64,000 bases of DNA from Cladopsammia gracilis (Eukaryota; Cnidaria; Anthozoa; Scleractinia; Dendrophylliidae): the NCBI GenBank assembly GCA_022457155.1, contig JAJGOT010000196.1, positions 868,001 to 932,000 of the forward strand. The letters run 5' to 3'. Numbering within the stretch: position 1 is the first letter of the stretch; the number at the start of each line of letters is the position of its first letter. The notes below the pieces were generated by a model. It had not been told where the DNA came from, ran no database searches, and saw nothing but the letters and a program-made list of their open reading frames with translations. The translations under genes and the position numbers were made by a program. This document shows positions 1 to 64,000 of this stretch, piece after piece.

Positions 1-170
1 TATACGTATTTAGTTACACAAACGATCTATTGTTCTGTATCCCGTTGAATTTCTATTTTTGTATATTTTTGAATTTTTGGCAGTTGCCTGATGATCGTGT
101 TGCTTGCAACACGTGAAACTCCGAGTAGCAGATAAAATGTTTTTACAATCTTAACTACTTCGTATGCTTC

Positions 171-234
<64 letters not shown>

Positions 235-440
235 TGAAGATGTCGTGCAGTTGCCTAGCAACAGCGCAACAAAGCTTGAACGCGTCAGACGCAATCTTGT
301 GGTAGCCATGCAACAGAACCGGTTTCAACCGGTCGAACCGGTCAGGACTGGCGACTATAAAAGAAAACCGGTACCTCACATTGGCGCACTCTCATGTTTA
401 TTCATTGAGGGCCGTACGTTTATTTATCGAGCCGTGAAAA
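1..440. other. Helitron upstream flank with TA microsatellite
   Basis: This stretch holds no supportable gene. A perfect (TA)n run of about 60 bp lies at 171-232, and short open frames crossing it only translate the repeat (Tyr-Ile runs). From about 240 to 440 the sequence is more balanced and leads into the first Helitron ATG. I could not identify a Helitron 5' terminus (TC start) with confidence. Confidence 0.6.
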
Positions 441-1205
441 ATGTTTACTGTTGGTGAATTACAACCAAATTGTAATGCAAATGGGACACAGGAGGAAGAA
501 CAAGGGACAAGACAGATTCGCCGAGGAAGATTTAACAACGAAACTCCTCAACAACGTGAACGGCGACTTCAAATTCAGCGGGAACAGCGAAGAAGAACGA
601 GAAATCAGGAAACCACAGAGCAAAGACAACATCGCTTAGCTCAGCAAAGACAGCGCCGTCAACAGGAAACGAAGGACCAGAGGAACCGCAGATTGGAATA
701 TCACAGGCAATACAACCAAGGTAGGCTTGAAATAGAAACTTTAGAAGATCGGGAAATTAGGTTAAATTTAGAAAGAGCTCGATTACATAACAATATCAAC
801 AACGAAACACCCGAGCAACGAGAGCTCCGATTACATCGACTTCGAACAAACCAGTCACAGCGATTGATTAATGAGACCGAACAAGAACGAAATTTAAGAT
901 TACAAACGCTTACAGAAAATCAGTACATTAGAATACAAGCTGAAACTGAACAACAAAGACACAACAGATTACAAACGCTTCGAGAAAATCAATCCATTAG
1001 AATACAAGCAGAAACTGAGCAACAAAGACATGACAGATTACAAATTGCTCGTGAAAACACTGCTCGTAGACGAGAAGTAGAAACTAACGAGCGAGAAAAT
1101 GCTGCTGTTTACAGAGAAAACGAGAGACCAGAACATCTTCAATTACACCGAAATAATCCCGAAGATTATATTTCCAACGGGTGGAGAAATGCAGAGCAAC
1201 CTTAA
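441..1205 (+). CDS. Helitron N-terminal Q/R/E-rich repeat segment
   Basis: A 254-residue open segment starting at an ATG. It is dominated by degenerate repeats of about 20 residues of the form ETxEQRxxRLxxxRxNQ, for example ETPEQRELRLHRLR and ETEQQRHNRLQTLR, predicted to be helical and highly charged. It ends at TAA 1203-1205, and the next ATG (1233) lies in the same frame with no other stop between. I infer it was once the N-terminus of the Rep/helicase protein rather than a separate gene. Similar repeats precede DUF6570 in some invertebrate Helitrons (recalled, not checked). Its function is unknown; nucleic-acid or self-association is a guess. Confidence 0.6.
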   Translation: MFTVGELQPNCNANGTQEEEQGTRQIRRGRFNNETPQQRERRLQIQREQRRRTRNQETTEQRQHRLAQQRQRRQQETKDQRNRRLEYHRQYNQGRLEIETLEDREIRLNLERARLHNNINNETPEQRELRLHRLRTNQSQRLINETEQERNLRLQTLTENQYIRIQAETEQQRHNRLQTLRENQSIRIQAETEQQRHDRLQIARENTARRREVETNERENAAVYRENERPEHLQLHRNNPEDYISNGWRNAEQP

Positions 1206-1232
1206 CATGAACAGCAGTGGGTTCAAGCTGAG

Positions 1233-3536
1233 ATGGCAAATTTTCAACGTACAATGAACAATTTAGAACAACGACAATGTGTCACCTGTAAGGAAACTTG
1301 GCCAACAAAAAATGGTTTAACACTTCAGATTTTTGAATGCATGAGATGTAAGCGAGATAAGCGAAATCCTAAATTATACTCCCAAGAAAATGATATGAAT
1401 CCGGGTGCTTTACCAGAAGAACTTAAACGCTTGACTGATATTGAAGAAATGCTAATTGCTAGAGCTTGCCCAATTATGTGCGTTTATCGTAAACATGGGG
1501 GACAACGAGGTTATAAGGGGCATGTTTTAAATCTTCCCCAAGACATTCAGGGTTTCCTTAATAGACTTCCACCAAATGTTACACAGCTACCTTATCTAAT
1601 AATTCGAAGGCATGGAACTGACAACACACACAGAGACTGTAGAGTTAGAAGACAGAAAGTACTTCAGGCTATCACATGGCTTAAGGAGAACAACCCTTTT
1701 TATGATGATATTGTTATTGACTATGAATCACTTGAGCGCTTGCCGGAGGATGGAATACCCGCAGATCTTCCAACAGTAGAGGATCCACAGTCAAATGAAC
1801 AGCAAAACACTTTACAAGAACATGCAGAAGAAGAAAACCCTCAGCAGAGTCATTCGTTCCTTCCACTTCCGCAGGGTCAACAGTCAGAACAGAATGCAAT
1901 AAGAGCATTAATTAATGGTGCGGATCCTCTAGACTGGCCATCAAATAATGGGGAAGCTGTAAATGAATTTCGCACAGAGGGTTTGGCTACAATGGCATTT
2001 CCAACACTATTTCCTTATGGGACAGGAGACCCAACCAAACATACACGCCTTCATGAAGTTTCCTTAACAGAGGGTTTCAAACACCTTATTAAATATGCAG
2101 ACCTTTCAACCAATGGAACCTTTACCTGGCGATTTGCATCACATCCTCGATTTCCATATTGGGCATTGAACATGAAACAACGTCATCAATTATTGTCACA
2201 AGCTCGTATTTATCTTACTCAAAACCCAGAAGATGCCAATTTAACAACTGAGGAACTTCGAGAAATGATAGGTCAAATGTCAGCCAACCAGCTAATGAAT
2301 CGTGTCCAACGTTACGTAGCTAAGGTACAAGGTACAAAGCAGTACTGGTATCAGCGTCACCAGGAACTTAAGGCACTAATAACACAGAAGGGGGCTCCCA
2401 CTTTCTTTTTTACTTTCAGTGCCGCTGATAACTACTGGCCAGATTTACACCGACTTCTTCAAGAGCCAAACAATGCAATTCCTTCTGTTCGAATTAGGGC
2501 TGTCATTGATCATCCTCATATTACAGATTCATACTTTGTTACAAGACTGGAAGAATTTTGTTCTTATTGGCTGAATCATGTAATGAACGCGGAATGGAAA
2601 TGGCTTCGCTTTGAGTGGCAAGCACGAGGCAGTATACATGCGCATGGATGTGCCAAGCTTTCCAATGACCCAGGTCTTTGCAACCTTGTAAAGACAGCTG
2701 CCCAGGGATGGAAGCTGGAACAAATTTTACGACTGCAAGAACAACAACCAACTTATCAGCAGATGGTTAATGACTTCCATCCCCAAATAGAAGCAGGACA
2801 TGAAGCAAAAGCAACTGTAATAGCATATGCCGACTGGCTAGTGACGACCATCAATGATGCACTTCCACAGGACAATTGGACTGTACCCTCACCACATTCA
2901 TCCGCAATATCGATTCAAAATGTAGAAAATATGGATAGCGACTATCAAGCGCTGGTCAATTCAGTGCAGCGCCATACAAAGTGTAGCACAGCATACTGCA
3001 TTAAAATTAAACCTGGCCAGCAGCCAACATGTCGATTCAATTTTCCAAAAGATTGTCAGGAAGAAACTTCAATTGACTTTGAGCTGATAAGAAAAACCAG
3101 TAGCGATGACTGCGAATTGACAGTTGATGAAATCACCAAAGCACGAATTAAAGCGACACTTACCACTAAGCGAAATGATGACCGCATAAACTCCCACAAC
3201 CATGTTATGCTACAACACTGGAGAGCCAATGTTGATCTTCAAGTCATTGTCGACACTGACCAGTGCATCCGCTACATGGCAAAATATGCAACAAAAGGTG
3301 AACCAAGATCACAGTCAGCAACTGAAATACTTAGCGTGTGTGTGAACAGGCTTCATAACACAGACATGGCTTCATCTGCACTGCGAAGAGCAATGATTCA
3401 AGTTGTTGGAGAACGCGACAGAGGATCTCAAGAAACTGCACATATGCTTCTTGGAAAAACCATTGTATACTTCTACATTCTCATTTCTTTGTGTGTCACT
3501 GGATGGAAGTCGAAGGGTACGCACCGGGCAAGATGA
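1233..3536 (+). CDS. Helitron Rep (HUH) domain segment
   Basis: A 767-residue segment. Residues 10-40 carry CxxC pairs (CVTC, CMRC), followed by a DUF6570-like region to about residue 170. A low-complexity EENPQQ linker follows, then the Helitron-like N/Rep region from about residue 245 (FPTLFPYG). The HUH motif is visible as SIHAHG, with histidines at residues 469 and 471. The two-tyrosine motif YMAKYATKG has Y681 and Y685. These residues nick and join single-stranded DNA in Rep proteins. True similarity stops near nucleotide 3455, where an A5 run shifts the frame; the last 25 or so residues of this open frame are nonsense. Confidence 0.85.
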   Translation: MANFQRTMNNLEQRQCVTCKETWPTKNGLTLQIFECMRCKRDKRNPKLYSQENDMNPGALPEELKRLTDIEEMLIARACPIMCVYRKHGGQRGYKGHVLNLPQDIQGFLNRLPPNVTQLPYLIIRRHGTDNTHRDCRVRRQKVLQAITWLKENNPFYDDIVIDYESLERLPEDGIPADLPTVEDPQSNEQQNTLQEHAEEENPQQSHSFLPLPQGQQSEQNAIRALINGADPLDWPSNNGEAVNEFRTEGLATMAFPTLFPYGTGDPTKHTRLHEVSLTEGFKHLIKYADLSTNGTFTWRFASHPRFPYWALNMKQRHQLLSQARIYLTQNPEDANLTTEELREMIGQMSANQLMNRVQRYVAKVQGTKQYWYQRHQELKALITQKGAPTFFFTFSAADNYWPDLHRLLQEPNNAIPSVRIRAVIDHPHITDSYFVTRLEEFCSYWLNHVMNAEWKWLRFEWQARGSIHAHGCAKLSNDPGLCNLVKTAAQGWKLEQILRLQEQQPTYQQMVNDFHPQIEAGHEAKATVIAYADWLVTTINDALPQDNWTVPSPHSSAISIQNVENMDSDYQALVNSVQRHTKCSTAYCIKIKPGQQPTCRFNFPKDCQEETSIDFELIRKTSSDDCELTVDEITKARIKATLTTKRNDDRINSHNHVMLQHWRANVDLQVIVDTDQCIRYMAKYATKGEPRSQSATEILSVCVNRLHNTDMASSALRRAMIQVVGERDRGSQETAHMLLGKTIVYFYILISLCVTGWKSKGTHRAR

Positions 3537-4305
3537 TGATGACAACCAAGGAGATGAAGCACTAGATCCATCAGTACTTGACAACTATGCCATTCGAGCT
3601 AAATGGCAACAAAATATACCTCAAATTCTTAACCTTAATCTTGTCCAGTTTGCTTCTGCTTACTATGTCACTAAGGGGGATCTCAAACACCGTAAACAGG
3701 AAGTAATTGTTAGAACTTTCCCAAATTTCTCTCCAAATCCATCAGGTAAGAATTACGGTAAGTACTGCAAGTATGGTCTGATAAAATACAAACCATGGTC
3801 TGGAACAGTCAATACAGTATGGGATGGGCTTGAAGACTCTGATGAAAATCAAATTCGGTGCTACCATGCATTTCTTGCCTCTGAAACCGCTGCAGATTAT
3901 ATTCCAATGTTGCAACAAGAGCTTGAAGAAGCACAATGTTATAATGGAGATGAACCAGAAGATGATGATGATGACAATAATGATGAAGTGTCAAACCGCG
4001 AAGAAGAACCCGAGGAGTGGATGTTGCTGTGTCGCTTGAATCAACAGTATGACAATGACATCTCGCAAGAAAGACAGTCTCATGAGAATTCCCAGTTTGA
4101 CTGGACAGAAACTGCCAGAGCAATGCCTCCTGGTCTGCTTCGGGAATGTGCGAACTGGATAACAAAACGCAGAAATGAAGCACTAGAGGACCAAACTGCT
4201 ATCAACAGACCACACCATCAACCTGTTCATCCATCACAACTAAATAGAGACCAGATCCTTGCTTACAACATACTTGCTATACATCATGCAGCCCTAATCA
4301 GTTGA
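3403..4305 (+). CDS. Helitron linker segment between Rep and helicase
   Basis: A 300-residue frame that takes over from the Rep segment at about 3455 (from KPLYTSTF onward); codons before that are a shadow. It contains the region that joins Rep to helicase, including an acidic DDDDNND stretch, and ends with NRDQILAYNIL just before the helicase P-loop. The TGA at 4303-4305 is in frame with the helicase segment that follows, so it looks like a point nonsense mutation in one former reading frame. No independent function is suggested. Confidence 0.7.
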   Translation: MLENATEDLKKLHICFLEKPLYTSTFSFLCVSLDGSRRVRTGQDDDDNQGDEALDPSVLDNYAIRAKWQQNIPQILNLNLVQFASAYYVTKGDLKHRKQEVIVRTFPNFSPNPSGKNYGKYCKYGLIKYKPWSGTVNTVWDGLEDSDENQIRCYHAFLASETAADYIPMLQQELEEAQCYNGDEPEDDDDDNNDEVSNREEEPEEWMLLCRLNQQYDNDISQERQSHENSQFDWTETARAMPPGLLRECANWITKRRNEALEDQTAINRPHHQPVHPSQLNRDQILAYNILAIHHAALIS

Positions 4306-4326
4306 ACTCCAAGTGAACCACTGCAT

Positions 4327-5331
4327 ATGATCATTACAGGGACAGCAGGATCAGGTAAATCTTTTCTCATCAGTGCAATAAAGGCCCTTCTTGGAGACAA
4401 ATGCAAACTTACAGGCACCACTGGCATGGCAGGGTACAACATTCAGGGATGTACCTTACACTCTGCACTACAGCTGGCGGTTCGTAATCATAATAATGCA
4501 GACTTACAAGGAATAGCATTGCAACGTTTGCAACTTCGCTTTTCTGAAAAGCATTACCTTATTACGGATGAAATGTCTATGCTCGGACAGCGCACACTAG
4601 CTTGGGTCGATAAGCGTCTACGACAGGCAACAGGAAAACTTCATGAACCCCTTGGGGGGATTTCAGTTATAATTCTTGGAGATTTTGCACAACTGCCACC
4701 TGTTGGAGATAAAGCAATTTATGCTACCCCATCCAGTTCATTACTATCACAGCATGGTCATTCAATTTATACTCTTTTTCAAACTGTTGTTATGCTAACG
4801 GAAAATATTCGACAAGCTGGAAACAATCCTCAGGCAGAAGAATTTCGATCAATTCTGCTTCGCTTGCGAGATGGTCAGACAACTCAAGATGACTGGATTA
4901 AACTCTGTGAGAGAACACCACAACAAGTCAACATGAGTGAATTCACAGAAGCACCTCGATTATATTTTGACAAGCAAAGTGTCGCAAAGTACAACTTTGA
5001 CAAACTCACCAAACTTGGAACACCAATCGCTCACATATCAGCTGTTCATTCAGGAAGAAATGCAAAGTCTGCCAAATCAGACGATGCTGGTGGCCTTGAT
5101 AATATAATGTTCCTTGCACGGGGGGCTGCGGTAATGCTAACTTGCAATCTTTGGCAGGAAGTTGGTCTGTGCAATGGTGCCACCGGTGTTGTTCTAGATG
5201 TTATCTTCAATCCTGATCACCCTCCCCCCTTGCTTACCCATTGCAGCACTTGTTCAGTTCCCACACTACACAGGCCCATCTTTTCTTCCAACAAACTCTC
5301 AAACTGTCCCCATACCACCGCACTTATTTGA
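4327..5331 (+). CDS. Helitron Pif1-like helicase segment
   Basis: An SF1B DNA helicase of Pif1 type, the unwinding module of Helitrons. Walker A is GTAGSGKS at residues 5-12, Walker B is ITDEMSM, and the Pif1-type motif LGDFAQLPPVGD follows, with later helicase motifs near RGAAVMLT. The upstream frame is continuous apart from one TGA. Around 5221-5228 a C6 run shifts the frame, so the last 35 or so residues (rich in Pro, Ser and Cys) are out of frame. The final motifs lie in the next piece. Confidence 0.85.
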   Translation: MIITGTAGSGKSFLISAIKALLGDKCKLTGTTGMAGYNIQGCTLHSALQLAVRNHNNADLQGIALQRLQLRFSEKHYLITDEMSMLGQRTLAWVDKRLRQATGKLHEPLGGISVIILGDFAQLPPVGDKAIYATPSSSLLSQHGHSIYTLFQTVVMLTENIRQAGNNPQAEEFRSILLRLRDGQTTQDDWIKLCERTPQQVNMSEFTEAPRLYFDKQSVAKYNFDKLTKLGTPIAHISAVHSGRNAKSAKSDDAGGLDNIMFLARGAAVMLTCNLWQEVGLCNGATGVVLDVIFNPDHPPPLLTHCSTCSVPTLHRPIFSSNKLSNCPHTTALI

Positions 5332-5650
5332 ATGGGAAAGTGATGGACAGCGATTCTCTCGACAGCAGCTGCCACTTCGGTTGCGATATGCAATAACAAT
5401 ACATAAATCACAAGGACAAACATTGCCTCAAGTAGTTGTTGACTTAAGAAAAGCAGAAAGAGCTTCAGGATGTAGTTTTGTTGCTCTTTCTAGAGTGCGC
5501 TCTTTACAGAACCTAGTGCTACAGCCAATGGCCTTTCAAAGACTACAAACGATAGCAAAAAGCAAACAATTACAGGAAAGGCTCAGAGAAGAAGAACGAT
5601 TAAGAAATCTGGCTCAAATCACCGCGCTTCGATATCAGCAACATGTATAA
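5198..5650 (+). CDS. Helitron helicase C-terminal segment
   Basis: This piece continues the helicase after the frameshift near 5225. It has the C-terminal SF1B motifs: ITIHKSQGQTL (motif V type) and FVALSRVRSL (motif VI), followed by a charged helical tail with LREEERLRN and a stop at 5648-5650. It starts without its own meaningful initiator; the ATG at its head belongs to out-of-frame sequence. Function depends on the rest of the broken protein. Confidence 0.8.
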   Translation: MLSSILITLPPCLPIAALVQFPHYTGPSFLPTNSQTVPIPPHLFEWESDGQRFSRQQLPLRLRYAITIHKSQGQTLPQVVVDLRKAERASGCSFVALSRVRSLQNLVLQPMAFQRLQTIAKSKQLQERLREEERLRNLAQITALRYQQHV

Positions 5651-7418
5651 TCTGTTTTCAATTGAAACAACCTACATTTGAAGGCAAGTATTTATAACAC
5701 TCACATAAGCCATACATTATTATTTAATCTACATTTTGCAAAAAAAAATTAGTTAGCTGAACAACTGAGGCAGATGACAAAAGGAAAATGAGGTGAGTGG
5801 AAACTATTGTTTTAGTACATACTGTAGACTGATGTGTAGTTATACTTAGTTGTGCAAAATTCAATGCACTTAATATGTTGTCAAAAACAAATGATATTCA
5901 AATGGTTTAGTAAGGAGAATTTCTCTTTAAAGTTTGGATAAAAACATTTTTCATATTAGGAAAAAAAGATTTTTCAATTAGCAATTACAAGCGAATGTGC
6001 AGCACCTATATAGGCGAACACGTTTGTATGTATTTAATGTAAACAATCAAAATTACTACTTGACATTAATTATTGGAATATGAAAAACATATCAAATCTC
6101 CTCAGAATAACAGTGTATGAGCAAACACATAGATTATGACAATCAAGAACCTGAGTTATCTGTGTAAATTGAATACAAATTCACTGTAGTATGCCTATTT
6201 GAAGTGTATTGACACCAGTAAGGACAATGTACCTGTACATATTTGATTTTGGGATTTTTAAAGGGGTTGACTGGTCATGAAGACCTAAAACCCAGTCTGA
6301 ACCAACAAATTCACCTTTCTGGTCTCCATACATTGCTTGCGGTTTTTGTATAGAATTTGTTGCTACATCTTGAACATTCATGGGGTTTTTTTAACAATTT
6401 CATAATTCTCATGACATGTATCCTTAATATAGTAATGTTACTGTTGCGAAAATCTTCCGCAAATTTCTCAACCAATCAAAAATAGCACCAAAATAAATTG
6501 ACTTGCTTGCTACCAGTAATTGTTCTGAGTAGTGATTGGTTCATTTGATTAACTGATTGTGTTGTGATTGGCCAAAGTTATTAAGTTGGTTTTGGTTTTA
6601 TTACACTTGATTGAAAACAAATATGTCATTGTTAAATGTCATTACTATTATGGTATGTTCTGTGGTTTTTTGGACAAAATTAAATTATGTTTACTGCACC
6701 ATTGAGTTGTTATTTATTGTACTGCGTCTCCCTCCAGCAGCACTAAACTCCTGCCATCTCAACCATTTAAGTCCAATAGTGAATAGGCTCTAATTACAAA
6801 TGTTTACTTAGTAACCTGGCCTTTGTGGAGATGACCTGATATAAATCTTCCTTCTTTTCATATGTAAATCATGTTGTTCTTATGCTAACTAACATGATTT
6901 ACATATGAAAAGCAGAAAGGTTTGTATCAAAACAAAGACAACTCCAACCTCACTTTCAATCAAAGGCCAGGGTACTAAGCACACAACTATAGAATGGGCT
7001 TTTGAGTGCATATTGCCCGGGACTCAGCTCCACAACAGAACTATACATCCACTTCAGACCAATTTCCATTTTTTTCCAAAATGAATGAAAAGAAGTGGGG
7101 TGGGGGACTAATTGCCTGAGGGTCTTTTAATACCCAGTCCCATAGCGATTACATATACCCTTATCTCAAAAAACCAATACTTACCAGTACCAGTTCCCAT
7201 TTCTTTTATTTTATAAATATGTTTTAGAGGACTGAGTACAAGCTAAGAAGAGACTGGGAACCAGAATGTCTCAACTTCAAATTTTGAGACCATTGTGGCC
7301 ATGCAACCCAACCTCTCCAGTTAAACCAGAAATTCCATCTCTCCCTCCCACGTTGTTAACATTTTGCAGTGCACCCTCTCCCGAGCTTCGCGAGGTTCTG
7401 CGGGACACGTATTTCTAG
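5651..7418. other. AT-rich non-coding stretch
   Basis: I see no supportable gene here. Small open frames of 60-66 codons show no motifs. The one clear structure is a 22-bp perfect inverted repeat at 6854-6875 and 6891-6912. The 3' end of the Helitron presumably lies somewhere in this stretch, but I could not recognise it. Confidence 0.5.
6854..6912. repeat. Perfect 22-bp inverted repeat (hairpin)
   Basis: Arms at 6854-6875 and 6891-6912 are exact reverse complements (left arm begins CTTTTCATATGTAAATC) around a 15-nt loop. It lies 1.2 kb downstream of the Helitron helicase. It is longer than the usual Helitron 3' hairpin and no CTRR end follows closely, so I describe it only as a hairpin or foldback remnant. 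Confidence 0.7.
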
Positions 7419-9630
7419 TATAAATAGTATTTGAATCGGGTTTAAGAGCCTTTCAAACTACCTGAAAATACACTGAACATAGATTTTAAAAGATTTTAAA
7501 AACAACCTGGAGTAGCATTTGCAATAAATGGTTTATTCATAATTATGTCTGTCAAAATACAATAAAAATATATTTGAAAATTAATACTTTCTAAATTCCT
7601 TAAAAATAATTTTAAAACATGGTTGAAACCCTATAATAATATATAAATTTAGTATATACTGAAACAGTGGATAGCATTGTTGGCGCGCTCTGATTGGCTA
7701 CTGAAACTCGGAATAGCAAGTGCTATTCACCTCCCAGCAACTACCCACCACTACCCACCTCCACTTAGGTGAATAGTTGTTAAATACAATTCGAATTTAC
7801 TAATTCTTTCTTAACATAAAAAAATTTAATAAAACAGATGACAACTGTATGCATGTAATTTGATGACCCCAAAAAGGGTCAAAATTTAAGTATTTTAAAG
7901 TTAAAATTTAAGTATAAAATAATATTTTGGTCCTCTGAAAATTAATATACTGATAATTTATATCAACATGAAAACCAAATTCGTGAACTTATTACTGTCT
8001 AAATTCTTGATTATGCAATTATTCACAATCATGACCATTCAATTTGATTCACGAATCCCATTCCTTGATTCTACATTTCGATTTCTGTTTAATACAAAAA
8101 TTACGATGCTTGAAGATATTTTTTTGGCACCTTGATAAATATGCTTTGTGTTTAAGCAGTCAAGTATTACAGTGCGGCTACTGTTACCGGGGTCACCCAG
8201 ACAAAGTTAACCAATCACAAAACAGAACGAGAACAATAGATTCCAACATTTTTTTACTTTAGCCAATGAAATGTCGAGTACAGAACAATGAAATTTCAAC
8301 TTGTTCGTTCGCCATCAAAACAGATCAATACAAGTTTTGGCTGTACAGCGTTGGATTTTCAATTAACTTCGATTCCATCCCTTTTGAACTTGACTTATTT
8401 TAACAGCGCGATTTGGAAGGAAAATATCGGCGATTCAAATGAAGGAGAAACTCCAAACTGTGTGATACTAATTTTGGCTGTACAGCGTTGGATTTTCAAT
8501 TAACTTCGATTCCATCCCTTTTGAACTTGACTTGTTTTAACAGTGCGATTTGGAAGGTTAATGTCGGCGATTCGAGTGAAACAGAAACTCCAAACTGTGT
8601 GAAAATATTGAATGCGACGGCTGTACCATATGTCTACACAAATAAAAGTGCTGGTGGTGGATTTAAAATAATTTGTTTAATAGGTCGTAACAGATTCAAG
8701 TTTTCTCTACGGAGTCAACAGCGGGGTTGGAAAATAAATACACCTGACGACAGCGAAAGAAGATATTCTTAACTGCATAAGTACAGGTGAAAGCGACGGT
8801 CATAGTTCAGGCAAATTAAAAAGTGACCTATGGATTTCAAAACAACGAAAACACGGCTTGTTCGCCGTCGTGGTTAATTAAGTTTTATGCGCTTTGAATT
8901 CCACGCGTTAGGTTCTGGCAGTCAGATTGAGCTGAAATAAAATTAAGTAAAAGAGAAATTCAAAAGTGCTTAAAAAGAGTATCGTCTTATAGAAACGGCG
9001 CATTCTTCAACATATGTTTCACTGCCGGAAAATCCATCGATATTACAGCGTTTCAAAACAGTAAATCCAACTCCCTTGCATGAATTCCTGACAAAAAAAA
9101 AAAACTCAACCGTCAGACTAGAATATTTTTTTTCACAGAGTTCTAGGTTTGGTTAATAATTATTTCTATTTTTTTGGCACATACAAATAATTTATAGACT
9201 TGTAATACTTTCACCAAAATGATTTCTTCAAAACCGTACGACCGCCTTGGGAGATTAAAGAAACCCATCTAGTGCTCAAACCGCAAAGAAAATCTGCAAC
9301 GGAAAAAATTCTGACAACAATTCAATAAAAAAATTGAAATGAAGCAGCCGCTCTTTTTCAAACGGTTAGAAAATGCTTATATATGCTACGCTGGCAGTGT
9401 ACCTTGTAAGATTTGCAAACAGCCGGCGGTTGAGTTGTTATTTTTTCTGAGAATTCAAATCCGCCACGAAATTTGCCCAAACATACGGCTGCCGCGTTCA
9501 CTGCTTTCATAGAGTTTGAAATCAGTTCTCGCTCACTTGCATGACACATGACATTCATTCATGTATTATATGAAACTACTCAAATTTTAAATCGAAAAGT
9601 CAATGCTAGCTAAAGCTTTATTCAACATAA
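7419..9630. repeat. Repeat block A, copy 1
   Basis: About 2.2 kb that recurs with small differences at 21,285-23,380 (copy 2). The shared left edge reads TATAAANAGTATTTGAATCGGG and the shared right edge GCTAAAGCTTTATTCAAC. Copy 1 has an extra internal tandem duplication of about 136 bp (8333-8468 and 8469-8605; the unit starts TTTTGGCTGTACAGCG) that copy 2 lacks. Bases 8166-8305 are the inverted form of sequence at the head of block B (18,899-19,039). Only short open frames are present and I consider it non-coding. Confidence 0.8.
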
Positions 9631-11671
9631 GCATGAGGACCCTCAAGGACTTTTTTTTGGACACCGCTGGAAGCCGTAGTTGCCACGGACGCTAAGCTAA
9701 ATAGATTATCGAGAAATTTTTTGGTGTGAAATATAATTACTTTTTTCGCCCCTATGAGCCAATCATAGAGTGTATGGGAATTTGATATTGTGTTACCTGT
9801 CAACGCTGGCGCGGCGATCGTGTAATGAAAAAATCGAGGTAAAACAGGTATATTAAGACCAATAAGCTATTTTCGGCTATAAAACGCGTTAAGCTCCTTC
9901 ACGATCCTTCTAATTCTTCGAAAGAGACTACGTTTCGCGGCACACAAAGTGATTTTAAAACTTTAAAAACATTTAAATATTTAAACATTTAACTAGGGTA
10001 AACAATTGACTGCCGGAGTTAATAGAAAAAAAAACGGTGTTAATTTCGCCCAGAAACATCACCCTTTTACGCCGGTAAAAGTGGAACACGCGCTCACGAA
10101 CAGGAAATTACAGGGATACAAATGTGATCTGTGTTTCGGGCGCGCTTATTCCTCGTGGCAAATTTCCATTCGACTCGCGCCAATTGTTCGGCGAGCCGTT
10201 GAAATGAATCAAAATTCGTGTATAACAAATCAACGGCGCTTCATCCATCACAAGACATAAAAAGTGAAACAAACTTCATTCGTTGTTCACATCATTTAAA
10301 TTCATTCGTTGTTCAGTAGTTGTTCCAGGCATTCAAATATTGCCGTGAGAAAACATTTGAGGAATATAAATCGTAATTTAATAGAACGCTTCTATGGTCC
10401 CAAACTTGGAGACGATATGACTGGGGACAAAACGACCAGATTCCGTTCAGATAACACCTACGGATAATACGTGTTTATTTCATTTTACATGTACTGTGTA
10501 ACACAACAAGTTCAAGCTCAACAATACAATCCCAGTTCTTTGTACTGTTTGTACCTGACATTGTCCACCCGGTACATTTCTATTCAATTTTAAACTTCTT
10601 TCTCTAGTAAATGTACTTTTTGGCATCGTGTAACTCCCTAAGGGAAACAACGGAGAATAAAATGTCGACGAAATATTTATTTCTGTGCGTTGAATGCTCC
10701 CTTTTCCCATGTCAAAAAAAATAATTTATTAGTTTTTTGTTGCGACAAACTAATTTTAAGACAGTATATGTAGCTTACATGAAGGTTTACCCCTAATTAA
10801 GACTTCGGACTCGATGCGCCTGCGATGCTCTTTATCTCACAGGACACCGGCGATTTGTACATTTGTACGATTGTACCGCGCTCTTCGTTTTCATGAAAAC
10901 AGTTTTTTCGTTTCCATAATTCCTTTTATTGAACTCAAAAGCGAAGGCGTGATGCGTGCTTGGTATAACCGTTTAGAACCTTCATGGATTCATCATTGCT
11001 ACACTGGCAATCGTATTAACTCAAAGAGGGGCCGTTTATAGAAAGATTCACGTGGAAAGGTCACATCCGCAAGGTGAGTCATTGGATTGATTATTATCCT
11101 CTTTCATCCCCATTTTTCCCACCACATCACTGACCAGTGGGCTGACATAATAACCATAACCTTCTCGCCTTTAATAGTTATTCACAAGTAAGCTCAACTT
11201 ATGACTTCCTTTTTTGTGTTGTTGCTGTTTTCATCAATTCATCGCGAGACACCAACATTTATTTCTTGTGACAAGAGCAAACACAAACTGTCGAAAGCTG
11301 TCATCTTGGCAGTCCTGCTAATTAAGAGCAGGAATGGTTTGAGTTCTTTTCTCATTTTTCTTTCCAAACATTATTGCTACAAGAAGGCTTTGGCAATTAC
11401 ATAAGCTTATGTACAACCATTAAGCTTATATTCATAAAAGTAGAAAAAACACTTAAAGCTTATAGAAGGTTAAAAGGGGGAAAAGGTTAAAAGTCTATGC
11501 TTCAAAATACAAAACCTAAAAATTCAATGCCTGGTTTCAAGACAGTGTCCAAATACAAAGGTTTTCTAGCTCACCGATTATTATATTCACAAGTACCTAT
11601 GTTTTTGTTGTTTTTGCCAACTGATCACAATATATGCCAGCATTTATTTCTTGTGACAAGAGCAAACAAAC
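9631..11671. other. Non-coding stretch before the Penelope-like element
   Basis: No gene is supportable here. Near 9634 the sequence CATGAGGACCCTCAAGG resembles the inverse of CCTGCGGGTTCTCATG near 18,876-18,891, which could be the termini of a large insertion between repeat blocks A1 and B1. Bases 11,255-11,345 resemble the sequence flanking the Penelope-like element (TTATTTCTTGTGACAAGAGC and a following GGAATGGTTT), so a related target repeat lies close by. Confidence 0.4.
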
Positions 11672-12771
11672 TGTTGAAAGATGGAACAGTACCACAATTG
11701 TTCAAACGCTACATTGATGACATCGTTGGAGCTGCCTCTTGTAGTCGTGATGATCTCGAATCGTTTATCCATTTTGTTTCCAACTTCCACCCAGCTTTGC
11801 AATTCACGTACACTATTTCCGAAACTACACTACCTTTCCTCGACATCACCTTACGCATCTCTGAAGACACGATTCAAACCATTGTTCACTACAAGGAAAC
11901 TGACACACACAGCTATCTTCACTACCAGTCATCCCATCCTCGACACTGCAAGAAAAGCATTCCCTACAGCCAACTTCTCCGCCTTCGCCGTCTTTGCTCA
12001 GAGGATGGCGATTTCATTTCTAAGTCCAGAGAAATGATCGGCTTCTTTGAAGCACGTGGGTACCCCTCTATTTCTCTGAACAACGATCTCAACAGAGTTG
12101 GCTCAATTCGTAGAAATGATGCGCTGGTCACACGCATGCGAAACAACATCCAAGACAAGATTCCCCTGGTATTGACACACCATCCCCTTAACGGTCGCAT
12201 CAAGCGGATCCTCCTGGATAACTTTGATATCTTATCCCGTGATCCCGAGACCAGGGACATCTTCCCACATCGGCCGGTCGTCTCTTCTCGACGCGACCGG
12301 AATTTGAGAGACATCCTGGTGCATTCTGATGACCACTGCCCCGCCGAACAGCCTGGTACCTTCGCTTGTCTACGTTCCCGGTGCTGTACCTGTCAATATA
12401 TCACGTCGGACATCCACCTCCGTGGCCCAAATGTTTCAATTACCATCCGTGAACATTTTACATGCCAATCAGAGAACGTGGTATATTGTATCTCCTGCCG
12501 TCGATGCTCCCGATTATACATCGGGGAAACCGGTCGCAGTCTGCGTGAACGCTTTGGCGAACACCTTCGAAGCGTTCAAAAAAACACTCCCGGTTTCCCA
12601 GTTGCCGAACATTTTAATTCTACTGGCCACTCACTGTCGGACATTGTCGTTAGGGGACTGAGGTTATGTACCGGCACCAACCTCAAAAGGAAACAAGTGG
12701 AAATGGAAACCATCTTTAAGTTGGGCACCATGCAACCGCATGGGCTCAACACGGTTTTCCATTTCCTCTGA
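11497..12771 (+). CDS. Penelope-like RT fragment with GIY-YIG endonuclease
   Basis: A 424-codon open frame of which only the part after nucleotide 11,684 belongs to the element; earlier codons read through flanking DNA. RT motif C is RYIDDIVG (YIDD at 11,710-11,721), followed by the PLE thumb (LPFLDITLRI). The C-terminal part has a CxxC pair (SRCCTCQYI) and then a GIY-YIG nuclease in the variant form VVYCISCxxC...LYIGETGRSLRERFGEHL, with the expected Tyr, Gly and Arg. The GIY-YIG enzyme cuts target DNA for reverse transcription of the element RNA. It ends at an intact stop, so the 3' half is undamaged. Confidence 0.88.
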   Translation: MLQNTKPKNSMPGFKTVSKYKGFLAHRLLYSQVPMFLLFLPTDHNICQHLFLVTRANKLLKDGTVPQLFKRYIDDIVGAASCSRDDLESFIHFVSNFHPALQFTYTISETTLPFLDITLRISEDTIQTIVHYKETDTHSYLHYQSSHPRHCKKSIPYSQLLRLRRLCSEDGDFISKSREMIGFFEARGYPSISLNNDLNRVGSIRRNDALVTRMRNNIQDKIPLVLTHHPLNGRIKRILLDNFDILSRDPETRDIFPHRPVVSSRRDRNLRDILVHSDDHCPAEQPGTFACLRSRCCTCQYITSDIHLRGPNVSITIREHFTCQSENVVYCISCRRCSRLYIGETGRSLRERFGEHLRSVQKNTPGFPVAEHFNSTGHSLSDIVVRGLRLCTGTNLKRKQVEMETIFKLGTMQPHGLNTVFHFL

Positions 12772-12963
12772 ACTGCGCGCGCTCATACACTATTTGCTTA
12801 GCGCGCGCTATTACAATTTTTCAAATAAAACAAGTCGCGTTCAAAACAACGGTCATCAACCTGATGAAGGGCCAAGCCCGAAACGTCGTTGCTAGAAATT
12901 TACTTGACACTTTCTTAAAACATTTTATTTTATTTTTCAAATATGTTTATTTCTATTTCAAAT
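11684..12963 (+). mobile_element. 5'-truncated Penelope-like retroelement
   Basis: About 1.28 kb containing the end of a Penelope-type reverse transcriptase, a GIY-YIG endonuclease and a 3' hammerhead ribozyme. It is bounded by an exact 12-bp direct repeat TGTTGAAAGATG at 11,672-11,683 and 12,964-12,975, the expected target-site duplication. The RT fingers and most of the palm are missing, so this is a dead 5'-truncated insertion. The coding frame is otherwise open to the stop near 12,771. Confidence 0.85.
12851..12896 (+). ncRNA. Hammerhead ribozyme motif of Penelope-like type
   Basis: The conserved core CTGATGA (12,861-12,867), a GGGC/GCCC stem with a 3-nt loop, and GAAAC followed at once by GTC (12,880-12,887) match a minimal type I hammerhead with almost no stem III. 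Flanking ATCAAC and GTTGCT can form stem I with one mismatch. It lies about 80 nt after the GIY-YIG stop. Hammerheads of this form are known in Penelope-like elements, where they are thought to process the element RNA. Confidence 0.85.
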
Positions 12964-12975
12964 TGTTGAAAGATG

Positions 12976-14884
12976 TGTCATTTTGGCAGTTCTGCTAATA
13001 AAGGATGCGCAATCCTAAGAGCTGGAATGGTTTGCTGTTGTCACAATAAAAACAAAATATATCTATTTTAATTATTAGTCTGAGTTTCTATTCTTCCTTT
13101 TCAAACCGTGAATATGCGCAAGCATAATTAACGGGTTATCGGTAACGGTGGCTAAACCACTTACTCGCTCGCTCATTCCATCAGTCAGCTGTAAACTAAG
13201 TGACATAATGCTTTCTTACGAATGCGTTTTGTAACGTGAATCCAGCGATAAAAATAATTAACTTGTTGTAAACGAATATATTTTTCAACCGAGACACACG
13301 TTTTGATGCATTAATTTACCTTGATGTTCCTCGATGGTCAAGTGGTTTAGAGTCGGGAATTGCAATCGGGAGGCCCGAGTTCAAGTCACATTCAGGACCC
13401 TTCTTTTTTCTTTCTTTGGACTGGACATCATGAAAGTGATGTAGTTGTTGTTTTTTTGTGTTCGTCAAAAATCCTTATGTTTTAATTTTAAAAAAATATC
13501 GAACCGTGTGAGTGTGAAAACATAAGTTTACCGGAATATTACGTTATGCGTTAGCATTTCTTATTCACAAGTTGGCTCTTAGCATAGTCGCTACACAATT
13601 AATTATACTAACATTGACCAAATTAAATCTTTGAAAATGGAATTAAGTGTCAATCTTTTCCAGTCATAGAGTGTAAGGGAATTTAATCTTGATTGCCATT
13701 TTCAATGCTCACGGTTGGATTTTGTTTCACCTGCCAATCAAAGCAACTCTGCTCACAGGGCAGAAGAGAAAATGTTTCAAAGAATAATAAGATACATGTA
13801 CAATTGCATCGGCTGTGGCAGTGCAAGTAAAACTTCCTTATTTGTCATTTTTTTTCATGCTTTGAGCTGTTTTATCGAACAGCATTATATCTAGCAGAGC
13901 TCACTTTTTATTTAATGATAACACATTTTGACCCTAAATTACTGCTCAATATTATTCACTAATCCAATTGGTCTTACGAAATGCTTCTCCCGAGTTCCAA
14001 AATTAACATTCAATGTTTTATCTGTGAAATATTGCTTGATCATCGGTTTAGCACTTAAGGAAGCTGGTAGCTTAACATGGTTTTATTTGTCAAAAGGATG
14101 CTCACGCGTGTGAATTAAAGGTTGAGGGTACCACTTTACAGTATGATTGAATAAAATCCTAATGTGATTTGAGTGTGCCACTATACAGTATGATTGAATA
14201 AAATCCTAAAGTGATTTCTATCAGTATCTCTGGGTTACACCGTACTGTTGAGGACGCCACTTTACGGTGGCTTCTTTTCAGGCTTCTGGCATCCAAACAT
14301 TTTCTTGAGCTTTGAGCAGTAGAATTTACATGCACACCATGGTATTGGTTTGAAGAGACTGTTCAGTATTACACTAATAGTTAAGGTCTTAATCATCAAC
14401 AAACAAGACTAGGTGGGTTCTCAGGAAAACCCACCAAGTTTAAACTTCTTTTATTTGTTCTGACACAGTGATCTTTACCAAACGAAATACTATAATATAG
14501 AGCAGTTTTCAATTGAGTGTTGTAAAACCACTGACACCAAACCACTCAAACCACCAACCACCAAAGCAATCAGAACTTGAAGCAAATACATGTGGCTAGT
14601 GCCAAGTCAAGAGTGGAAAAACGTGTGCAAAAAAGTTGCAACTGGTTTTACTTCTGATCGGTTAAAAAAGTGGCTTAAGATTTCAGAGCCAATTACAAAG
14701 TGTGTCAATGCAAAATCAATTTATTTCAAAATTACTTTCGACATACAATTAAACACAATGTGGGTACACCCTTTTATTTCTTTCACCATTCTTTTCTAAT
14801 TTGCAAGCATGGCCATCTACATAAAGGTTTGGGTTATGCATTTTGTTTTCAGACTGATTTCACTAACATTGGCAGTGGGCTGAC
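12976..14884. other. Non-coding stretch with a tRNA-like relic
   Basis: No gene is supportable. It contains a tRNA-like sequence (separate entry) and an imperfect tandem duplication at about 14,137-14,215 (repeated ACAGTATGATTGAATAAAAT). The start resembles 11,280-11,345, consistent with the Penelope-like element having inserted into a member of a small repeat family. Confidence 0.5.
13324..13400 (+). pseudogene. tRNA-like relic with Pol III A and B boxes
   Basis: TGGTCAAGTGG (13,333-13,343) fits an A box and GAGTTCAAGTC (about 13,377-13,387) a B box at tRNA-like spacing. The possible acceptor strands TCCTCGA and TTCAGGA pair with one mismatch. The T-arm does not close, so I do not call a functional tRNA. 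It is either a degenerate tRNA or the head of an old SINE. Confidence 0.4.
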
Positions 14885-14888
14885 TTAA

Positions 14889-15260
14889 AGGAGCTATGTG
14901 ATGGTGATTTTGAGGTTTTGGGGTCAAAACTGCCCAAATTAAAACTAAGTACCTTTGTTGTACACAGAATGCTTACAGAACACTAAGAGGAAGATATCAA
15001 GTGAATTTTCGAAGAGAAAATTGACCATAATTAATATATGTCAAGACAGAAGTGATAAACTTGGAAAAATTTGCCCAAGTTTTTCTAGATGCTATCCATT
15101 TCCATCCTGGCCATTTGCAGGCCAAGACACTAATTTTTACTCTTACAGCACAGGTAGAAATTTTTTTTAACAAAACTGGATCCTTTTTTTAGGATTTTCA
15201 CTGATATATAGATGTATTTTGGCTTTTTAAAGTATACTAAAAATGGCGACAAAGCCCCTT
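14889..15260. mobile_element. TTAA-flanked MITE (372 bp)
   Basis: Imperfect terminal inverted repeats (AGGAGCTATGTG at left; AGGGGCTTTGTCGCC read inward from the right) are flanked on both sides by TTAA (14,885-14,888 and 15,261-15,264). It has no coding capacity. TTAA duplication is typical of piggyBac-type transposition, so it may be a non-autonomous derivative of such an element; that assignment is inference. Confidence 0.55.
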
Positions 15261-15434
15261 TAAATACATAGGGTTTCTAACCACAGCCTTCTCACTAATT
15301 TATTACTCATGGGTGATAATTATTTTTGTTTTGGCTTTTGACCAACTGATTTCAAGACACTGACATTTTTATTAACCCTTTCTGCCTGAGAACCACTATA
15401 GTGGGCCCCTGATTAATAACTTGGTCAATATTAA

Positions 15435-15833
15435 AGGGATAGTTTCATGGTTCAGCGCATGTGCACAGATTAAAATGCTTTATTCGCTATCTTACCAATT
15501 TGATCAGTTAAAAAACCACTCATATTAACTTCAAAAGTCACATATTATATCTTAGTCCAAACAAAACAAAGGATGACCAAAATTCACAGAAAATTACAAC
15601 GGATCGCGCCGACAGTCAGCACTGAATTAAACCTTTGACCCGTAGGATTTATTCTACGCTCTGGTGGCTTTCATGGCGCACATGGCTGTGTATAATCATC
15701 CATTCAATCAGCTAACTGACTGTGACATTTTCATGGGCAAATTTCCTGCCAGAGTTATCTACTCGCTTCCAATTGGCCTAAACAATGTGTTACGTCATAG
15801 CTTGCACATGCGCCGAACCGTGAAACCCTCCCT
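15435..15833. mobile_element. TTAA-flanked MITE (399 bp)
   Basis: The left terminus AGGGATAGTTTCATGGTTC and the inverted right terminus AGGGAGGGTTTCACGGTTC agree over about 30 bp with four differences. TTAA lies directly outside both ends (15,431-15,434 and 15,834-15,837). It is non-coding. The shared TTAA target and AGG start suggest the same transposase source as the MITE just upstream. Confidence 0.75.
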
Positions 15834-15974
15834 TTAAGGTCTTAATTTTATTTCAATGAAATTTTGACATCAAACTCATGAGAACCCTCAAGCCTTAGAT
15901 ACTCGATCTTCGGTCAACTAAACCGGCCAATTATGCAATATAAAACAATGGATGTGTTGATAGCTCATGCAATA

Positions 15975-16712
15975 TGATTCACTATAGGCCTTAGCAAATG
16001 CGTGTTACATTTTGATGCATGATTAGTACTTCTATGTTACATCGAGCTGTATGAGGCGTGCCACCCGCCAGTTCAGATGGACAATAATAATTAAGTGCAA
16101 GCTGGCTGCATGATCAGTACTTTTATATGTTACATCGAACTGTATGAGGCGTGCCACCCGCCACTTCATATGGACAGTAATATTAAGTGCATGCTGGCTG
16201 CATGTTTAGTACTTTTATGTAACATTGAACTTAGCAAATGCGTGTTACATTTTGATGCATGATTAGTACTTTTATGTTACATCGAACTGTATGAGGCGTG
16301 CCACCCGCCAGTTCAGATGGACAGTAATATTAAGTGCATGCTGGCTGCATGATTAGTACTTTTATATTACATCGAACTGTATGAGGCGTGCCACCCGCCA
16401 GTTCAGATGGACAGTAATATTAAGTGCATGCTGGCTGCATGATTAGTACTTTTATGTTACATTGAACTGTATGAGGCGTGCCACCTGCCAGTTCATATGG
16501 ACAGTAAAATTAAGTGCATGCTGGCTGCATGATTAGTACTTTTATGTTACATTGAACTGTATGAGGCTTGCCACCCGCCAGTTCAAATGGACAGTAATAT
16601 TAAGTGCAAGCTGGCTGCATGATTAGTACTTTTATGTTAGGTCGAACTGTATGAGGCGTGCCACCCGCCAGTTCAGATGGACAATAATATTAAGTGCAAC
16701 TAGCTGGCAGGA
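15975..16712. repeat. Minisatellite, about eight 90-bp units
   Basis: Tandem units of about 90 bp, each with GATTAGTACTTTTATGTTAC, a middle ATGAGGCGTGCCACCCGCC and a TAAGTGCATGCTGGCTGC end. GATTAGTACT recurs at 16,261, 16,351, 16,441, 16,531 and 16,621, exactly 90 bp apart. The first three units are less regular and include a second motif GCAAATGCGTGTTACATTTT. There is no coding potential. Confidence 0.9.
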
Positions 16713-18893
16713 GAAAACAGTTTAAAGTTCCCTTAAGTTTCATGTTTAAAGTAAACTGACCATTTAAGTCTCATCACAAATTTTCAGGTCAGTAATAGCC
16801 CCCTTTAAAGGGTGATTTTTTTTAGTACACTAACAGCTATGACCATTTTCCCAAGCAGCAACTGTACATATCACAGAAGTCAGTGATTCCTTAACTCTTG
16901 TTGTTGTTGGTTTATTTGCAGGATTGGCATCCAAGCACTTTTGAGCATTGGCATAATTTAGTAAAAGTGGAATTTATTGCTTTATATGTTGCTGTTGTAG
17001 TTCAATTTTATCTTAAATATTATTGGTTTAACATATCTACTCGATACAAGATTTTGCCAAGGGAATCAACATCACTGGCTTTGCTTCAGATGGCACTATT
17101 CAGTACTTTGGCAACAATGTGAGCCACCATCAATGGTTAACAGTGCACTTCTTTGCTGGAGGAAATAAAGAAACAGTAAAAATAAAAATAGAAATTTCCC
17201 CTCTGTGTTTAGAACTTGTATATTGGTATGGGGTCATTTTTTTTAGGTGTAGCATTTGGAAATTTTTGTCAAATAATGGGTATGTTGTGCCTTCCGGTCT
17301 AAAAATGTGTATAGATTTTCCCATTTCGTTTTAAAAATAAGGAATAAATGAAATGACAACCCCCGGACTAATCCCCTCGTGATGAACACTGCAAGATCAT
17401 GTTAGCCATGTTTATGTTCAGCGTGGAATTAATAATGTCGCCTTCCAGCCAATTTCTCTTCTTCGATACCTAACTTCTTCTATTTTTACTCTAAGAGAGT
17501 CGTACCTTGGTCCTTGGTTCTGTCCAGGGTCCTTCTTTTATTATGCTGTTCGGCTAATTCCTTCCATTTGCCAAAATAAATACGCCACCAATTTTGTTTT
17601 CCAATTTCGCTGGTCTCCCGTTCATTTGTAGCCCTCAACAACCGTTTCCTTTTGTTTGTTTTTCGTGTCGCATTAGGTCGATTCTACGTATTTCTTCGAT
17701 TGGATTTTCAGGAAAGTATCGTTGTATGGTCACTCTTTCGAAGCGCGCGCTTTCCTCTCAATTCCCGCTTAATATAAAGCTCTACTATACTGCGATCGCC
17801 ACTCGGTCCCCCGCGGCTTACGTGTGTGCCCGCGATTCCATACTCCGAAATAACAAATTCGAATGGGCAGCGGCTTATCGCAAAACAATGATAAAAAATT
17901 AACTGGATCAACAAAGGACGGTAATAAGATTATAAGCTTATTTGGACTCCAAAAATAACGCAAGTTTTGATGTACATTACATGTACAGTGATGACAAACA
18001 CGAGTAACGACTTCTATCTACGTGTAATAAAAACGAGCACTTTGTATATAATCTGCCGAAATGTGAAGCCCACCAGGACATGGAATGAACAAATTGCCTT
18101 GCAATTTGGGATATCAAACACCAGGAAGAGTGAATAACGTTATCAACTGAATAGCACAAATGGTTCCACTGAATAGTGACTTTTTTCAATGTATAGCGTT
18201 ATCCAGCTGTAGCCTGAGGCTAGACTAGCTCCGGAAATATGTATATCGATCGCACCCGACGATAAAGTATGTTTAAAATATTGTCTCGTACAGCTGTAAA
18301 TCGATTTTCTTTGTTAACGAAAATCTGAAAACCTGGCCGAAATTAAGTTGTTCTGAGCACGCCCACGATCTTTTAATATCTTTGGCCGGGCAAGAAATTG
18401 ATACCGTGCCTGCATGTTTCGGGACGACCAGATATGAGGAAAGGGGAATGCCACGAACAATTTGTTTTCATTCAGACCGCAATCTGTGTGCCTCGCGCTC
18501 GTTGCCCGCGCTGCTCACTGAGCTGTGCTCACTCGCGCACCACAAAAGCGCGCAGAAGCGCCGTCGCTGAATTCTGTTTATATAAATAATTATCCTTTCT
18601 GATTATCGAATTATCGTCCCGAATTGAAATATTTGTCATATTTTTATAGTCGCGTCGTTTTCGTATCCCGCAGATGTGGCCTGCTTTTGCAGGGTATTTG
18701 TGATTCAAATTTCACAAAAACTGTCAAGTGATGAAGTGTGACTGATATATAACATTAGTTTGTTATCGCTCCTGGAGAATCATATTGCATATTCCATCAA
18801 CACATTCTATTGTTTTATATTTTACCGGGCATTTAACTCGGTCATTTGAAATGACCGAACACTCGGTAACTAACGCCTGCGGGTTCTCATGTC
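16713..18893. other. Non-coding stretch
   Basis: I see no gene. Open frames of 60-100 codons lack motifs and overlap one another on both strands. The stretch ends near 18,890 at the start of repeat block B. Confidence 0.45.
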
Positions 18894-19041
18894 ACGAGTG
18901 AACAAGTTGAAATTTCATTGTTCTGTACTCGACATTTCATTGGCTAAAGTAAAAAAATGTTGGAATCTATTGTTCTCGTTCTGTTTTGTTATTGGTTAAC
19001 TTTGTCTGGGTGACCCCGGTGACAGTAGCCGCACTGTAAAA

Positions 19042-19345
19042 TGATACACCAAATTGAAGAAACGTTGTCGGGTGAAAAGCATAAATCATGAACGATGCGA
19101 CCCAAAGGTTTACTGGGAAGTTAGAAAATTTAATCTTTGTCTGTGACAGAATACACATTATATTAACACAGGATGCATAAATCATGCTCTTAAATGTCTC
19201 AAACAAAGAAAACATCTTGATTATCAAGAAATAGAATGTTACTACAGCTGTAGCGTGCCAATGCTGCCTACCCAGAATCCCATTCGGTTTCATCATTCAT
19301 GGTTTATGCTTTTCATGGGTCAACGTTTCTTCAATTTGGTGTATA
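19042..19345. mobile_element. MITE with roughly 48-bp terminal inverted repeats
   Basis: The left end ATACACCAAATTGAAGAAAC and its inverse at the right end (GTTTCTTCAATTTGGTGTAT) extend to about 48 bp, including GTGAAAAGCATAAATCATGAA against its inverse. Block A contains the same neighbourhood in inverse orientation without this insert (near 8165 and 22,023), which works as an empty site. The second copy lies at about 23,529-23,850 in block B2. It is non-coding; the minus-strand 109-codon frame crossing it is a by-product. Confidence 0.65.
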
Positions 19346-20100
19346 CAACTTGACATCTTGTATTTTTTTTTTGTGGAAATGAAAGTTACTGTGCACCTCT
19401 CAGATGAAATCCAAATATTAAAGGAAAACCGAGCACATACTCAGCATCACATTCAAGTTTAGTTGCAAACAACCTACAGTACACTCACGAATCCACATGT
19501 ATCATGTAAGAAGGAACATTTGCATTGTCAAATCAAAATATTTGAATTTGTAATGCAATAATGTAGGGCACATTCAATTCACCATTTTCCAGAATAAGTG
19601 TAAACAGAAAAGTCTCTGAGAATTGGTTGTTCAGGCACACTTGCTTTGCAAATCTGTTAAAACATGTTTATGATATGACAGTAGCAGAAGTTAAGTGTTC
19701 TTATGGCTCCCAAATCTCGAAGAATGTGATTTTTTTGTGACCATTCTGCATATTCCTACTCCGGAATCAGACAATCGGACGTACCCTTATTCTCGTGAGT
19801 CAGCCCTGTTATACATCCTGTACCTGCTGGGCCTTTTTCCCCCTTCATTTGCACATACTTTTCTGCAGAAAAACAATAATAGAATGTACTTATTACTCAA
19901 AGTTAATTGAAAAAAAAAGAATGCACAATAACAAACAATATTGCGGGTTACATGTATTTTTAACCTGGTACACAACACTGACACTAGGCCACTCAAAGTA
20001 GTTTTGCCTCAAACTATACCGACAGTTCTATGCTACTTGCTTTTGAAAGGTAATGTCAGTACTTCAAACTTTTGAGTGGCTGCTAAGCACAACAAACAAG

Positions 20101-20232
20101 ATGGCGCACAAAAGAAACGTTTTGGCGGCAAGTTTAATTTTTTTATCATTCGTTCTGCAAGCGGCTGCTTTTCAGTGTCTGGGGCTATTATTTTGCACTC
20201 TACCAATGCATTCTGTTCAGCAGATATCACTG
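20101..20232 (+). CDS. Candidate first exon encoding a signal peptide-like leader
   Basis: An ATG in good context (AACAAGATGG) opens about 44 codons. These encode a short charged start (MAHKRN), a hydrophobic core (LIFLSFVLQAAA) and a Cys-containing tail, and end at an excellent 5' splice site (CACTG/GTAAGT). The same exon, with frame and donor intact but several codon changes, is present in block B copy 2 at 24,762-24,893. It may be an exon of the repeat's own gene or a captured host exon. I found no matching downstream exon, so the product is unknown. Confidence 0.35.
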
Positions 20233-21284
20233 GTAAGTGATAACAATGAAACAATTCCCCAGGATGGTAATTTTATACCACCATTTTTTCGCTGCCTTCT
20301 CACCTCAGCTAGCCGGGTAACCCGGCACGAACTGTTTACATGGCAAAAAGATAGCCCTCCTAGAAGGGTGCCTCGGGAAGTTTGGTTACCCTTTCTAACA
20401 TGTACACGCTTCAATGAATTTTCTAAAGAAACATGACAAGTTGGCTCTCCCAGGGTAGCTCAGTTAACCAGGGCACCCTCCCTCCATGTAAACATGCCCT
20501 AAGTTTCTAGGCACTTACATGTATTCCAATTTAGAAGCTCAAGAATTAGGTTGCTTACCCTTACCAAACCAAACACTATTTTAAAACTGTTTTTAATGTA
20601 TTTTGAAAAACTATTTTTAATATATTTTTGAAAAATATATGAAAAATATATATTTGAATCATGTTTTTTAAGTAGTTTTTGACTTATTTTAACGATGTTT
20701 AAACCTGTTTAAAACGATATTGAAATATATTTTTAAAACCTTTTCAGAGTGTAGTTTCGATGAATTCAGATCCGCATATACGTTTTAAAATATATTTCAA
20801 ATACGTTTCAACACCTTAAAAAATAGTTTTAAAAACAGTTCACAAATCTTTTAAAAATACATTATAAATTCTCCAACTATTTGCAAACTGTTTGGAAGGC
20901 TATTTTGAATGTATTTATATTCAAAATACGTTTAAAATTCGTGCTTTAAATGTAGTTTTTAAGTAGTTTTTGACTTATTTTAACGATGTTTAAACCTGTT
21001 TAAAACGATATTGAAACGTATTTGAAATAGTGGAAAATTAGCATCAAAACAGTTTACAAATTTTTAAAAAACAATTCTTAAACGATTTGCAAACTGTTTG
21101 GGAAGCTATTTTGAATGTATTTGTATTCAAAATACATTGAAAATTCGTGCTTGAAATATAGTTTTTAAGTAGTTTTTGACTTATTTTAACGATGTTTAAA
21201 CCTGTTTAAAACACTATTGTGACGTATTTTGAAAGGCCTCTATATTTCGTGAATGGAGAAAATGGGTGATGTTTCAAAATATAT

Positions 21285-23380
21285 TATAAACAGTATTTGA
21301 ATCGGGTTTAAGAGCCTTTCAAACTAATGAAAATACACTGAACATAGATTTTAAAAGATTTTAAAAACAACATGGAGTAGCATTTGCAATAAATGGTTTA
21401 TTCATAATTATGTCTGTCAAAATACAATAAAAATATATTTGAAATACTTTCTAAATTCCTTACAAATAATTTTAAAACATGGTTCAAACCCTATAATAAT
21501 ATATAAATTTAGTATAATTATAATGAAACAGTGGATAGCATTGTTGGCGTGCTCTGATTGGCTACTGAAACTCGGAATAGCAAGTGCTATTCACCTCCCA
21601 GCAACTACCCACCAACACCCACCTCCACTTAGGTGAATAGTTGTTAAATACAATTCGAATTTACTAATTCTTTCTTAATATAAAAAATTCAATAAAACAG
21701 ATGACAACTGTATGCATGTAATTTGCTGACCCCAAAAAGGGTCAAAATTTGAGTATTTTAAAGTCAAAATCTAAGTATAAAATAATATTTTGGACCTCTG
21801 AAAATTAACATACTGATAATTTATATCAACATGAAAACCAAATCCGTGAACTTATTACTGGTCTAAACTCTTGATTATGCAATTATTCACAATCATGATT
21901 TGATTCACGAATCCCATTCCTTGATTCTACATTTCGATTTTTGTTCAATACAAAAATTACGATGCTTGAAGATATTTTTTTGGCACCTTGATAAATATGC
22001 TTTGTGTTTAAGCAGTCAAGTATTACAGTGCGGCTACTGTTACCGGGGTCACCCAGACAAAGTTAACCAATCACAAAACAGAACGAGAACAATAGATTCC
22101 AACATTTTTTACTTTAGCCAATGAAATGTCGAGTACAGAACAATGAAATTTCAACTTGTTCGTTCGTCATCAAAACAGATCAATACAAGTTTTGGCTGTA
22201 CAGCGTTGGATTTTCAATTAACTTCGATTCCATCCCTTTTGAGCTTGACTTGTTTTAACAGCGGGATTTGGAAGGTTAATGTCGGCATTCGAGTGAAACA
22301 GAAACTTCAAACTGTGTGCAAATATGGAATGCGACGGCTGTACTGTATGTCCACACAAATAAAAGTGCTGGTGGTGGATTTAAAATAATTTGTTTAATAG
22401 CTCATAACAGATTCAAGTTTTCTCTACGGCGTCAACGGCGGGGTTGGAAAATAAATACACTTGACGACAGCAAAAGAAGATATTCTTAACTGCATAAGTA
22501 CAAGTGAAAGCGACGGCCATAGTTCAGGCAAATTAAAAAGTGACCTACGGATTTCACTAACAACGAAAACACGGCTTGTTCACAGTCGTGGTTAATTAAG
22601 TTTTATGCGCTTTGAGTTCCACACGTTAGGTTCCGGCAGTCAGATTAAGCTGAAATAAAATAAAGTAAAAGAGAAATTCAAAAGTGCATAAAAAGAGTAT
22701 CGTCTTATAGAAACGGCGCATTCTTCAACATATATTTCACTGCCGGAAAATCCATCTATATTACAGCGGTTCGCCAGTTGAGTTATTATAATTTTCCAGA
22801 CGATTCAAAACAGTAAATCCAACTCCCTTGCATGAATTCCTGACAAAAAAACTCAACCATCAGACTAGAATATTTTTTTCAGAGTTCCAGGTTTGGTAAA
22901 TAATTATTTCTATTTTTTTGGCACATACAAATATAGACTTGTAATACTTTCACCAAAATGATTTCTTCAAAACCGTCACGACCACCTTGGGAGATTAAAG
23001 AAACCCATCTAGTGCTCAAACTGCAAAGAAAATCTGCAATGGAAAAAATTCTGACAACAATTCAATAAAAAAGAATTGAAATGAAGGAGCCGCTCTTTTT
23101 CAAATGGTTAGAAAATAAATGCTTATATATGCTATGCTGGCAGTGTACCTTGTAAGATTTGCAAACAGCCGGCGGTGGAGTTGTTATTTTTTTCCGAGAA
23201 TTCAAATCCGCCACGCAATTTGCCCAAACATACGGCTGTCGCGTTTACTGCTTTCATAGAGTTTGAAATCAGTTCTCGCTCACTTGCATGACACGTGACA
23301 TTCATTCATGTATTATGTGAAACTACTCAAATTTTTAAATCGAAAAGTCAACGCTAGCTAAAGCTTTATTCAACAAAAGC
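21285..23380. repeat. Repeat block A, copy 2
   Basis: Second copy of the block at 7,419-9,630, about 95 percent alike by eye. It has only one copy of the 136-bp unit that is duplicated in copy 1. Bases 22,024-22,161 form a 140-bp inverted repeat with 23,388-23,528. It is non-coding. Confidence 0.8.
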
Positions 23381-23911
23381 TTTATGAGTGAACAAGTTGA
23401 AATTTCATTGTTCTGTACTCGACATTTCATTGGCTAAAGTAAAAAATGTTGGAATCTATTGTTCTCGTTCTGTTTTGTGATTGGTTAACTTTGTCTGGGT
23501 GACCCTGGTAACAGTAGCCGCACTGTAAAATGATACACCAAATTGAAGAAACGTTGTCGGGTTAAAAGCATAAACCATGAACGATGCGACCCAAAGGTTT
23601 ACTGGGAAGTTAGAAAATTTAATCTTTGTCTGTGACAGAATACACATTATATTAACACAGGATGCATAAATCATGCTCTTAAATGTCTCAAACAAAGAAA
23701 ACATCTTGATTATCAAGAAATAGAATGTTACTACAGCTGTAGCTTGCCAATGCTGCCTACCCAGAATCCCATTCAGTTTCATCATTCATGGTTTATGCTT
23801 TTCATGGGTCAACGTTTCTTCAATTTGGTGTATACAACTTGACATTTTTGTATTTTTTTTTTTTGTGGAAATGAAAGTTACTGTGCACCTCTCAGATGAA
23901 ATCCAAATATT

Positions 23912-24081
23912 CAGGGTTTTCATTAAGAATTTGAGAAGCAGGAGAATAGTGTAAAGTAACAGGAGAATATTATGAAGGAGCGAAGATACAGCGAGCTACA
24001 TATTGCCATCAAAATTCAGCCGGAGAATTGTTCGTAGTAGGCGGAGAATTCTCCGATCTCCGATGCCTAATGAACACCATG
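23912..24081. mobile_element. 170-bp MITE with 6-bp target duplication
   Basis: The insert starts CAGGGTTTTCATTAAG and ends with an imperfect inverse (CTAATGAACACCATG). It is flanked by AATATT at 23,906-23,911 and 24,082-24,087. Block B copy 1 has a single AATATT at 19,414-19,419 and no insert, so the empty site is visible in the same window. The CAGGG terminus is reminiscent of hAT elements, but a hAT duplication would be 8 bp, so the superfamily is open. Confidence 0.75.
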
Positions 24082-24761
24082 AATATTAAAGGAAACCGAG
24101 CACATACTCAGCATCACATTCAAGTTTAGTTGCAAACAACCTACAGTACACTCACGAATCCACATGTATCATGTTAGAAGGAACATTTGCATTGTCAAAT
24201 CAAAATATTTGAATTTGTATTGCAATAATGTAGGGCACATTCAATTCACCATTTTCCAGAATACAGTGTAAACAGAATAGTCTCTGAGAATTGGTTGTCC
24301 AGGCACACTTGCTTTGCAAATCTGTTAAAACATGTTTATGATACAACAGTAGCAGAAGTTAAGTGTTCTTATGGCTCCCAAATCTCAAAGAATATGATTT
24401 TTTGTGACCATTCTGCATATTCCTACTCTGGAATCAGTCAATCGGACGTACCCTTATTCTTGTGAGTCAGCCCTGTTATGCATCCTGTACCTGCTGGGCC
24501 TTTTCCCCCTTCATTTGCACATACTTTTCTGTAGAAAAACAATAATAGAATGTACTTATTAATCAAAGTTAATTGAAAAAAAAAAGAATGCACAATAATA
24601 AACAATATTGCGGGTTATTTTTAATCTGATACACAACACTGACACTAGGCCACTCAAAGTAGTTTTGCCTCAAACTATACCGACAGTTCTATGCTACTTG
24701 CTTTTGAAAGGTAATGTCAGTACTTCAAACTTTTGAGTGGCCGCTAAGCACAACAAACAAG

Positions 24762-24893
24762 ATGGCGCACAAAAGAAACGTTTTGGCGGCAACTTTAATT
24801 TTTTTATCATTCGTTCTGCAAGCGGCTGCTTTTCAGTGTCTGGGGCTATTATTTTGCACTCCACTAATTCATTCTGTTCAGCAGATATCACTG
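24762..24893 (+). CDS. Candidate leader exon, second copy
   Basis: Paralogue of the exon at 20,101-20,232: same ATG, same hydrophobic leader and same exon end at GTAAGT. Residue changes include Ser to Thr in the leader and several around LPMHS/PLIHS. An open frame in both copies fits recent duplication or some constraint; one pair cannot tell which. Function unknown. Confidence 0.35.
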
Positions 24894-25216
24894 GTAAGTC
24901 ATAACAATGAAACAATTCCCCAGGATGGTAATTTTATACCACCATTTTTTCGCGGCCTTCTCACCTCGGCTAGCCGGGTAACCCGGCACGAACCGTTTAC
25001 ATGGCAAAAAGATAGCCCTCCTAGAAGGGTGCCTCGGGAAGGTGGGTTACCCTTTCTAACATGTACACGCTTCAATGTATTTTCTAAAGAAACATGAAAA
25101 GTTGGCTCTCCCAGGGTAGCTCAGTTAACCAGGGCACCCTCCCTCCATGTAAACATGCCCTAAGTGTCTAGGCACTTACATGTATTCCAATTTAGAAACT
25201 CAAGAATTAGGTTGCT

Positions 25217-28200
25217 ATTATTTTTTGAGATGGGAATTTTATGTTACACACTTACATGTACTGTACAATCATGTGGAGGAGCATTAACATTAGTTGGTTG
25301 CACTTTTGAGACTCAGATCTAAGATGCCTAAACTGTATATCTGTGATGGACAACACTTTCTCACAAGTCTTGCACATCACAGACTTTTGACGACCTCAGA
25401 AGTTTAACGACCCTAGCACTTCCAAAGTGATAGCAAACTTTAGCCGATAAGTATTTATCATACAACAAAAGTGAGCCAAAGAAACTGCAATGTATGCCAA
25501 TAGAGCTACTGTAGCACCAAACCACAGTATAAAGAAAGAAAATAATTCTATTGACTCTGGACAGCATGAAATCCTCCTATCAATTTGAGAGATAATCTGC
25601 CAAGATCAAAAGGCCAACATCATCAAAGAGAACAAATTCATAACTGTGATCTACAGATGCAATTCTCTCTGAGATCTTTATGCTTTAGGCTTTTTAAATA
25701 CATTTTTGGTACCGAGTGGGAGTCATGTTCAGCCTGTCTATTTTTATACATTGTACTACTGCATGCATAGGTATCTAAAATTTTTTGACAGTGCTTCATC
25801 CTACTGCGACACACAAGATTACATCTGAACGCATGTGGCACAATACTACATGTATTACACGAGGATCACATGCTTGTTGTACAAGATACATACATGTAAA
25901 TAATGTCTTATTTATTGAGTCATTTGCGAGAACACCTCTGTACAACTCTACAAGAGCTACCCTTTTTGTCAAAAAGTACTATACATGCACAAGAAATCGC
26001 AAAAAAGCCTTCTGAAGAAATACAATACAACATCAAATCAAAACTACAACAATCCTATCGGCTTTATTACAAGAGCCAATGAGAAAACAAAACATTTTAT
26101 CCTCCCAAGGAATACAAAAGTGACAAATTTTTCATTTTCAACTGAATGGTTTCATGACATTCTACATGTACAAGACATATACACATGGTAGCAACTGAGG
26201 ATGTTCGCCAAAGAACCGAAAGTCAAGTCTTGCCTAAGGACATTAAAATTAATTGTCTCATTCACTGCTTGAGGAAAGAACATAAGAATTTACCAGCATA
26301 ATTATGTGAGATTTACAATACAGCAACCACACTGCAGATTATCTGTTGGATGCCAAATTAAACGCTATTACAAAACAGCAGAGATTAATCCTAGCTCGAC
26401 TGAGACACACTACTCAACTAAAGAACTAACTAAGGAGCTAAAAATAATTTCAAGAATTCATGATTTCATTGCAGTGGAATTGTAGACTACAGCATTTTGA
26501 GACTTGCATCTAAGATGCCTAAATCTGTGATGGGAAACACTTTCTCACAAGTCTTGCACACCACAGTCTTTAGACATTAAATCACGGCCTGAGAAATGTA
26601 ACGACCCTAGCACTTTCAAAGCGATAACAAACTTTAGCCCATAAGTATTTATCGTGCAACAAAAGTGAGCCAAACACACCGCAATGTTTGCCAATAGAGC
26701 TACATGTACAATGTAGCACCGAACACCGGCATAAAGAAAGAAAATAATTCTAACGACACTCTGGACAGCATGAAATCCTCCTATCAATTTGAGAGATGAT
26801 CTGCCAAGATCAAAAGGTCAATATCATTGAAGAGAACAAAATGTACTACAGTAAAATCTCTCTGAAATTTTACTGGGAAAGCTTTCTACTTTTTAAATAC
26901 TTTATTGTAACGAGTGGGAGTAGTGTTTAGCTTGTCTATTATTATACTAGCATCTATGATTTTTTGACAGTGCTCGCTCATCCTGCTGCAACGCATGAGA
27001 TTACATCTGAATGCTTGTGGCACAACACTACTACATGAGGATCACATGCTTGTTGTAAAACATGGATAAACTATGTTTTTTCTTGTCCCCCAAAGGCAAA
27101 AAATAATTAATGAGTTGTACAGATGGTACATGTATTTAGCAGGGATGTAGATAACAGCCGGGAGCCAGGGAAATTACCCGGCTGTGAACTTCATTTTTCC
27201 GGCTGTTAAAGCCTAGTGCAGCTTTAAAAGGAGTAAATTTTTTCTATTTTTTACCCGTCTGTCAGTTCTATATTCCCACCAGTTAAAAACTGAATCTACA
27301 TGTACATCCCTGATTTAGGTCAGTAACCGAGGTCAAAATGACAGATACATCCCCTTGGGGTGGCATACTATTTCACTTCCTGTGGTGTTCAGATCACTTT
27401 GTTTGACTGCATGTTCACAGCTTTTTAGCTGTGGCATAAAATAATCCTTCACAAAACAATCCTGGTAAAGCCTTTGATCCTTATGGCAGACAATCTGAAA
27501 GGTACATTGGCCATGGCCATGCATGTCTAGCAGGCCTTGTATTTCATAATGCAATTTGAGTTAAAACTATCCATTTTCCCTTCAGTTTAGTGAGGTGCTG
27601 TAGCAGTTAACAGCTGCTGAAATCTCAAGGCTACTGTTTGCTGCTCAAGAACTACATGTAGAAAATAAAAGGCAATAAACACGAAAGCCACCGCTTCACT
27701 TCTAATAGCAGGCATGTTTTTAGAAATTCAAGCCAATTCAATTTGTTGCACTGGTGATTCGAGTACTAGCAAAGTAAAGTAACTTGACCTCGGTAAATTG
27801 AAACCTTGGTAAACGTTTAAGAGTAAACACAACATTTTGTCAAGTAAATTGTTCACAAAGACAAAATGTTTTTACTTGCTTTTAAATCTGAAACATCAGT
27901 GGTCCAACAAAAAATATCCATAACACATGCACACAAACCATTATTTCTAGCAGTAAATACTAGATTAAAAGCAAGGGTTCACTACAAGCTTACAGGTATG
28001 ACACAACTCGCAAAACGAAACAAGACTACAGATGATCTTTCATGTACAAGCTTCCATCTATTAAAGTCTCAGCGTTTTATGACGATTGTATGTTAAACGT
28101 AAATTCTGGAGCTCATACATGTAATCTGTATCATGACCAGTTAATTTCAAAGCAAAAACCGAAATGTTTTAACTTACATGTAAGCTTAAATTGTACCAAC

Positions 28201-30464
28201 ACAAATATCAAATGTAGTCTCATTTTATGAGTGTACATCATATTGCATGTACTATCGAGGACCGATCGAGGTTAATATATTTTGAATTTAATTTGGCAGG
28301 AGAACGAATGCTGTTTCACCCCAACAAACTATATAATAACACTAAACCACTCACTGTTGTCAACAAAATAATCACGTCTTCTAATCGTACATTGCATAAA
28401 GTCGAAGCGTCACAGTATTCAATCTCCTACATGTAGCTTATCGTACGCTATATGCTTCGTTCGATTAACTAAATAACCGCATTGCGGAATAAAAATAAAC
28501 ACTACAGCGCTTTCTTTATAGTTTGTTGAGACACATTTGCACTATATACACATGTAAATCTGGCAAAACATGGTTATAATTCGACAGCTTTCATGTTCTT
28601 AATATTCCGGAATACGTTCAATCGAACGCCACCTCAAGCTTCCTACATGACTAAAAAGATTAAAAAAAAAAGATTGTACTCACATTTGAAACGTCCCGAT
28701 GTAGACTGTCGTCTCAGATATTCATCTCTTCTGCTGATAAATTGTTGATAAGCCCATTCTTGGATAAAACAACGTCCACAAAATCGAAATCTCTAAACGG
28801 TTGCTATAATGGCCGCGCACAAAATTCAAACGACCTTTGTTTGTGCTCACGTGAGATATCTCACGTGATATGTGACGCTAGATAGAGAGGACACTGGGAA
28901 CGAGATTAGCGCGCGAGACTGAGCGGGAATTTCACAATCCTTTAGGACTGAATTCGTCGTTCTTCAAGTGAAAAAGTGCAGGATTCCATGATAAGAGGGC
29001 CCAAAACAGATATAAGGTATGGCTTTTAATTCTTAAGAAGAGACTTAACTGTAATCATCATTCGTGTATAACTTAATGTTTCCTTTTCGGAGCGCTCCAT
29101 AAATTGTCTGTTTACAAAATAATGTGTGCTCTCGCATATGGCTTACATGTAAGCTAAATATATACGAGCGATAGGCCTCGCTACTCTAAACACAAGCTTT
29201 ATTGAGCGGAATAGAATACAACATACGCTGAGGTCACTCAGATATTTGCATTTCGCAGAATAATAATAAAGCATTGCCGTATCGATCGTCATAACATTTA
29301 TGCTTCGATCTACAACGCGTTCGGACACATCGATATTATTACTGAATCCGGTGTTAAGCGAGGAACTATACCATGGTTTGATTTGACAGCGAGCTACTGC
29401 ATTTAATAATACCTTTTCAGAAAATGAATATGTCGGGATAAATGTAAAATAAAATGTATTTTGACGCGCCATTCGATATCGCCTTGCTATTCAATTCCGG
29501 TTCAATTCCCGGCCCGCAAGTCGGCGTTCGGCTACACGTGTGAGGTTGATAATTAACTTCGGCCTCCGTATATACTGTCATGATGATAAACAAGGAACTG
29601 TGGACGTATTTGCAAAGACCACCATAACGAATAGAAGCACCAGATTCTGTAGTAAAGGATCGAATCGGGGTGGGGGGGGGGGGGGGGTGGTTACGGGTAT
29701 GTGTCTATAAAACTCTATAAACGTTTTCATTGCTGCTGCAATTAAAAGGAAAACCGATATAGCTCTTATTTTCTTCTGTGAGTTTGTCACAAATACGTTT
29801 AAAACAGTTTTACTTACTTATGGAGGGGGATGTGAACTTTAAATATATTTTGTGTACATACCTGTAAGAAAGTGTTTTTCTCTCAAAATACTAAGAAAAT
29901 AGTCTGTTTAAAGTCTGTTTGGAAACAGCTCCTGGTTTCAGTATTTTAAAATCGCCTTTCAAATAGCTCTGACTTGTGAATTCAACTTCAAGCATGTTTT
30001 AAATAGACTATTTATGAGCTATTTAGAAGCGTAGTAATGAATGTCCATTTCAAATAGTATTTAAACATCATATTTAAAACGTATTTTTATTTTTTACTTG
30101 TTACAACTACATTATAAATCGACAACATTTTATGATTCTTTTCCAAACAGTGTTCAAATAGTCTATTTAAAACAATTTAGAGTAACACTTCGGCAGTCAT
30201 GTTGTCAAAATAGTGTTCAAATACTATATTTGAAATGTAGTTTTGGCGACAAATAGCTTACAAATACATGGAAAAACCTACCCGGTTTATTAAATAGCAT
30301 TTAACTATACCTCAAATACATTTCAAGCTCTTACCACTATTTTAGAATTTTTGTTAAAATATAATAAAAATACACCATGATGAGCTCAAAATATAGTTCA
30401 AATCGTTCAAATACATTAAAAGTACCTTTAAATCACTTTTAAAATACACTTGGTTTGGTAAGGG
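25217..30464. repeat. Repeat block C, copy 1
   Basis: About 5.2 kb repeated almost in full at 30,465-35,710. Within it, 25,300-25,580 and about 26,490-26,790 are an older internal direct repeat. The 20-bp palindrome CACGTGAGATATCTCACGTG lies at 28,848-28,867, and the AT-rich subterminal region occupies the last 700 bp. Open frames of up to 109 codons, seen on both strands in both copies, have no domain signature. A possible minus-strand exon ends at a GTGAGT donor near 28,680. Confidence 0.8.
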
Positions 30465-33400
30465 TACTTAATATTTTGAGATGGGAACTTTATGTTATAC
30501 ACTTACATCTACTGTACAATCATGTGGAGGAGCATTAACATTAGTTGGTTGCACTTTTGAGACTCAGATCTAAGATGCCTAAACTGTATATCTGTGATGG
30601 ACAACACTTTCTCACAAGTCTTGCACATCACAGACTTTTGACGACCTCAGAAATTTAACGACCCTAGCACTTCCAAAGCGATAGCAAACTTTAGCCGATG
30701 AGTATTTATCATGCAACAAAAGTGAGCCAAAGAAACTGCAATGTATGCCAATAGAGCTACTGTAGCACCGAACCACAGTATAAAGAAAGAAAATAATTCT
30801 ATCGACTCTGGACAGCATGAAATCCTCTTACATGTATCAATTTGAGAGATAATCTGCCAAGATCAAAAGGTCAACATCATCAAAGAGAACAAATTCATTA
30901 CTGTGATCTACAGATGCAATTCTCTCTGAAATCTTTATGCTTTAGGCTTTTTAATACATTTTTGGTACCGGGTGGGAAGTCATGTTCAGCCTGTCTATTT
31001 TTATACTACTGCATAGGTATCTAAAATTTTTTTACAGTGCTTCGTCCCGCTGCGACACACAAGATTACATCTGAATGCATGTGGCACAATACTACTACAG
31101 GAGGATCACATGCTTGTTGTACAAGATACATAAATAATGTCTTATTTATTGAGTCATTTGCGAGAACACCTCTGTACAACTCTACAAGAGCTACCCTTTT
31201 TGTCAAAAAGTACTATACATGCACAAGAAATCGCAAAAAAGCCTTCTGAAGAAATACAATACAACATCAAATCAAAACTACAACAATCCTATCGGCTCTA
31301 TTACAAGAGCCAATGAGAAAACAAAACATTTGATCCTCCCCAGGAATACAAAAGTGACAAATTTTTCATTTTCAACTGAATGGTTTCATATCATTCTACA
31401 TGTACAAGACATATACACATGGTAGCAACTGAGGATGTTCGCCAAAGAACCGAAAGTCAAGTCTTGCCTAAGGACATTAAATTGTCTCATTCATTGCTTG
31501 AGGAAAGAACGTAAGAATTCGCCAGCATATGTGAGATTTACAATACAGCAACCACGCCGCAGATTATCTGTTGGATGCCATATTAAACGCTATTACAAAA
31601 CAGCAGAGATTAATCCTAGCTCCACTGAGACACACTACTCAACTAAAGAACTAACTAAGGAGCTAAAAATAATTTCAAGAATTCATGATTTCATTGCAGT
31701 GGAATTGTAGACTACAGCATTTTGAGACTTGCATCTAAGATGCCTATATCTGTGATGGGAAACACTTTCTCACAAGTCTTGCACACCACAGTCTTTAGAC
31801 ATTAAATCACGGCCTAAGAAATGTAACGACCCTAGCACTTTCAAAGCGATAACAAACTATTAGCCGATAAGTATTTATTGTGCAACAAAAGTGAGCCAAA
31901 CACACCGCAATATTTGCCAACAGAGCTACATGTAGCACCGAACACCGGCATAAAGTAAGAAAATAATTCTAACGACACTCTGGACAGCATGAAATCCTCC
32001 TATCAATTTGAGAGATGATCTGCCAAGATCAAAAGGTCAATAATTATCATTGAAGAGAACAAAATGTACTACAGTAAATTCTCTCTGCAATTTTACTGGG
32101 AAAGCTTTATACTTTTTAAATACTTTATTGTAACGAGTGGGAGTAGTGTTTAGCCTGTATATTATTATACTAGTATCTATGATTTTTTGACAGTGCTCGC
32201 TCATCCTGCTGCAATGCATGAGATTACATCTGAATGCTTGTGGCACAACACTACTACATGAGGATCACATGCTTGTTGTAGAACATGCATAAACTATGTT
32301 TTTTCTTGTCCCCGAAAGACAAAAATGAGTTGTACAGATGGTATTTAGCAGGGATGTAGATAATAGCCAGGAGCCGGGGAAATTACCCGGCTGTGAACTT
32401 CATTTTTCCGGCTGTTAAAGCCTAATGCAGCTTTAAAAGGACTACATTTTTCTGTTTTTTACCCGTCTGTCAGTTCTATATTCCCGCCAGTTAAAAACTG
32501 AATCTACGTCCCTGATTTAGGTCAGTAACCGAGGTCAAAATGACAGATACATCCCCTTGGGGTGGCATGCTATTTCACTTCCTGTGGTGTTCAGATCACT
32601 TTATTTGACTGCATGTTCACAGCTTTTTAGCTGTGGCACAAAATAATCCTTCACAAAACAATCCTGGTAAAGCCTTTGATCCTTATGGCAGACAATCTGA
32701 AAGGTACATTGGCCATGGCCATGCATGTCTAGCAGGCCTTGTATTTCATAATGCAATTTGAGTTAAAACTATCCATTTTCCCTTCAGTTTAGGGCCATTC
32801 CATTTTTTATCCACACCCCCCCCCCCCCCCCCCCCCCCATGGAAGAGGTCAGTCAAAATTGTACCCCAAGAAAAAAAGATCGAAGTGCCGACATGTTCCC
32901 CCCTCAGAAATAACCAATTTTTCTTTTCCCTCCTCAGAAATATTCAAAAGATCAAAGGCGCGAACACAGCCACCCCCTCAGAAAATCTCGTCTGTAGGGG
33001 GTATGTGGATAAAAAATGGAATGGCCCTTAGTGAGGTGCTGTAGCAGTTAACAGCTGCTGAAATCTCAAGGCTACTGTTTGCCACTCAAGAATCAGAAAA
33101 TAAAAGGCAATGAACACGAAAGCCACCGCTTCACTTCTAATAGCAGGCATGTTTTTAGAAATTCAAGCCTATTCAATTTGTTGCACTGGTGATTTGAGTA
33201 CTAGCGAAGGTAAAGTAACTTGACCTCAGTAAATTGAAACCTTGGTAAACGTTTAAGAGTAAACACAACATTTTGTCAAGTAAATTGTTCACAAAGACAA
33301 AATGTTTTTACCTGCTTTTAAATCTGAAACATCAGTGGTCCAACAAAACATATCCATAACACATGCACACAAACCATTATTTATAGCAGTAAATACTAGA

Positions 33401-35710
33401 TTAAAAGCAAGGGTTCACTACAAGCTTATAGGTATGACACAACTCGCAAAGCGAAGCAAGACTACAGATGATCTTTCATGTACAAGCTTCGATCTATTAA
33501 AGTTTCAGCGTTTTATGACGATTGTATGTTAAACGTAAATTCTGGAGCTCATACATATAATCTGTATCATGACCAGTTAATTTCAAAGCAAAGACCAAAA
33601 TGTAAGCTTAAATTACATTACATGTAAGCTTAAATTGTACCAAGACAAATATCGAATGTAGTCTCATTTTATAATGTTGTCTACGTACAGTTTACATCAT
33701 ATTGCATGTACTATCGAGGACCGATCGAGGTTAATATATTTTGAATGTTTCACCCCAACAAACTATATAATAACACTAAACCACTCACTGTTGTCAAGAA
33801 ATAATCACGTCTTCTAATCGTACATTGCATAAAGTCGAAGCGTTACAGTATTTAATCTCTTACATGTAGCTTACCGTACGCTATATGCTTCGTTCGATTA
33901 ACTAAATAACCGCATTCCGGAATAAAAATAAACACTACAGCGCTTTCTTTATAGTTTGTTGAGACACATTTCCACTATACACATGTAAATCTGGCAAAAC
34001 ATGGTTATAATTCGACAGCTTTCATGTTCTTAATATTCCGGAATACGTTCAATCGAACGCCACCTCAAGCTTCGTACATGATTAAAAAGATTAAAAAAAA
34101 AAGATTGTACTCACATTTGAAACGTCTCGATGTAGACTGTCGTCTCAGATATTCATCTCTTCTGCTGATAAATTGTTGATAAGCCCAATCTAAGATAAAA
34201 CAACGTCCACAAAATCGAAATCTCTAAACGGTTGCTATAATGGCCGCACACAAAATTGTTTGTGCTCACGTGAGATATCTCACGTTATATGTGACGCTAG
34301 ATAGAGAGGACACTGGGAACGAGATTAGCGCGCGAGACTGAGCGGGAATTTCACAATGTTCGTCGTTCTTCAAGTGAAAAAGTGCAGGATTCCATGATAA
34401 GAGCGCCCAAAACAGATATAAGGTATGGCTTTTAATTCTTAAGAAGAGACTTCACTGTAATCATCATTCGTGTATAACTTAATGTTTCCTCTTCGGAGCG
34501 CTCCATAAATTGTCTGTTTACAAAATAATGTGGGCTCTCGCATATAGCTTACATGGAAGCTAAATATATACGAGCGATAGGCCTCGCTACTCTAAACACA
34601 AGCTTTATAGAGCGGAATAGAATACAACATACGCTGAGGTAACTCAGGTATTTGCATTTCGCAGAATAATAATAAGGCATTGCCGTATCGATCGTCATAA
34701 CATTTATGCTTCGATCTACAACGCGTTCGGACACATCGATACTATTACTGAATCCAGTGTTAAGCGAGGAACTATTCCATGGTTTGATTTGACAGCGAGC
34801 TACTGCATTTAATAATACCTGTTCAGAAAATGAATATGTCGGGATAAATGTAAAATAAAATGTATTTTGACGCGCCATTCGACATCGCCTTGCTATTCAA
34901 TTCCGGTTCAATTCCCGGCCCGCAAGTCGGCGTTCGGCTACACGTGTGAGGTTGATAATCAACTTCGGCCTCCGTATATACTGCCATGATGATAAACAAG
35001 GAACTGTATTTGCAAAGACCACCATAACGAATAGAAGCACCGGATTCTGTAGTAAAGGATCAAAGGGGGGGGGGGGGGGGGGGGGCTACGGGTATGTGTC
35101 TATAAAACTCTATAAACGTTTTCATTGCTGCTGCAATTAAAAGGAAAGCCGATATAGCTCTTATTTTGTTCTGTGAGTTTGTCACAAATACGTTTAAAAC
35201 AGTTTTACTGACTTATGGAGGGGGAGGTGAACTTTAAATATATTTTGTGTACATACCTGTAACAAAGTGTTTTTCTCTCAAAATACTAAGAAAATAGTCT
35301 GTTTAAAGTCTGTTTGGAAACAGCTCCTGGTTTCAGTATTTTAAAATCGCCTTTCAAATAGCTCTGACTTGTGAATTCAACTTCAAACATGTTTTAAATA
35401 GACTATTTATGAGCTATTTAGAAGCGTAGTAATGAATGCCCATTTCAAATAGTATTTAAACATCATATTTAAAACGTATTTTTATTTTTTACTTGTTACA
35501 ACTACATTATAAATCGACAACATTTTATGATTCTTTTCCAAACAGTGTTCAAATAGTCTATTTAAAACAATTTAGAGTAACACTTCGGCAGTCATGTTGT
35601 CAAAATAGTGTTCAAATACTCTATTTGAAATGTAGTTTTGGCGACAAATAGCTTACAAATACATGGAAAAACCTATTCGGTTTATTAAATAGCATTTAAC
35701 TATACCTCAA
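30465..35710. repeat. Repeat block C, copy 2
   Basis: Second copy of block C, starting TACTTAATATTTTGAGATGGG and stopping abruptly after TTTAACTATACCTCAA at 35,710, where Polinton sequence begins; copy 1 continues for about 160 bp more. It carries a 236-bp MITE (32,792-33,027) absent from copy 1, and a G run of about 20 at 35,066-35,085. I read it as the right part of an older element split by the 9.9 kb copy. Confidence 0.8.
32792..33027. mobile_element. 236-bp MITE with TTA target duplication and visible empty site
   Basis: Terminal inverted repeats GGGCCATTCCATTTTTTATC (left) and its inverse (right) extend for about 24 bp. TTA flanks both ends (32,789-32,791 and 33,028-33,030). The paralogous position in block C copy 1 (27,587-27,589) has one TTA and no insert. 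A 3-bp TTA target fits PIF/Harbinger-type MITEs. The left half includes a C22 run. Confidence 0.9.
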
Positions 35711-35760
35711 CACAACACAACAAATACTACTAGTAAAAGAAATGAAAAATAAACAGATAT

Positions 35761-36419
35761 TCAAGCTTCATCATCGCTTTCTTGTATCGATAATAACGAT
35801 TCTCGTTGAGGTAACGGTTTGAAATATACCTCATGAACCTTTACTTGAATTGAAACAGCTTTTTCACCAATATAAATACTATCAATTATCAAAGCTAATT
35901 TCACATGACAATATGAATTAAGATAGTCGAGCGGTTCGACTCTTTTATTTCCCTTTGTTTTGAATAGCGTTAAAAATTTATCAGACTTTTCTGAATAATT
36001 GAGTTTAGCATATAATATTGGTGGATTATTTCCTATATTACTTTCCTTGTAATATAAAAATAAAATCTATCAGCTATCTCTACACCACAAGCCTCTTCTA
36101 AGCGTTTGTAACAAAGTTCTTCAAAATTTTCCAAAGAAATATAAAACTCATTTTCTTCCGGTGTCGGTTCATCGTCTTTGGACCATAAACAAACCGGAAT
36201 AGAATAACCAAGAAGCTTATGACTTGCGTCTTCGTTACTTCTTCTCTCGGTCACACCAAAACTGAAAAGAAACGGTGTTTCAATGACTAAAGGACCTTTT
36301 TGATTATCACCATAATCGGCTTGTATTTTAATCCTTTGATAATTGTAAAGGTCGCTTTTTATCGGTTTGCTGAAAATAATATCTTCATTGCGAACATCTG
36401 AAAGAATTGACAGTTGCAT
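35761..36419 (-). pseudogene. DUF5871-like Polinton protein, frameshifted
   Basis: The first 128 codons (36,419 down to 36,033) are open: an IIFSKPIK start, a central ETPFLFSFGVTE, then YSIPVCLW and a PTPEEN segment. This layout resembles DUF5871 proteins of giant viruses and virophages as I remember them. Near 36,045 the frame breaks. A second open segment in another frame runs to TGA at 35,761 and ends with an acidic tail (ESDDEA). I treat both as one broken gene. Its role is unknown; DUF5871 has no firm function. It is the outermost gene on the left, about 50 bp from the junction with block C. Confidence 0.65.
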
Positions 36420-36462
36420 GTTGTTATAATTACATATTTATTTCCTTAAGACCATTTTTTTC

Positions 36463-36894
36463 CTACCTACAATCCTTGCAACAGCGCTTGTTTTTCCCAT
36501 GAACGCAGATACCGTTTCCACCGCATTCTTTGCAAGAATATTTTACACGGCTGTGTTCACAAATCTGCTTTCCCGAACACTCCTTGCAATAGTATTTGTT
36601 GTTCCAGTGAATACAGATTCCGTTTCCACCGCAATCTTTACAAACATGCCGTTGTCTACCATGTTCGCAAATCCTTGATCCCGAACACTCCTTACAACTG
36701 TATTTATTTTTACCGTGTGGGCAAAACTGTATTGCGGCTTTAGGCGGCTTCGTGGGTTCTTGTCGTTCAACAGCTTGCAAAGCTTCGATCAGTTCGACTT
36801 TCCGCATCAGATGCCATCCTTTAATTTTCTGCTTTTTTGCCATAGCTTTGAGATCTTTTACAGTTACTTTAGGTTTCGATTCTTGCTTTTCCAT
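36463..36894 (-). CDS. SAP-like plus CxH/CxxC zinc-repeat protein
   Basis: A 143-residue protein. Residues 10-42 form a Rho-N/SAP-like helix-extended-helix (VKDLKAMAKK...VELIEAL), a fold that usually binds nucleic acid. Residues 55-143 hold five repeats of about 18 residues of the type ICxHGxxKxxCKxCGG, each offering Cys, His, Cys, Cys as zinc ligands. The third repeat has HW instead of HG, and all ligands are kept in the five. It is intact from ATG to stop. Similar CxHG...CKxC repeats are common in algal and giant-virus proteins. A DNA- or RNA-binding role is likely, but no partner can be named. Confidence 0.75.
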   Translation of the reverse strand: MEKQESKPKVTVKDLKAMAKKQKIKGWHLMRKVELIEALQAVERQEPTKPPKAAIQFCPHGKNKYSCKECSGSRICEHGRQRHVCKDCGGNGICIHWNNKYYCKECSGKQICEHSRVKYSCKECGGNGICVHGKNKRCCKDCR

Positions 36895-37161
36895 TCTTCT
36901 ATTAAGTACTTTTAATTTTTAAGACCAAATTTTTGATTAACAAGCGCTTTCGAGTCGTTTGTTTATCACGACGTTTCTGAGAAATCGGTCTTAATTTATT
37001 CATCTTTTCCGAGAATTGCAGCGTATTAGCATACGTGTTCATCGATGTGTGAAACCTTCTAAAGTGCATGCGCAGCCAGTCAAATTCATAGCGTGACACT
37101 TTACATGTACCACATGTGTGAGCGCGATAACTTCTACCTATATAAAAGACCTTTTCGAACC

Positions 37162-37169
37162 ATATATAA
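37162..37169 (+). promoter_or_regulatory. TATA-like box upstream of structured RNA
   Basis: ATATATAA lies about 30 nt before the G run that opens the structured RNA, the spacing of a TATA box from a Pol II or type 3 Pol III start. Another TATA-like box, TATATAAAAG, lies at 37,139-37,148. I did not identify a proximal sequence element. Confidence 0.35.
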
Positions 37170-37197
37170 TGTTAAGTCTGTAATTCGGTAGAACTCA

Positions 37198-37494
37198 GGG
37201 GGGAGACGGTTGGCCACTGTCAGAACCCTGCTTACGGTTCATGCGATGTCAGACCCACGGGGTAGTAGTGTAGTTGAGTCAGTTGACTACGCTCTGGTGA
37301 ACCAGCCTCGGCCCAACTGATAACAGGGGGGTGCTCAAAGATCTCTTCGGAGAACTTAACATCACCCAGAAGTATAAAATGGGTGACAACCGCTTTGTCA
37401 GCGGGAAAAGTCCTCACTTCGGTGAGGCAAAAGTCCTCACTTCGGTGAGGCACAGAAACAGCCAACCGAGCACCCCCCGACCAGGGTTTTGCAA
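37198..37494 (+). ncRNA. Candidate structured non-coding RNA in the Polinton
   Basis: About 297 nt in a gap between two minus-strand genes. Outer helix: G6 at 37,198-37,203 with C6 at 37,473-37,478, then CGGTTGGC (37,207-37,214) with GCCAACCG (37,461-37,468). Inner hairpins: GAACC/GGTTC (37,223/37,236), ACCC/GGGT (37,253/37,260), TCAGTTG/CAACTGA (37,279/37,314) enclosing CTGGT/ACCAG, TCTC-UUCG-GAGA (37,342), TCACCCA/TGGGTGA (37,362/37,380), CCGCT/AGCGG (37,390/37,400), and CCTCAC-UUCG-GTGAGG twice (37,412 and 37,435). In addition GGGGGGTGCTC (37,326-37,336) pairs perfectly with 37,468-37,478, which could form a pseudoknot or a switch. It is more GC-rich than the AT-rich provirus around it. 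No family was recognised. Confidence 0.7.
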
Positions 37495-37500
37495 TTTTTT
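37495..37500 (+). terminator. T6 tract, possible Pol III terminator
   Basis: Six T residues follow the closing helix of the structured RNA by about 16 nt. Runs of four or more T on the coding strand end Pol III transcription. A shorter T4 lies at 37,487-37,490. This supports plus-strand transcription of the RNA but is only a sequence match. Confidence 0.4.
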
Positions 37501-37548
37501 ATAAAGTGTCACGCAACTGTCACGCGTGACAAGTCACGCAACTCGTGG

Positions 37549-38040
37549 TCATACTATGAACTTTTTCTCGTATCTTTTTTCAATTCGGCTATTTATTGTT
37601 GGACAAAGATCAATTATAACATCATCAATCAACCTCATATCGCTCACAAACAAATCGTGGTTAAAATGTTTTCCTCGCAGACAAGAACGTAAGTCAACCA
37701 AAACTTTCTGATATGTTGTATGTGCGAATTTACTCATTTCAATCCTTCGATTATAATTTTTATAATCGGTGAATGTTTTTATTAACAAACCTGCGCCGGA
37801 GATAACCCCTAGTATAACAGGGTTTAGTGTAACTCCGCCGGCGATTGTGCCGACTGTGATAAGAGATGAACTACTCAATTTACAGAATAGATTCATCCGT
37901 TTGAGACGTTTAAAAGTCTTTTTGTAACACCACCACTTCTTGTGATAAAATCTGTAAAGAGCCTTAATCTCCGATAATCTCGTCTCATCGATCGAAGTAT
38001 CGATGTGATTAAATGTGAAAATATCTTGTTTGTGTTTCAT
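37549..38040 (-). CDS. Polinton membrane-hairpin protein of unknown function
   Basis: An intact 163-residue protein. Residues 1-50 are charged and helical (YRFYHKKWWCYKKTFKRLKR). Residues 55-90 form a long Gly/Val/Ile-rich hydrophobic stretch (ITVGTIAGGVTLNPVILGVI) that could be one or two membrane segments with a central NP turn. The C-terminal half is helical with scattered Cys. Proteins with this layout are frequent accessory proteins of invertebrate Polintons (from memory). It may be a virion or host-membrane protein; no enzymatic motif is visible. Confidence 0.6.
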   Translation of the reverse strand: MKHKQDIFTFNHIDTSIDETRLSEIKALYRFYHKKWWCYKKTFKRLKRMNLFCKLSSSSLITVGTIAGGVTLNPVILGVISGAGLLIKTFTDYKNYNRRIEMSKFAHTTYQKVLVDLRSCLRGKHFNHDLFVSDMRLIDDVIIDLCPTINSRIEKRYEKKFIV

Positions 38041-38202
38041 ATTTTAAAATTTTATTATTATAATTTTAAACATAAAATGATTGCAAGCGTTTTCTTTCTT
38101 GTCTCTTTTATAAATGAACAATTTAATTTAAATTTATCTCCCAAATGGCTCAAGGAAACTCGAGAGATCGCTAGAGAGGTCGTAGAAGCGTTTGAACACA
38201 CT

Positions 38203-38257
38203 ACACACTAGTGTGTGAAAGATCATCTAATTTATTATACGTAGCGTATAATAAATT
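38203..38257. terminator. Palindrome and hairpin between minus-strand genes
   Basis: ACACACTAGTGTGT (38,203-38,216) is a perfect 14-bp palindrome. It is followed by a hairpin with 13-bp arms AATTTATTATACG (38,229-38,241) and CGTATAATAAATT (38,245-38,257) around TAG. It sits just after the stop of the minus-strand gene at 38,272-38,634, where it could stop or process transcripts, and upstream of the membrane-hairpin gene. Confidence 0.5.
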
Positions 38258-38271
38258 TAAATTGATTGTAT

Positions 38272-38634
38272 TTACTCTTCATCATCTTCAGATGAAGACC
38301 AGTCAGACTCTTCATCTGTCCACCACTCAACAGGTTCAACAGGTAGCTTGTTAATAGAACGTAAAAGGCAGCGTTGTATTTTAATGTAGGTTATCAACTC
38401 CGTTTTCCACGCGTCTTTGATATCTTCCTCTTTCGCACCATATATCAGTGATATTTTCATTAGTTGTTCATATGATAATGATCCAAGATGTTTGCTTGGA
38501 ACCTGAAGTAACTTTCTTAGATATTTTGGATATTCCGTTTGCGATTCACTACTTGTGACCGTGACCTGAAGTACTTTTATCTTTTCTGGATGTTCCGTTT
38601 GCGATTCACCACTTGTGTTTGTGTTTTCCTCCAT
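38272..38634 (-). CDS. Small acidic Polinton protein
   Basis: An intact 120-residue protein with a Ser/Thr/Glu-rich N-terminus in which a SESQTEYP-like phrase is duplicated, a helical middle (LSYEQLMKISLIYGAKEEDIKDAW) and a strongly acidic end (DEESDWSSSEDDEE). The ATG is preceded on its own strand by TTTCTTATATATAAAATAAG, the same promoter-like motif found before two plus-strand genes. I do not recognise a family. The acidic tail suggests binding to basic proteins or DNA mimicry, but that is speculation. Confidence 0.55.
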   Translation of the reverse strand: MEENTNTSGESQTEHPEKIKVLQVTVTSSESQTEYPKYLRKLLQVPSKHLGSLSYEQLMKISLIYGAKEEDIKDAWKTELITYIKIQRCLLRSINKLPVEPVEWWTDEESDWSSSEDDEE

Positions 38635-38686
38635 TGTCTTATTTTATATATAAGAAATATTTCTTTAATTCCATTTTTTATAATTT

Positions 38687-40494
38687 TTATGTCGTCTCAA
38701 GCCACAGACTTACCAAACATTTATCGATGGTAGTGCCCTGTAAACTTTTTACTCTCACACTAAATTCATCACTTTTTAACAGAGCGATATCGCTAGTCAA
38801 GTGACAGACCTGTTTCTTACCACCTTCTCCCCTTCCTACTATATTATTTATCAACACGGCAATAGGAGGGTATGTTTCGAGCGTATCGAGAATGTTAACG
38901 CAACATTTTACTATTTTACACTTAACCGGAACCATAACTTCTGGCTCTCCTGAAAATAGAGCAAACATCTGATTCGCAGTTCTCTTGTAAAGACCGTTAA
39001 TTACAAACGCACCACCGCTGGGACTTGGTGAATTGATAATTGAGCAATTGTTCATATCCAGATCGGTCTGCATAACCATTTTCCTACCCTCCAAAATATA
39101 AGGAGTATCGTAAACACTGGCCGGTACATCAGAGCGGTGTCCTTTTATTCCGTAAATTACAAGGTAAGCTTGAGCTTGCGAAGGCGATGTTGGCGAGCCG
39201 CTACATTTTAAATCGACCATAATATATTCCGGCGGTGAAATATGCCACTTATTTAAATTGATAATGCTTCTAGCGTAATTCGTAAAGTTTTTTGTCGATT
39301 GTTTATTTATATTGATAGAAGTCGATTCAACATCGACGCTGACACCTCTCATCGTAGGCGGGATAAATTCAATACAAACGGTATATTCACCTTCTGGTAA
39401 TTTATACATATTAAAACCGATTCTTGAGGCGTAGCTATTTAACGGGTGTTTGTGCAATAAAAGACTGTAGACTTTTTTGTTTAACGTAGCGGCGACTCCA
39501 CCAAATCGACTATACCGGTGACGGTTATATCATGTTCGGAAGAGCCTTCGTCAACATTTTCCATTAGGTACCTAAAATCATCTTTCAAATTTGTCGAGGT
39601 GGTGATATGCGATTCGTCAACATATTTTTTGAGCTTTTCTTCTAATTCTATCGTGTGAATTACCACATTCCCTATCTTGAGATCAAGATTTTTATCAGCA
39701 CCATCAACATAAGATTTATTACATGCGTCGGAACTATTTTGCGGATCTTCTAAATTTATAATCTTATGGTTTGACATATCGAAATCTTCACTGGGCGGAT
39801 TACTCAATTTACCGGCGATCAGTTGATCCACGTATCTTTTATTGGCCCCTTGGTCGGCAACCGTCGGGTCCTTTACATTATAAACCGTATTGTTTCCCAT
39901 ATCCAAACTAGTTTCCATCGGAAACGTCTCTTTGCGAGATAAGAAAATATTCCTAACATCGTTGTAAGAGACAAGATTGTTATAATTTGCCCCTAAATCG
40001 TGATAAGTCTGTTGTTTCGATTGGACAACATTGAAACGTTCTTTCAGATCGATATTTTTCACGACCTCATGCGTTGGTTCAGGAGCGTTAGAATGAAATT
40101 TTTTCAGAGTTACCATATTGACAGCGCATAAATCGTTATCTTCCTCCGTGTCCATGTTTGTGATTAGTTTTCTGTTCATATCGATCTCTCCGGGAAGAAT
40201 CAATCTTTTTCATCGAAGATCTAAATCACCGGTCATATGAGTCGATCCATCAACAAGAATAACATCTGTCGGATTTGGTTTTGTTGATAGCGCATTTTCC
40301 ATCTGATGTTTTGTTATCGCATCATCATTATCAACTCCTTCACCAACATTTACAAGACGTTTTTGTTGAATATCGTCATTGTTATTGACATCTAATTTCA
40401 AACCGGTTCCTTGTTGTACTTGTTGATTAAAATTTTTTATATATTCAGATATTTCATAATTAGTGAATCTTCTGATATTATTAAAAATACCCAT
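38687..40494 (-). pseudogene. Phage tail-like fibre/attachment protein, broken in three
   Basis: Three adjacent minus-strand pieces (40,494-40,210; 40,203-39,481; 39,457-38,687) look like one fibre gene of about 600 codons. The first two share a frame and are separated only by TGA at 40,210-40,212; a frameshift lies between 39,481 and 39,457. The shaft has repeats of the phage tail-fibre type, such as LDMGNNTVYNVKDP...ANKRYVD and FDMSNHKIINLEDP...CNKSYVD. The last 256 codons form a beta-rich, Cys-containing head with a SAQA-like Ser/Pro stretch. Such proteins usually form trimers at virion vertices and bind host cells. The start MGIFNNIRRFTN is probably the capsid anchor. Confidence 0.7.
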
Positions 40495-40525
40495 ACTCTG
40501 TTATTTTATACGAAGTTATAATTTT

Positions 40526-41161
40526 TTAAAAAGTCTCATCAAAGTTTTTAGTAACACTTTTCTTTTCTTTGTCTAAAAATAAGAATTCATATGGACCAAG
40601 TTTATCAAAAAGAACCGGATCTATTAGATTTTCTTGCGCAATCAGATTTAAATGTTTTTTAGTCGTTGGTGGATATAAAATCATGTGGGAACAGTTCTGT
40701 CGGAGTTTTTGGGGAACATCGTAGTAGGACTGGGATAGATAGATCGGGGAAATTTTATGATGTCGACCATCTGTATAATGATTGGCAATTTTGTTTTGAA
40801 CTGCTTGGGGAGCGTTAATAAGATCATCAAAAACCACCACTTTTCTATTATCGATCGGATAGTCTGTTGTGTCCATAATATCATCTTCTCCAAGAAGTTC
40901 TAAAATATCATATCCAACTCTTTGACTAGCGTTTTCCATTAATTTTTGCAAGTCTTGAATTTTATCCTGATGTTGATTTGGTGAGTATAGATAAATCTTA
41001 TCATAAAAAATTAGCGGCTTTCTAAGAATATGCATTAAGGTGTTTGTTTTTCCACATCGAGTTTGACCTGTTATTAACATACGAAAATCTTCATTAAGAA
41101 AATCATTCAGTGAACGATTATTATCGTTATTTTTTATTACATCATAATTTGGTATTTTCAT
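40526..41161 (-). CDS. FtsK/A32-type genome-packaging ATPase
   Basis: An intact 211-residue P-loop ATPase of the HerA-FtsK class, as used by Polintons, adintoviruses and giant viruses to pump DNA into capsids. Walker A is ITGQTRCGKTN (about residues 30-40), Walker B is KVVVFDDL (about 107-114), and the family motif LSQSYYDVP follows with its sensor Gln. The size is typical of the compact Polinton enzyme. It is the first gene of the minus-strand block, diverging from the coiled-coil structural protein across an AT-rich promoter of about 120 bp. Confidence 0.92.
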   Translation of the reverse strand: MKIPNYDVIKNNDNNRSLNDFLNEDFRMLITGQTRCGKTNTLMHILRKPLIFYDKIYLYSPNQHQDKIQDLQKLMENASQRVGYDILELLGEDDIMDTTDYPIDNRKVVVFDDLINAPQAVQNKIANHYTDGRHHKISPIYLSQSYYDVPQKLRQNCSHMILYPPTTKKHLNLIAQENLIDPVLFDKLGPYEFLFLDKEKKSVTKNFDETF

Positions 41162-41280
41162 ATTCTTTATTTAATAAGGTTGATAAACATTTTAAACTTA
41201 AATGATTATTTTACAGATATTTTAAAATAACTTAAATGTTTATTCTACAGATAAATTAAAATAATCTACTTTAATAAATT
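41162..41280. promoter_or_regulatory. Divergent promoter region
   Basis: 119 bp of AT-rich sequence separate the ATPase start (minus) from the first plus-strand ATG at 41,281. A near-repeat (TTAAACTTAAATGATTATTTTACAGATA, followed by TAACTTAAATGTTTATTCTACAGATA) occurs at about 41,195 and 41,229. Direct repeats in a divergent promoter suggest a shared regulatory site; no factor can be named. Confidence 0.45.
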
Positions 41281-42459
41281 ATGGATATTGATAAGATTAA
41301 AAAATATGCAGATTCAGAATTTGAAGGCTTTAAAATTGCTAAAGCAGTTACTGAAGTAAAGAATGAGGTTAAAAATAAATAACAAGTTCGCGATGTTGCG
41401 ATGAATGATTATTTTAAAACTCTGAGAGAACCTCTAATTGAACAACAGAAAAAAACAGATGAAAAACAGGACAAAGTAATTCAGCAATTAAAAGAAAATC
41501 AATTGGCTTTGACCAGCGGTTTCAAAGATTTGGTTGAAACCAATAAAGATATTTTAACATTGAATAAAGAATTACCATTTCCTGGTGACCAACCACCTAT
41601 ACCTGCAATGCCTCAACCATCAACGGATGCATTGGCTAAAATAATAACTGCTGAACCAAATAAGATGTTCACAGAAAGCGAATTAGAATTTTTAAAAGAA
41701 ACTTTTCATGAACCTAATGAGCTACTTGTAATGGATGAAGAACAACTTGTTGCAACTTATAATGAAGCTAAAGATGAAAACAAAAGTATCGGAATAAAAA
41801 TAGGTGGTTTGAAAAGGAGAAAACCGAAGACAGAAGAAGATAAACAAAAACTCGATTATGATCTGAAAATATATGAAAGAACAAGAGATATATTAGACAG
41901 ATATTTAACAACGATTAAGAATGTAAAAATTTTACCGCAATATACAAAACAAAAACAAGGTGAAGGGGTACGCAAGTACAAACGACCAAGACGAAATGCT
42001 TATAAAATTCAAAAAAATAATCAATATGGAGGACTATTGATCGACATACCTAAGTTAATGAACGATCTGAAATTAAACGCTTATCGTGGTGGAAAATTAA
42101 TTTATCAAGCTGATGCTGATAAATCTCTGATTAATTTACTAACAAAAAGATATAATCCTAAAACAAAATATAGTATGAACGCTATAAAAGTTTTTAATGA
42201 TTTAAATATGTTGAGTAATCTACCTCCTCATAAATCATCTGGTAAATCAAAGTTTACTGGGGTCGGTTCAAGTATAGTTTATTATAATGAACCAAACCAA
42301 TTGGCAGATAGAATGAAGATAATAATCGGTTCAATGGCTGCTGGTAATAATTCTCCCGTTTTGAAAAATGATTTATCGCAAATAAATGATGAATTGTTAA
42401 GAATAGGAGCAATAGATAAAACAATTCATGAAAAATTATATAAAAAATATTTAATGTAA
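41281..42459 (+). CDS. Coiled-coil/basic Polinton structural protein, with early stop
   Basis: The longest clean frame starts at ATG 41,401 (352 residues). An in-frame ATG at 41,281 begins 33 further codons (MDIDKIKKYADSEF) that end at TAA 41,380-41,382 in the same frame, so the gene probably started there and the TAA is a nonsense mutation. Residues 10-60 of the long frame are a predicted coiled coil. A Pro-rich linker (PFPGDQPPIP) follows, then a basic region (GGLKRRKPK; KYKRPRRNAYK) and a C-terminal domain containing YGGLLIDIPKL. I take it as a virion or core protein common in invertebrate Polintons; its function is unknown. Confidence 0.65.
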
Positions 42460-42472
42460 ATAACAACTACGT

Positions 42473-43234
42473 ATGAATGTTAACAGAACATTAGTTTTCA
42501 AATCTATAGATGCAAGAAAACAAAATCCAGATAATAAACCAGGAAATTTTACTGTAAGGTTTACTCCTGAGTTGAGATTGGACGATAATAAAGAATGTTA
42601 TTTAGCATTGGATCATCTTAGTATGACTGCGAGTTGGCACAACATTCGCCCTGAATATAATAACGACAAACTAAAAATATCAAAAGATAAAGGTAAAACA
42701 TATGAAATGATTATTTTTCCATCAGGGATTTACGATTACGAAGATATAAATGATGTTATCCACAAAACAATTGGAAAAATACCCAACACGGATGAATATG
42801 GAATTAGCGTATTATTTAATCTTACAACTTACAAGGTATTTATTCAACTAAATGAAAATTATCGCATCGATTTTAGTTCGAGTGGAAATTTTAATATTTT
42901 ACTCGGATTCGATTCGAAAGTTTTAACGAGCAGCGGTTATGGGAAAAATTTCCCTAATATCAGTAACAGCGTCGATAATCTTTACCTAAAATGTAGTTTG
43001 TTGAGCGATTCGATCGTTTCAGGAAAGCGAAGCAATACTTTATTCACATTCTCAACAAATACAAAAACAAGGTCTTTACCTTTTGAAATCTACCCAAGAG
43101 TGAATTATTTGTGGCATAAGATAAATAAAAAAGATATATCTGAAGTAACATTTTACTTAACTGATGATGAAGATAGAAAAGTTGATCTGAATGATATCGA
43201 TATTTCCATAACTGTGGTATTAAAAGAAGTATAA
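42473..43234 (+). CDS. Minor capsid (penton-like) protein
   Basis: An intact 253-residue beta-rich protein. The opening (LVFKSIDAR...NNKPGNFTVRF...L.LD...ECYLALDHLSM) has the layout of the Polinton minor capsid/penton single-jelly-roll proteins, which occupy the fivefold vertices. It ends with a conserved beta segment (DLNDIDISITVVL). It lies 13 bp after the preceding gene and just upstream of the small amphipathic protein and major capsid, the usual structural-gene cluster. Assignment rests on pattern and position, so medium-high confidence. Confidence 0.75.
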   Translation: MNVNRTLVFKSIDARKQNPDNKPGNFTVRFTPELRLDDNKECYLALDHLSMTASWHNIRPEYNNDKLKISKDKGKTYEMIIFPSGIYDYEDINDVIHKTIGKIPNTDEYGISVLFNLTTYKVFIQLNENYRIDFSSSGNFNILLGFDSKVLTSSGYGKNFPNISNSVDNLYLKCSLLSDSIVSGKRSNTLFTFSTNTKTRSLPFEIYPRVNYLWHKINKKDISEVTFYLTDDEDRKVDLNDIDISITVVLKEV

Positions 43235-43285
43235 TTTTATTTATATAAATTAAAACAGTTTATATAAATTAAACAATTTATATAA
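43235..43285 (+). promoter_or_regulatory. TATA-rich triple repeat before a small structural gene
   Basis: Three near-identical copies of TTTATATAAATTAAA lie in 51 bp, the last ending at the ATG. This is the clearest promoter-like array in the plus-strand structural block and may drive the small amphipathic protein gene. Confidence 0.45.
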
Positions 43286-43669
43286 ATGGAAGAACAAAGA
43301 AGGATTAGAAACTTTGATACAGGAGAAATTTCTTATATTAACTCTGTAGATCACTCTGTAGAGTATGGTTCTGGTTTCTTTGACATATTTACAAAAATCG
43401 GTTCCAAATTAACAGGAAAAACAGCGAGTAAATTAGCCAGTAAAGCAGCAGAAAAACTTATTGAAAAAGGCGCTGAAAAGGTTGGAGAAAAAACTGGTGA
43501 AGTTCTTGGTGAAAAAATTTATGACAAGTTTTCATCTAAAGGTAAAAAAGAGCCACCACGAATATCAGGCGAAACAAAAGGAGTTGAAATTATTAAATTT
43601 TTAAAAGAAAAGGAGAAAAAAGAAGACAAATATCAATATATTAGAAACATCGTAAATGATTTGATTTAA
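43286..43669 (+). CDS. Small amphipathic virion protein (adenovirus pVI-like in style)
   Basis: An intact 127-residue protein. After a short head, residues 28-45 read GSGFFDIFTKIGSKLTGK. A run of Ala/Lys/Glu heptads (ASKLASKAAEKLIEKGAEKVGE) follows, forming a long amphipathic helix, then a basic tail. Position directly before the major capsid gene and the amphipathic character recall adenoviral membrane-active cement proteins. No sequence homology can be claimed without a search. Confidence 0.55.
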   Translation: MEEQRRIRNFDTGEISYINSVDHSVEYGSGFFDIFTKIGSKLTGKTASKLASKAAEKLIEKGAEKVGEKTGEVLGEKIYDKFSSKGKKEPPRISGETKGVEIIKFLKEKEKKEDKYQYIRNIVNDLI

Positions 43670-43710
43670 TTTTAAAAAATAATTTCTTCTTATTATAATT
43701 CATAATAAGA

Positions 43711-45009
43711 ATGAGTTTTAGAAATCCAGAATTGGTCAAACGATATGAATACGTGGCCTTCGATTTGGAAACACCGCTAATCGATAATGTCGCAAATGAT
43801 AATAGACAAGTTACGGATAATTTTCGATTCACAGTTGATAATTCATCAGAAGCAAATCCGATCGATTGGTATAATGCATATTTGGAAGTAGATTTCAAAC
43901 TTGTTACACTTGCTGATAGTGCAACCGGTATAACAGCAGGACCAAATAATGGTAATGAAGATTGTACTACAACTAATGGTCATACATTTATAAAACAGAT
44001 ACAAGTTGAATGCAGCGGTATAACAGTTTATAATAACTCAAGAGCTAATGAAACATCAAACGTACTTTCCCTCTTAAAATATACAAAAAGTTATGCAGAT
44101 ACGATCGGTAAAGATCAATTTTTATATTTAGATTCATCCACAGGAACAACAGAAGCACGACCAGCTCAAGCGTTATATAATGAAGGTTTTGCTAGACGAA
44201 AAATTTTAACAGATGCTGCAGCTGTTAACAAAATATCGATTCCTCTAAATTTATACAGTTATTTTGCAGCTTTCAAAAATAATCTTCACCCAAATATCAA
44301 GACAAATCTTCTTATAGAACTTGAAAGCGACAACAATATAATTTTCAGAAAAGGAGCTGCTCCAGATAGTAAAGTAATTCTAACAAAATTAAGATTGTGG
44401 TGTCCAAAAATTATTTTTAATGGATTAGGTATGAAACAATATCTTGAAAATTATTTAAAACCCAAAAAATGGACTTATTTGAGAGAACATACCGCAATAT
44501 TTCAAACAACCTCTATAAATAGCTCCTTTCGAATAAGTACAGGTATTAGGAGACCGAGACATGTTTTCATTTGGGTTGTTCCCGAAGCAAGTTATAGTAA
44601 TCAGGAACAAAATATATTTACTTTCAAAACATTTAGAATTGGAGCAAATAATCGATATTTTTCTAGAGCACATTTGGTAATAAATAATAGCATCCAATAT
44701 CCTCAATTAGAATTGACATCAGATGAGGAGTCAAGACTTTACAGAGCTTTGTTATCCTACAGTTCCGCTTACAATGACTTTTTAAGCGGAACAATAATAG
44801 ACCGAGCAAATTTCAGAAATCTTTTTGGAATTATATACTTTAATCTTAGAAACCAAGAAGAAGACGTAAAAGATGGTGTAGTTTCACTTACTTTTAATTA
44901 TGAATTAAACGGAGCAAATCCAACAAATTATAGATTAAATGCTTTAGTTTTACACGAAAAAGAAATAGAGTTATACACATCATCTGGAAAATTATTAATA
45001 AAAGCGTAA
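43711..45009 (+). CDS. Double-jelly-roll major capsid protein
   Basis: An intact 432-residue protein. The order of motifs fits Polinton/adintovirus major capsids: N-terminal FDLETPL, DNFRFTVDN, a first jelly-roll with DWYNAYLEVDF, a middle NGLGMKQYLENYLKPKKWTYLREHT, and a second jelly-roll with RRPRHVFIWVVPEASYSNQEQN. The C-terminus has SLTFNYELNGANPTNYRLNALVLHEK. The trimer would form the pseudo-hexagonal capsomer. The length is slightly below common members but no domain is missing. It is one of the few undamaged virion genes, with no stop or frameshift. Confidence 0.88.
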   Translation: MSFRNPELVKRYEYVAFDLETPLIDNVANDNRQVTDNFRFTVDNSSEANPIDWYNAYLEVDFKLVTLADSATGITAGPNNGNEDCTTTNGHTFIKQIQVECSGITVYNNSRANETSNVLSLLKYTKSYADTIGKDQFLYLDSSTGTTEARPAQALYNEGFARRKILTDAAAVNKISIPLNLYSYFAAFKNNLHPNIKTNLLIELESDNNIIFRKGAAPDSKVILTKLRLWCPKIIFNGLGMKQYLENYLKPKKWTYLREHTAIFQTTSINSSFRISTGIRRPRHVFIWVVPEASYSNQEQNIFTFKTFRIGANNRYFSRAHLVINNSIQYPQLELTSDEESRLYRALLSYSSAYNDFLSGTIIDRANFRNLFGIIYFNLRNQEEDVKDGVVSLTFNYELNGANPTNYRLNALVLHEKEIELYTSSGKLLIKA

Positions 45010-45042
45010 ATCTAATTAAAATTATATTTTATAAAATAAAAA

Positions 45043-45807
45043 ATGGCAACAACGTATTTTGCATATGGAGTAAATTTGTCTCAAGGACAATTACAAAAGT
45101 TAAAAAAAGCATATGACGATTATTCAGAAATTACGATAAGGTTAAGTAAGAATAATTTAAAAGGGTCACATGAGTTGATGTTGACAAAAACCCAGATTAA
45201 TAAGATTAATAAAGCGCTAAAAAACGGTACCGGTACCGATATCAAAATATCTAAAACACAGATTCGTAAAGCGATAATAAAAGGTGGAAGTTTGTGGACT
45301 TCTTTGTTATCACTCGGTACAAAGTTGTTACCTTTTGCTACAAAAGCAGCTACAAAAGTAGTACCTCATTTAGCTACAGGAGCGTTAAGCGCTTTGGGAA
45401 GTCTCGGTATCGATAAGATTTTTGGTAAAGGAATTACGATACCGTTTAATTTTCTTCCTCAACTTGCAAAATTAAAAGAATTAACACAAGGACAAATCAA
45501 TTTATTGAAAAAAGGTATGCAAAGCGGTAGCGGTATAACATTTAAACCTACTAAAAGACAGATAAATGGAGGATTTTTAGGTACACTTGCTGCAATCGGA
45601 ATTCCTATGGCTATCGAATTAGCTTCAAAACTTTTTGGAAAAGGGTTATCTGTAAGCCCGGCAACGGACGTTGGTGGTGGAGGATTACAAGTACCAAAAC
45701 CCGTTGGTGGAAAAGGATTACAGATTTCTCCAAAATATCCATACTATCCTCCACCTTTTTACGGATCATGGGGTGAAAAAAACCCAAATTTAAAGATATA
45801 CCGCTAA
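45043..45807 (+). CDS. Hydrophobic core protein with adenain-type GG sites
   Basis: An intact 254-residue protein. The N-terminal 75 residues are helical with TK-Q-I-K repeats (KTQINKINKAL; KTQIRKAI; KRQINGG). Two hydrophobic Ala/Gly/Leu blocks follow (LLPFATKAATKVVPHLATGALSALGSLG; GTLAAIGIPMAIELASKLFG), then a Gly/Pro/Tyr-rich end (YPYYPPPFYGSWG). IKGG/S at residues 79-83 and INGG/F at 174-178 fit the adenain consensus (I/L/M)XGG-X, and the protease gene follows directly. I infer a precursor cut during maturation, similar in role to adenoviral pVI or pX. Confidence 0.6.
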   Translation: MATTYFAYGVNLSQGQLQKLKKAYDDYSEITIRLSKNNLKGSHELMLTKTQINKINKALKNGTGTDIKISKTQIRKAIIKGGSLWTSLLSLGTKLLPFATKAATKVVPHLATGALSALGSLGIDKIFGKGITIPFNFLPQLAKLKELTQGQINLLKKGMQSGSGITFKPTKRQINGGFLGTLAAIGIPMAIELASKLFGKGLSVSPATDVGGGGLQVPKPVGGKGLQISPKYPYYPPPFYGSWGEKNPNLKIYR

Positions 45808-46219
45808 GTAATTTTGACCTCCTTGAATGGATAAATTACTTAAAAATACCTGATTTCAAAGGTATTTTTTCGAGCGATCAAACGGTAAATCATATACATA
45901 AAACAGTTGTTGTATAATTAATCTTGATGATAAGATAGGGAACGGTACACATTGGGTAGCAACATTTGTAAAAAATAAAAATCTTATATATTATTTTGAT
46001 TCGTTTTGTTTACCGCCACCACAAGATTTCATTGATTATGCTAATGAATTACGTATGGAATATCAATATAATATCGGTTACCCATTTCAAGCTATAAAAT
46101 CAGTAAGATGCGGCTATTATTGTTTATATTTTCTTGATAATATTTATAAAAAATCATTTTATGATTGCTTAAGTAAATTCAAAATTGATGATCAAAACTA
46201 TAATGAAAAATTTATTTAA
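45808..46219 (+). pseudogene. Adenain-type maturation protease, frameshifted
   Basis: Two open segments in different frames. The first (to TAA 45,915-45,917) contains EWINYLKIPDF...FSSDQ. The second (to TAA 46,217-46,219) contains NLDDKIGNGTHWVAT, YYFDSF and SVRCGYYCLYFL. The catalytic His (THW), acidic residue (FDS) and Cys (GYYC) of the adenovirus-type cysteine protease are all visible. The shift lies near 45,907. No ATG opens the first segment, whose frame runs back into the preceding gene. The protease would process capsid and core precursors; this copy is probably dead. Confidence 0.85.
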
Positions 46220-46274
46220 AAATATTTTATGTAATTAAAATTAAAAAGTTTTATTATACAGATCGTATAATAAA

Positions 46275-46442
46275 ATGGAGTCGCTAACACAAAAAACGTA
46301 TTGTGTCAAGGAAAAAATAAAAACCGGTTGTACTGAACCATCTGGTTATATGACAGCCATAAATGGTAGGCATATGTTTTGGTGCACTTGCGCTAATTGC
46401 GGAATCAAGAAAACCCGTTTCGTTAAGAGTTCGGGAAACTAG
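46275..46442 (+). CDS. Small zinc-ribbon-like protein (DUF5679-like)
   Basis: A 55-residue frame from ATG to TAG. It has YCVKE, a NGR turn and CTCANCGIKKTRF. It resembles the short DUF5679 zinc-ribbon found in Polintons and giant viruses, but the first CxxC has become CxxE, so metal binding may be lost. The PLA2 frame opens within about 20 bases in another frame, so the ribbon may once have been the N-terminus of the PLA2 protein, split by a frameshift. A hairpin, GCCCCCAC/GTGGGGGC, follows the stop at about 46,447-46,464. Confidence 0.55.
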   Translation: MESLTQKTYCVKEKIKTGCTEPSGYMTAINGRHMFWCTCANCGIKKTRFVKSSGN

Positions 46443-46474
46443 TTCAGCCCCCACAAGGTGGGGGCTTTGGCGAG

Positions 46475-47086
46475 ATGGCTATGGAAGGTCTAACGATGCA
46501 TGCGTTACCTTTGTTAGGAAAGAAAGCTGTTGAAATGGGTCGTTATGGGGCAAGTGAGCTGCTGAGAAATAAAAATATGCAAACCAAGGCGTTGGATTTC
46601 GCTCTTGACAAAGCAAAACCGTTTCTTGAAAATACTGCCTCCGACATGTTAAATCAGCTAAGTACTAAGATTAGACCCGATAAAAAATATAAAACGGATC
46701 GAGCTGATTTAGACGGGAGCGGAATCGATGTTCATAAACTGATCGGTAAGCTTCCGAAAGCAAAAGGCGGTTGGACATTACCAGGGCATAAATACACAGG
46801 ACCATACAATGACCTGGATACACAATTAAGATATGATCCGGAAACAGGTAAAATACTGGAGATCTACGAACAGCCGACGGGTAAAACGGATGCCATAGCG
46901 ATGCAGCATGACGTCGATTATTCTGTGTGCGCAAATAAACCGGAACCGCGTAAATGTAAAAACGATGCGGATAGAAAAATGGTGAAAGCTTTGGATAGCG
47001 TGCCCTATTATGATCGACAATGGGGTCACTGGTTAGCTAGAAATACTATCGACGTAAAACAAAAACTTGGGTTGGGAAACGGATAA
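46475..47086 (+). CDS. Phospholipase A2-like virion protein
   Basis: A 203-residue frame. The C-terminal half has the PLA2 fold motifs used by parvoviral VP1 and Polinton capsid-associated proteins: a calcium loop PGHKYTGPYNDLD (about residues 107-119), the catalytic pair in AIAMQHDVDYSVC (His-Asp), and a following NDADRKM Asp. Cys residues flank the active site. The N-terminal half is helical and Ala/Leu-rich. The enzyme would breach endosomal membranes during entry. The open frame extends upstream of the chosen ATG to about 46,424, so a fusion to the preceding zinc ribbon is possible. Confidence 0.8.
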   Translation: MAMEGLTMHALPLLGKKAVEMGRYGASELLRNKNMQTKALDFALDKAKPFLENTASDMLNQLSTKIRPDKKYKTDRADLDGSGIDVHKLIGKLPKAKGGWTLPGHKYTGPYNDLDTQLRYDPETGKILEIYEQPTGKTDAIAMQHDVDYSVCANKPEPRKCKNDADRKMVKALDSVPYYDRQWGHWLARNTIDVKQKLGLGNG

Positions 47087-47226
47087 GGCCGCCGAGTAGT
47101 AGAAACGTAGAGACGTGGCAAGAAAAGCTTGCAGATGAGCTGCATAAACCCATAAGACGAAAGTTTACTCGGCGGCGTGTTATTGTAAACGGTATCGATG
47201 AGATATGGTGTTCTGACCTTGTCGAG

Positions 47227-48054
47227 ATGCAGAAATTAAGCAGGTGGAATAAGGGATATCAATATCTTCTCATGGTGTTAGATGTTTTCAGTAAATACGG
47301 TTGGATTGTACCGCTGAAGAATAAAAAGGGAGAGAGTGTCGCAGAAGCGTTTAAATCGCTATTCAAGAAAGGAAGAAAACTGAAAATGCTGTGGGTGGAT
47401 AAGGGTAAAGAGTATTACAACAAGAATATGAAAGAACTGTTGGATAAAAATAAGATTGTAATGTACTCAACAGAGAATGAAGAAAAATCTAGTGTTTGTG
47501 AAAGATGGAACCGTACGATAAAAGAGAAAATGTTTAAACAATTTACCGTTCAAAACAATACAAAATATCTTGACGCGTTGCCGAGGCTTGTGGTAGAATA
47601 CAATAATTCAAAACACCGAAGCATCGGCATGACGCCTGTGGAAGCGTCGAAGAAAAAGAACGAAAGTGCTGTTTACTTAAATCTCTACGGTAAGATGAAA
47701 CGTACACAACCTCGACGATCGAAATTTAAAGTTGGGGATAAAGTTCGAATATCAAAATACAAACGCCCTGTTTTCGATAAAGGTTACACACCGAATTGGA
47801 CTGAAGAGATTTTTACCGTCGATAAGATTCAATACACTAACCCTATAACTTATAAACTGAAAGATGAGCTTGGTGAGGAGATAACGGGTTCTTTTTATAA
47901 GGAAGAGCTGCAGAAGGCTAAGCAGACCATCTTTCGAATTGAGAAAGTGATTCGGCGAGACGCTCGAAAAGGTAAAGCGTTAGTGAAGTGGAGAGGGTAT
48001 AGCGATAAATTCAACTCTTGGGTAGATCTAAAAGATCTGAAAGATCTGCGGTGA
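47227..48054 (+). CDS. Retroviral-type integrase with chromodomain
   Basis: An rve-fold DDE integrase that would join Polinton ends to host DNA. From the ATG it has 275 residues, but the first catalytic Asp (WCSDLVEM, nt 47,215-47,217) lies upstream of that ATG in the same open frame. That frame is open back to about 47,039 and begins inside the PLA2 gene, so the true start is missing or non-ATG. The other acidic residues are D58 (LWVDKG) and E92 (SVCERWNR). The C-terminus (about residues 238-275: FRIEKVIRRD...LVKWRGYSDKFNSWV) is a chromodomain, which can steer integration to marked chromatin. Confidence 0.9.
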   Translation: MQKLSRWNKGYQYLLMVLDVFSKYGWIVPLKNKKGESVAEAFKSLFKKGRKLKMLWVDKGKEYYNKNMKELLDKNKIVMYSTENEEKSSVCERWNRTIKEKMFKQFTVQNNTKYLDALPRLVVEYNNSKHRSIGMTPVEASKKKNESAVYLNLYGKMKRTQPRRSKFKVGDKVRISKYKRPVFDKGYTPNWTEEIFTVDKIQYTNPITYKLKDELGEEITGSFYKEELQKAKQTIFRIEKVIRRDARKGKALVKWRGYSDKFNSWVDLKDLKDLR

Positions 48055-48101
48055 AAAAAAATGAATTTAAAAACAATAGTTCTTATATATAAGATCAAGC
48101 A

Positions 48102-48413
48102 ATGGCAACATATATGACTCTTCAAGAATTGCGAAAAATGGCTGCTGGAAAGAAAATCAAATACTACATCAAACTACCAAAAGTGGAACTAGTGAAAGCG
48201 TTAAATCTCGACGAAACACTCGTATGTAAACCGTCAAAAGCAAAGGAAGTATTGATAACAAATTCAGACACTAAAAAAATTTTGAGGTGTAAAAGTATGT
48301 ATCAGTGTTCAAAATTGTTGAACAAGAATATCGGTTCAATTCAACATTACCTAAGAGTTGGCACAGAGTTAACGGATAAAGACGGAAACAAAATCAGATT
48401 ATCTTTCGCTTGA
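48102..48413 (+). CDS. Small SAP-like protein with HTH-like C-terminus
   Basis: An intact 103-residue protein. Residues 6-36 (LQELRKMAAGKKIK...PKVELVKAL) form the same SAP/Rho-N-like motif seen in two other proteins of this element. Residues 60-100 (LRCKSMYQCSKLLNKNIGSIQHYLR) look like a NUMOD-type helix-turn-helix. It is probably a DNA-binding protein. Its ATG is preceded by TTCTTATATATAAG, a motif repeated before neighbouring genes. Lies 47 bp after the integrase. Confidence 0.6.
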   Translation: MATYMTLQELRKMAAGKKIKYYIKLPKVELVKALNLDETLVCKPSKAKEVLITNSDTKKILRCKSMYQCSKLLNKNIGSIQHYLRVGTELTDKDGNKIRLSFA

Positions 48414-48493
48414 AAAAAGCTTTTTTTTCATTTCATGAACGTGAAATGAAAAATAAAAATGATTTTAAAAATATATTTCTTATATACAAGGTA

Positions 48494-49333
48494 ATGGATT
48501 CACAAACTGTTCAACAGCTTAGGTCAATTGCACGTGGATATGGATTAAAAGGTTATTCACGTTTGAGAAAGGCGGACTTGATTAAATTCATCGAAAGTAG
48601 TATAAATACTCCATCTGTGAGTAAACAAGTACCAACACGAGGGATTGTAAATTTTATAGACGAAGAAGTACCCCCTCCTAGGAAAAGACAACCTTCACCA
48701 TCACCCACTCGAAGAAGAAGAAAAAGACAACCCTCTCCACAACCTTTAGACCGCAAAGAAGATCATCAATCAGACATACTGCTAGGTAATGAACGTAAAC
48801 GAAATAAGAAGAGACAAAAGAAACAAAAGACCCGACAAACAAAGAAGGATAAGAAATTGGAAATGGCCGTAAATAGATCTGAAAGATCTGTTACTACTGA
48901 AGATACTCTTCAATTGACAAATAATAAGAAGAGACAAAAGAAACTAAAGAGGGAGGCTGCCCGTCTAACAAAGAAAATCAACCGTGCACAAAACAAACGT
49001 GGCGCACTGTTCTTACAAGAAAAACTAAACCAAGTTTTGAAAAAGACCGATAATTACAGATTACCATATGAGATAATCAAGATAGGTGAGAATACAAGTA
49101 ACAAGTTCAAATCGTTTTTCGACATATTCAAAGTTAAAATAGTAAACCCTCGTGAAATATTCGATATTGATAAATTACTGTTAGAAATAGGGCTCAGAGT
49201 AATAAAAGAGAGAGGGCTACAAAACGGTGACAAGATTCGATGGATACTTAGCATACGAGTTGGCAAAAACCGGTCAGTACAAAACGAATCACAATCACAG
49301 ATCAGCTTGGGACGGATCTGGTCGAAGAGATAG
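48494..49333 (+). CDS. SAP-headed N-terminal part of the PolB gene
   Basis: The open frame extends upstream to 48,410 without an ATG, so I place the start at ATG 48,494, which follows TTCTTATATACAAGG. Residues 1-34 are SAP-like (VQQLRSIARGYGLKGYSRLRKADLIKFI). Pro/Arg/Ser-rich and then Lys/Arg-rich low-complexity sequence follows to about residue 160, then a folded region. Near 49,290 the meaning shifts to a second frame (containing VPLPEVKIEIQS and VPRGMGRLRV) and near 49,440 back to the first frame, where PolB continues. I infer one original polymerase gene with two compensating frameshifts. Confidence 0.6.
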   Translation: MDSQTVQQLRSIARGYGLKGYSRLRKADLIKFIESSINTPSVSKQVPTRGIVNFIDEEVPPPRKRQPSPSPTRRRRKRQPSPQPLDRKEDHQSDILLGNERKRNKKRQKKQKTRQTKKDKKLEMAVNRSERSVTTEDTLQLTNNKKRQKKLKREAARLTKKINRAQNKRGALFLQEKLNQVLKKTDNYRLPYEIIKIGENTSNKFKSFFDIFKVKIVNPREIFDIDKLLLEIGLRVIKERGLQNGDKIRWILSIRVGKNRSVQNESQSQISLGRIWSKR

Positions 49334-49438
49334 CTAGATTCATTGAATACAAGGATGTACCGCTCCCCGAGGTCAAAATAGAAATTCAGTCGGTAAAGGT
49401 TCCCCGGGGTATGGGCCGATTACGTGTAACAAAATTAA

Positions 49439-52400
49439 ATGCCAGCGATCAAAAAGAGTATAATCACAATCAAAAATAATGACTCAATCTGTCTTGCACG
49501 AGCAATAGTGACGGCTCGTGCAAACATAAATAAATGTAGATGGACAGCATCTCAGTTGAAAAACGGGTTCAATAGTTCAAGAAAACTGCAGAAAGACGAA
49601 GCTATCAAACTTCATAAAGAAGCTGGAGTCGAAATTAATGAGGAAACCGGTTCTACCCTCGAAGATGTAAAGAGATTCGCGGAACATCTTAAGGTTCAGA
49701 TAAACATTGTAAACGGTGATCAGTTCAATGATCTGATTTTCACTACTGAAAATGAGCACGATGGACAGATGATATACCTTTACAAAAACAAAAACCACTT
49801 CGACGTTATCACAAGTATGCCAGCGTTCTTGAGTAAAGATTATTATTGTCACACCTGCAAAAAACCGTATACAAAACGCGATTGTCATAGATGCCCCGCA
49901 AAGTGTACAGCATGCTTCAAGTACTTTCCACACGGAGTGAAAAAGTGCTCTTATCCACCAATTCCATGCGATAAGTGCAATAGGTCTTTCTTTGGAGTAG
50001 AGTGTTTTCTGGAGCATCAACGTGAACGATCCTTAGGGATTAAAAACGATACTGTGTGTAAAAAAGTAGGTAAATGTTTGAAATGCGAGCGTATAATTAC
50101 TGGTGGCCTAAAGAATCACATCTGCGGATATTCGGAGTGTAATAATTGTGGGGAGTACTGTGATATGCATAAACATCTTTGTTTCATGTCTAAAACGAAA
50201 TGTAAGGGTGGAAAATGTGAAGGTTACGGATGTAGTCCTGAAAATTTGTGTTACCCTTGTCAGACAAGAACTGATAAATACATGTTCTATGATTTCGAAG
50301 CAGTTCAGGAGACCGGTGTTCATGAGGTCAATTTAGTCGTCTGTCACGATTTTTATGGAAATAAAAATTCATTTGAAACGCTCGACGAATTTTGTAAATT
50401 TATTTTTACCAAGGAGTATGAAGGGTATACCTTCATAGCTCACAATGCAAAAAGTTACGATGCTCAGTTTATTCGAAATTGGTGTATAGAGAACAGAGTG
50501 AAACCCGATATTATTTACAACGGAACAAAGATTATGTCTATGAAGGCTGAGGGTGCTAGATTTATTGATTCTATAAACTTTAACGCTGGTCCACTATCAT
50601 CATTCCCAAAGACATTTGGTTTGACAGAGTTGAAAAAGGGGTATTTTCCACATTTATTCAACAAAAAGTGTAACCAAAACTATGTAGGGCCGATTCCTAG
50701 TAAGAAATACTATTGTTATGATCAGATGAAATCTTCAGCGAGAAAGGAATTCCTAATATGGTACCAAGCGCGGGTTGATGAAAACTATGTGTTTGACATG
50801 AAGAAGGAGCTGAGAGAGTACTGTGATAGTGATGTAGACATCCTCAGAAGAGGTATGTTGATTTTTCGAGAACAGTATATCGAGTTAGGTAAAATCGACC
50901 CTCTTCAATATATAACCATTGCTTCTGTATGCATGACCATGTACAGAAGTAACCACATGCCTTGTGAAAAGATCGGTGTTGTAAAGGAAATTACACGTGG
51001 AGAGACCTACAGTAAAAGTAGCATCGCATGGTTAGATTGGATTTCTCAGAGAGATGACGTCAACATAAAACACGCTCTGAGCGGTGGTGAAGAAACTTTA
51101 CCAGATATCGGAAAGGTTGACGGTTTCTGTGGGAATACGGTCTACGAATTTCAAGGATGTTTTTGGCACGGTTGTGAGAAGTGTTATACATGCGACACAA
51201 TCAACACAAAAAATCAGATGGATATGTTAACTCTAAGAAAGAGGACGGTAGCGAAAAACGATAAAATTAGAGCTGCCGGGTATGAACTGGTTGAGGTTTA
51301 CGAATGTGAACTGAAAAAAGATAAAAAGTTTAGTAAATTTCTTAAAACGTGGAATCGGGAATTTGTAGGACCTCTTAATCCTAGGGACGCATTTTTTGGT
51401 GGACGAACAAATGTAACAAAACCGACCTACACATTCAAAAAAGGCGAGAAAGGTAAATACGTCGACTTTGTTAGTTTATATTCAACGGTTCAATTCTACA
51501 AGGATTATCCAGTAGGTCATCCTACAAAGATATTTGATCCTCCTCAAGAGTACGATAAGGAGTGGTTTGGTATTGTAAAATGTAAAGTTTTACCTCCAAG
51601 AAGTCTTTATCACCCTGTGTTGCCGGTAAAAATAAAATGCGATAAGGCTGAAAAGCTGCTATTTCCGCTCTGTAGAGTGTGCGCTGAAAATAAGATTCAG
51701 AAATGTACACATACAGATGATGAACGATCATTCATCGGAACATGGTGCACAAATGAATTGAATGTGGCGATTTGTAAAGGGTACAAGGTACTAAACATAT
51801 ACGAGGTGTGGCATTTCGAGGCTAAAACCGCTAACCTTTTCAAGAGTTATGTAAGAAAATTCATGAAAATCAAGATGGAATCGAGTGAACTGAAGACCGG
51901 TCAAGGTTGTACATATAAGAGTGTTGATGAGTACCGGTCAATTGTTGAATCAAAGTTAGGAATCGAGCTTGGCGAAATTAAATACAATCCCGGAAGGAGG
52001 GCAATCTCAAAGTTGTCTCTGTGTAGTTTATGGGGAAAATTTGGTCAGCGTAATAACTTGAATCAGACTGTGTACGTCACTGAACCACCTAAATTTTACA
52101 AGATCTTGCTAGATGAAAGCATAGACGATCTGAACATTCAATTCTTAAACGAAGAGATGGTTGAAATGACTTACAACTTGAAAGACCAGTTCGTTGACAA
52201 TAGTAATAACACAAACATATTTATTGCTGCTTTCACAACCAGCCACGCTAGAATGATGCTGTATGAAGTGTTAGACAAACTCGGTGATCAGGTTCTCGGT
52301 TTTGACACCGACAGTTGTTGGTATATCGAGCGTGAGGGGGGACAGCGTATCGAAACAGGTGACAGCCTCGGCGATCTAACCGATGAGTTAAACGGACATT

Positions 52401-52714
52401 ATATTACGAATTGGTGCGGTTCTGGTCCAAAATCATACAGTTATAGTACAAGTGATGGGAAGATGGAATGTAAGGTCAAAGGTTTCACTCTGAATCACGA
52501 AAATAGTCAATATATAAATCAAAAAACCATGAGACAAATCATCGAAGGTCAAAAGCAACGAATAACAACTGTTAACGAACAAGCGATAACTCGGGATCCC
52601 TCTACAAAACAGATTGTAAATAGGTACCAGGAAAAAGACCTTCGGATGTGTTACGATAAACGGTGTATGGTGAAGACTGAATCGGGTATCGAGACGTTTC
52701 CATACGGATATTAA
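49439..52714 (+). CDS. Protein-primed DNA polymerase B
   Basis: A 1,091-residue B-family polymerase, the replicative enzyme of Polintons. Exonuclease motifs are FYDFEAV (about residue 283), HNAKSYDAQF (about 338) and YCDSDVDIL (about 460). Palm motifs are FVSLYSTVQFY (A), KLSLCSLWGKFGQ (B) and GFDTDSCWY (C); motif A has Ser-Thr where Ser-Leu-Tyr-Pro is usual, and motif B has Cys for Asn. The N-terminus has an OTU-like pattern (NNDSICLARA ... HFDVITSMP) followed by a series of CxxC fingers. An inserted FQGCFWHGCEKCY block resembles a Vsr-type nuclease domain. It ends naturally at FPYGY. Confidence 0.92.
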   Translation: MPAIKKSIITIKNNDSICLARAIVTARANINKCRWTASQLKNGFNSSRKLQKDEAIKLHKEAGVEINEETGSTLEDVKRFAEHLKVQINIVNGDQFNDLIFTTENEHDGQMIYLYKNKNHFDVITSMPAFLSKDYYCHTCKKPYTKRDCHRCPAKCTACFKYFPHGVKKCSYPPIPCDKCNRSFFGVECFLEHQRERSLGIKNDTVCKKVGKCLKCERIITGGLKNHICGYSECNNCGEYCDMHKHLCFMSKTKCKGGKCEGYGCSPENLCYPCQTRTDKYMFYDFEAVQETGVHEVNLVVCHDFYGNKNSFETLDEFCKFIFTKEYEGYTFIAHNAKSYDAQFIRNWCIENRVKPDIIYNGTKIMSMKAEGARFIDSINFNAGPLSSFPKTFGLTELKKGYFPHLFNKKCNQNYVGPIPSKKYYCYDQMKSSARKEFLIWYQARVDENYVFDMKKELREYCDSDVDILRRGMLIFREQYIELGKIDPLQYITIASVCMTMYRSNHMPCEKIGVVKEITRGETYSKSSIAWLDWISQRDDVNIKHALSGGEETLPDIGKVDGFCGNTVYEFQGCFWHGCEKCYTCDTINTKNQMDMLTLRKRTVAKNDKIRAAGYELVEVYECELKKDKKFSKFLKTWNREFVGPLNPRDAFFGGRTNVTKPTYTFKKGEKGKYVDFVSLYSTVQFYKDYPVGHPTKIFDPPQEYDKEWFGIVKCKVLPPRSLYHPVLPVKIKCDKAEKLLFPLCRVCAENKIQKCTHTDDERSFIGTWCTNELNVAICKGYKVLNIYEVWHFEAKTANLFKSYVRKFMKIKMESSELKTGQGCTYKSVDEYRSIVESKLGIELGEIKYNPGRRAISKLSLCSLWGKFGQRNNLNQTVYVTEPPKFYKILLDESIDDLNIQFLNEEMVEMTYNLKDQFVDNSNNTNIFIAAFTTSHARMMLYEVLDKLGDQVLGFDTDSCWYIEREGGQRIETGDSLGDLTDELNGHYITNWCGSGPKSYSYSTSDGKMECKVKGFTLNHENSQYINQKTMRQIIEGQKQRITTVNEQAITRDPSTKQIVNRYQEKDLRMCYDKRCMVKTESGIETFPYGY

Positions 52715-52870
52715 TGAGTGACGATAAATTATTGCGTTTTATCGATTAAAATATATACCGTATAGTATGGAGTGACGACAAATTATTATCGACATTTCGT
52801 CCATAATATTACATGTGTCACTAAATTATAATGATTTATCGATAGTGGGTTTTCATTACAAAAAGTTATC

Positions 52871-53029
52871 GATAAAACACCATAATTTAGCGGTAGCCAT
52901 TTATATTATGGTGTTTTATCGTTAAAGTATAAAAGTGCGCTATGGTGGTAACATAACTAAAAAATTAACGATAAAACACTATAATTTAAGTGACAGCCGT
53001 TAACATTATAGTGTTTTATCGTTAATTTT
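52871..53029. repeat. Two related long hairpins downstream of PolB
   Basis: Hairpin 1 has 16-bp perfect arms at 52,871-52,886 and 52,905-52,920. Hairpin 2 has 25-bp perfect arms at 52,961-52,985 and 53,005-53,029. They are tandem variants of one unit of about 91 bp. They differ at a paired position (C-G in the first, T-A in the second), so pairing is kept. More decayed relatives seem present at about 52,718-52,860. They may be transcription ends, replication signals or subterminal repeats. Confidence 0.75.
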
Positions 53030-53055
53030 TAAAAAGTGAGCTATAGTGTCTTACA

Positions 53056-53458
53056 TAACTACTCCCATACTTACCCATACTTACCACTACTTACCCTTAC
53101 TTAGTCATACTTACCCATACTTACACATACTTAGCCATACTTAGCCATACTTAGCCATACTTAGCCATACTTAGCCATACTTACCCATACGTACCCCTAC
53201 TTAGCCATACGTACCCCTACTTACCACTACTTAGTCATTCTTACCCATACTTAGCCATACTTACCCATACTTAGCAATACTTACCCCTACTTAGGCATAT
53301 TTACCCGTACTTACCCCTACTTAGCCATACTTACCCATACATACCCCTACTTAGCCATACGTACTCCTACTTAGCCATACTTACCCCTACGTAGCCGTAC
53401 TTACTCATACTTAGTCATACTTAGCCATACTTACCCCTACTTATCCATACTTACCCAT
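53056..53458. repeat. Tandem 10-bp array, ACTTAGCCAT family
   Basis: About 40 copies of a 10-bp unit ACTTA(C/G)CC(A/C)T with point variants; the purest run is around 53,130-53,170. It follows the PolB hairpins and may be a subterminal array of the Polinton. It is not the TTAGGG telomere repeat. Non-coding. Confidence 0.85.
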
Positions 53459-53460
53459 AA

Positions 53461-54070
53461 TTGTGACCTCTCATAGGAAAACGATACTAACGGATAGCCG
53501 TTGAAACCGTTGATACCGTTCGCTTGCCGTTTACCTGCCGTTCACTTAAAATATTCAGCCCTTGGCATGGCAAGGGTCATCCGTTCACTTAAAATATTCA
53601 GCCGTTCGAACGGCAAGGGTCGCACGTTCACTTAAAATATTCAGCCGTTCACGAAAAATATTAAGCCGTTCGAACGGCTAAAGTTAACTGTTCGGAAAAA
53701 AATTCAGCCGTTCAAATAAATCTTCACTCGTTCGAAACGTTGTTTAATATATCGTTCGGTAATATCCATTCAACAGCTATCGAAAGAGCCGGTGACTTTG
53801 ACTTTACAGTTGATTTGTTTTTGTCTTCATTCGCTGACAGTTTCATTGCGGTAAAAAGTGCACGCAATTTGCATATGAAAAGTAAAATGAAAGGCTGCGG
53901 CGCGGCACAGAAGCTGATGAACTTGTAATAATTATCTTAAGGTTATATTTATCCTGGGTTATCCGTTCAGAAAAAAATCTTGCCACTAAAATCTTCACCC
54001 GTTAAATCCGTTAAGAGAAAGAAATAACGGCGACGCTTTAAGCCTGGTTTCCATATAATCGTAACGATCG
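53461..54070. repeat. GCCGTTCGAACGGC palindrome-bearing repeats
   Basis: Between about 53,495 and 53,735 the phrase CGTTCACTTAAAATATTCAGCC recurs three or more times, alternating with the 14-bp palindrome GCCGTTCGAACGGC. The rest holds no supportable gene; a 62-codon frame at 53,740-53,928 has no signature. The stretch ends with CCTGGTTTCCATATAATCGTAACGATCG, which looks like the terminus of another repeat family. Confidence 0.6.
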
Positions 54071-54072
54071 CA

Positions 54073-54180
54073 ACAATACAATACAATACAATACAATAAC
54101 TTTATTTATCCACGGAGTCCTTATCACTAAAGAGTGGTCTTTTAAAGAGCCGTGCGCATTAAACCTAGTTCAAAAAGTTA
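54073..54180 (-). mobile_element. LINE 3'-end fragment with (ATTGT)n tail
   Basis: On the minus strand about 100 bp end with GGATAAATAAAGTTATTG and then four ATTGT repeats. Polyadenylation-like AATAAA plus a pentanucleotide tail is typical of CR1/L2-type LINE 3' ends. It differs from the tail of the larger LINE next to it, so it is a second short insertion. Confidence 0.55.
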
Positions 54181-54425
54181 AGACTTAAAAATTCAATCAA
54201 TCAATAAACTTTATTTAAATGTCAAAAGACCGCCTAGCCAGGGAGAAATCTCCCTTACTAATATGGGGACATTCTAAAAATTAAATTAAAATAAATAAAT
54301 AATTACTAGTAATAATTAAAAAGCTATGTAATATAGGATATCTAAACTATTTACAATAAAATTACAATTTAAACCTGAAAAGCAATAAAATAATAAAATT
54401 TCTTTAAAATTATTATAACTATATT

Positions 54426-54713
54426 TTAGGAAGAGCACAGGCCGCAACCTCTGCACCCATCGTCAATTAATTCACTTAAATTAAAATCTCTTATTCGTTT
54501 TTTAAAAACATTAAGGGATTCTACGTCCCTATTATTCTTAGGAAGTTTGCTCCATAATTTTGGGCCTAAAAATCTAATAGAATGTTTTCCATACGTGACA
54601 GTGTTAAAACGAGGTAACGTAAAGTCAGATTGTCTTAAATTATAGGTATTCGATTGTCGGCTAAAGATGTTCCTAATATATGAAGGGCAGAGTTCATGCT
54701 TAACCTTGTACAT
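54426..54713 (-). CDS. LINE RT C-terminal segment
   Basis: 95 codons with MYKVKHELCPSYIRNIF, a NLRQSDFTLPRFNTVTYGKHS core and PKLWSKLP, the conserved C-terminal region of CR1/L2-type open frames. It ends with a Cys-rich GCRGCGLCSS. It continues the RT piece upstream after a frameshift near 54,740. Confidence 0.75.
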   Translation of the reverse strand: MYKVKHELCPSYIRNIFSRQSNTYNLRQSDFTLPRFNTVTYGKHSIRFLGPKLWSKLPKNNRDVESLNVFKKRIRDFNLSELIDDGCRGCGLCSS

Positions 54714-54742
54714 AAGAATACATAGATCTTGTAGGCGCCTGT

Positions 54743-55564
54743 TTAATAATGTTGGTAATTTCGCCCTTTGAGAAGATTCACATAGCTCGAATTATTATCC
54801 TTAAAAACCGCTCTAAGACCTCGTTCCTGCAGTCGTTCCAGTTTTCTTGTGTCGCTTGCCTTACAAAAATGCCATGCCAGGTGGCAGTATGTGAGGTGAG
54901 GAAGAATTGCTGCTTTAAAAAGATGGAGCTTTGCTGTTGTTGGAATGAGGTTCCTCAACCTCATCAACACGCCAATCTTCTGACTTGCCCTCTTACACAG
55001 TGCACTTATGTGATTGTTAAAATCCATTTGAGAGTCGATTGTCACTTCCAAAAGTTGGAGCTCTTCTGCTGTTTTGATCTCCTTTCCATTTAGGGAAAGC
55101 GTATCCACAGTACTCCGTCCAATGTTCATCGTTTGATACTTTTCCAAATTTCCCATCAGCAGGTTCGACTCGTACCATTTTGTAGCTGTTTCTGCGCTCT
55201 CCCGCAACTTGGAAATGACTTCACTTGAATCATAACCGACGTGAAAAATCTGGTGATCATCTGCATACATTGATAGGCAAGTGTCCATGTGGTATGGCAG
55301 ATCATTTTGGAATATGTTCCACAAGAGGGGCCCCAGGGCAGATCCCTGAGGGCACCCCCGATTTACCGCTCTTGGCGTACTTGAGTAGCATCCAATTTTA
55401 ACACAGTTTTCCCTGTCCCTTAAATAGCTCTCAAATAACTTGATTGTGTTATCCTCAAAACCATAGGCCTTCAACTTATTTAGCAGGAGCGGGGGGGGGG
55501 GGGTGGAGGGAGTCAAATACCTTCGACATGTCTGTCGACAGTATACTGACATATAATCCATCAT
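54743..55564 (-). CDS. LINE reverse transcriptase palm/thumb segment
   Basis: RT active-site motif C is MYADDHQIF (YADD), with motif B GCPQGSALGPLLW upstream and the thumb region (LPHLTYCHLAWHFC) after it. The true start of the piece is the G run at about 55,490, where it takes over from the upstream RT segment. Codons before that (rich in Cys, Arg and Pro) are out of frame. RT copies the element RNA at the nicked target. Confidence 0.85.
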   Translation of the reverse strand: MMDYMSVYCRQTCRRYLTPSTPPPPLLLNKLKAYGFEDNTIKLFESYLRDRENCVKIGCYSSTPRAVNRGCPQGSALGPLLWNIFQNDLPYHMDTCLSMYADDHQIFHVGYDSSEVISKLRESAETATKWYESNLLMGNLEKYQTMNIGRSTVDTLSLNGKEIKTAEELQLLEVTIDSQMDFNNHISALCKRASQKIGVLMRLRNLIPTTAKLHLFKAAILPHLTYCHLAWHFCKASDTRKLERLQERGLRAVFKDNNSSYVNLLKGRNYQHY

Positions 55565-56771
55565 CTCTCGCTTTTTTCCAAGATTCCACCAAATTTATTA
55601 AAGTCGTTTCACAGCTGTGATGCTTACGATACGCCGAAGAGTTCTCGTAGTAAATGCGGCGGAAGCCTGCACTTGTTTGAGCTTCGATTAACTTTTCGAG
55701 TACCTTGCCAGTGCAGTTTAGTACTGTTACAGGGCGATAATTTTCCTTGCAGTATCTATCATTTTTCTTGTAAACTGGGGCCCAGTCCCCAAATTTCCAG
55801 GCCTTTGGCCATTCACCAGCCTTAATGCACGCATTGAAAAGATTAGTCAAAGGTCGTTGAAGTTCTTTCGCCCCAAGTTTCAATATTTTAGGAGATATAC
55901 CGTCTCGCCCAGCCGCCTTTTCTCGAGTCTCGAGAGCTGTGAGGACTTGCCCATGCGTGACTGGTTTCACCTCGAAACCGTCTGCTAATGTAGACATTAG
56001 TTCTGACATTAGTTCTGCATCACGACCTCTAATACCTTCTGCAATGCTGGCAAAATGGTCCGCGAGCACCTCAGTGACCATTGCTTGATCTTTCACGATC
56101 GTTCCATTTTCCTTGAGGTGAATGTCGTTGCCACGGGAACTATGCTTTGAACTGAGGAAGGGTTTGAAGGTCCGAAAGAAGTCTCTTGGCGTGTCCTTTA
56201 AATGATCAGCTTTTTGTTGCCAATAGCTCTTGATAGCAATTCTTCTTTGCCGTGTTGCCTCGTTTCGAGCTTTCCTCCCTAACTCCCAGTTTTCTCTCGT
56301 TTTATTTTTCAAGAACTTTGACGTGGCTTTCCGTTTAGCGCGAATAGCTTGTTTCCATTGTGTTGTCATGTACGGCACATCTTTATCACGAACTTTCATG
56401 CGTTTGCAAGGTGCAAATTCATCGAGAATGTTATTCATTAGCCCATTGTGAAAATTCACCTGATCATCAATGTCGTCAAATATCTCACCGACATGCCACG
56501 GCGCTACCTCCAACTGCTTTTTGAATTCCTCGGAATCAAAGTTCTTATAACTTCTAAAAGCTACAGTTTTAGGCTTGTTGGCATTAACCCTTTTCTTAAG
56601 GATTCGATAGATCAGGGCATGATCGCTTAGTGATGGATAATAATTCCCTGCATGCTTGAACAGCCCCGGCTTATTGCTAAGTAACACGTCAATCAGAGAT
56701 TTGATTATTTTGTTTTCACGCATTTCAATTCTAGTAGGCTTAGTAATGAGGCACTGGAAATCCTGTTCCAC
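55476..56771 (-). CDS. LINE endonuclease end and RT N-terminal segment
   Basis: A 431-codon frame. It starts within the end of the endonuclease (ITKPTRI, SLSDHALIY, the conserved Asp-His), then has the linker, and then RT fingers and palm motifs (KAAGRDGISPKILK; WAPVYKKNDRYCKENYRPV; ILSTDMSKVFDSL, motif A). It becomes nonsense after the G run near 55,490 (PPPPAPAK). Upstream in-frame codons extend to the edge of the 1.2 kb insertion. Confidence 0.85.
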   Translation of the reverse strand: MEQDFQCLITKPTRIEMRENKIIKSLIDVLLSNKPGLFKHAGNYYPSLSDHALIYRILKKRVNANKPKTVAFRSYKNFDSEEFKKQLEVAPWHVGEIFDDIDDQVNFHNGLMNNILDEFAPCKRMKVRDKDVPYMTTQWKQAIRAKRKATSKFLKNKTRENWELGRKARNEATRQRRIAIKSYWQQKADHLKDTPRDFFRTFKPFLSSKHSSRGNDIHLKENGTIVKDQAMVTEVLADHFASIAEGIRGRDAELMSELMSTLADGFEVKPVTHGQVLTALETREKAAGRDGISPKILKLGAKELQRPLTNLFNACIKAGEWPKAWKFGDWAPVYKKNDRYCKENYRPVTVLNCTGKVLEKLIEAQTSAGFRRIYYENSSAYRKHHSCETTLINLVESWKKARDDGLYVSILSTDMSKVFDSLHPPPPAPAK

Positions 56772-56799
56772 TTTTAGGTCGAGTAGAAGTTTACTTTGT

Positions 56800-58010
56800 A
56801 AAATAAGCTTTGTCGGGGACTAGCAACTTATTCTACATTCACTGGTTTTGGACTCAATAAAGCAGTCTTCAGTTGTTGGCTCTGGATTTTACTCTTGATT
56901 AGTCTTCTACTGTTCTTTACAGTTCAGCTACTTCACAATATTCTCTGCAGTACTCTCTTCAAGAGTTTTACAGCAATCTCTCCTAATTCGAAGTTGTCCA
57001 AGTCATTTTATAGCGATGGGTACCTGTCATGAAATGTCAACGGTGTAACCGTGATTGAGTGACAGGTGTCTCAAATTTACGCTAACGTAATGGTTGCGCA
57101 ATGGGTTCTACGCAGAGATACGCCTTCATTTTAGAATGATTACCATAAATCTGCTCGAGGAAGGTTACATTGTCAAAATCATTTTCGTGTCTAAATTTCA
57201 CGACTATCGCCGAAGTATCCCATCAAAATAAAACAACCTGAACAATATAAAAATTACAGACAACGTTTTTACCATTTAAAATTTTACATTTGTAAGTGAA
57301 ACATGAGTAAAAATAAAGATTATAGATTAAAGTAATTCATAAAAATTACAAGGTGTTAACCTTCTTCATGGTTTGTGATAGGCTAGATTTAGCCCAACCT
57401 TCTCTAACTTAGTCCAACCCTTTTCCATATCATTAAAGTTACCACATGTTCACGAGTTGGAACGTGTTTCAATTAGCAAACAGAGCATTTTATGAATTGA
57501 CACTAGGACTTGCGCCTTTGTGTGAAGTGTGAGCAGAATTCATAAATAATTAAACAGCTCTAACGTTAAATCCGAAATAAGTCACTTAAATCGATACAGT
57601 TTTACTGAAAAACAAGACAATAAAATAAGGATAAGTTACTCTAACTAAAAATACTATTTCCAGGAAGAGCGCTTAGAAAAACTTGACCTGAGTTTTATTT
57701 CATTATCTAAGGTTGATACCTATCGGAGCATAAGGCCAATAGATCAATCGGGGCATGTAAATACTTCAATATCATAGATATTTTTACCAGCGAGCTGTTG
57801 CTCAGTGAAACATAGATAAATGAAAATAACGAGTAAACCTTCGAATGACTTTTATCCCATGAACATACGATATTTTATCCCTTTAATATTATTACTTACT
57901 ATTTCAATATATAACTTTCCAAACCAAAACCAAGTTTCCCTTTTTACCATTTCATAAAATAAATAATTGTGCAAGTCTGTTCATTGTCTGCATTTTTATT
58001 GTTTAACAAC
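56800..58010. other. 1.2 kb insertion inside the LINE endonuclease gene
   Basis: The coding frames on each side fit one endonuclease gene, so this non-coding AT-rich block is a later insertion. It contains no long frame. I could not define terminal repeats or a target duplication; GTTTA-like sequence near both edges is only suggestive. A solo LTR or a MITE are both possible. Confidence 0.55.
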
Positions 58011-58476
58011 CCTCCGCTTTGTCCGATCTCAATCTATCGAGATTTAGGTCGCCGGCCACAATCACTGAGTTACTCTGTAGGCTAGCCCAGTTGCAAATGT
58101 CGCTTAATTCATTTTCCAAATTAATTCGGTACTCGCCACAGAGATTTTTTGGCGGACGATAAATGCCAAGCATAATAACATTTCCCCTTTTCGTCTTTAC
58201 TTCAACCGCAATAGGTTCCAATGTCCTGTAGTTCTTCTTTATACTAGTACGTTTACTTTCCAAAGAAGTCGATACAATGGCCATTACGCCGCCACCTCCT
58301 CTCTTGCGATCATTTCGGTAAACAGAGAAGCCAGGAATCGTAAAGCGATTGTTTGAATACGAAGCGTCAATTTTCGTTTCGCTTATAAACATGACGTGAA
58401 CATTTAAACGTTTTATTAGGTCCGCGAGCTCTTCAAATTTGTTCTGTATGCTATTTATATTGAGATGACAGACCAA
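58003..58476 (-). CDS. LINE AP-like endonuclease segment
   Basis: 157 codons of an exonuclease-endonuclease-phosphatase domain: HLNINSIQNKFEEL (catalytic Asn), FISETKID (Glu), GGGGVMAIV and VAGDLNLD (Asp-x-Asn). The enzyme nicks the target to prime reverse transcription. The frame joins the PHD segment upstream except for TAA 58,579-58,581, and the domain is cut off after DLNLDRLRSD by the 1.2 kb insertion. Confidence 0.85.
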   Translation of the reverse strand: MVCHLNINSIQNKFEELADLIKRLNVHVMFISETKIDASYSNNRFTIPGFSVYRNDRKRGGGGVMAIVSTSLESKRTSIKKNYRTLEPIAVEVKTKRGNVIMLGIYRPPKNLCGEYRINLENELSDICNWASLQSNSVIVAGDLNLDRLRSDKAEGC

Positions 58477-58578
58477 TAATTCCTTGCTTGAATGCTTCCG
58501 AAGAGACTCAAGTTGTATATTTTCCTCCGCCTGTACAGCTTGTAACGGATCGTTATCCTCGCCGGGAGCGGTAATTAC

Positions 58579-59151
58579 TTACTGGTCAATTAATATATCC
58601 ACATCCCCATCCTCGAAGAAAGAGTCCGTAAGTGGCGGTAGGGCACAGAAAGGACAGCTCCATTGAACATCCGGTCGATTTAGGTAGTAAAGGAATATTG
58701 GCCGAGACATATTCAGGCATTTCACGTGAGACCATTTTCCACAGCTATTACACAAAATGGCGTCTTGTTTATTTCTTACTTCCATCCCGCAATCCCCGCA
58801 AGGAAATTTCGGCGACGACTTCTTGCCTTTAGGACCAGGATTGGATGGAATATCGCCACAGACAAGCAAACTCCTCTCTAGATTGAAGCTGCTTGACCCC
58901 TTAGTCGAATACTGAAACCTACTTGATATAAATCGTTTGGCGCGAGATTTGAACCTTCGGCTTCGACACGAGGTAATCGAATTTAGAACATACTCAACCG
59001 CCAGGTTCATTTGATGGACGTTTCCAACTTGAGAGGACCATGTTGTGATGTAACTTTCCGTTTTCTCTCTAATAATAACTGCAGTTATAAGTAGTAAAGC
59101 AATTAAAACGAGGAGTTTAAGAGAGCCGCAAAACGACCTTCCATCCGCCAT
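58579..59151 (-). CDS. LINE leader protein: hydrophobic segment, 2A-like motif, PHD finger
   Basis: The ATG at 59,149-59,151 begins MADGRSFCGSLK. A 17-residue hydrophobic stretch follows (LLVLIALLLITAVII), then a basic region, a motif GDIPSNPGP, and a PHD-type zinc finger with CGDC, CNSC, H-x2-C and CPFC pairs. CR1-like LINEs often carry a PHD finger here. GDIPSNPGP matches the 2A ribosome-skipping consensus (D-I/V-E-x-N-P-G-P) except that Glu is Pro. The TAA end is in frame with the endonuclease. Confidence 0.7.
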   Translation of the reverse strand: MADGRSFCGSLKLLVLIALLLITAVIIREKTESYITTWSSQVGNVHQMNLAVEYVLNSITSCRSRRFKSRAKRFISSRFQYSTKGSSSFNLERSLLVCGDIPSNPGPKGKKSSPKFPCGDCGMEVRNKQDAILCNSCGKWSHVKCLNMSRPIFLYYLNRPDVQWSCPFCALPPLTDSFFEDGDVDILIDQ

Positions 59152-60835
59152 GTTGTCCACTCTCTATTACAAAACTCCTATACACCGTATTCATAAATGG
59201 CGTCCGCGTGGAACGGCCTGGTTTCGATCAAGATCAAAACAAAAATGGCGTCCACTAGTAGGGATTCTACTAGTGTGATTCTGACCGAAGACGATATTCC
59301 AGGAGCTTCTTTGGCTGGAAGAAATCCTTCCTCGCTAAATAACGAAGAGCTAAAGTTTTGGTTGCGATGTTGAGGCGATTCGTTGAAGGGACTTAAGACG
59401 AAAGCACAGCTCATTAAACGGTAAGCATGCATGTGGTTCGTGTGTAAATCGCTTCGCAAGATCACTCCAAATTTTGTGACTGTAAAATTTAGATTTTTTT
59501 CTTAACTATATTGCAGAGTCGATGAGTATATTAAAAGTGGAAGGGATAAAATGATGGTTGATCCTGATCCGGATAAAATCTACACGAAAAGAAAGGCAAG
59601 GGTTTCGAATCTTCCAAGAGACGCCGCTCCTGTCACAACAACAAGTGTGAAATATCCAAGTGAAGGCTGGGGAAAGTCACTAGAAAGGATGCCTTCTTTC
59701 ACAAGAGCCGAAATGAACCAGCACATCGCAAATTCTGGGAAAAGAGTAGCAAATACTGAGCATCACAGCATTCCGACTAATTTAAGGAAAGCGAAAACGT
59801 TTTTGAAGGATGAGTACTTAAAAGAAATTGAGGCTAACAGCGATCAAAGGTACTTTTATATGAAATCAAAGTGCTATCACAGTTTCAAGAAGAGTGAGGC
59901 TCCCCATGTTCTTCGTTTCGCTCTGTGCATCGTTTCAGGCGAAGTCATTCATGCCAATTGTTCATGCAAAGCTGGCAAAGTAGGATACTGTAATCACATT
60001 CTTGCATTGATGTTCAAGGCATGCAAGTTTACTTTATTTGACAGTGAAAGCACTGATGACTTGTGCCAGGATGATGATGAACAGGAAGATCTTGCGTGTA
60101 CCTCTCAGCTCCAGAAGTGGCACAAAAAGGGTCGTGGTGATAAGATATTTGCCCAGTCAGTAATGGAAGTCATCATTTCTAAAACAAAACTTGATGAAAC
60201 CAGGAGCAGAGAAGGAGTGAAATGCCTGTTGTATGAAGCAAGGGCTAACCCCAAACATAATGTTGAAGCTGAAATGATGTTGAAAAAGGACCTTCAGCAA
60301 ATAAACCCACAAATGGGTTTATCGCTGATGGCAAGAGAAGATTTGTCGCAAAACAATTGTGTGGAAACCAAGTTTGGTGAAAGTCAAATTGGCTCATTCT
60401 GCAGCTATCAATTGACTCATACCGAAGCAAACTTTGTGGCCACTGTTGACATTTCAACAATTCCAAGACAAGAAGACAGTAGAAAAACTGAACTTACTTA
60501 TCCAAGGTTTCCGTTAAACTCGGGTAGTGATTTTGTGTGGCCTGACAACCTGAACGATGCTGAAAAGGCACTTGTTAGATCTCTTGTAGTTGATGAAACC
60601 ATGATCAGCAACATTGAAGAATCCACAAGGGATCAATCATTGTCAGATCGGTGGAAGAAGGAACGGAAATTTGCAGCTGACCTGATAAATCCCAAGGCAT
60701 TCACCTCAAGGTATGTTGAGCATGGCTTGAAACATGAACCAATTGCCATCGAAACATATGAAAAAATTATGTTCACACGGAAGACCCCGGTAAAAGTTGT
60801 CAAGAGTGGTTTTGAAATGACATATATATGAAATA

Positions 60836-61010
60836 AATCATATATGAACTGCGGAAATGAAATCAAATGAAGAATGATCCTCGCAGTTGTGGACGCAATT
60901 TAAGCAATTGCGAAAAGAAGCATGAAAAAAATTCAGGACTTCAACGGGGTTCGAACCCGTGACCTCGCGATACCGGTGCGATACTCTACCAACTGAGCTA
61001 TGAGAGAGAG
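60836..61010 (-). repeat. tRNA-derived SINE (first copy, inverted)
   Basis: Minus-strand copy with a 5' tRNA-like head near 61,010-60,935, the same body, and the tail CATATATGATTTATTTCATATA. Its head has one change in the anticodon stem (TATCGC for CATCGC) relative to the others. Together with the plus copy starting near 61,016 it makes a DNA palindrome likely to be unstable. Confidence 0.75.
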
Positions 61011-61241
61011 AGAGAGTTGGTAGAGCATCGCACCGGTATCGCGAGGTCACGGGTTCGAACCCCGTTGAAGTCCTGATTTTTTTTTTCAGGCTTATTTTCG
61101 CAATTGCTTAAATTGCGTCCACAACTGCGAGGATCATTCTTCATTTGATTTCATTTCCGCAGTTCATATATGATTTATTTCATATATATGTCATTTCACA
61201 CTCATTCCTTTCACGGGAACATATGAACCTACAATTGACCT

Positions 61242-61256
<15 letters not shown>

Positions 61257-61276
<20 letters not shown>

Positions 61277-61400
61277 AGAGCATCGCACCGGTATCGCGAG
61301 GTCACGGGTTCGAACCCCGTTGAAGTCCTGAATTTTTTTCACGCTTCTTTTCGTAATTGCTTAAATTGCGTCCACAACAGCGAGGATCATTCTTCATTTG
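61257..61400 (+). repeat. tRNA-derived SINE (third copy)
   Basis: The head at 61,257-61,328 folds as a tRNA: acceptor GGCTTCA/TGAAGTC, D arm with A box TAGCTCAGTTGG, T arm with B box GGTTCGAACCC, and an anticodon position reading GGT (Thr). Position 33 is C rather than U, and 31-39 is mismatched, so it is not a working tRNA. The body AATTGCTTAAATTGCGTCC and GCGAGGATCATTCTTCATTTG recurs in all three copies. I recall this SINE type from coral genomes. Confidence 0.75.
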
Positions 61401-61796
61401 AAGAGTGGTTTTGTTGTCTGTCTGGACATGCCATTTCTGGGAGGCTCACCAGATGGCAGAGTTGTCGATTTTGGATGTCAGAATCATTTTGGACTTGCTG
61501 AAGTGAAGTGCCCAGAGACAAAAAATCAAGTCACTCCACTAGATGCTTGCCAGGATCCTAATTTCTTTTGTGAGGCTGTAAATGGACATTGTAAACTTAA
61601 AAGGAACCATGCCTACTTTACTCAAGTGCAAGGCCAGATGGGTGTTAGTGGAGCCTCTTGGTGTGACTTCATTGTCTACACAAAGAAGGGCATTTCAGTG
61701 GAGAGAATCCCTTTTGATGCTGCCTGCTGGGCAGGTTTGAAGCAGAAGCTTTGCACTTATTACTTTACACATTTTATCAAAACTGCAGCAACTTAG

Positions 61797-62664
61797 TTTG
61801 CAAAATGCTAATTTTAGCTTTCAGCTTGGACAGAAAAAAGAAAATTATCAGTTAAACTGTTAAGCTCCAATATAATGATCAGCATCTACTTTCTCTTCAG
61901 CTGGTAATATAAATACTCTTGAACAAATCCAAATCATGAGGATAGATTGATCACCAAAGTTAATTTGTCTTGGTTTTTCTCTCAACAACAACACTGAAAT
62001 TATTCCAAAGTAGGGTTGATATTGGTAAGAAAGCTAGTGAGGAGAATTTGTGTGATAATATTGGAGCTTATAATAGGTTGAAGAGAGTTGTAGTTACTCA
62101 ACTAAATATGATTACATATTCAATTTGTGTAATCCTTCAAATAGCACCTTTAGTTTTCTACAAAATAGTAGTTTTACATAAAACCATTTTACATGAACTA
62201 GGTATTGAAAAGCATTGTGCTTACCCATAATCGAATGATAAAAGTCACTTCGCAAAAAAAAACAGTTTACACAAAAGAAGTAAATATTCAAAACAGTATT
62301 GCAATAAAATATTATGCACTTATCAATGCTTGGCCACAAGGCGTGGTGTGGTGGTGTGGTGGGGTGGGTATGATGGGTGGGTATGATGTCACATTGATTG
62401 TTGGTAACAAAGATGTGTTGTTTTTCTAAATACATGATTCAAGTCTATAAAATAGTATTTCTTGTTTCTGGGTTTTAAACATGTGTTGTAGTCTAGCCCA
62501 TGCACAACTCTCTAGGCTTGTCACAAGGTTTTCCAACCTGCCTGTTTCATAAGGAGAGAAACACATGATGAGCCTAGAGAGTGCATGTAGAAGGCTACAC
62601 TACAAATGCCTGCTTGACATTTTAAGAGGCAAAATTAATTTGCCAGTATTCAGGATAATTTAAT
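61797..62664. other. Non-coding gap between the convergent transposon genes
   Basis: 868 bp of AT-rich sequence with no supportable gene; short frames overlap on both strands. A GGGTGG-type purine stretch lies at about 62,340-62,385. Imperfect inverted phrases (GCCCATGCACAACTCTCTAGGC at about 62,498 and GAGCCTAGAGAGTGCATG at about 62,571) could form a hairpin at the transcript ends. Confidence 0.5.
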
Positions 62665-63926
62665 TTAAGCACTGATGATGGGATCCTGCATATTGCACAA
62701 CATGGCACATACACACCACATTTGATTTACTACAGAAAAATGGCACAATGGAATTACCCCATCAAATATGTAAAAATTCTTCACCTTGTTGATGGCCCTC
62801 TCCACATGGATTCGCAAGCTTGCAATTTCTTGTGTTGCGATAACATCTTCGGCTGACATTTGATCAGACATGCCCAGGAAAGGAGGGATGTTTAAGGAGA
62901 CTCTAAGGGGAAGAATGTCTTCAATGGTGAAGCCCTTGTCAGCCATTACAGAGTCTCCATTTGAAAAGGAAAGGGTTAAAAAGCCACTCCTCTCTACCAT
63001 TTCCCTTGTCAGATATGTTGCCAGTGTAGAGTTGCCCAATAAATGAAAAAAATCCCTTTTGGCGAAATTCCTACTAATGCCTTTAAAGTGGTATGGTGCT
63101 TATAAGAACTAAACAACTCACTATTTAAGAGGAGACTGCTAGGCATTTCGCAGCGCACCTCTGTGCAGTCAATGATCACCCTTGTGTTTGGATACTTTTC
63201 CTTAAAATCTTGAGGCATTGTCTCATTCACTACTTCTCTGGATGGCCAAGTGTTTATATGGCCTAGTTTCAAATATAAAAAGTTTATCCAAGTGATAAAG
63301 ATTCTACTAACAGTAGGCTGAGAAACATTATACAAGTGTGCTAAATGTGTCTCGGCAAAACCTTGCCTTAACCTACACAATGTTAGGAAAAACTAGTCTA
63401 TTGGTTTCAAGGCCCTTGGCCTCCCTTGTTTCACTGGCTTGGCATTGCTATCCACCTCTTTTCCTGACAGCCAGTACATGATGTTTTCACCACTGGCACC
63501 AGGATCCAAATAGTTATATAGTGCTATCATTGTCTGATAGTTTGGAAATCCGGTGTAAAATGTTATCAGTGTGTCATTTGATGCAATATTCTTAAATGAA
63601 AACAACCGCTCCTCGAGTTTCTTGTATTTCTGCTCCAGATCGACAACTTTCTCTTTTAATTGTAGAACCTCTTTTTCCAGCTTTTCATTCTTCGCGAGAA
63701 CCGCGGAAAGTCTGTCTCTAAGTTCAGATATTATCAAATCTGTGTTAGATTTTGCGACAAAATCAGAGTTGCACTCTCCCTCCGCTGTTATGTTTTCTAT
63801 CTCAGCTGTTTCCGGAAATGTTGAGCCGGCCACAGTTGTTGATGGTGATGCATCGCCGCAAATTTCGCTGCTTTCGGTCGCCGAGTGCATAACCACACTA
63901 CTGTTTGACGCTAATTTCTTTCTCAC
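62665..63926 (-). pseudogene. DDE_Tnp_4-type transposase, broken
   Basis: Three minus-strand pieces form one transposase. The first (63,926-63,393) has a Ser/Thr-rich head, a coiled coil (LAKNEKLEKEVLQLKEKVVDLE) and FYTGFPNYQTMIALYNYL. TAG at 63,393-63,395 is in frame with the second piece, which has an HTH (HLYNVSQPTVSRIF) and the first catalytic Asp (VIIDCTEVRCE). Near 63,035 a frameshift leads to the third piece, with SVMADKGF (second Asp) and IHVERAINKVK (Glu). The family is IS5/Harbinger-like. An N-terminal THAP finger is expected upstream but the window ends; the frame is closed by a stop near 63,965, so an intron or damage is likely there. Confidence 0.8.
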
Positions 63927-64000
63927 AGTTGTAGCCGTGAAACGTGGTGTTGGCGGAGATCGTTATCGAGGCGAACTTCGCTTCCATGCGAATATACTTG

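Follow-up and report, generated by a model that had tools for sequence, protein, structure and literature searches.

Adenovirus VA RNAs are about 160 nt long, and phage phi29, which has a packaging ATPase, uses a structured packaging RNA, the pRNA. Among the viral RNA polymerase III (Pol III) promoters tabulated in PMC8223928, that of VA1 is type 2 and internal; those of the TMERs of murine gammaherpesvirus 68 and the EBERs of Epstein-Barr virus are also type 2, with upstream additions in the EBERs. Polinton-like viruses carry noncoding RNAs, e.g., tRNAs and group I introns, which were found with Rfam and ARAGORN and therefore belong to known families (PMC12220804). In the literature covered, open-access with few subscription journals, we found no Pol III, VA-like, or noncoding RNA of the kind described below for a Polinton, adintovirus, or virophage.

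Here we analyze a 64,000-nucleotide stretch of Cladopsammia gracilis DNA (the window), in which a preliminary description had placed an undescribed structured RNA, probably made by Pol III, inside a Polinton. Position, conservation, compensated changes, and a U6-like promoter support that proposal. The structured RNA, predicted at about 37,174–37,498, is real, although the first reading had drawn the borders, promoter, and fold differently. Judging from sequence, the stretch is quite probably a type 3 Pol III gene for a noncoding RNA of the Polinton provirus.

The likeness to adenovirus VA RNA is that a DNA virus with a double-jelly-roll capsid carries a structured noncoding RNA, predicted here to be made by Pol III and to end in a T run. 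However, the Polinton RNA is about twice as long, and the RNA region has no Rfam match that would indicate homology to VA RNA in sequence or structure. Of the VA-like character first proposed, Pol III synthesis stands as a prediction and the promoter type does not: with the consensus forms used for the A and B boxes, including GWTCRANNC and GGTTCGANTCC, the RNA contains no B box at up to one mismatch to the former or two to the latter, and one exact A box match, at 37266, with near-matches beside it. The phi29 pRNA is a working analogy only, a structured RNA together with a packaging ATPase, and has no Rfam match here. The EBERs and TMERs are likewise viral Pol III RNAs, and the EBERs also use upstream elements. 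In contrast to the type 2 promoters tabulated for them and for VA1 (PMC8223928), the Polinton RNA has what looks like an external promoter of the U6 type, and it has no Rfam match to EBERs or TMERs. It differs from the noncoding RNAs of Polinton-like viruses (PMC12220804) in that it matches no Rfam family.

The provirus and the copies of the RNA

By its predicted genes, the element is a Polinton of the adintovirus kind, an adintovirus-like provirus. The + strand encodes a DNA polymerase B at 49439–52714 (PF03175, E 1.7e-46) and a retroviral-type integrase with a chromodomain at 47227–48054 (rve E 1.3e-7); the rve score of 32.3 bits is slightly below the cut-off of 32.6, and the chromodomain is above its own cut-off. 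The Polinton's packaging ATPase, of the A32 type, lies on the − strand at 40526–41161 (PF04665, 3e-11) and has 62–78% identity to 26 selected relatives. A probable major capsid protein of 432 aa (43711–45009, + strand) has no Pfam match of its own. Its identity is 81% to P0121, a protein with a match to the double jelly-roll family PF21738 over the cut-off, and 79% to P0129, which is slightly under that cut-off. The double jelly-roll assignment of the capsid is therefore indirect, through the close relative P0121. The RNA lies between two ORFs on the − strand, one of 143 aa on its left (36463–36894, Rho_N-like, below the cut-off) and one of 163 aa on its right (37549–38040, no Pfam family). 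Rho_N-like proteins are encoded in the Polinton, as are a phospholipase A2-like domain protein at 46475–47086 and a DUF2738 protein at 36033–36419.

The right-end sequence in the window recurs in other copies to the left of the RNA, inverted relative to it. On the window's own left side, homology to other copies ends at 35,730; at 35400–35730, the other copies continue leftward to an inverted terminal-like sequence. Therefore, the left side of the window copy seems to have undergone truncation or rearrangement. The region 7400–35710 contains large direct duplications, the longest 91–98% identical, with four 109-aa ORFs of equal size and two 127-aa ORFs. A tRNA-Thr gene at 61257–61328 lies amid repeated and inverted sequence (60813–61401), within which a tRNA-like match is present on the opposite strand at 60941–61003. 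Relatives of the element were not found in IMG/VR by exact patterns or by polymerase and integrase queries; ATPase alignment gave one remote IMG/VR locus, at 24% identity, with no RNA match up to E 1. A phage collection yielded no relatives, and one exact pattern searched in prokaryote genomes had no match.

The predicted Pol III transcript, a structured noncoding RNA of ~325 nt, spans 37174–37498 on the + strand, its start being placed from U6 spacing and from the onset of invariance. The structured stretch as first delimited thus stands, and 37198 does not hold as its beginning, the transcript probably running from near 37174. The GC-richness ascribed to the stretch is confirmed (52%, compared with 36% and 38% in the flanks), the three C(UUCG)G hairpins are present at 37338–37357, 37410–37428, and 37433–37451, and the longest ATG-initiated frame is 40 aa, consistent with the statement that no ORF explains the sequence. 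Folding energy compared with shuffles had been set beforehand as a test that could refute the RNA, and an excess is present: 37198–37500 folds at −117.6 kcal/mol (z −3.99), and the stretch from the inferred start, 37174–37498, has z −5.23, with 0/100 shuffles as good in either case. However, the complement of 37198–37500 is also structured (−110.4 kcal/mol, z −3.12), and in a scan of the element at 20 shuffles per window, nine of the 239 windows score below the best RNA window, so energy by itself is suggestive only.

The Rfam check proposed at the outset matched no known family in the RNA region: none reaches the gathering score, and none is convincing below it. The motifs AGAACCC.GCTTA, GGAAAAGTCC, and ACAGAAA...ACCG resemble those of bacterial RNase P. 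This candidate was dropped, as small-window Rfam scans up to E 10 did not match RNase P. A short inverted repeat around the unit, GCGTGACACTTTA/TAAAGTGTCACGC, was rejected as part of it; because several copies have only one half or neither, it is taken as belonging to the variable flanking repeats.

Copies are numerous in the genome (878 Mb, 1469 contigs): a search with the RNA gave 40 scored places from 649 candidates, with identities of 91–100%. In 20 of these 40, up to 4 kb was read on each side. In 20/20 copies, the RNA is flanked by Polinton sequence on both sides and occupies one and the same position within the element, which bears out the location inside a Polinton; in L020 the right-hand homology extends only to 37783, and L024 has a long insert on the left. 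On the context of these 20 flanked copies, a SINE or MITE, dispersing independently of a larger element, is rejected.

As a choice by RNA similarity was to be avoided, copies were also sought via the adjacent gene 37549–38040. This search scored 150 of 2337 candidates, of which 40 were picked, omitting loci among the 40 best RNA matches. The RNA is present in 31 of the 40 (14 in the first batch of 20 and 17 in the second), including two defective carriers, L061 without the 5′ part and L096 with an internal deletion. It is missing in nine (L049, L051, L057, L063, L065, L066, L082, L089, and L095). By eye, another coding-like stretch seems to occupy its place in L049, L051, and L065, and other DNA does so in L057, L063, and L066. 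L057 and L063 also carry tandem units with a palindrome, e.g., TGTGCCACATCGTGGCAC, upstream of the gene; these are possibly another structured element.

The upstream region and host U6 genes

Host U6 genes were sought with RF00026, which matched 11 places, nine of them over the cut-off, and the upstream DNA of these nine was read. Six of the nine U6-like loci (L070–L075) have CCAC positioned at −63 or −64, and L068, L069, and L076 have no PSE-like box. The genome's two top-scoring U6 matches, L068 and L069, do not differ anywhere in the DNA read, its upstream part included, and may be dispersed copies. L070 resembles a complete U6 followed by a T run, and L071–L075 have altered U6 3′ parts, so that a PSE matrix from these loci rests on few sound genes. 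The matrix was made from five of the six host sites and no Polinton sequence, with L075, near-identical to L074, omitted.

On the + strand upstream of the Polinton RNA, a PSE-like box, TGTACCACATGTGTGAGCGCGA, occupies 37106–37127, with its CCAC at −64 of the inferred start, and a TATA box, TATATAA, occupies 37139–37145, 29 nt past CCAC. With the matrix, 37106 comes fourth out of 127,958 window positions. PSE and TATA at U6 spacing occur together at this site alone in the 64 kb, both strands included, and the combination is matched by 1 of 20,000 shuffles of 37050–37190. The U6 spacing places the start near 37173–37176, exactly at the onset of invariance. In the 53-copy set described below, the PSE is intact in 47 copies, has one mismatch in L044 and L053, is partial in L086, and is missing in L018, L060, and L064; the TATA box is kept in 51 of the 53. 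In L024, outside this set, the PSE is missing or partial. A further motif, GCATGCG at 37066–37072 (+ strand), is a possible distal element, and CATG[CT]G also occurs at −92 to −123 upstream of the six host U6-like loci with a PSE-like box; the evidence is weak, as the distance is not constant. Between the TATA box and the start, many copies contain a palindrome, AGTTCGATCGAACT (37146–37162).

At the other end, the T6 that had been noted downstream is present at 37495–37500 (+ strand) and is the predicted Pol III terminator; a diverged subfamily has TTTCTTT or TTTCCTT instead. Right after the terminator, at 37506–37545, some copies contain GTGTCACGCAA-like short repeats in variable number.

The upstream DNA therefore looks like a U6-like promoter of type 3. 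The locus shares with host U6 snRNA genes a PSE-like box at −63/−64, a TATA box ~30 nt past CCAC, and a T-run terminator. However, the Polinton RNA is no U6 RNA, the window containing no RF00026 match over the cut-off, and it is about three times longer. In accordance, the Pol III reading of the preliminary description probably holds, by way of a U6-like PSE and TATA, and the promoter as drawn there does not. In particular, the TATA-like box named there is probably not the working TATA, and the one at 37139–37145, ~35 nt before the inferred start, is preferred.

From these features we infer that the RNA is transcribed, and by Pol III. The host PSE-binding complex would bind the PSE (37106–37127), and TFIIIB, which likewise serves U6, would bind the TATA box. 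Together they would recruit Pol III, which would initiate near 37174 and terminate in the T run. The product would be an RNA of ~325 nt in three domains: a hairpin domain at the 5′ end, a central one, and one of several hairpins at the 3′ end.

Fold and compensated changes

All three domains lie on the + strand. The 5′ domain (37176–37254) forms one long, imperfect hairpin, in which the pairs 37186:37245 and 37201:37226 are compensated. The central domain (37258–37310) consists of the helix 37258–37262/37306–37310 and two hairpins, is mostly invariant, and is therefore little tested; its loop 37278–37283 is a candidate for pairing with 37316–37321. The 3′ domain (37326–37478) is closed by GGGGGGUGCUC/GAGCACCCCCC and includes the UUCG hairpin 37338–37357, a candidate pseudoknot at 37360–37384, a hairpin at 37389–37405 with compensated pairs 37389:37405 and 37392:37402, and tandem UUCG hairpin units at 37410–37451, two in the window copy. 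A fold from 37174 gains a closing stem, GUCUG/CAGAC. Two helices were rejected. A terminal stem, 37188–37196/37484–37492, has no compensated change and one pair that is unpaired in 6 of 28 copies, and a second register of the hairpin 37389–37405 (UGACAA/UUGUCA) was ruled out by reading the alignment.

The copies compared are 53 distinct ones: the window, 17 of the 39 RNA-similarity copies, 29 of the 31 carriers located through the adjacent gene, and six found via an L061 query. Counted by regular expression, the UUCG units number 2, 1, 3, and 0 in 30, 15, 7, and 1 of them, respectively. This range and the several stable hairpins are what a small-RNA precursor (miRNA-like) or an RNAi decoy might offer. 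However, the predicted fold has no long regular duplex, and several loops and junctions are invariant even though the unit number varies; we give this explanation very little weight.

In a structure of 98 pairs, which is partly tuned because it was chosen in part after the alignment was seen, 98.1% of the cells are paired across the 53 copies, and both sides have changed in 36 cells. This count replaces an earlier one on 28 copies (17 compensated cells, compared with 5.2 ± 1.8 in shuffles). Column shuffles of the 98-pair structure give 11.6 ± 2.5 compensated cells, with 0/500 reaching 36, and slid controls give 0–2. In a tree-aware null, the inferred changes are re-placed at random on a FastTree tree, ignoring recombination; under it, compensated cells number 7.6 ± 5.4 and the paired share is 94.3 ± 1.1%, both observed values being reached in 0/500, and the observed covariation score is reached by 5/500. 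Doubly changed pairs (4/98) are not in excess over column shuffles (3.8; 370/500), nor is the number of pair types (456/500).

At the level of single pairs in the 53 copies, 37186:37245 alternates between CG and UA, with UG in four copies and no pairing in two, and 37201:37226 shows a GC/AU exchange. The pair 37389:37405 is CG or AU, but of the 46 copies that have bases at these positions, 17 leave it unpaired. The pair 37392:37402, GC or AU, with GU in one copy and no pairing in two, is weak alone, its covariation being reached in 55/500. Compensatory changes, which the preliminary description had proposed to look for in other cnidarian Polintons and adintoviruses, are thus present among copies within this one genome and on a partly tuned structure. 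The enclosing 8+6 bp helix of that description fares differently: the complementarity exists, but there are 0 compensated cells in the 53 copies, and unpaired cells occur at 6 of its 14 pairs, e.g., in 11/53 and 4/53 copies at two of them.

An untuned fold of the window alone has 20 compensated cells (23/500) and 97.3% paired (0/500), and its covariation score is without excess (220/500). The opposite-strand window fold has 8 compensated cells (145/500), and its pairing is also above the null (0/500). Wobble cells, 58 G-U in 21 pairs vs 28 A-C in 18, favor the + strand mildly. These strand comparisons bear on the idea that the stretch is a DNA-level element, i.e., a conserved replication, recombination, or packaging signal with an incidental RNA fold. 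That both strands fold better than shuffles fits such a signal, as does the equal conservation of unpaired and paired bases reported below. However, the stretch is bracketed by a U6-like promoter and a T run, there are compensated changes, and the window fold of the + strand has more compensated cells (20) than that of the − strand (8). We consider a DNA-level element highly improbable.

Divergence, recombination, and possible roles

In the window and the 39 RNA-similarity copies, diversity per 25-base bin is 0.002–0.054 within 37180–37504, rises to 0.50 in the 50 bases after 37504, and is 0.06–0.55 elsewhere within 400 bases per side. The bin of the PSE has 0.084, and the next bin, toward the TATA box, has 0.274.

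In eight far copies (L016, L019, L021–L023, L025, L026, and L028), themselves found by RNA similarity, the RNA differs by 2.2–2.8%, and both flanking genes have dS 0.66–0.78 and dN 0.10–0.20. In the same copies, genes further right (38687–41161) have dS of only 0.13–0.28; synonymous divergence in this far subfamily thus falls from ~0.7 past 38560, which is a sign of recombination between element lineages. The gene-anchored copies (29 of 31 measured) have RNA identities to the window of 90.6–98.8% and gene protein identities of 81–98%, and the two do not run in parallel. The gene is 98% and the RNA 92.4% identical in L048, compared with 83% and 97.1% in L087, and genes of 83–84% accompany RNAs of 96.4–97.3% in several copies (e.g., L078, L080, L087, and L090). 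This disagreement between gene and RNA kinship indicates that recombination contributes and lowers the divergence of the RNA, so that the constraint is not exactly quantifiable.

One could go further and suppose that recent gene conversion or recombination has spread a single version of the RNA, in which case its low divergence would be no sign of function. Such an exchange would account for the discordant gene and RNA similarities (L048, L078, L080, L087, and L090 among them) and for a far-copy dS of ~0.7 beside the RNA and 0.13–0.28 in genes past 38,560. However, compensated changes and pairing exceed the tree-aware null, although that null ignores recombination, and the PSE bin is conserved beside a variable bin toward the TATA box. 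We regard recent exchange as an unlikely main cause. The sequence comparisons support conservation of the RNA beyond that of the neighboring genes, with recombination contributing.

The same profile bears on whether the RNA is a captured Pol III repeat, either a host snRNA-like gene or a SINE-like unit riding in an ancestral Polinton. The conservation border is sharp at the 3′ side, the DNA up- and downstream of the unit is variable, and the promoter is of the host type, all as expected for a captured unit. However, the 20 flanked copies (from the 40 scored places and 649 candidates) share one position in the element, an Rfam match is lacking, and low divergence relative to the flanking genes together with compensated changes is unexpected for a passive passenger. 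A captured repeat is thus improbable.

In the 28-copy alignment, 80% of unpaired and 75.5% of paired positions are invariant. Conservation is thus as strong in unpaired bases as in paired ones, and recognition of specific sequence accounts for this better than a simple double-strand decoy does. Our guess for a role, a tentative one drawn by analogy and less than evenly probable, is that the RNA would act in trans and, as VA or EBER RNAs do, bind a specific protein of the host or the virus. By another analogy, with the phi29 pRNA, the RNA may instead be a viral life-cycle RNA, part of an RNP for DNA replication, capsid assembly, or packaging. The conservation of unpaired bases, the A32-type packaging ATPase and DNA polymerase B encoded by the element, and the persistence of the RNA across gene lineages of one element family are consistent with such a role. 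On the other hand, nine of the 40 gene-anchored copies, which may be dead, do not have the RNA, and no Rfam family is matched. We place a life-cycle role clearly behind a trans-acting one and consider it rather unlikely. Less likely again is a broader form, in which the RNA would represent a new viral class: a type 3 Pol III RNA of Polintons, made from a copy of the host U6-type promoter, with conserved unpaired sequence and an RNP essential to the virus for replication or packaging, possibly found in the Polintons of other animals as well.

If the preferred reading, a type 3 Pol III gene of the provirus, is true, this would be, as far as the open-access literature covered shows, the first case in Polinton-like viruses of a new family of RNA gene that is conserved and served by Pol III. 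It would also use a U6-type promoter, compared with type 2 in the adenovirus, murine gammaherpesvirus 68, and Epstein-Barr virus cases tabulated in PMC8223928. The RNA offers a direct handle on expression of the provirus, traceable in existing small-RNA data, and the Polinton RNA is a natural comparison for the adenovirus VA RNAs.
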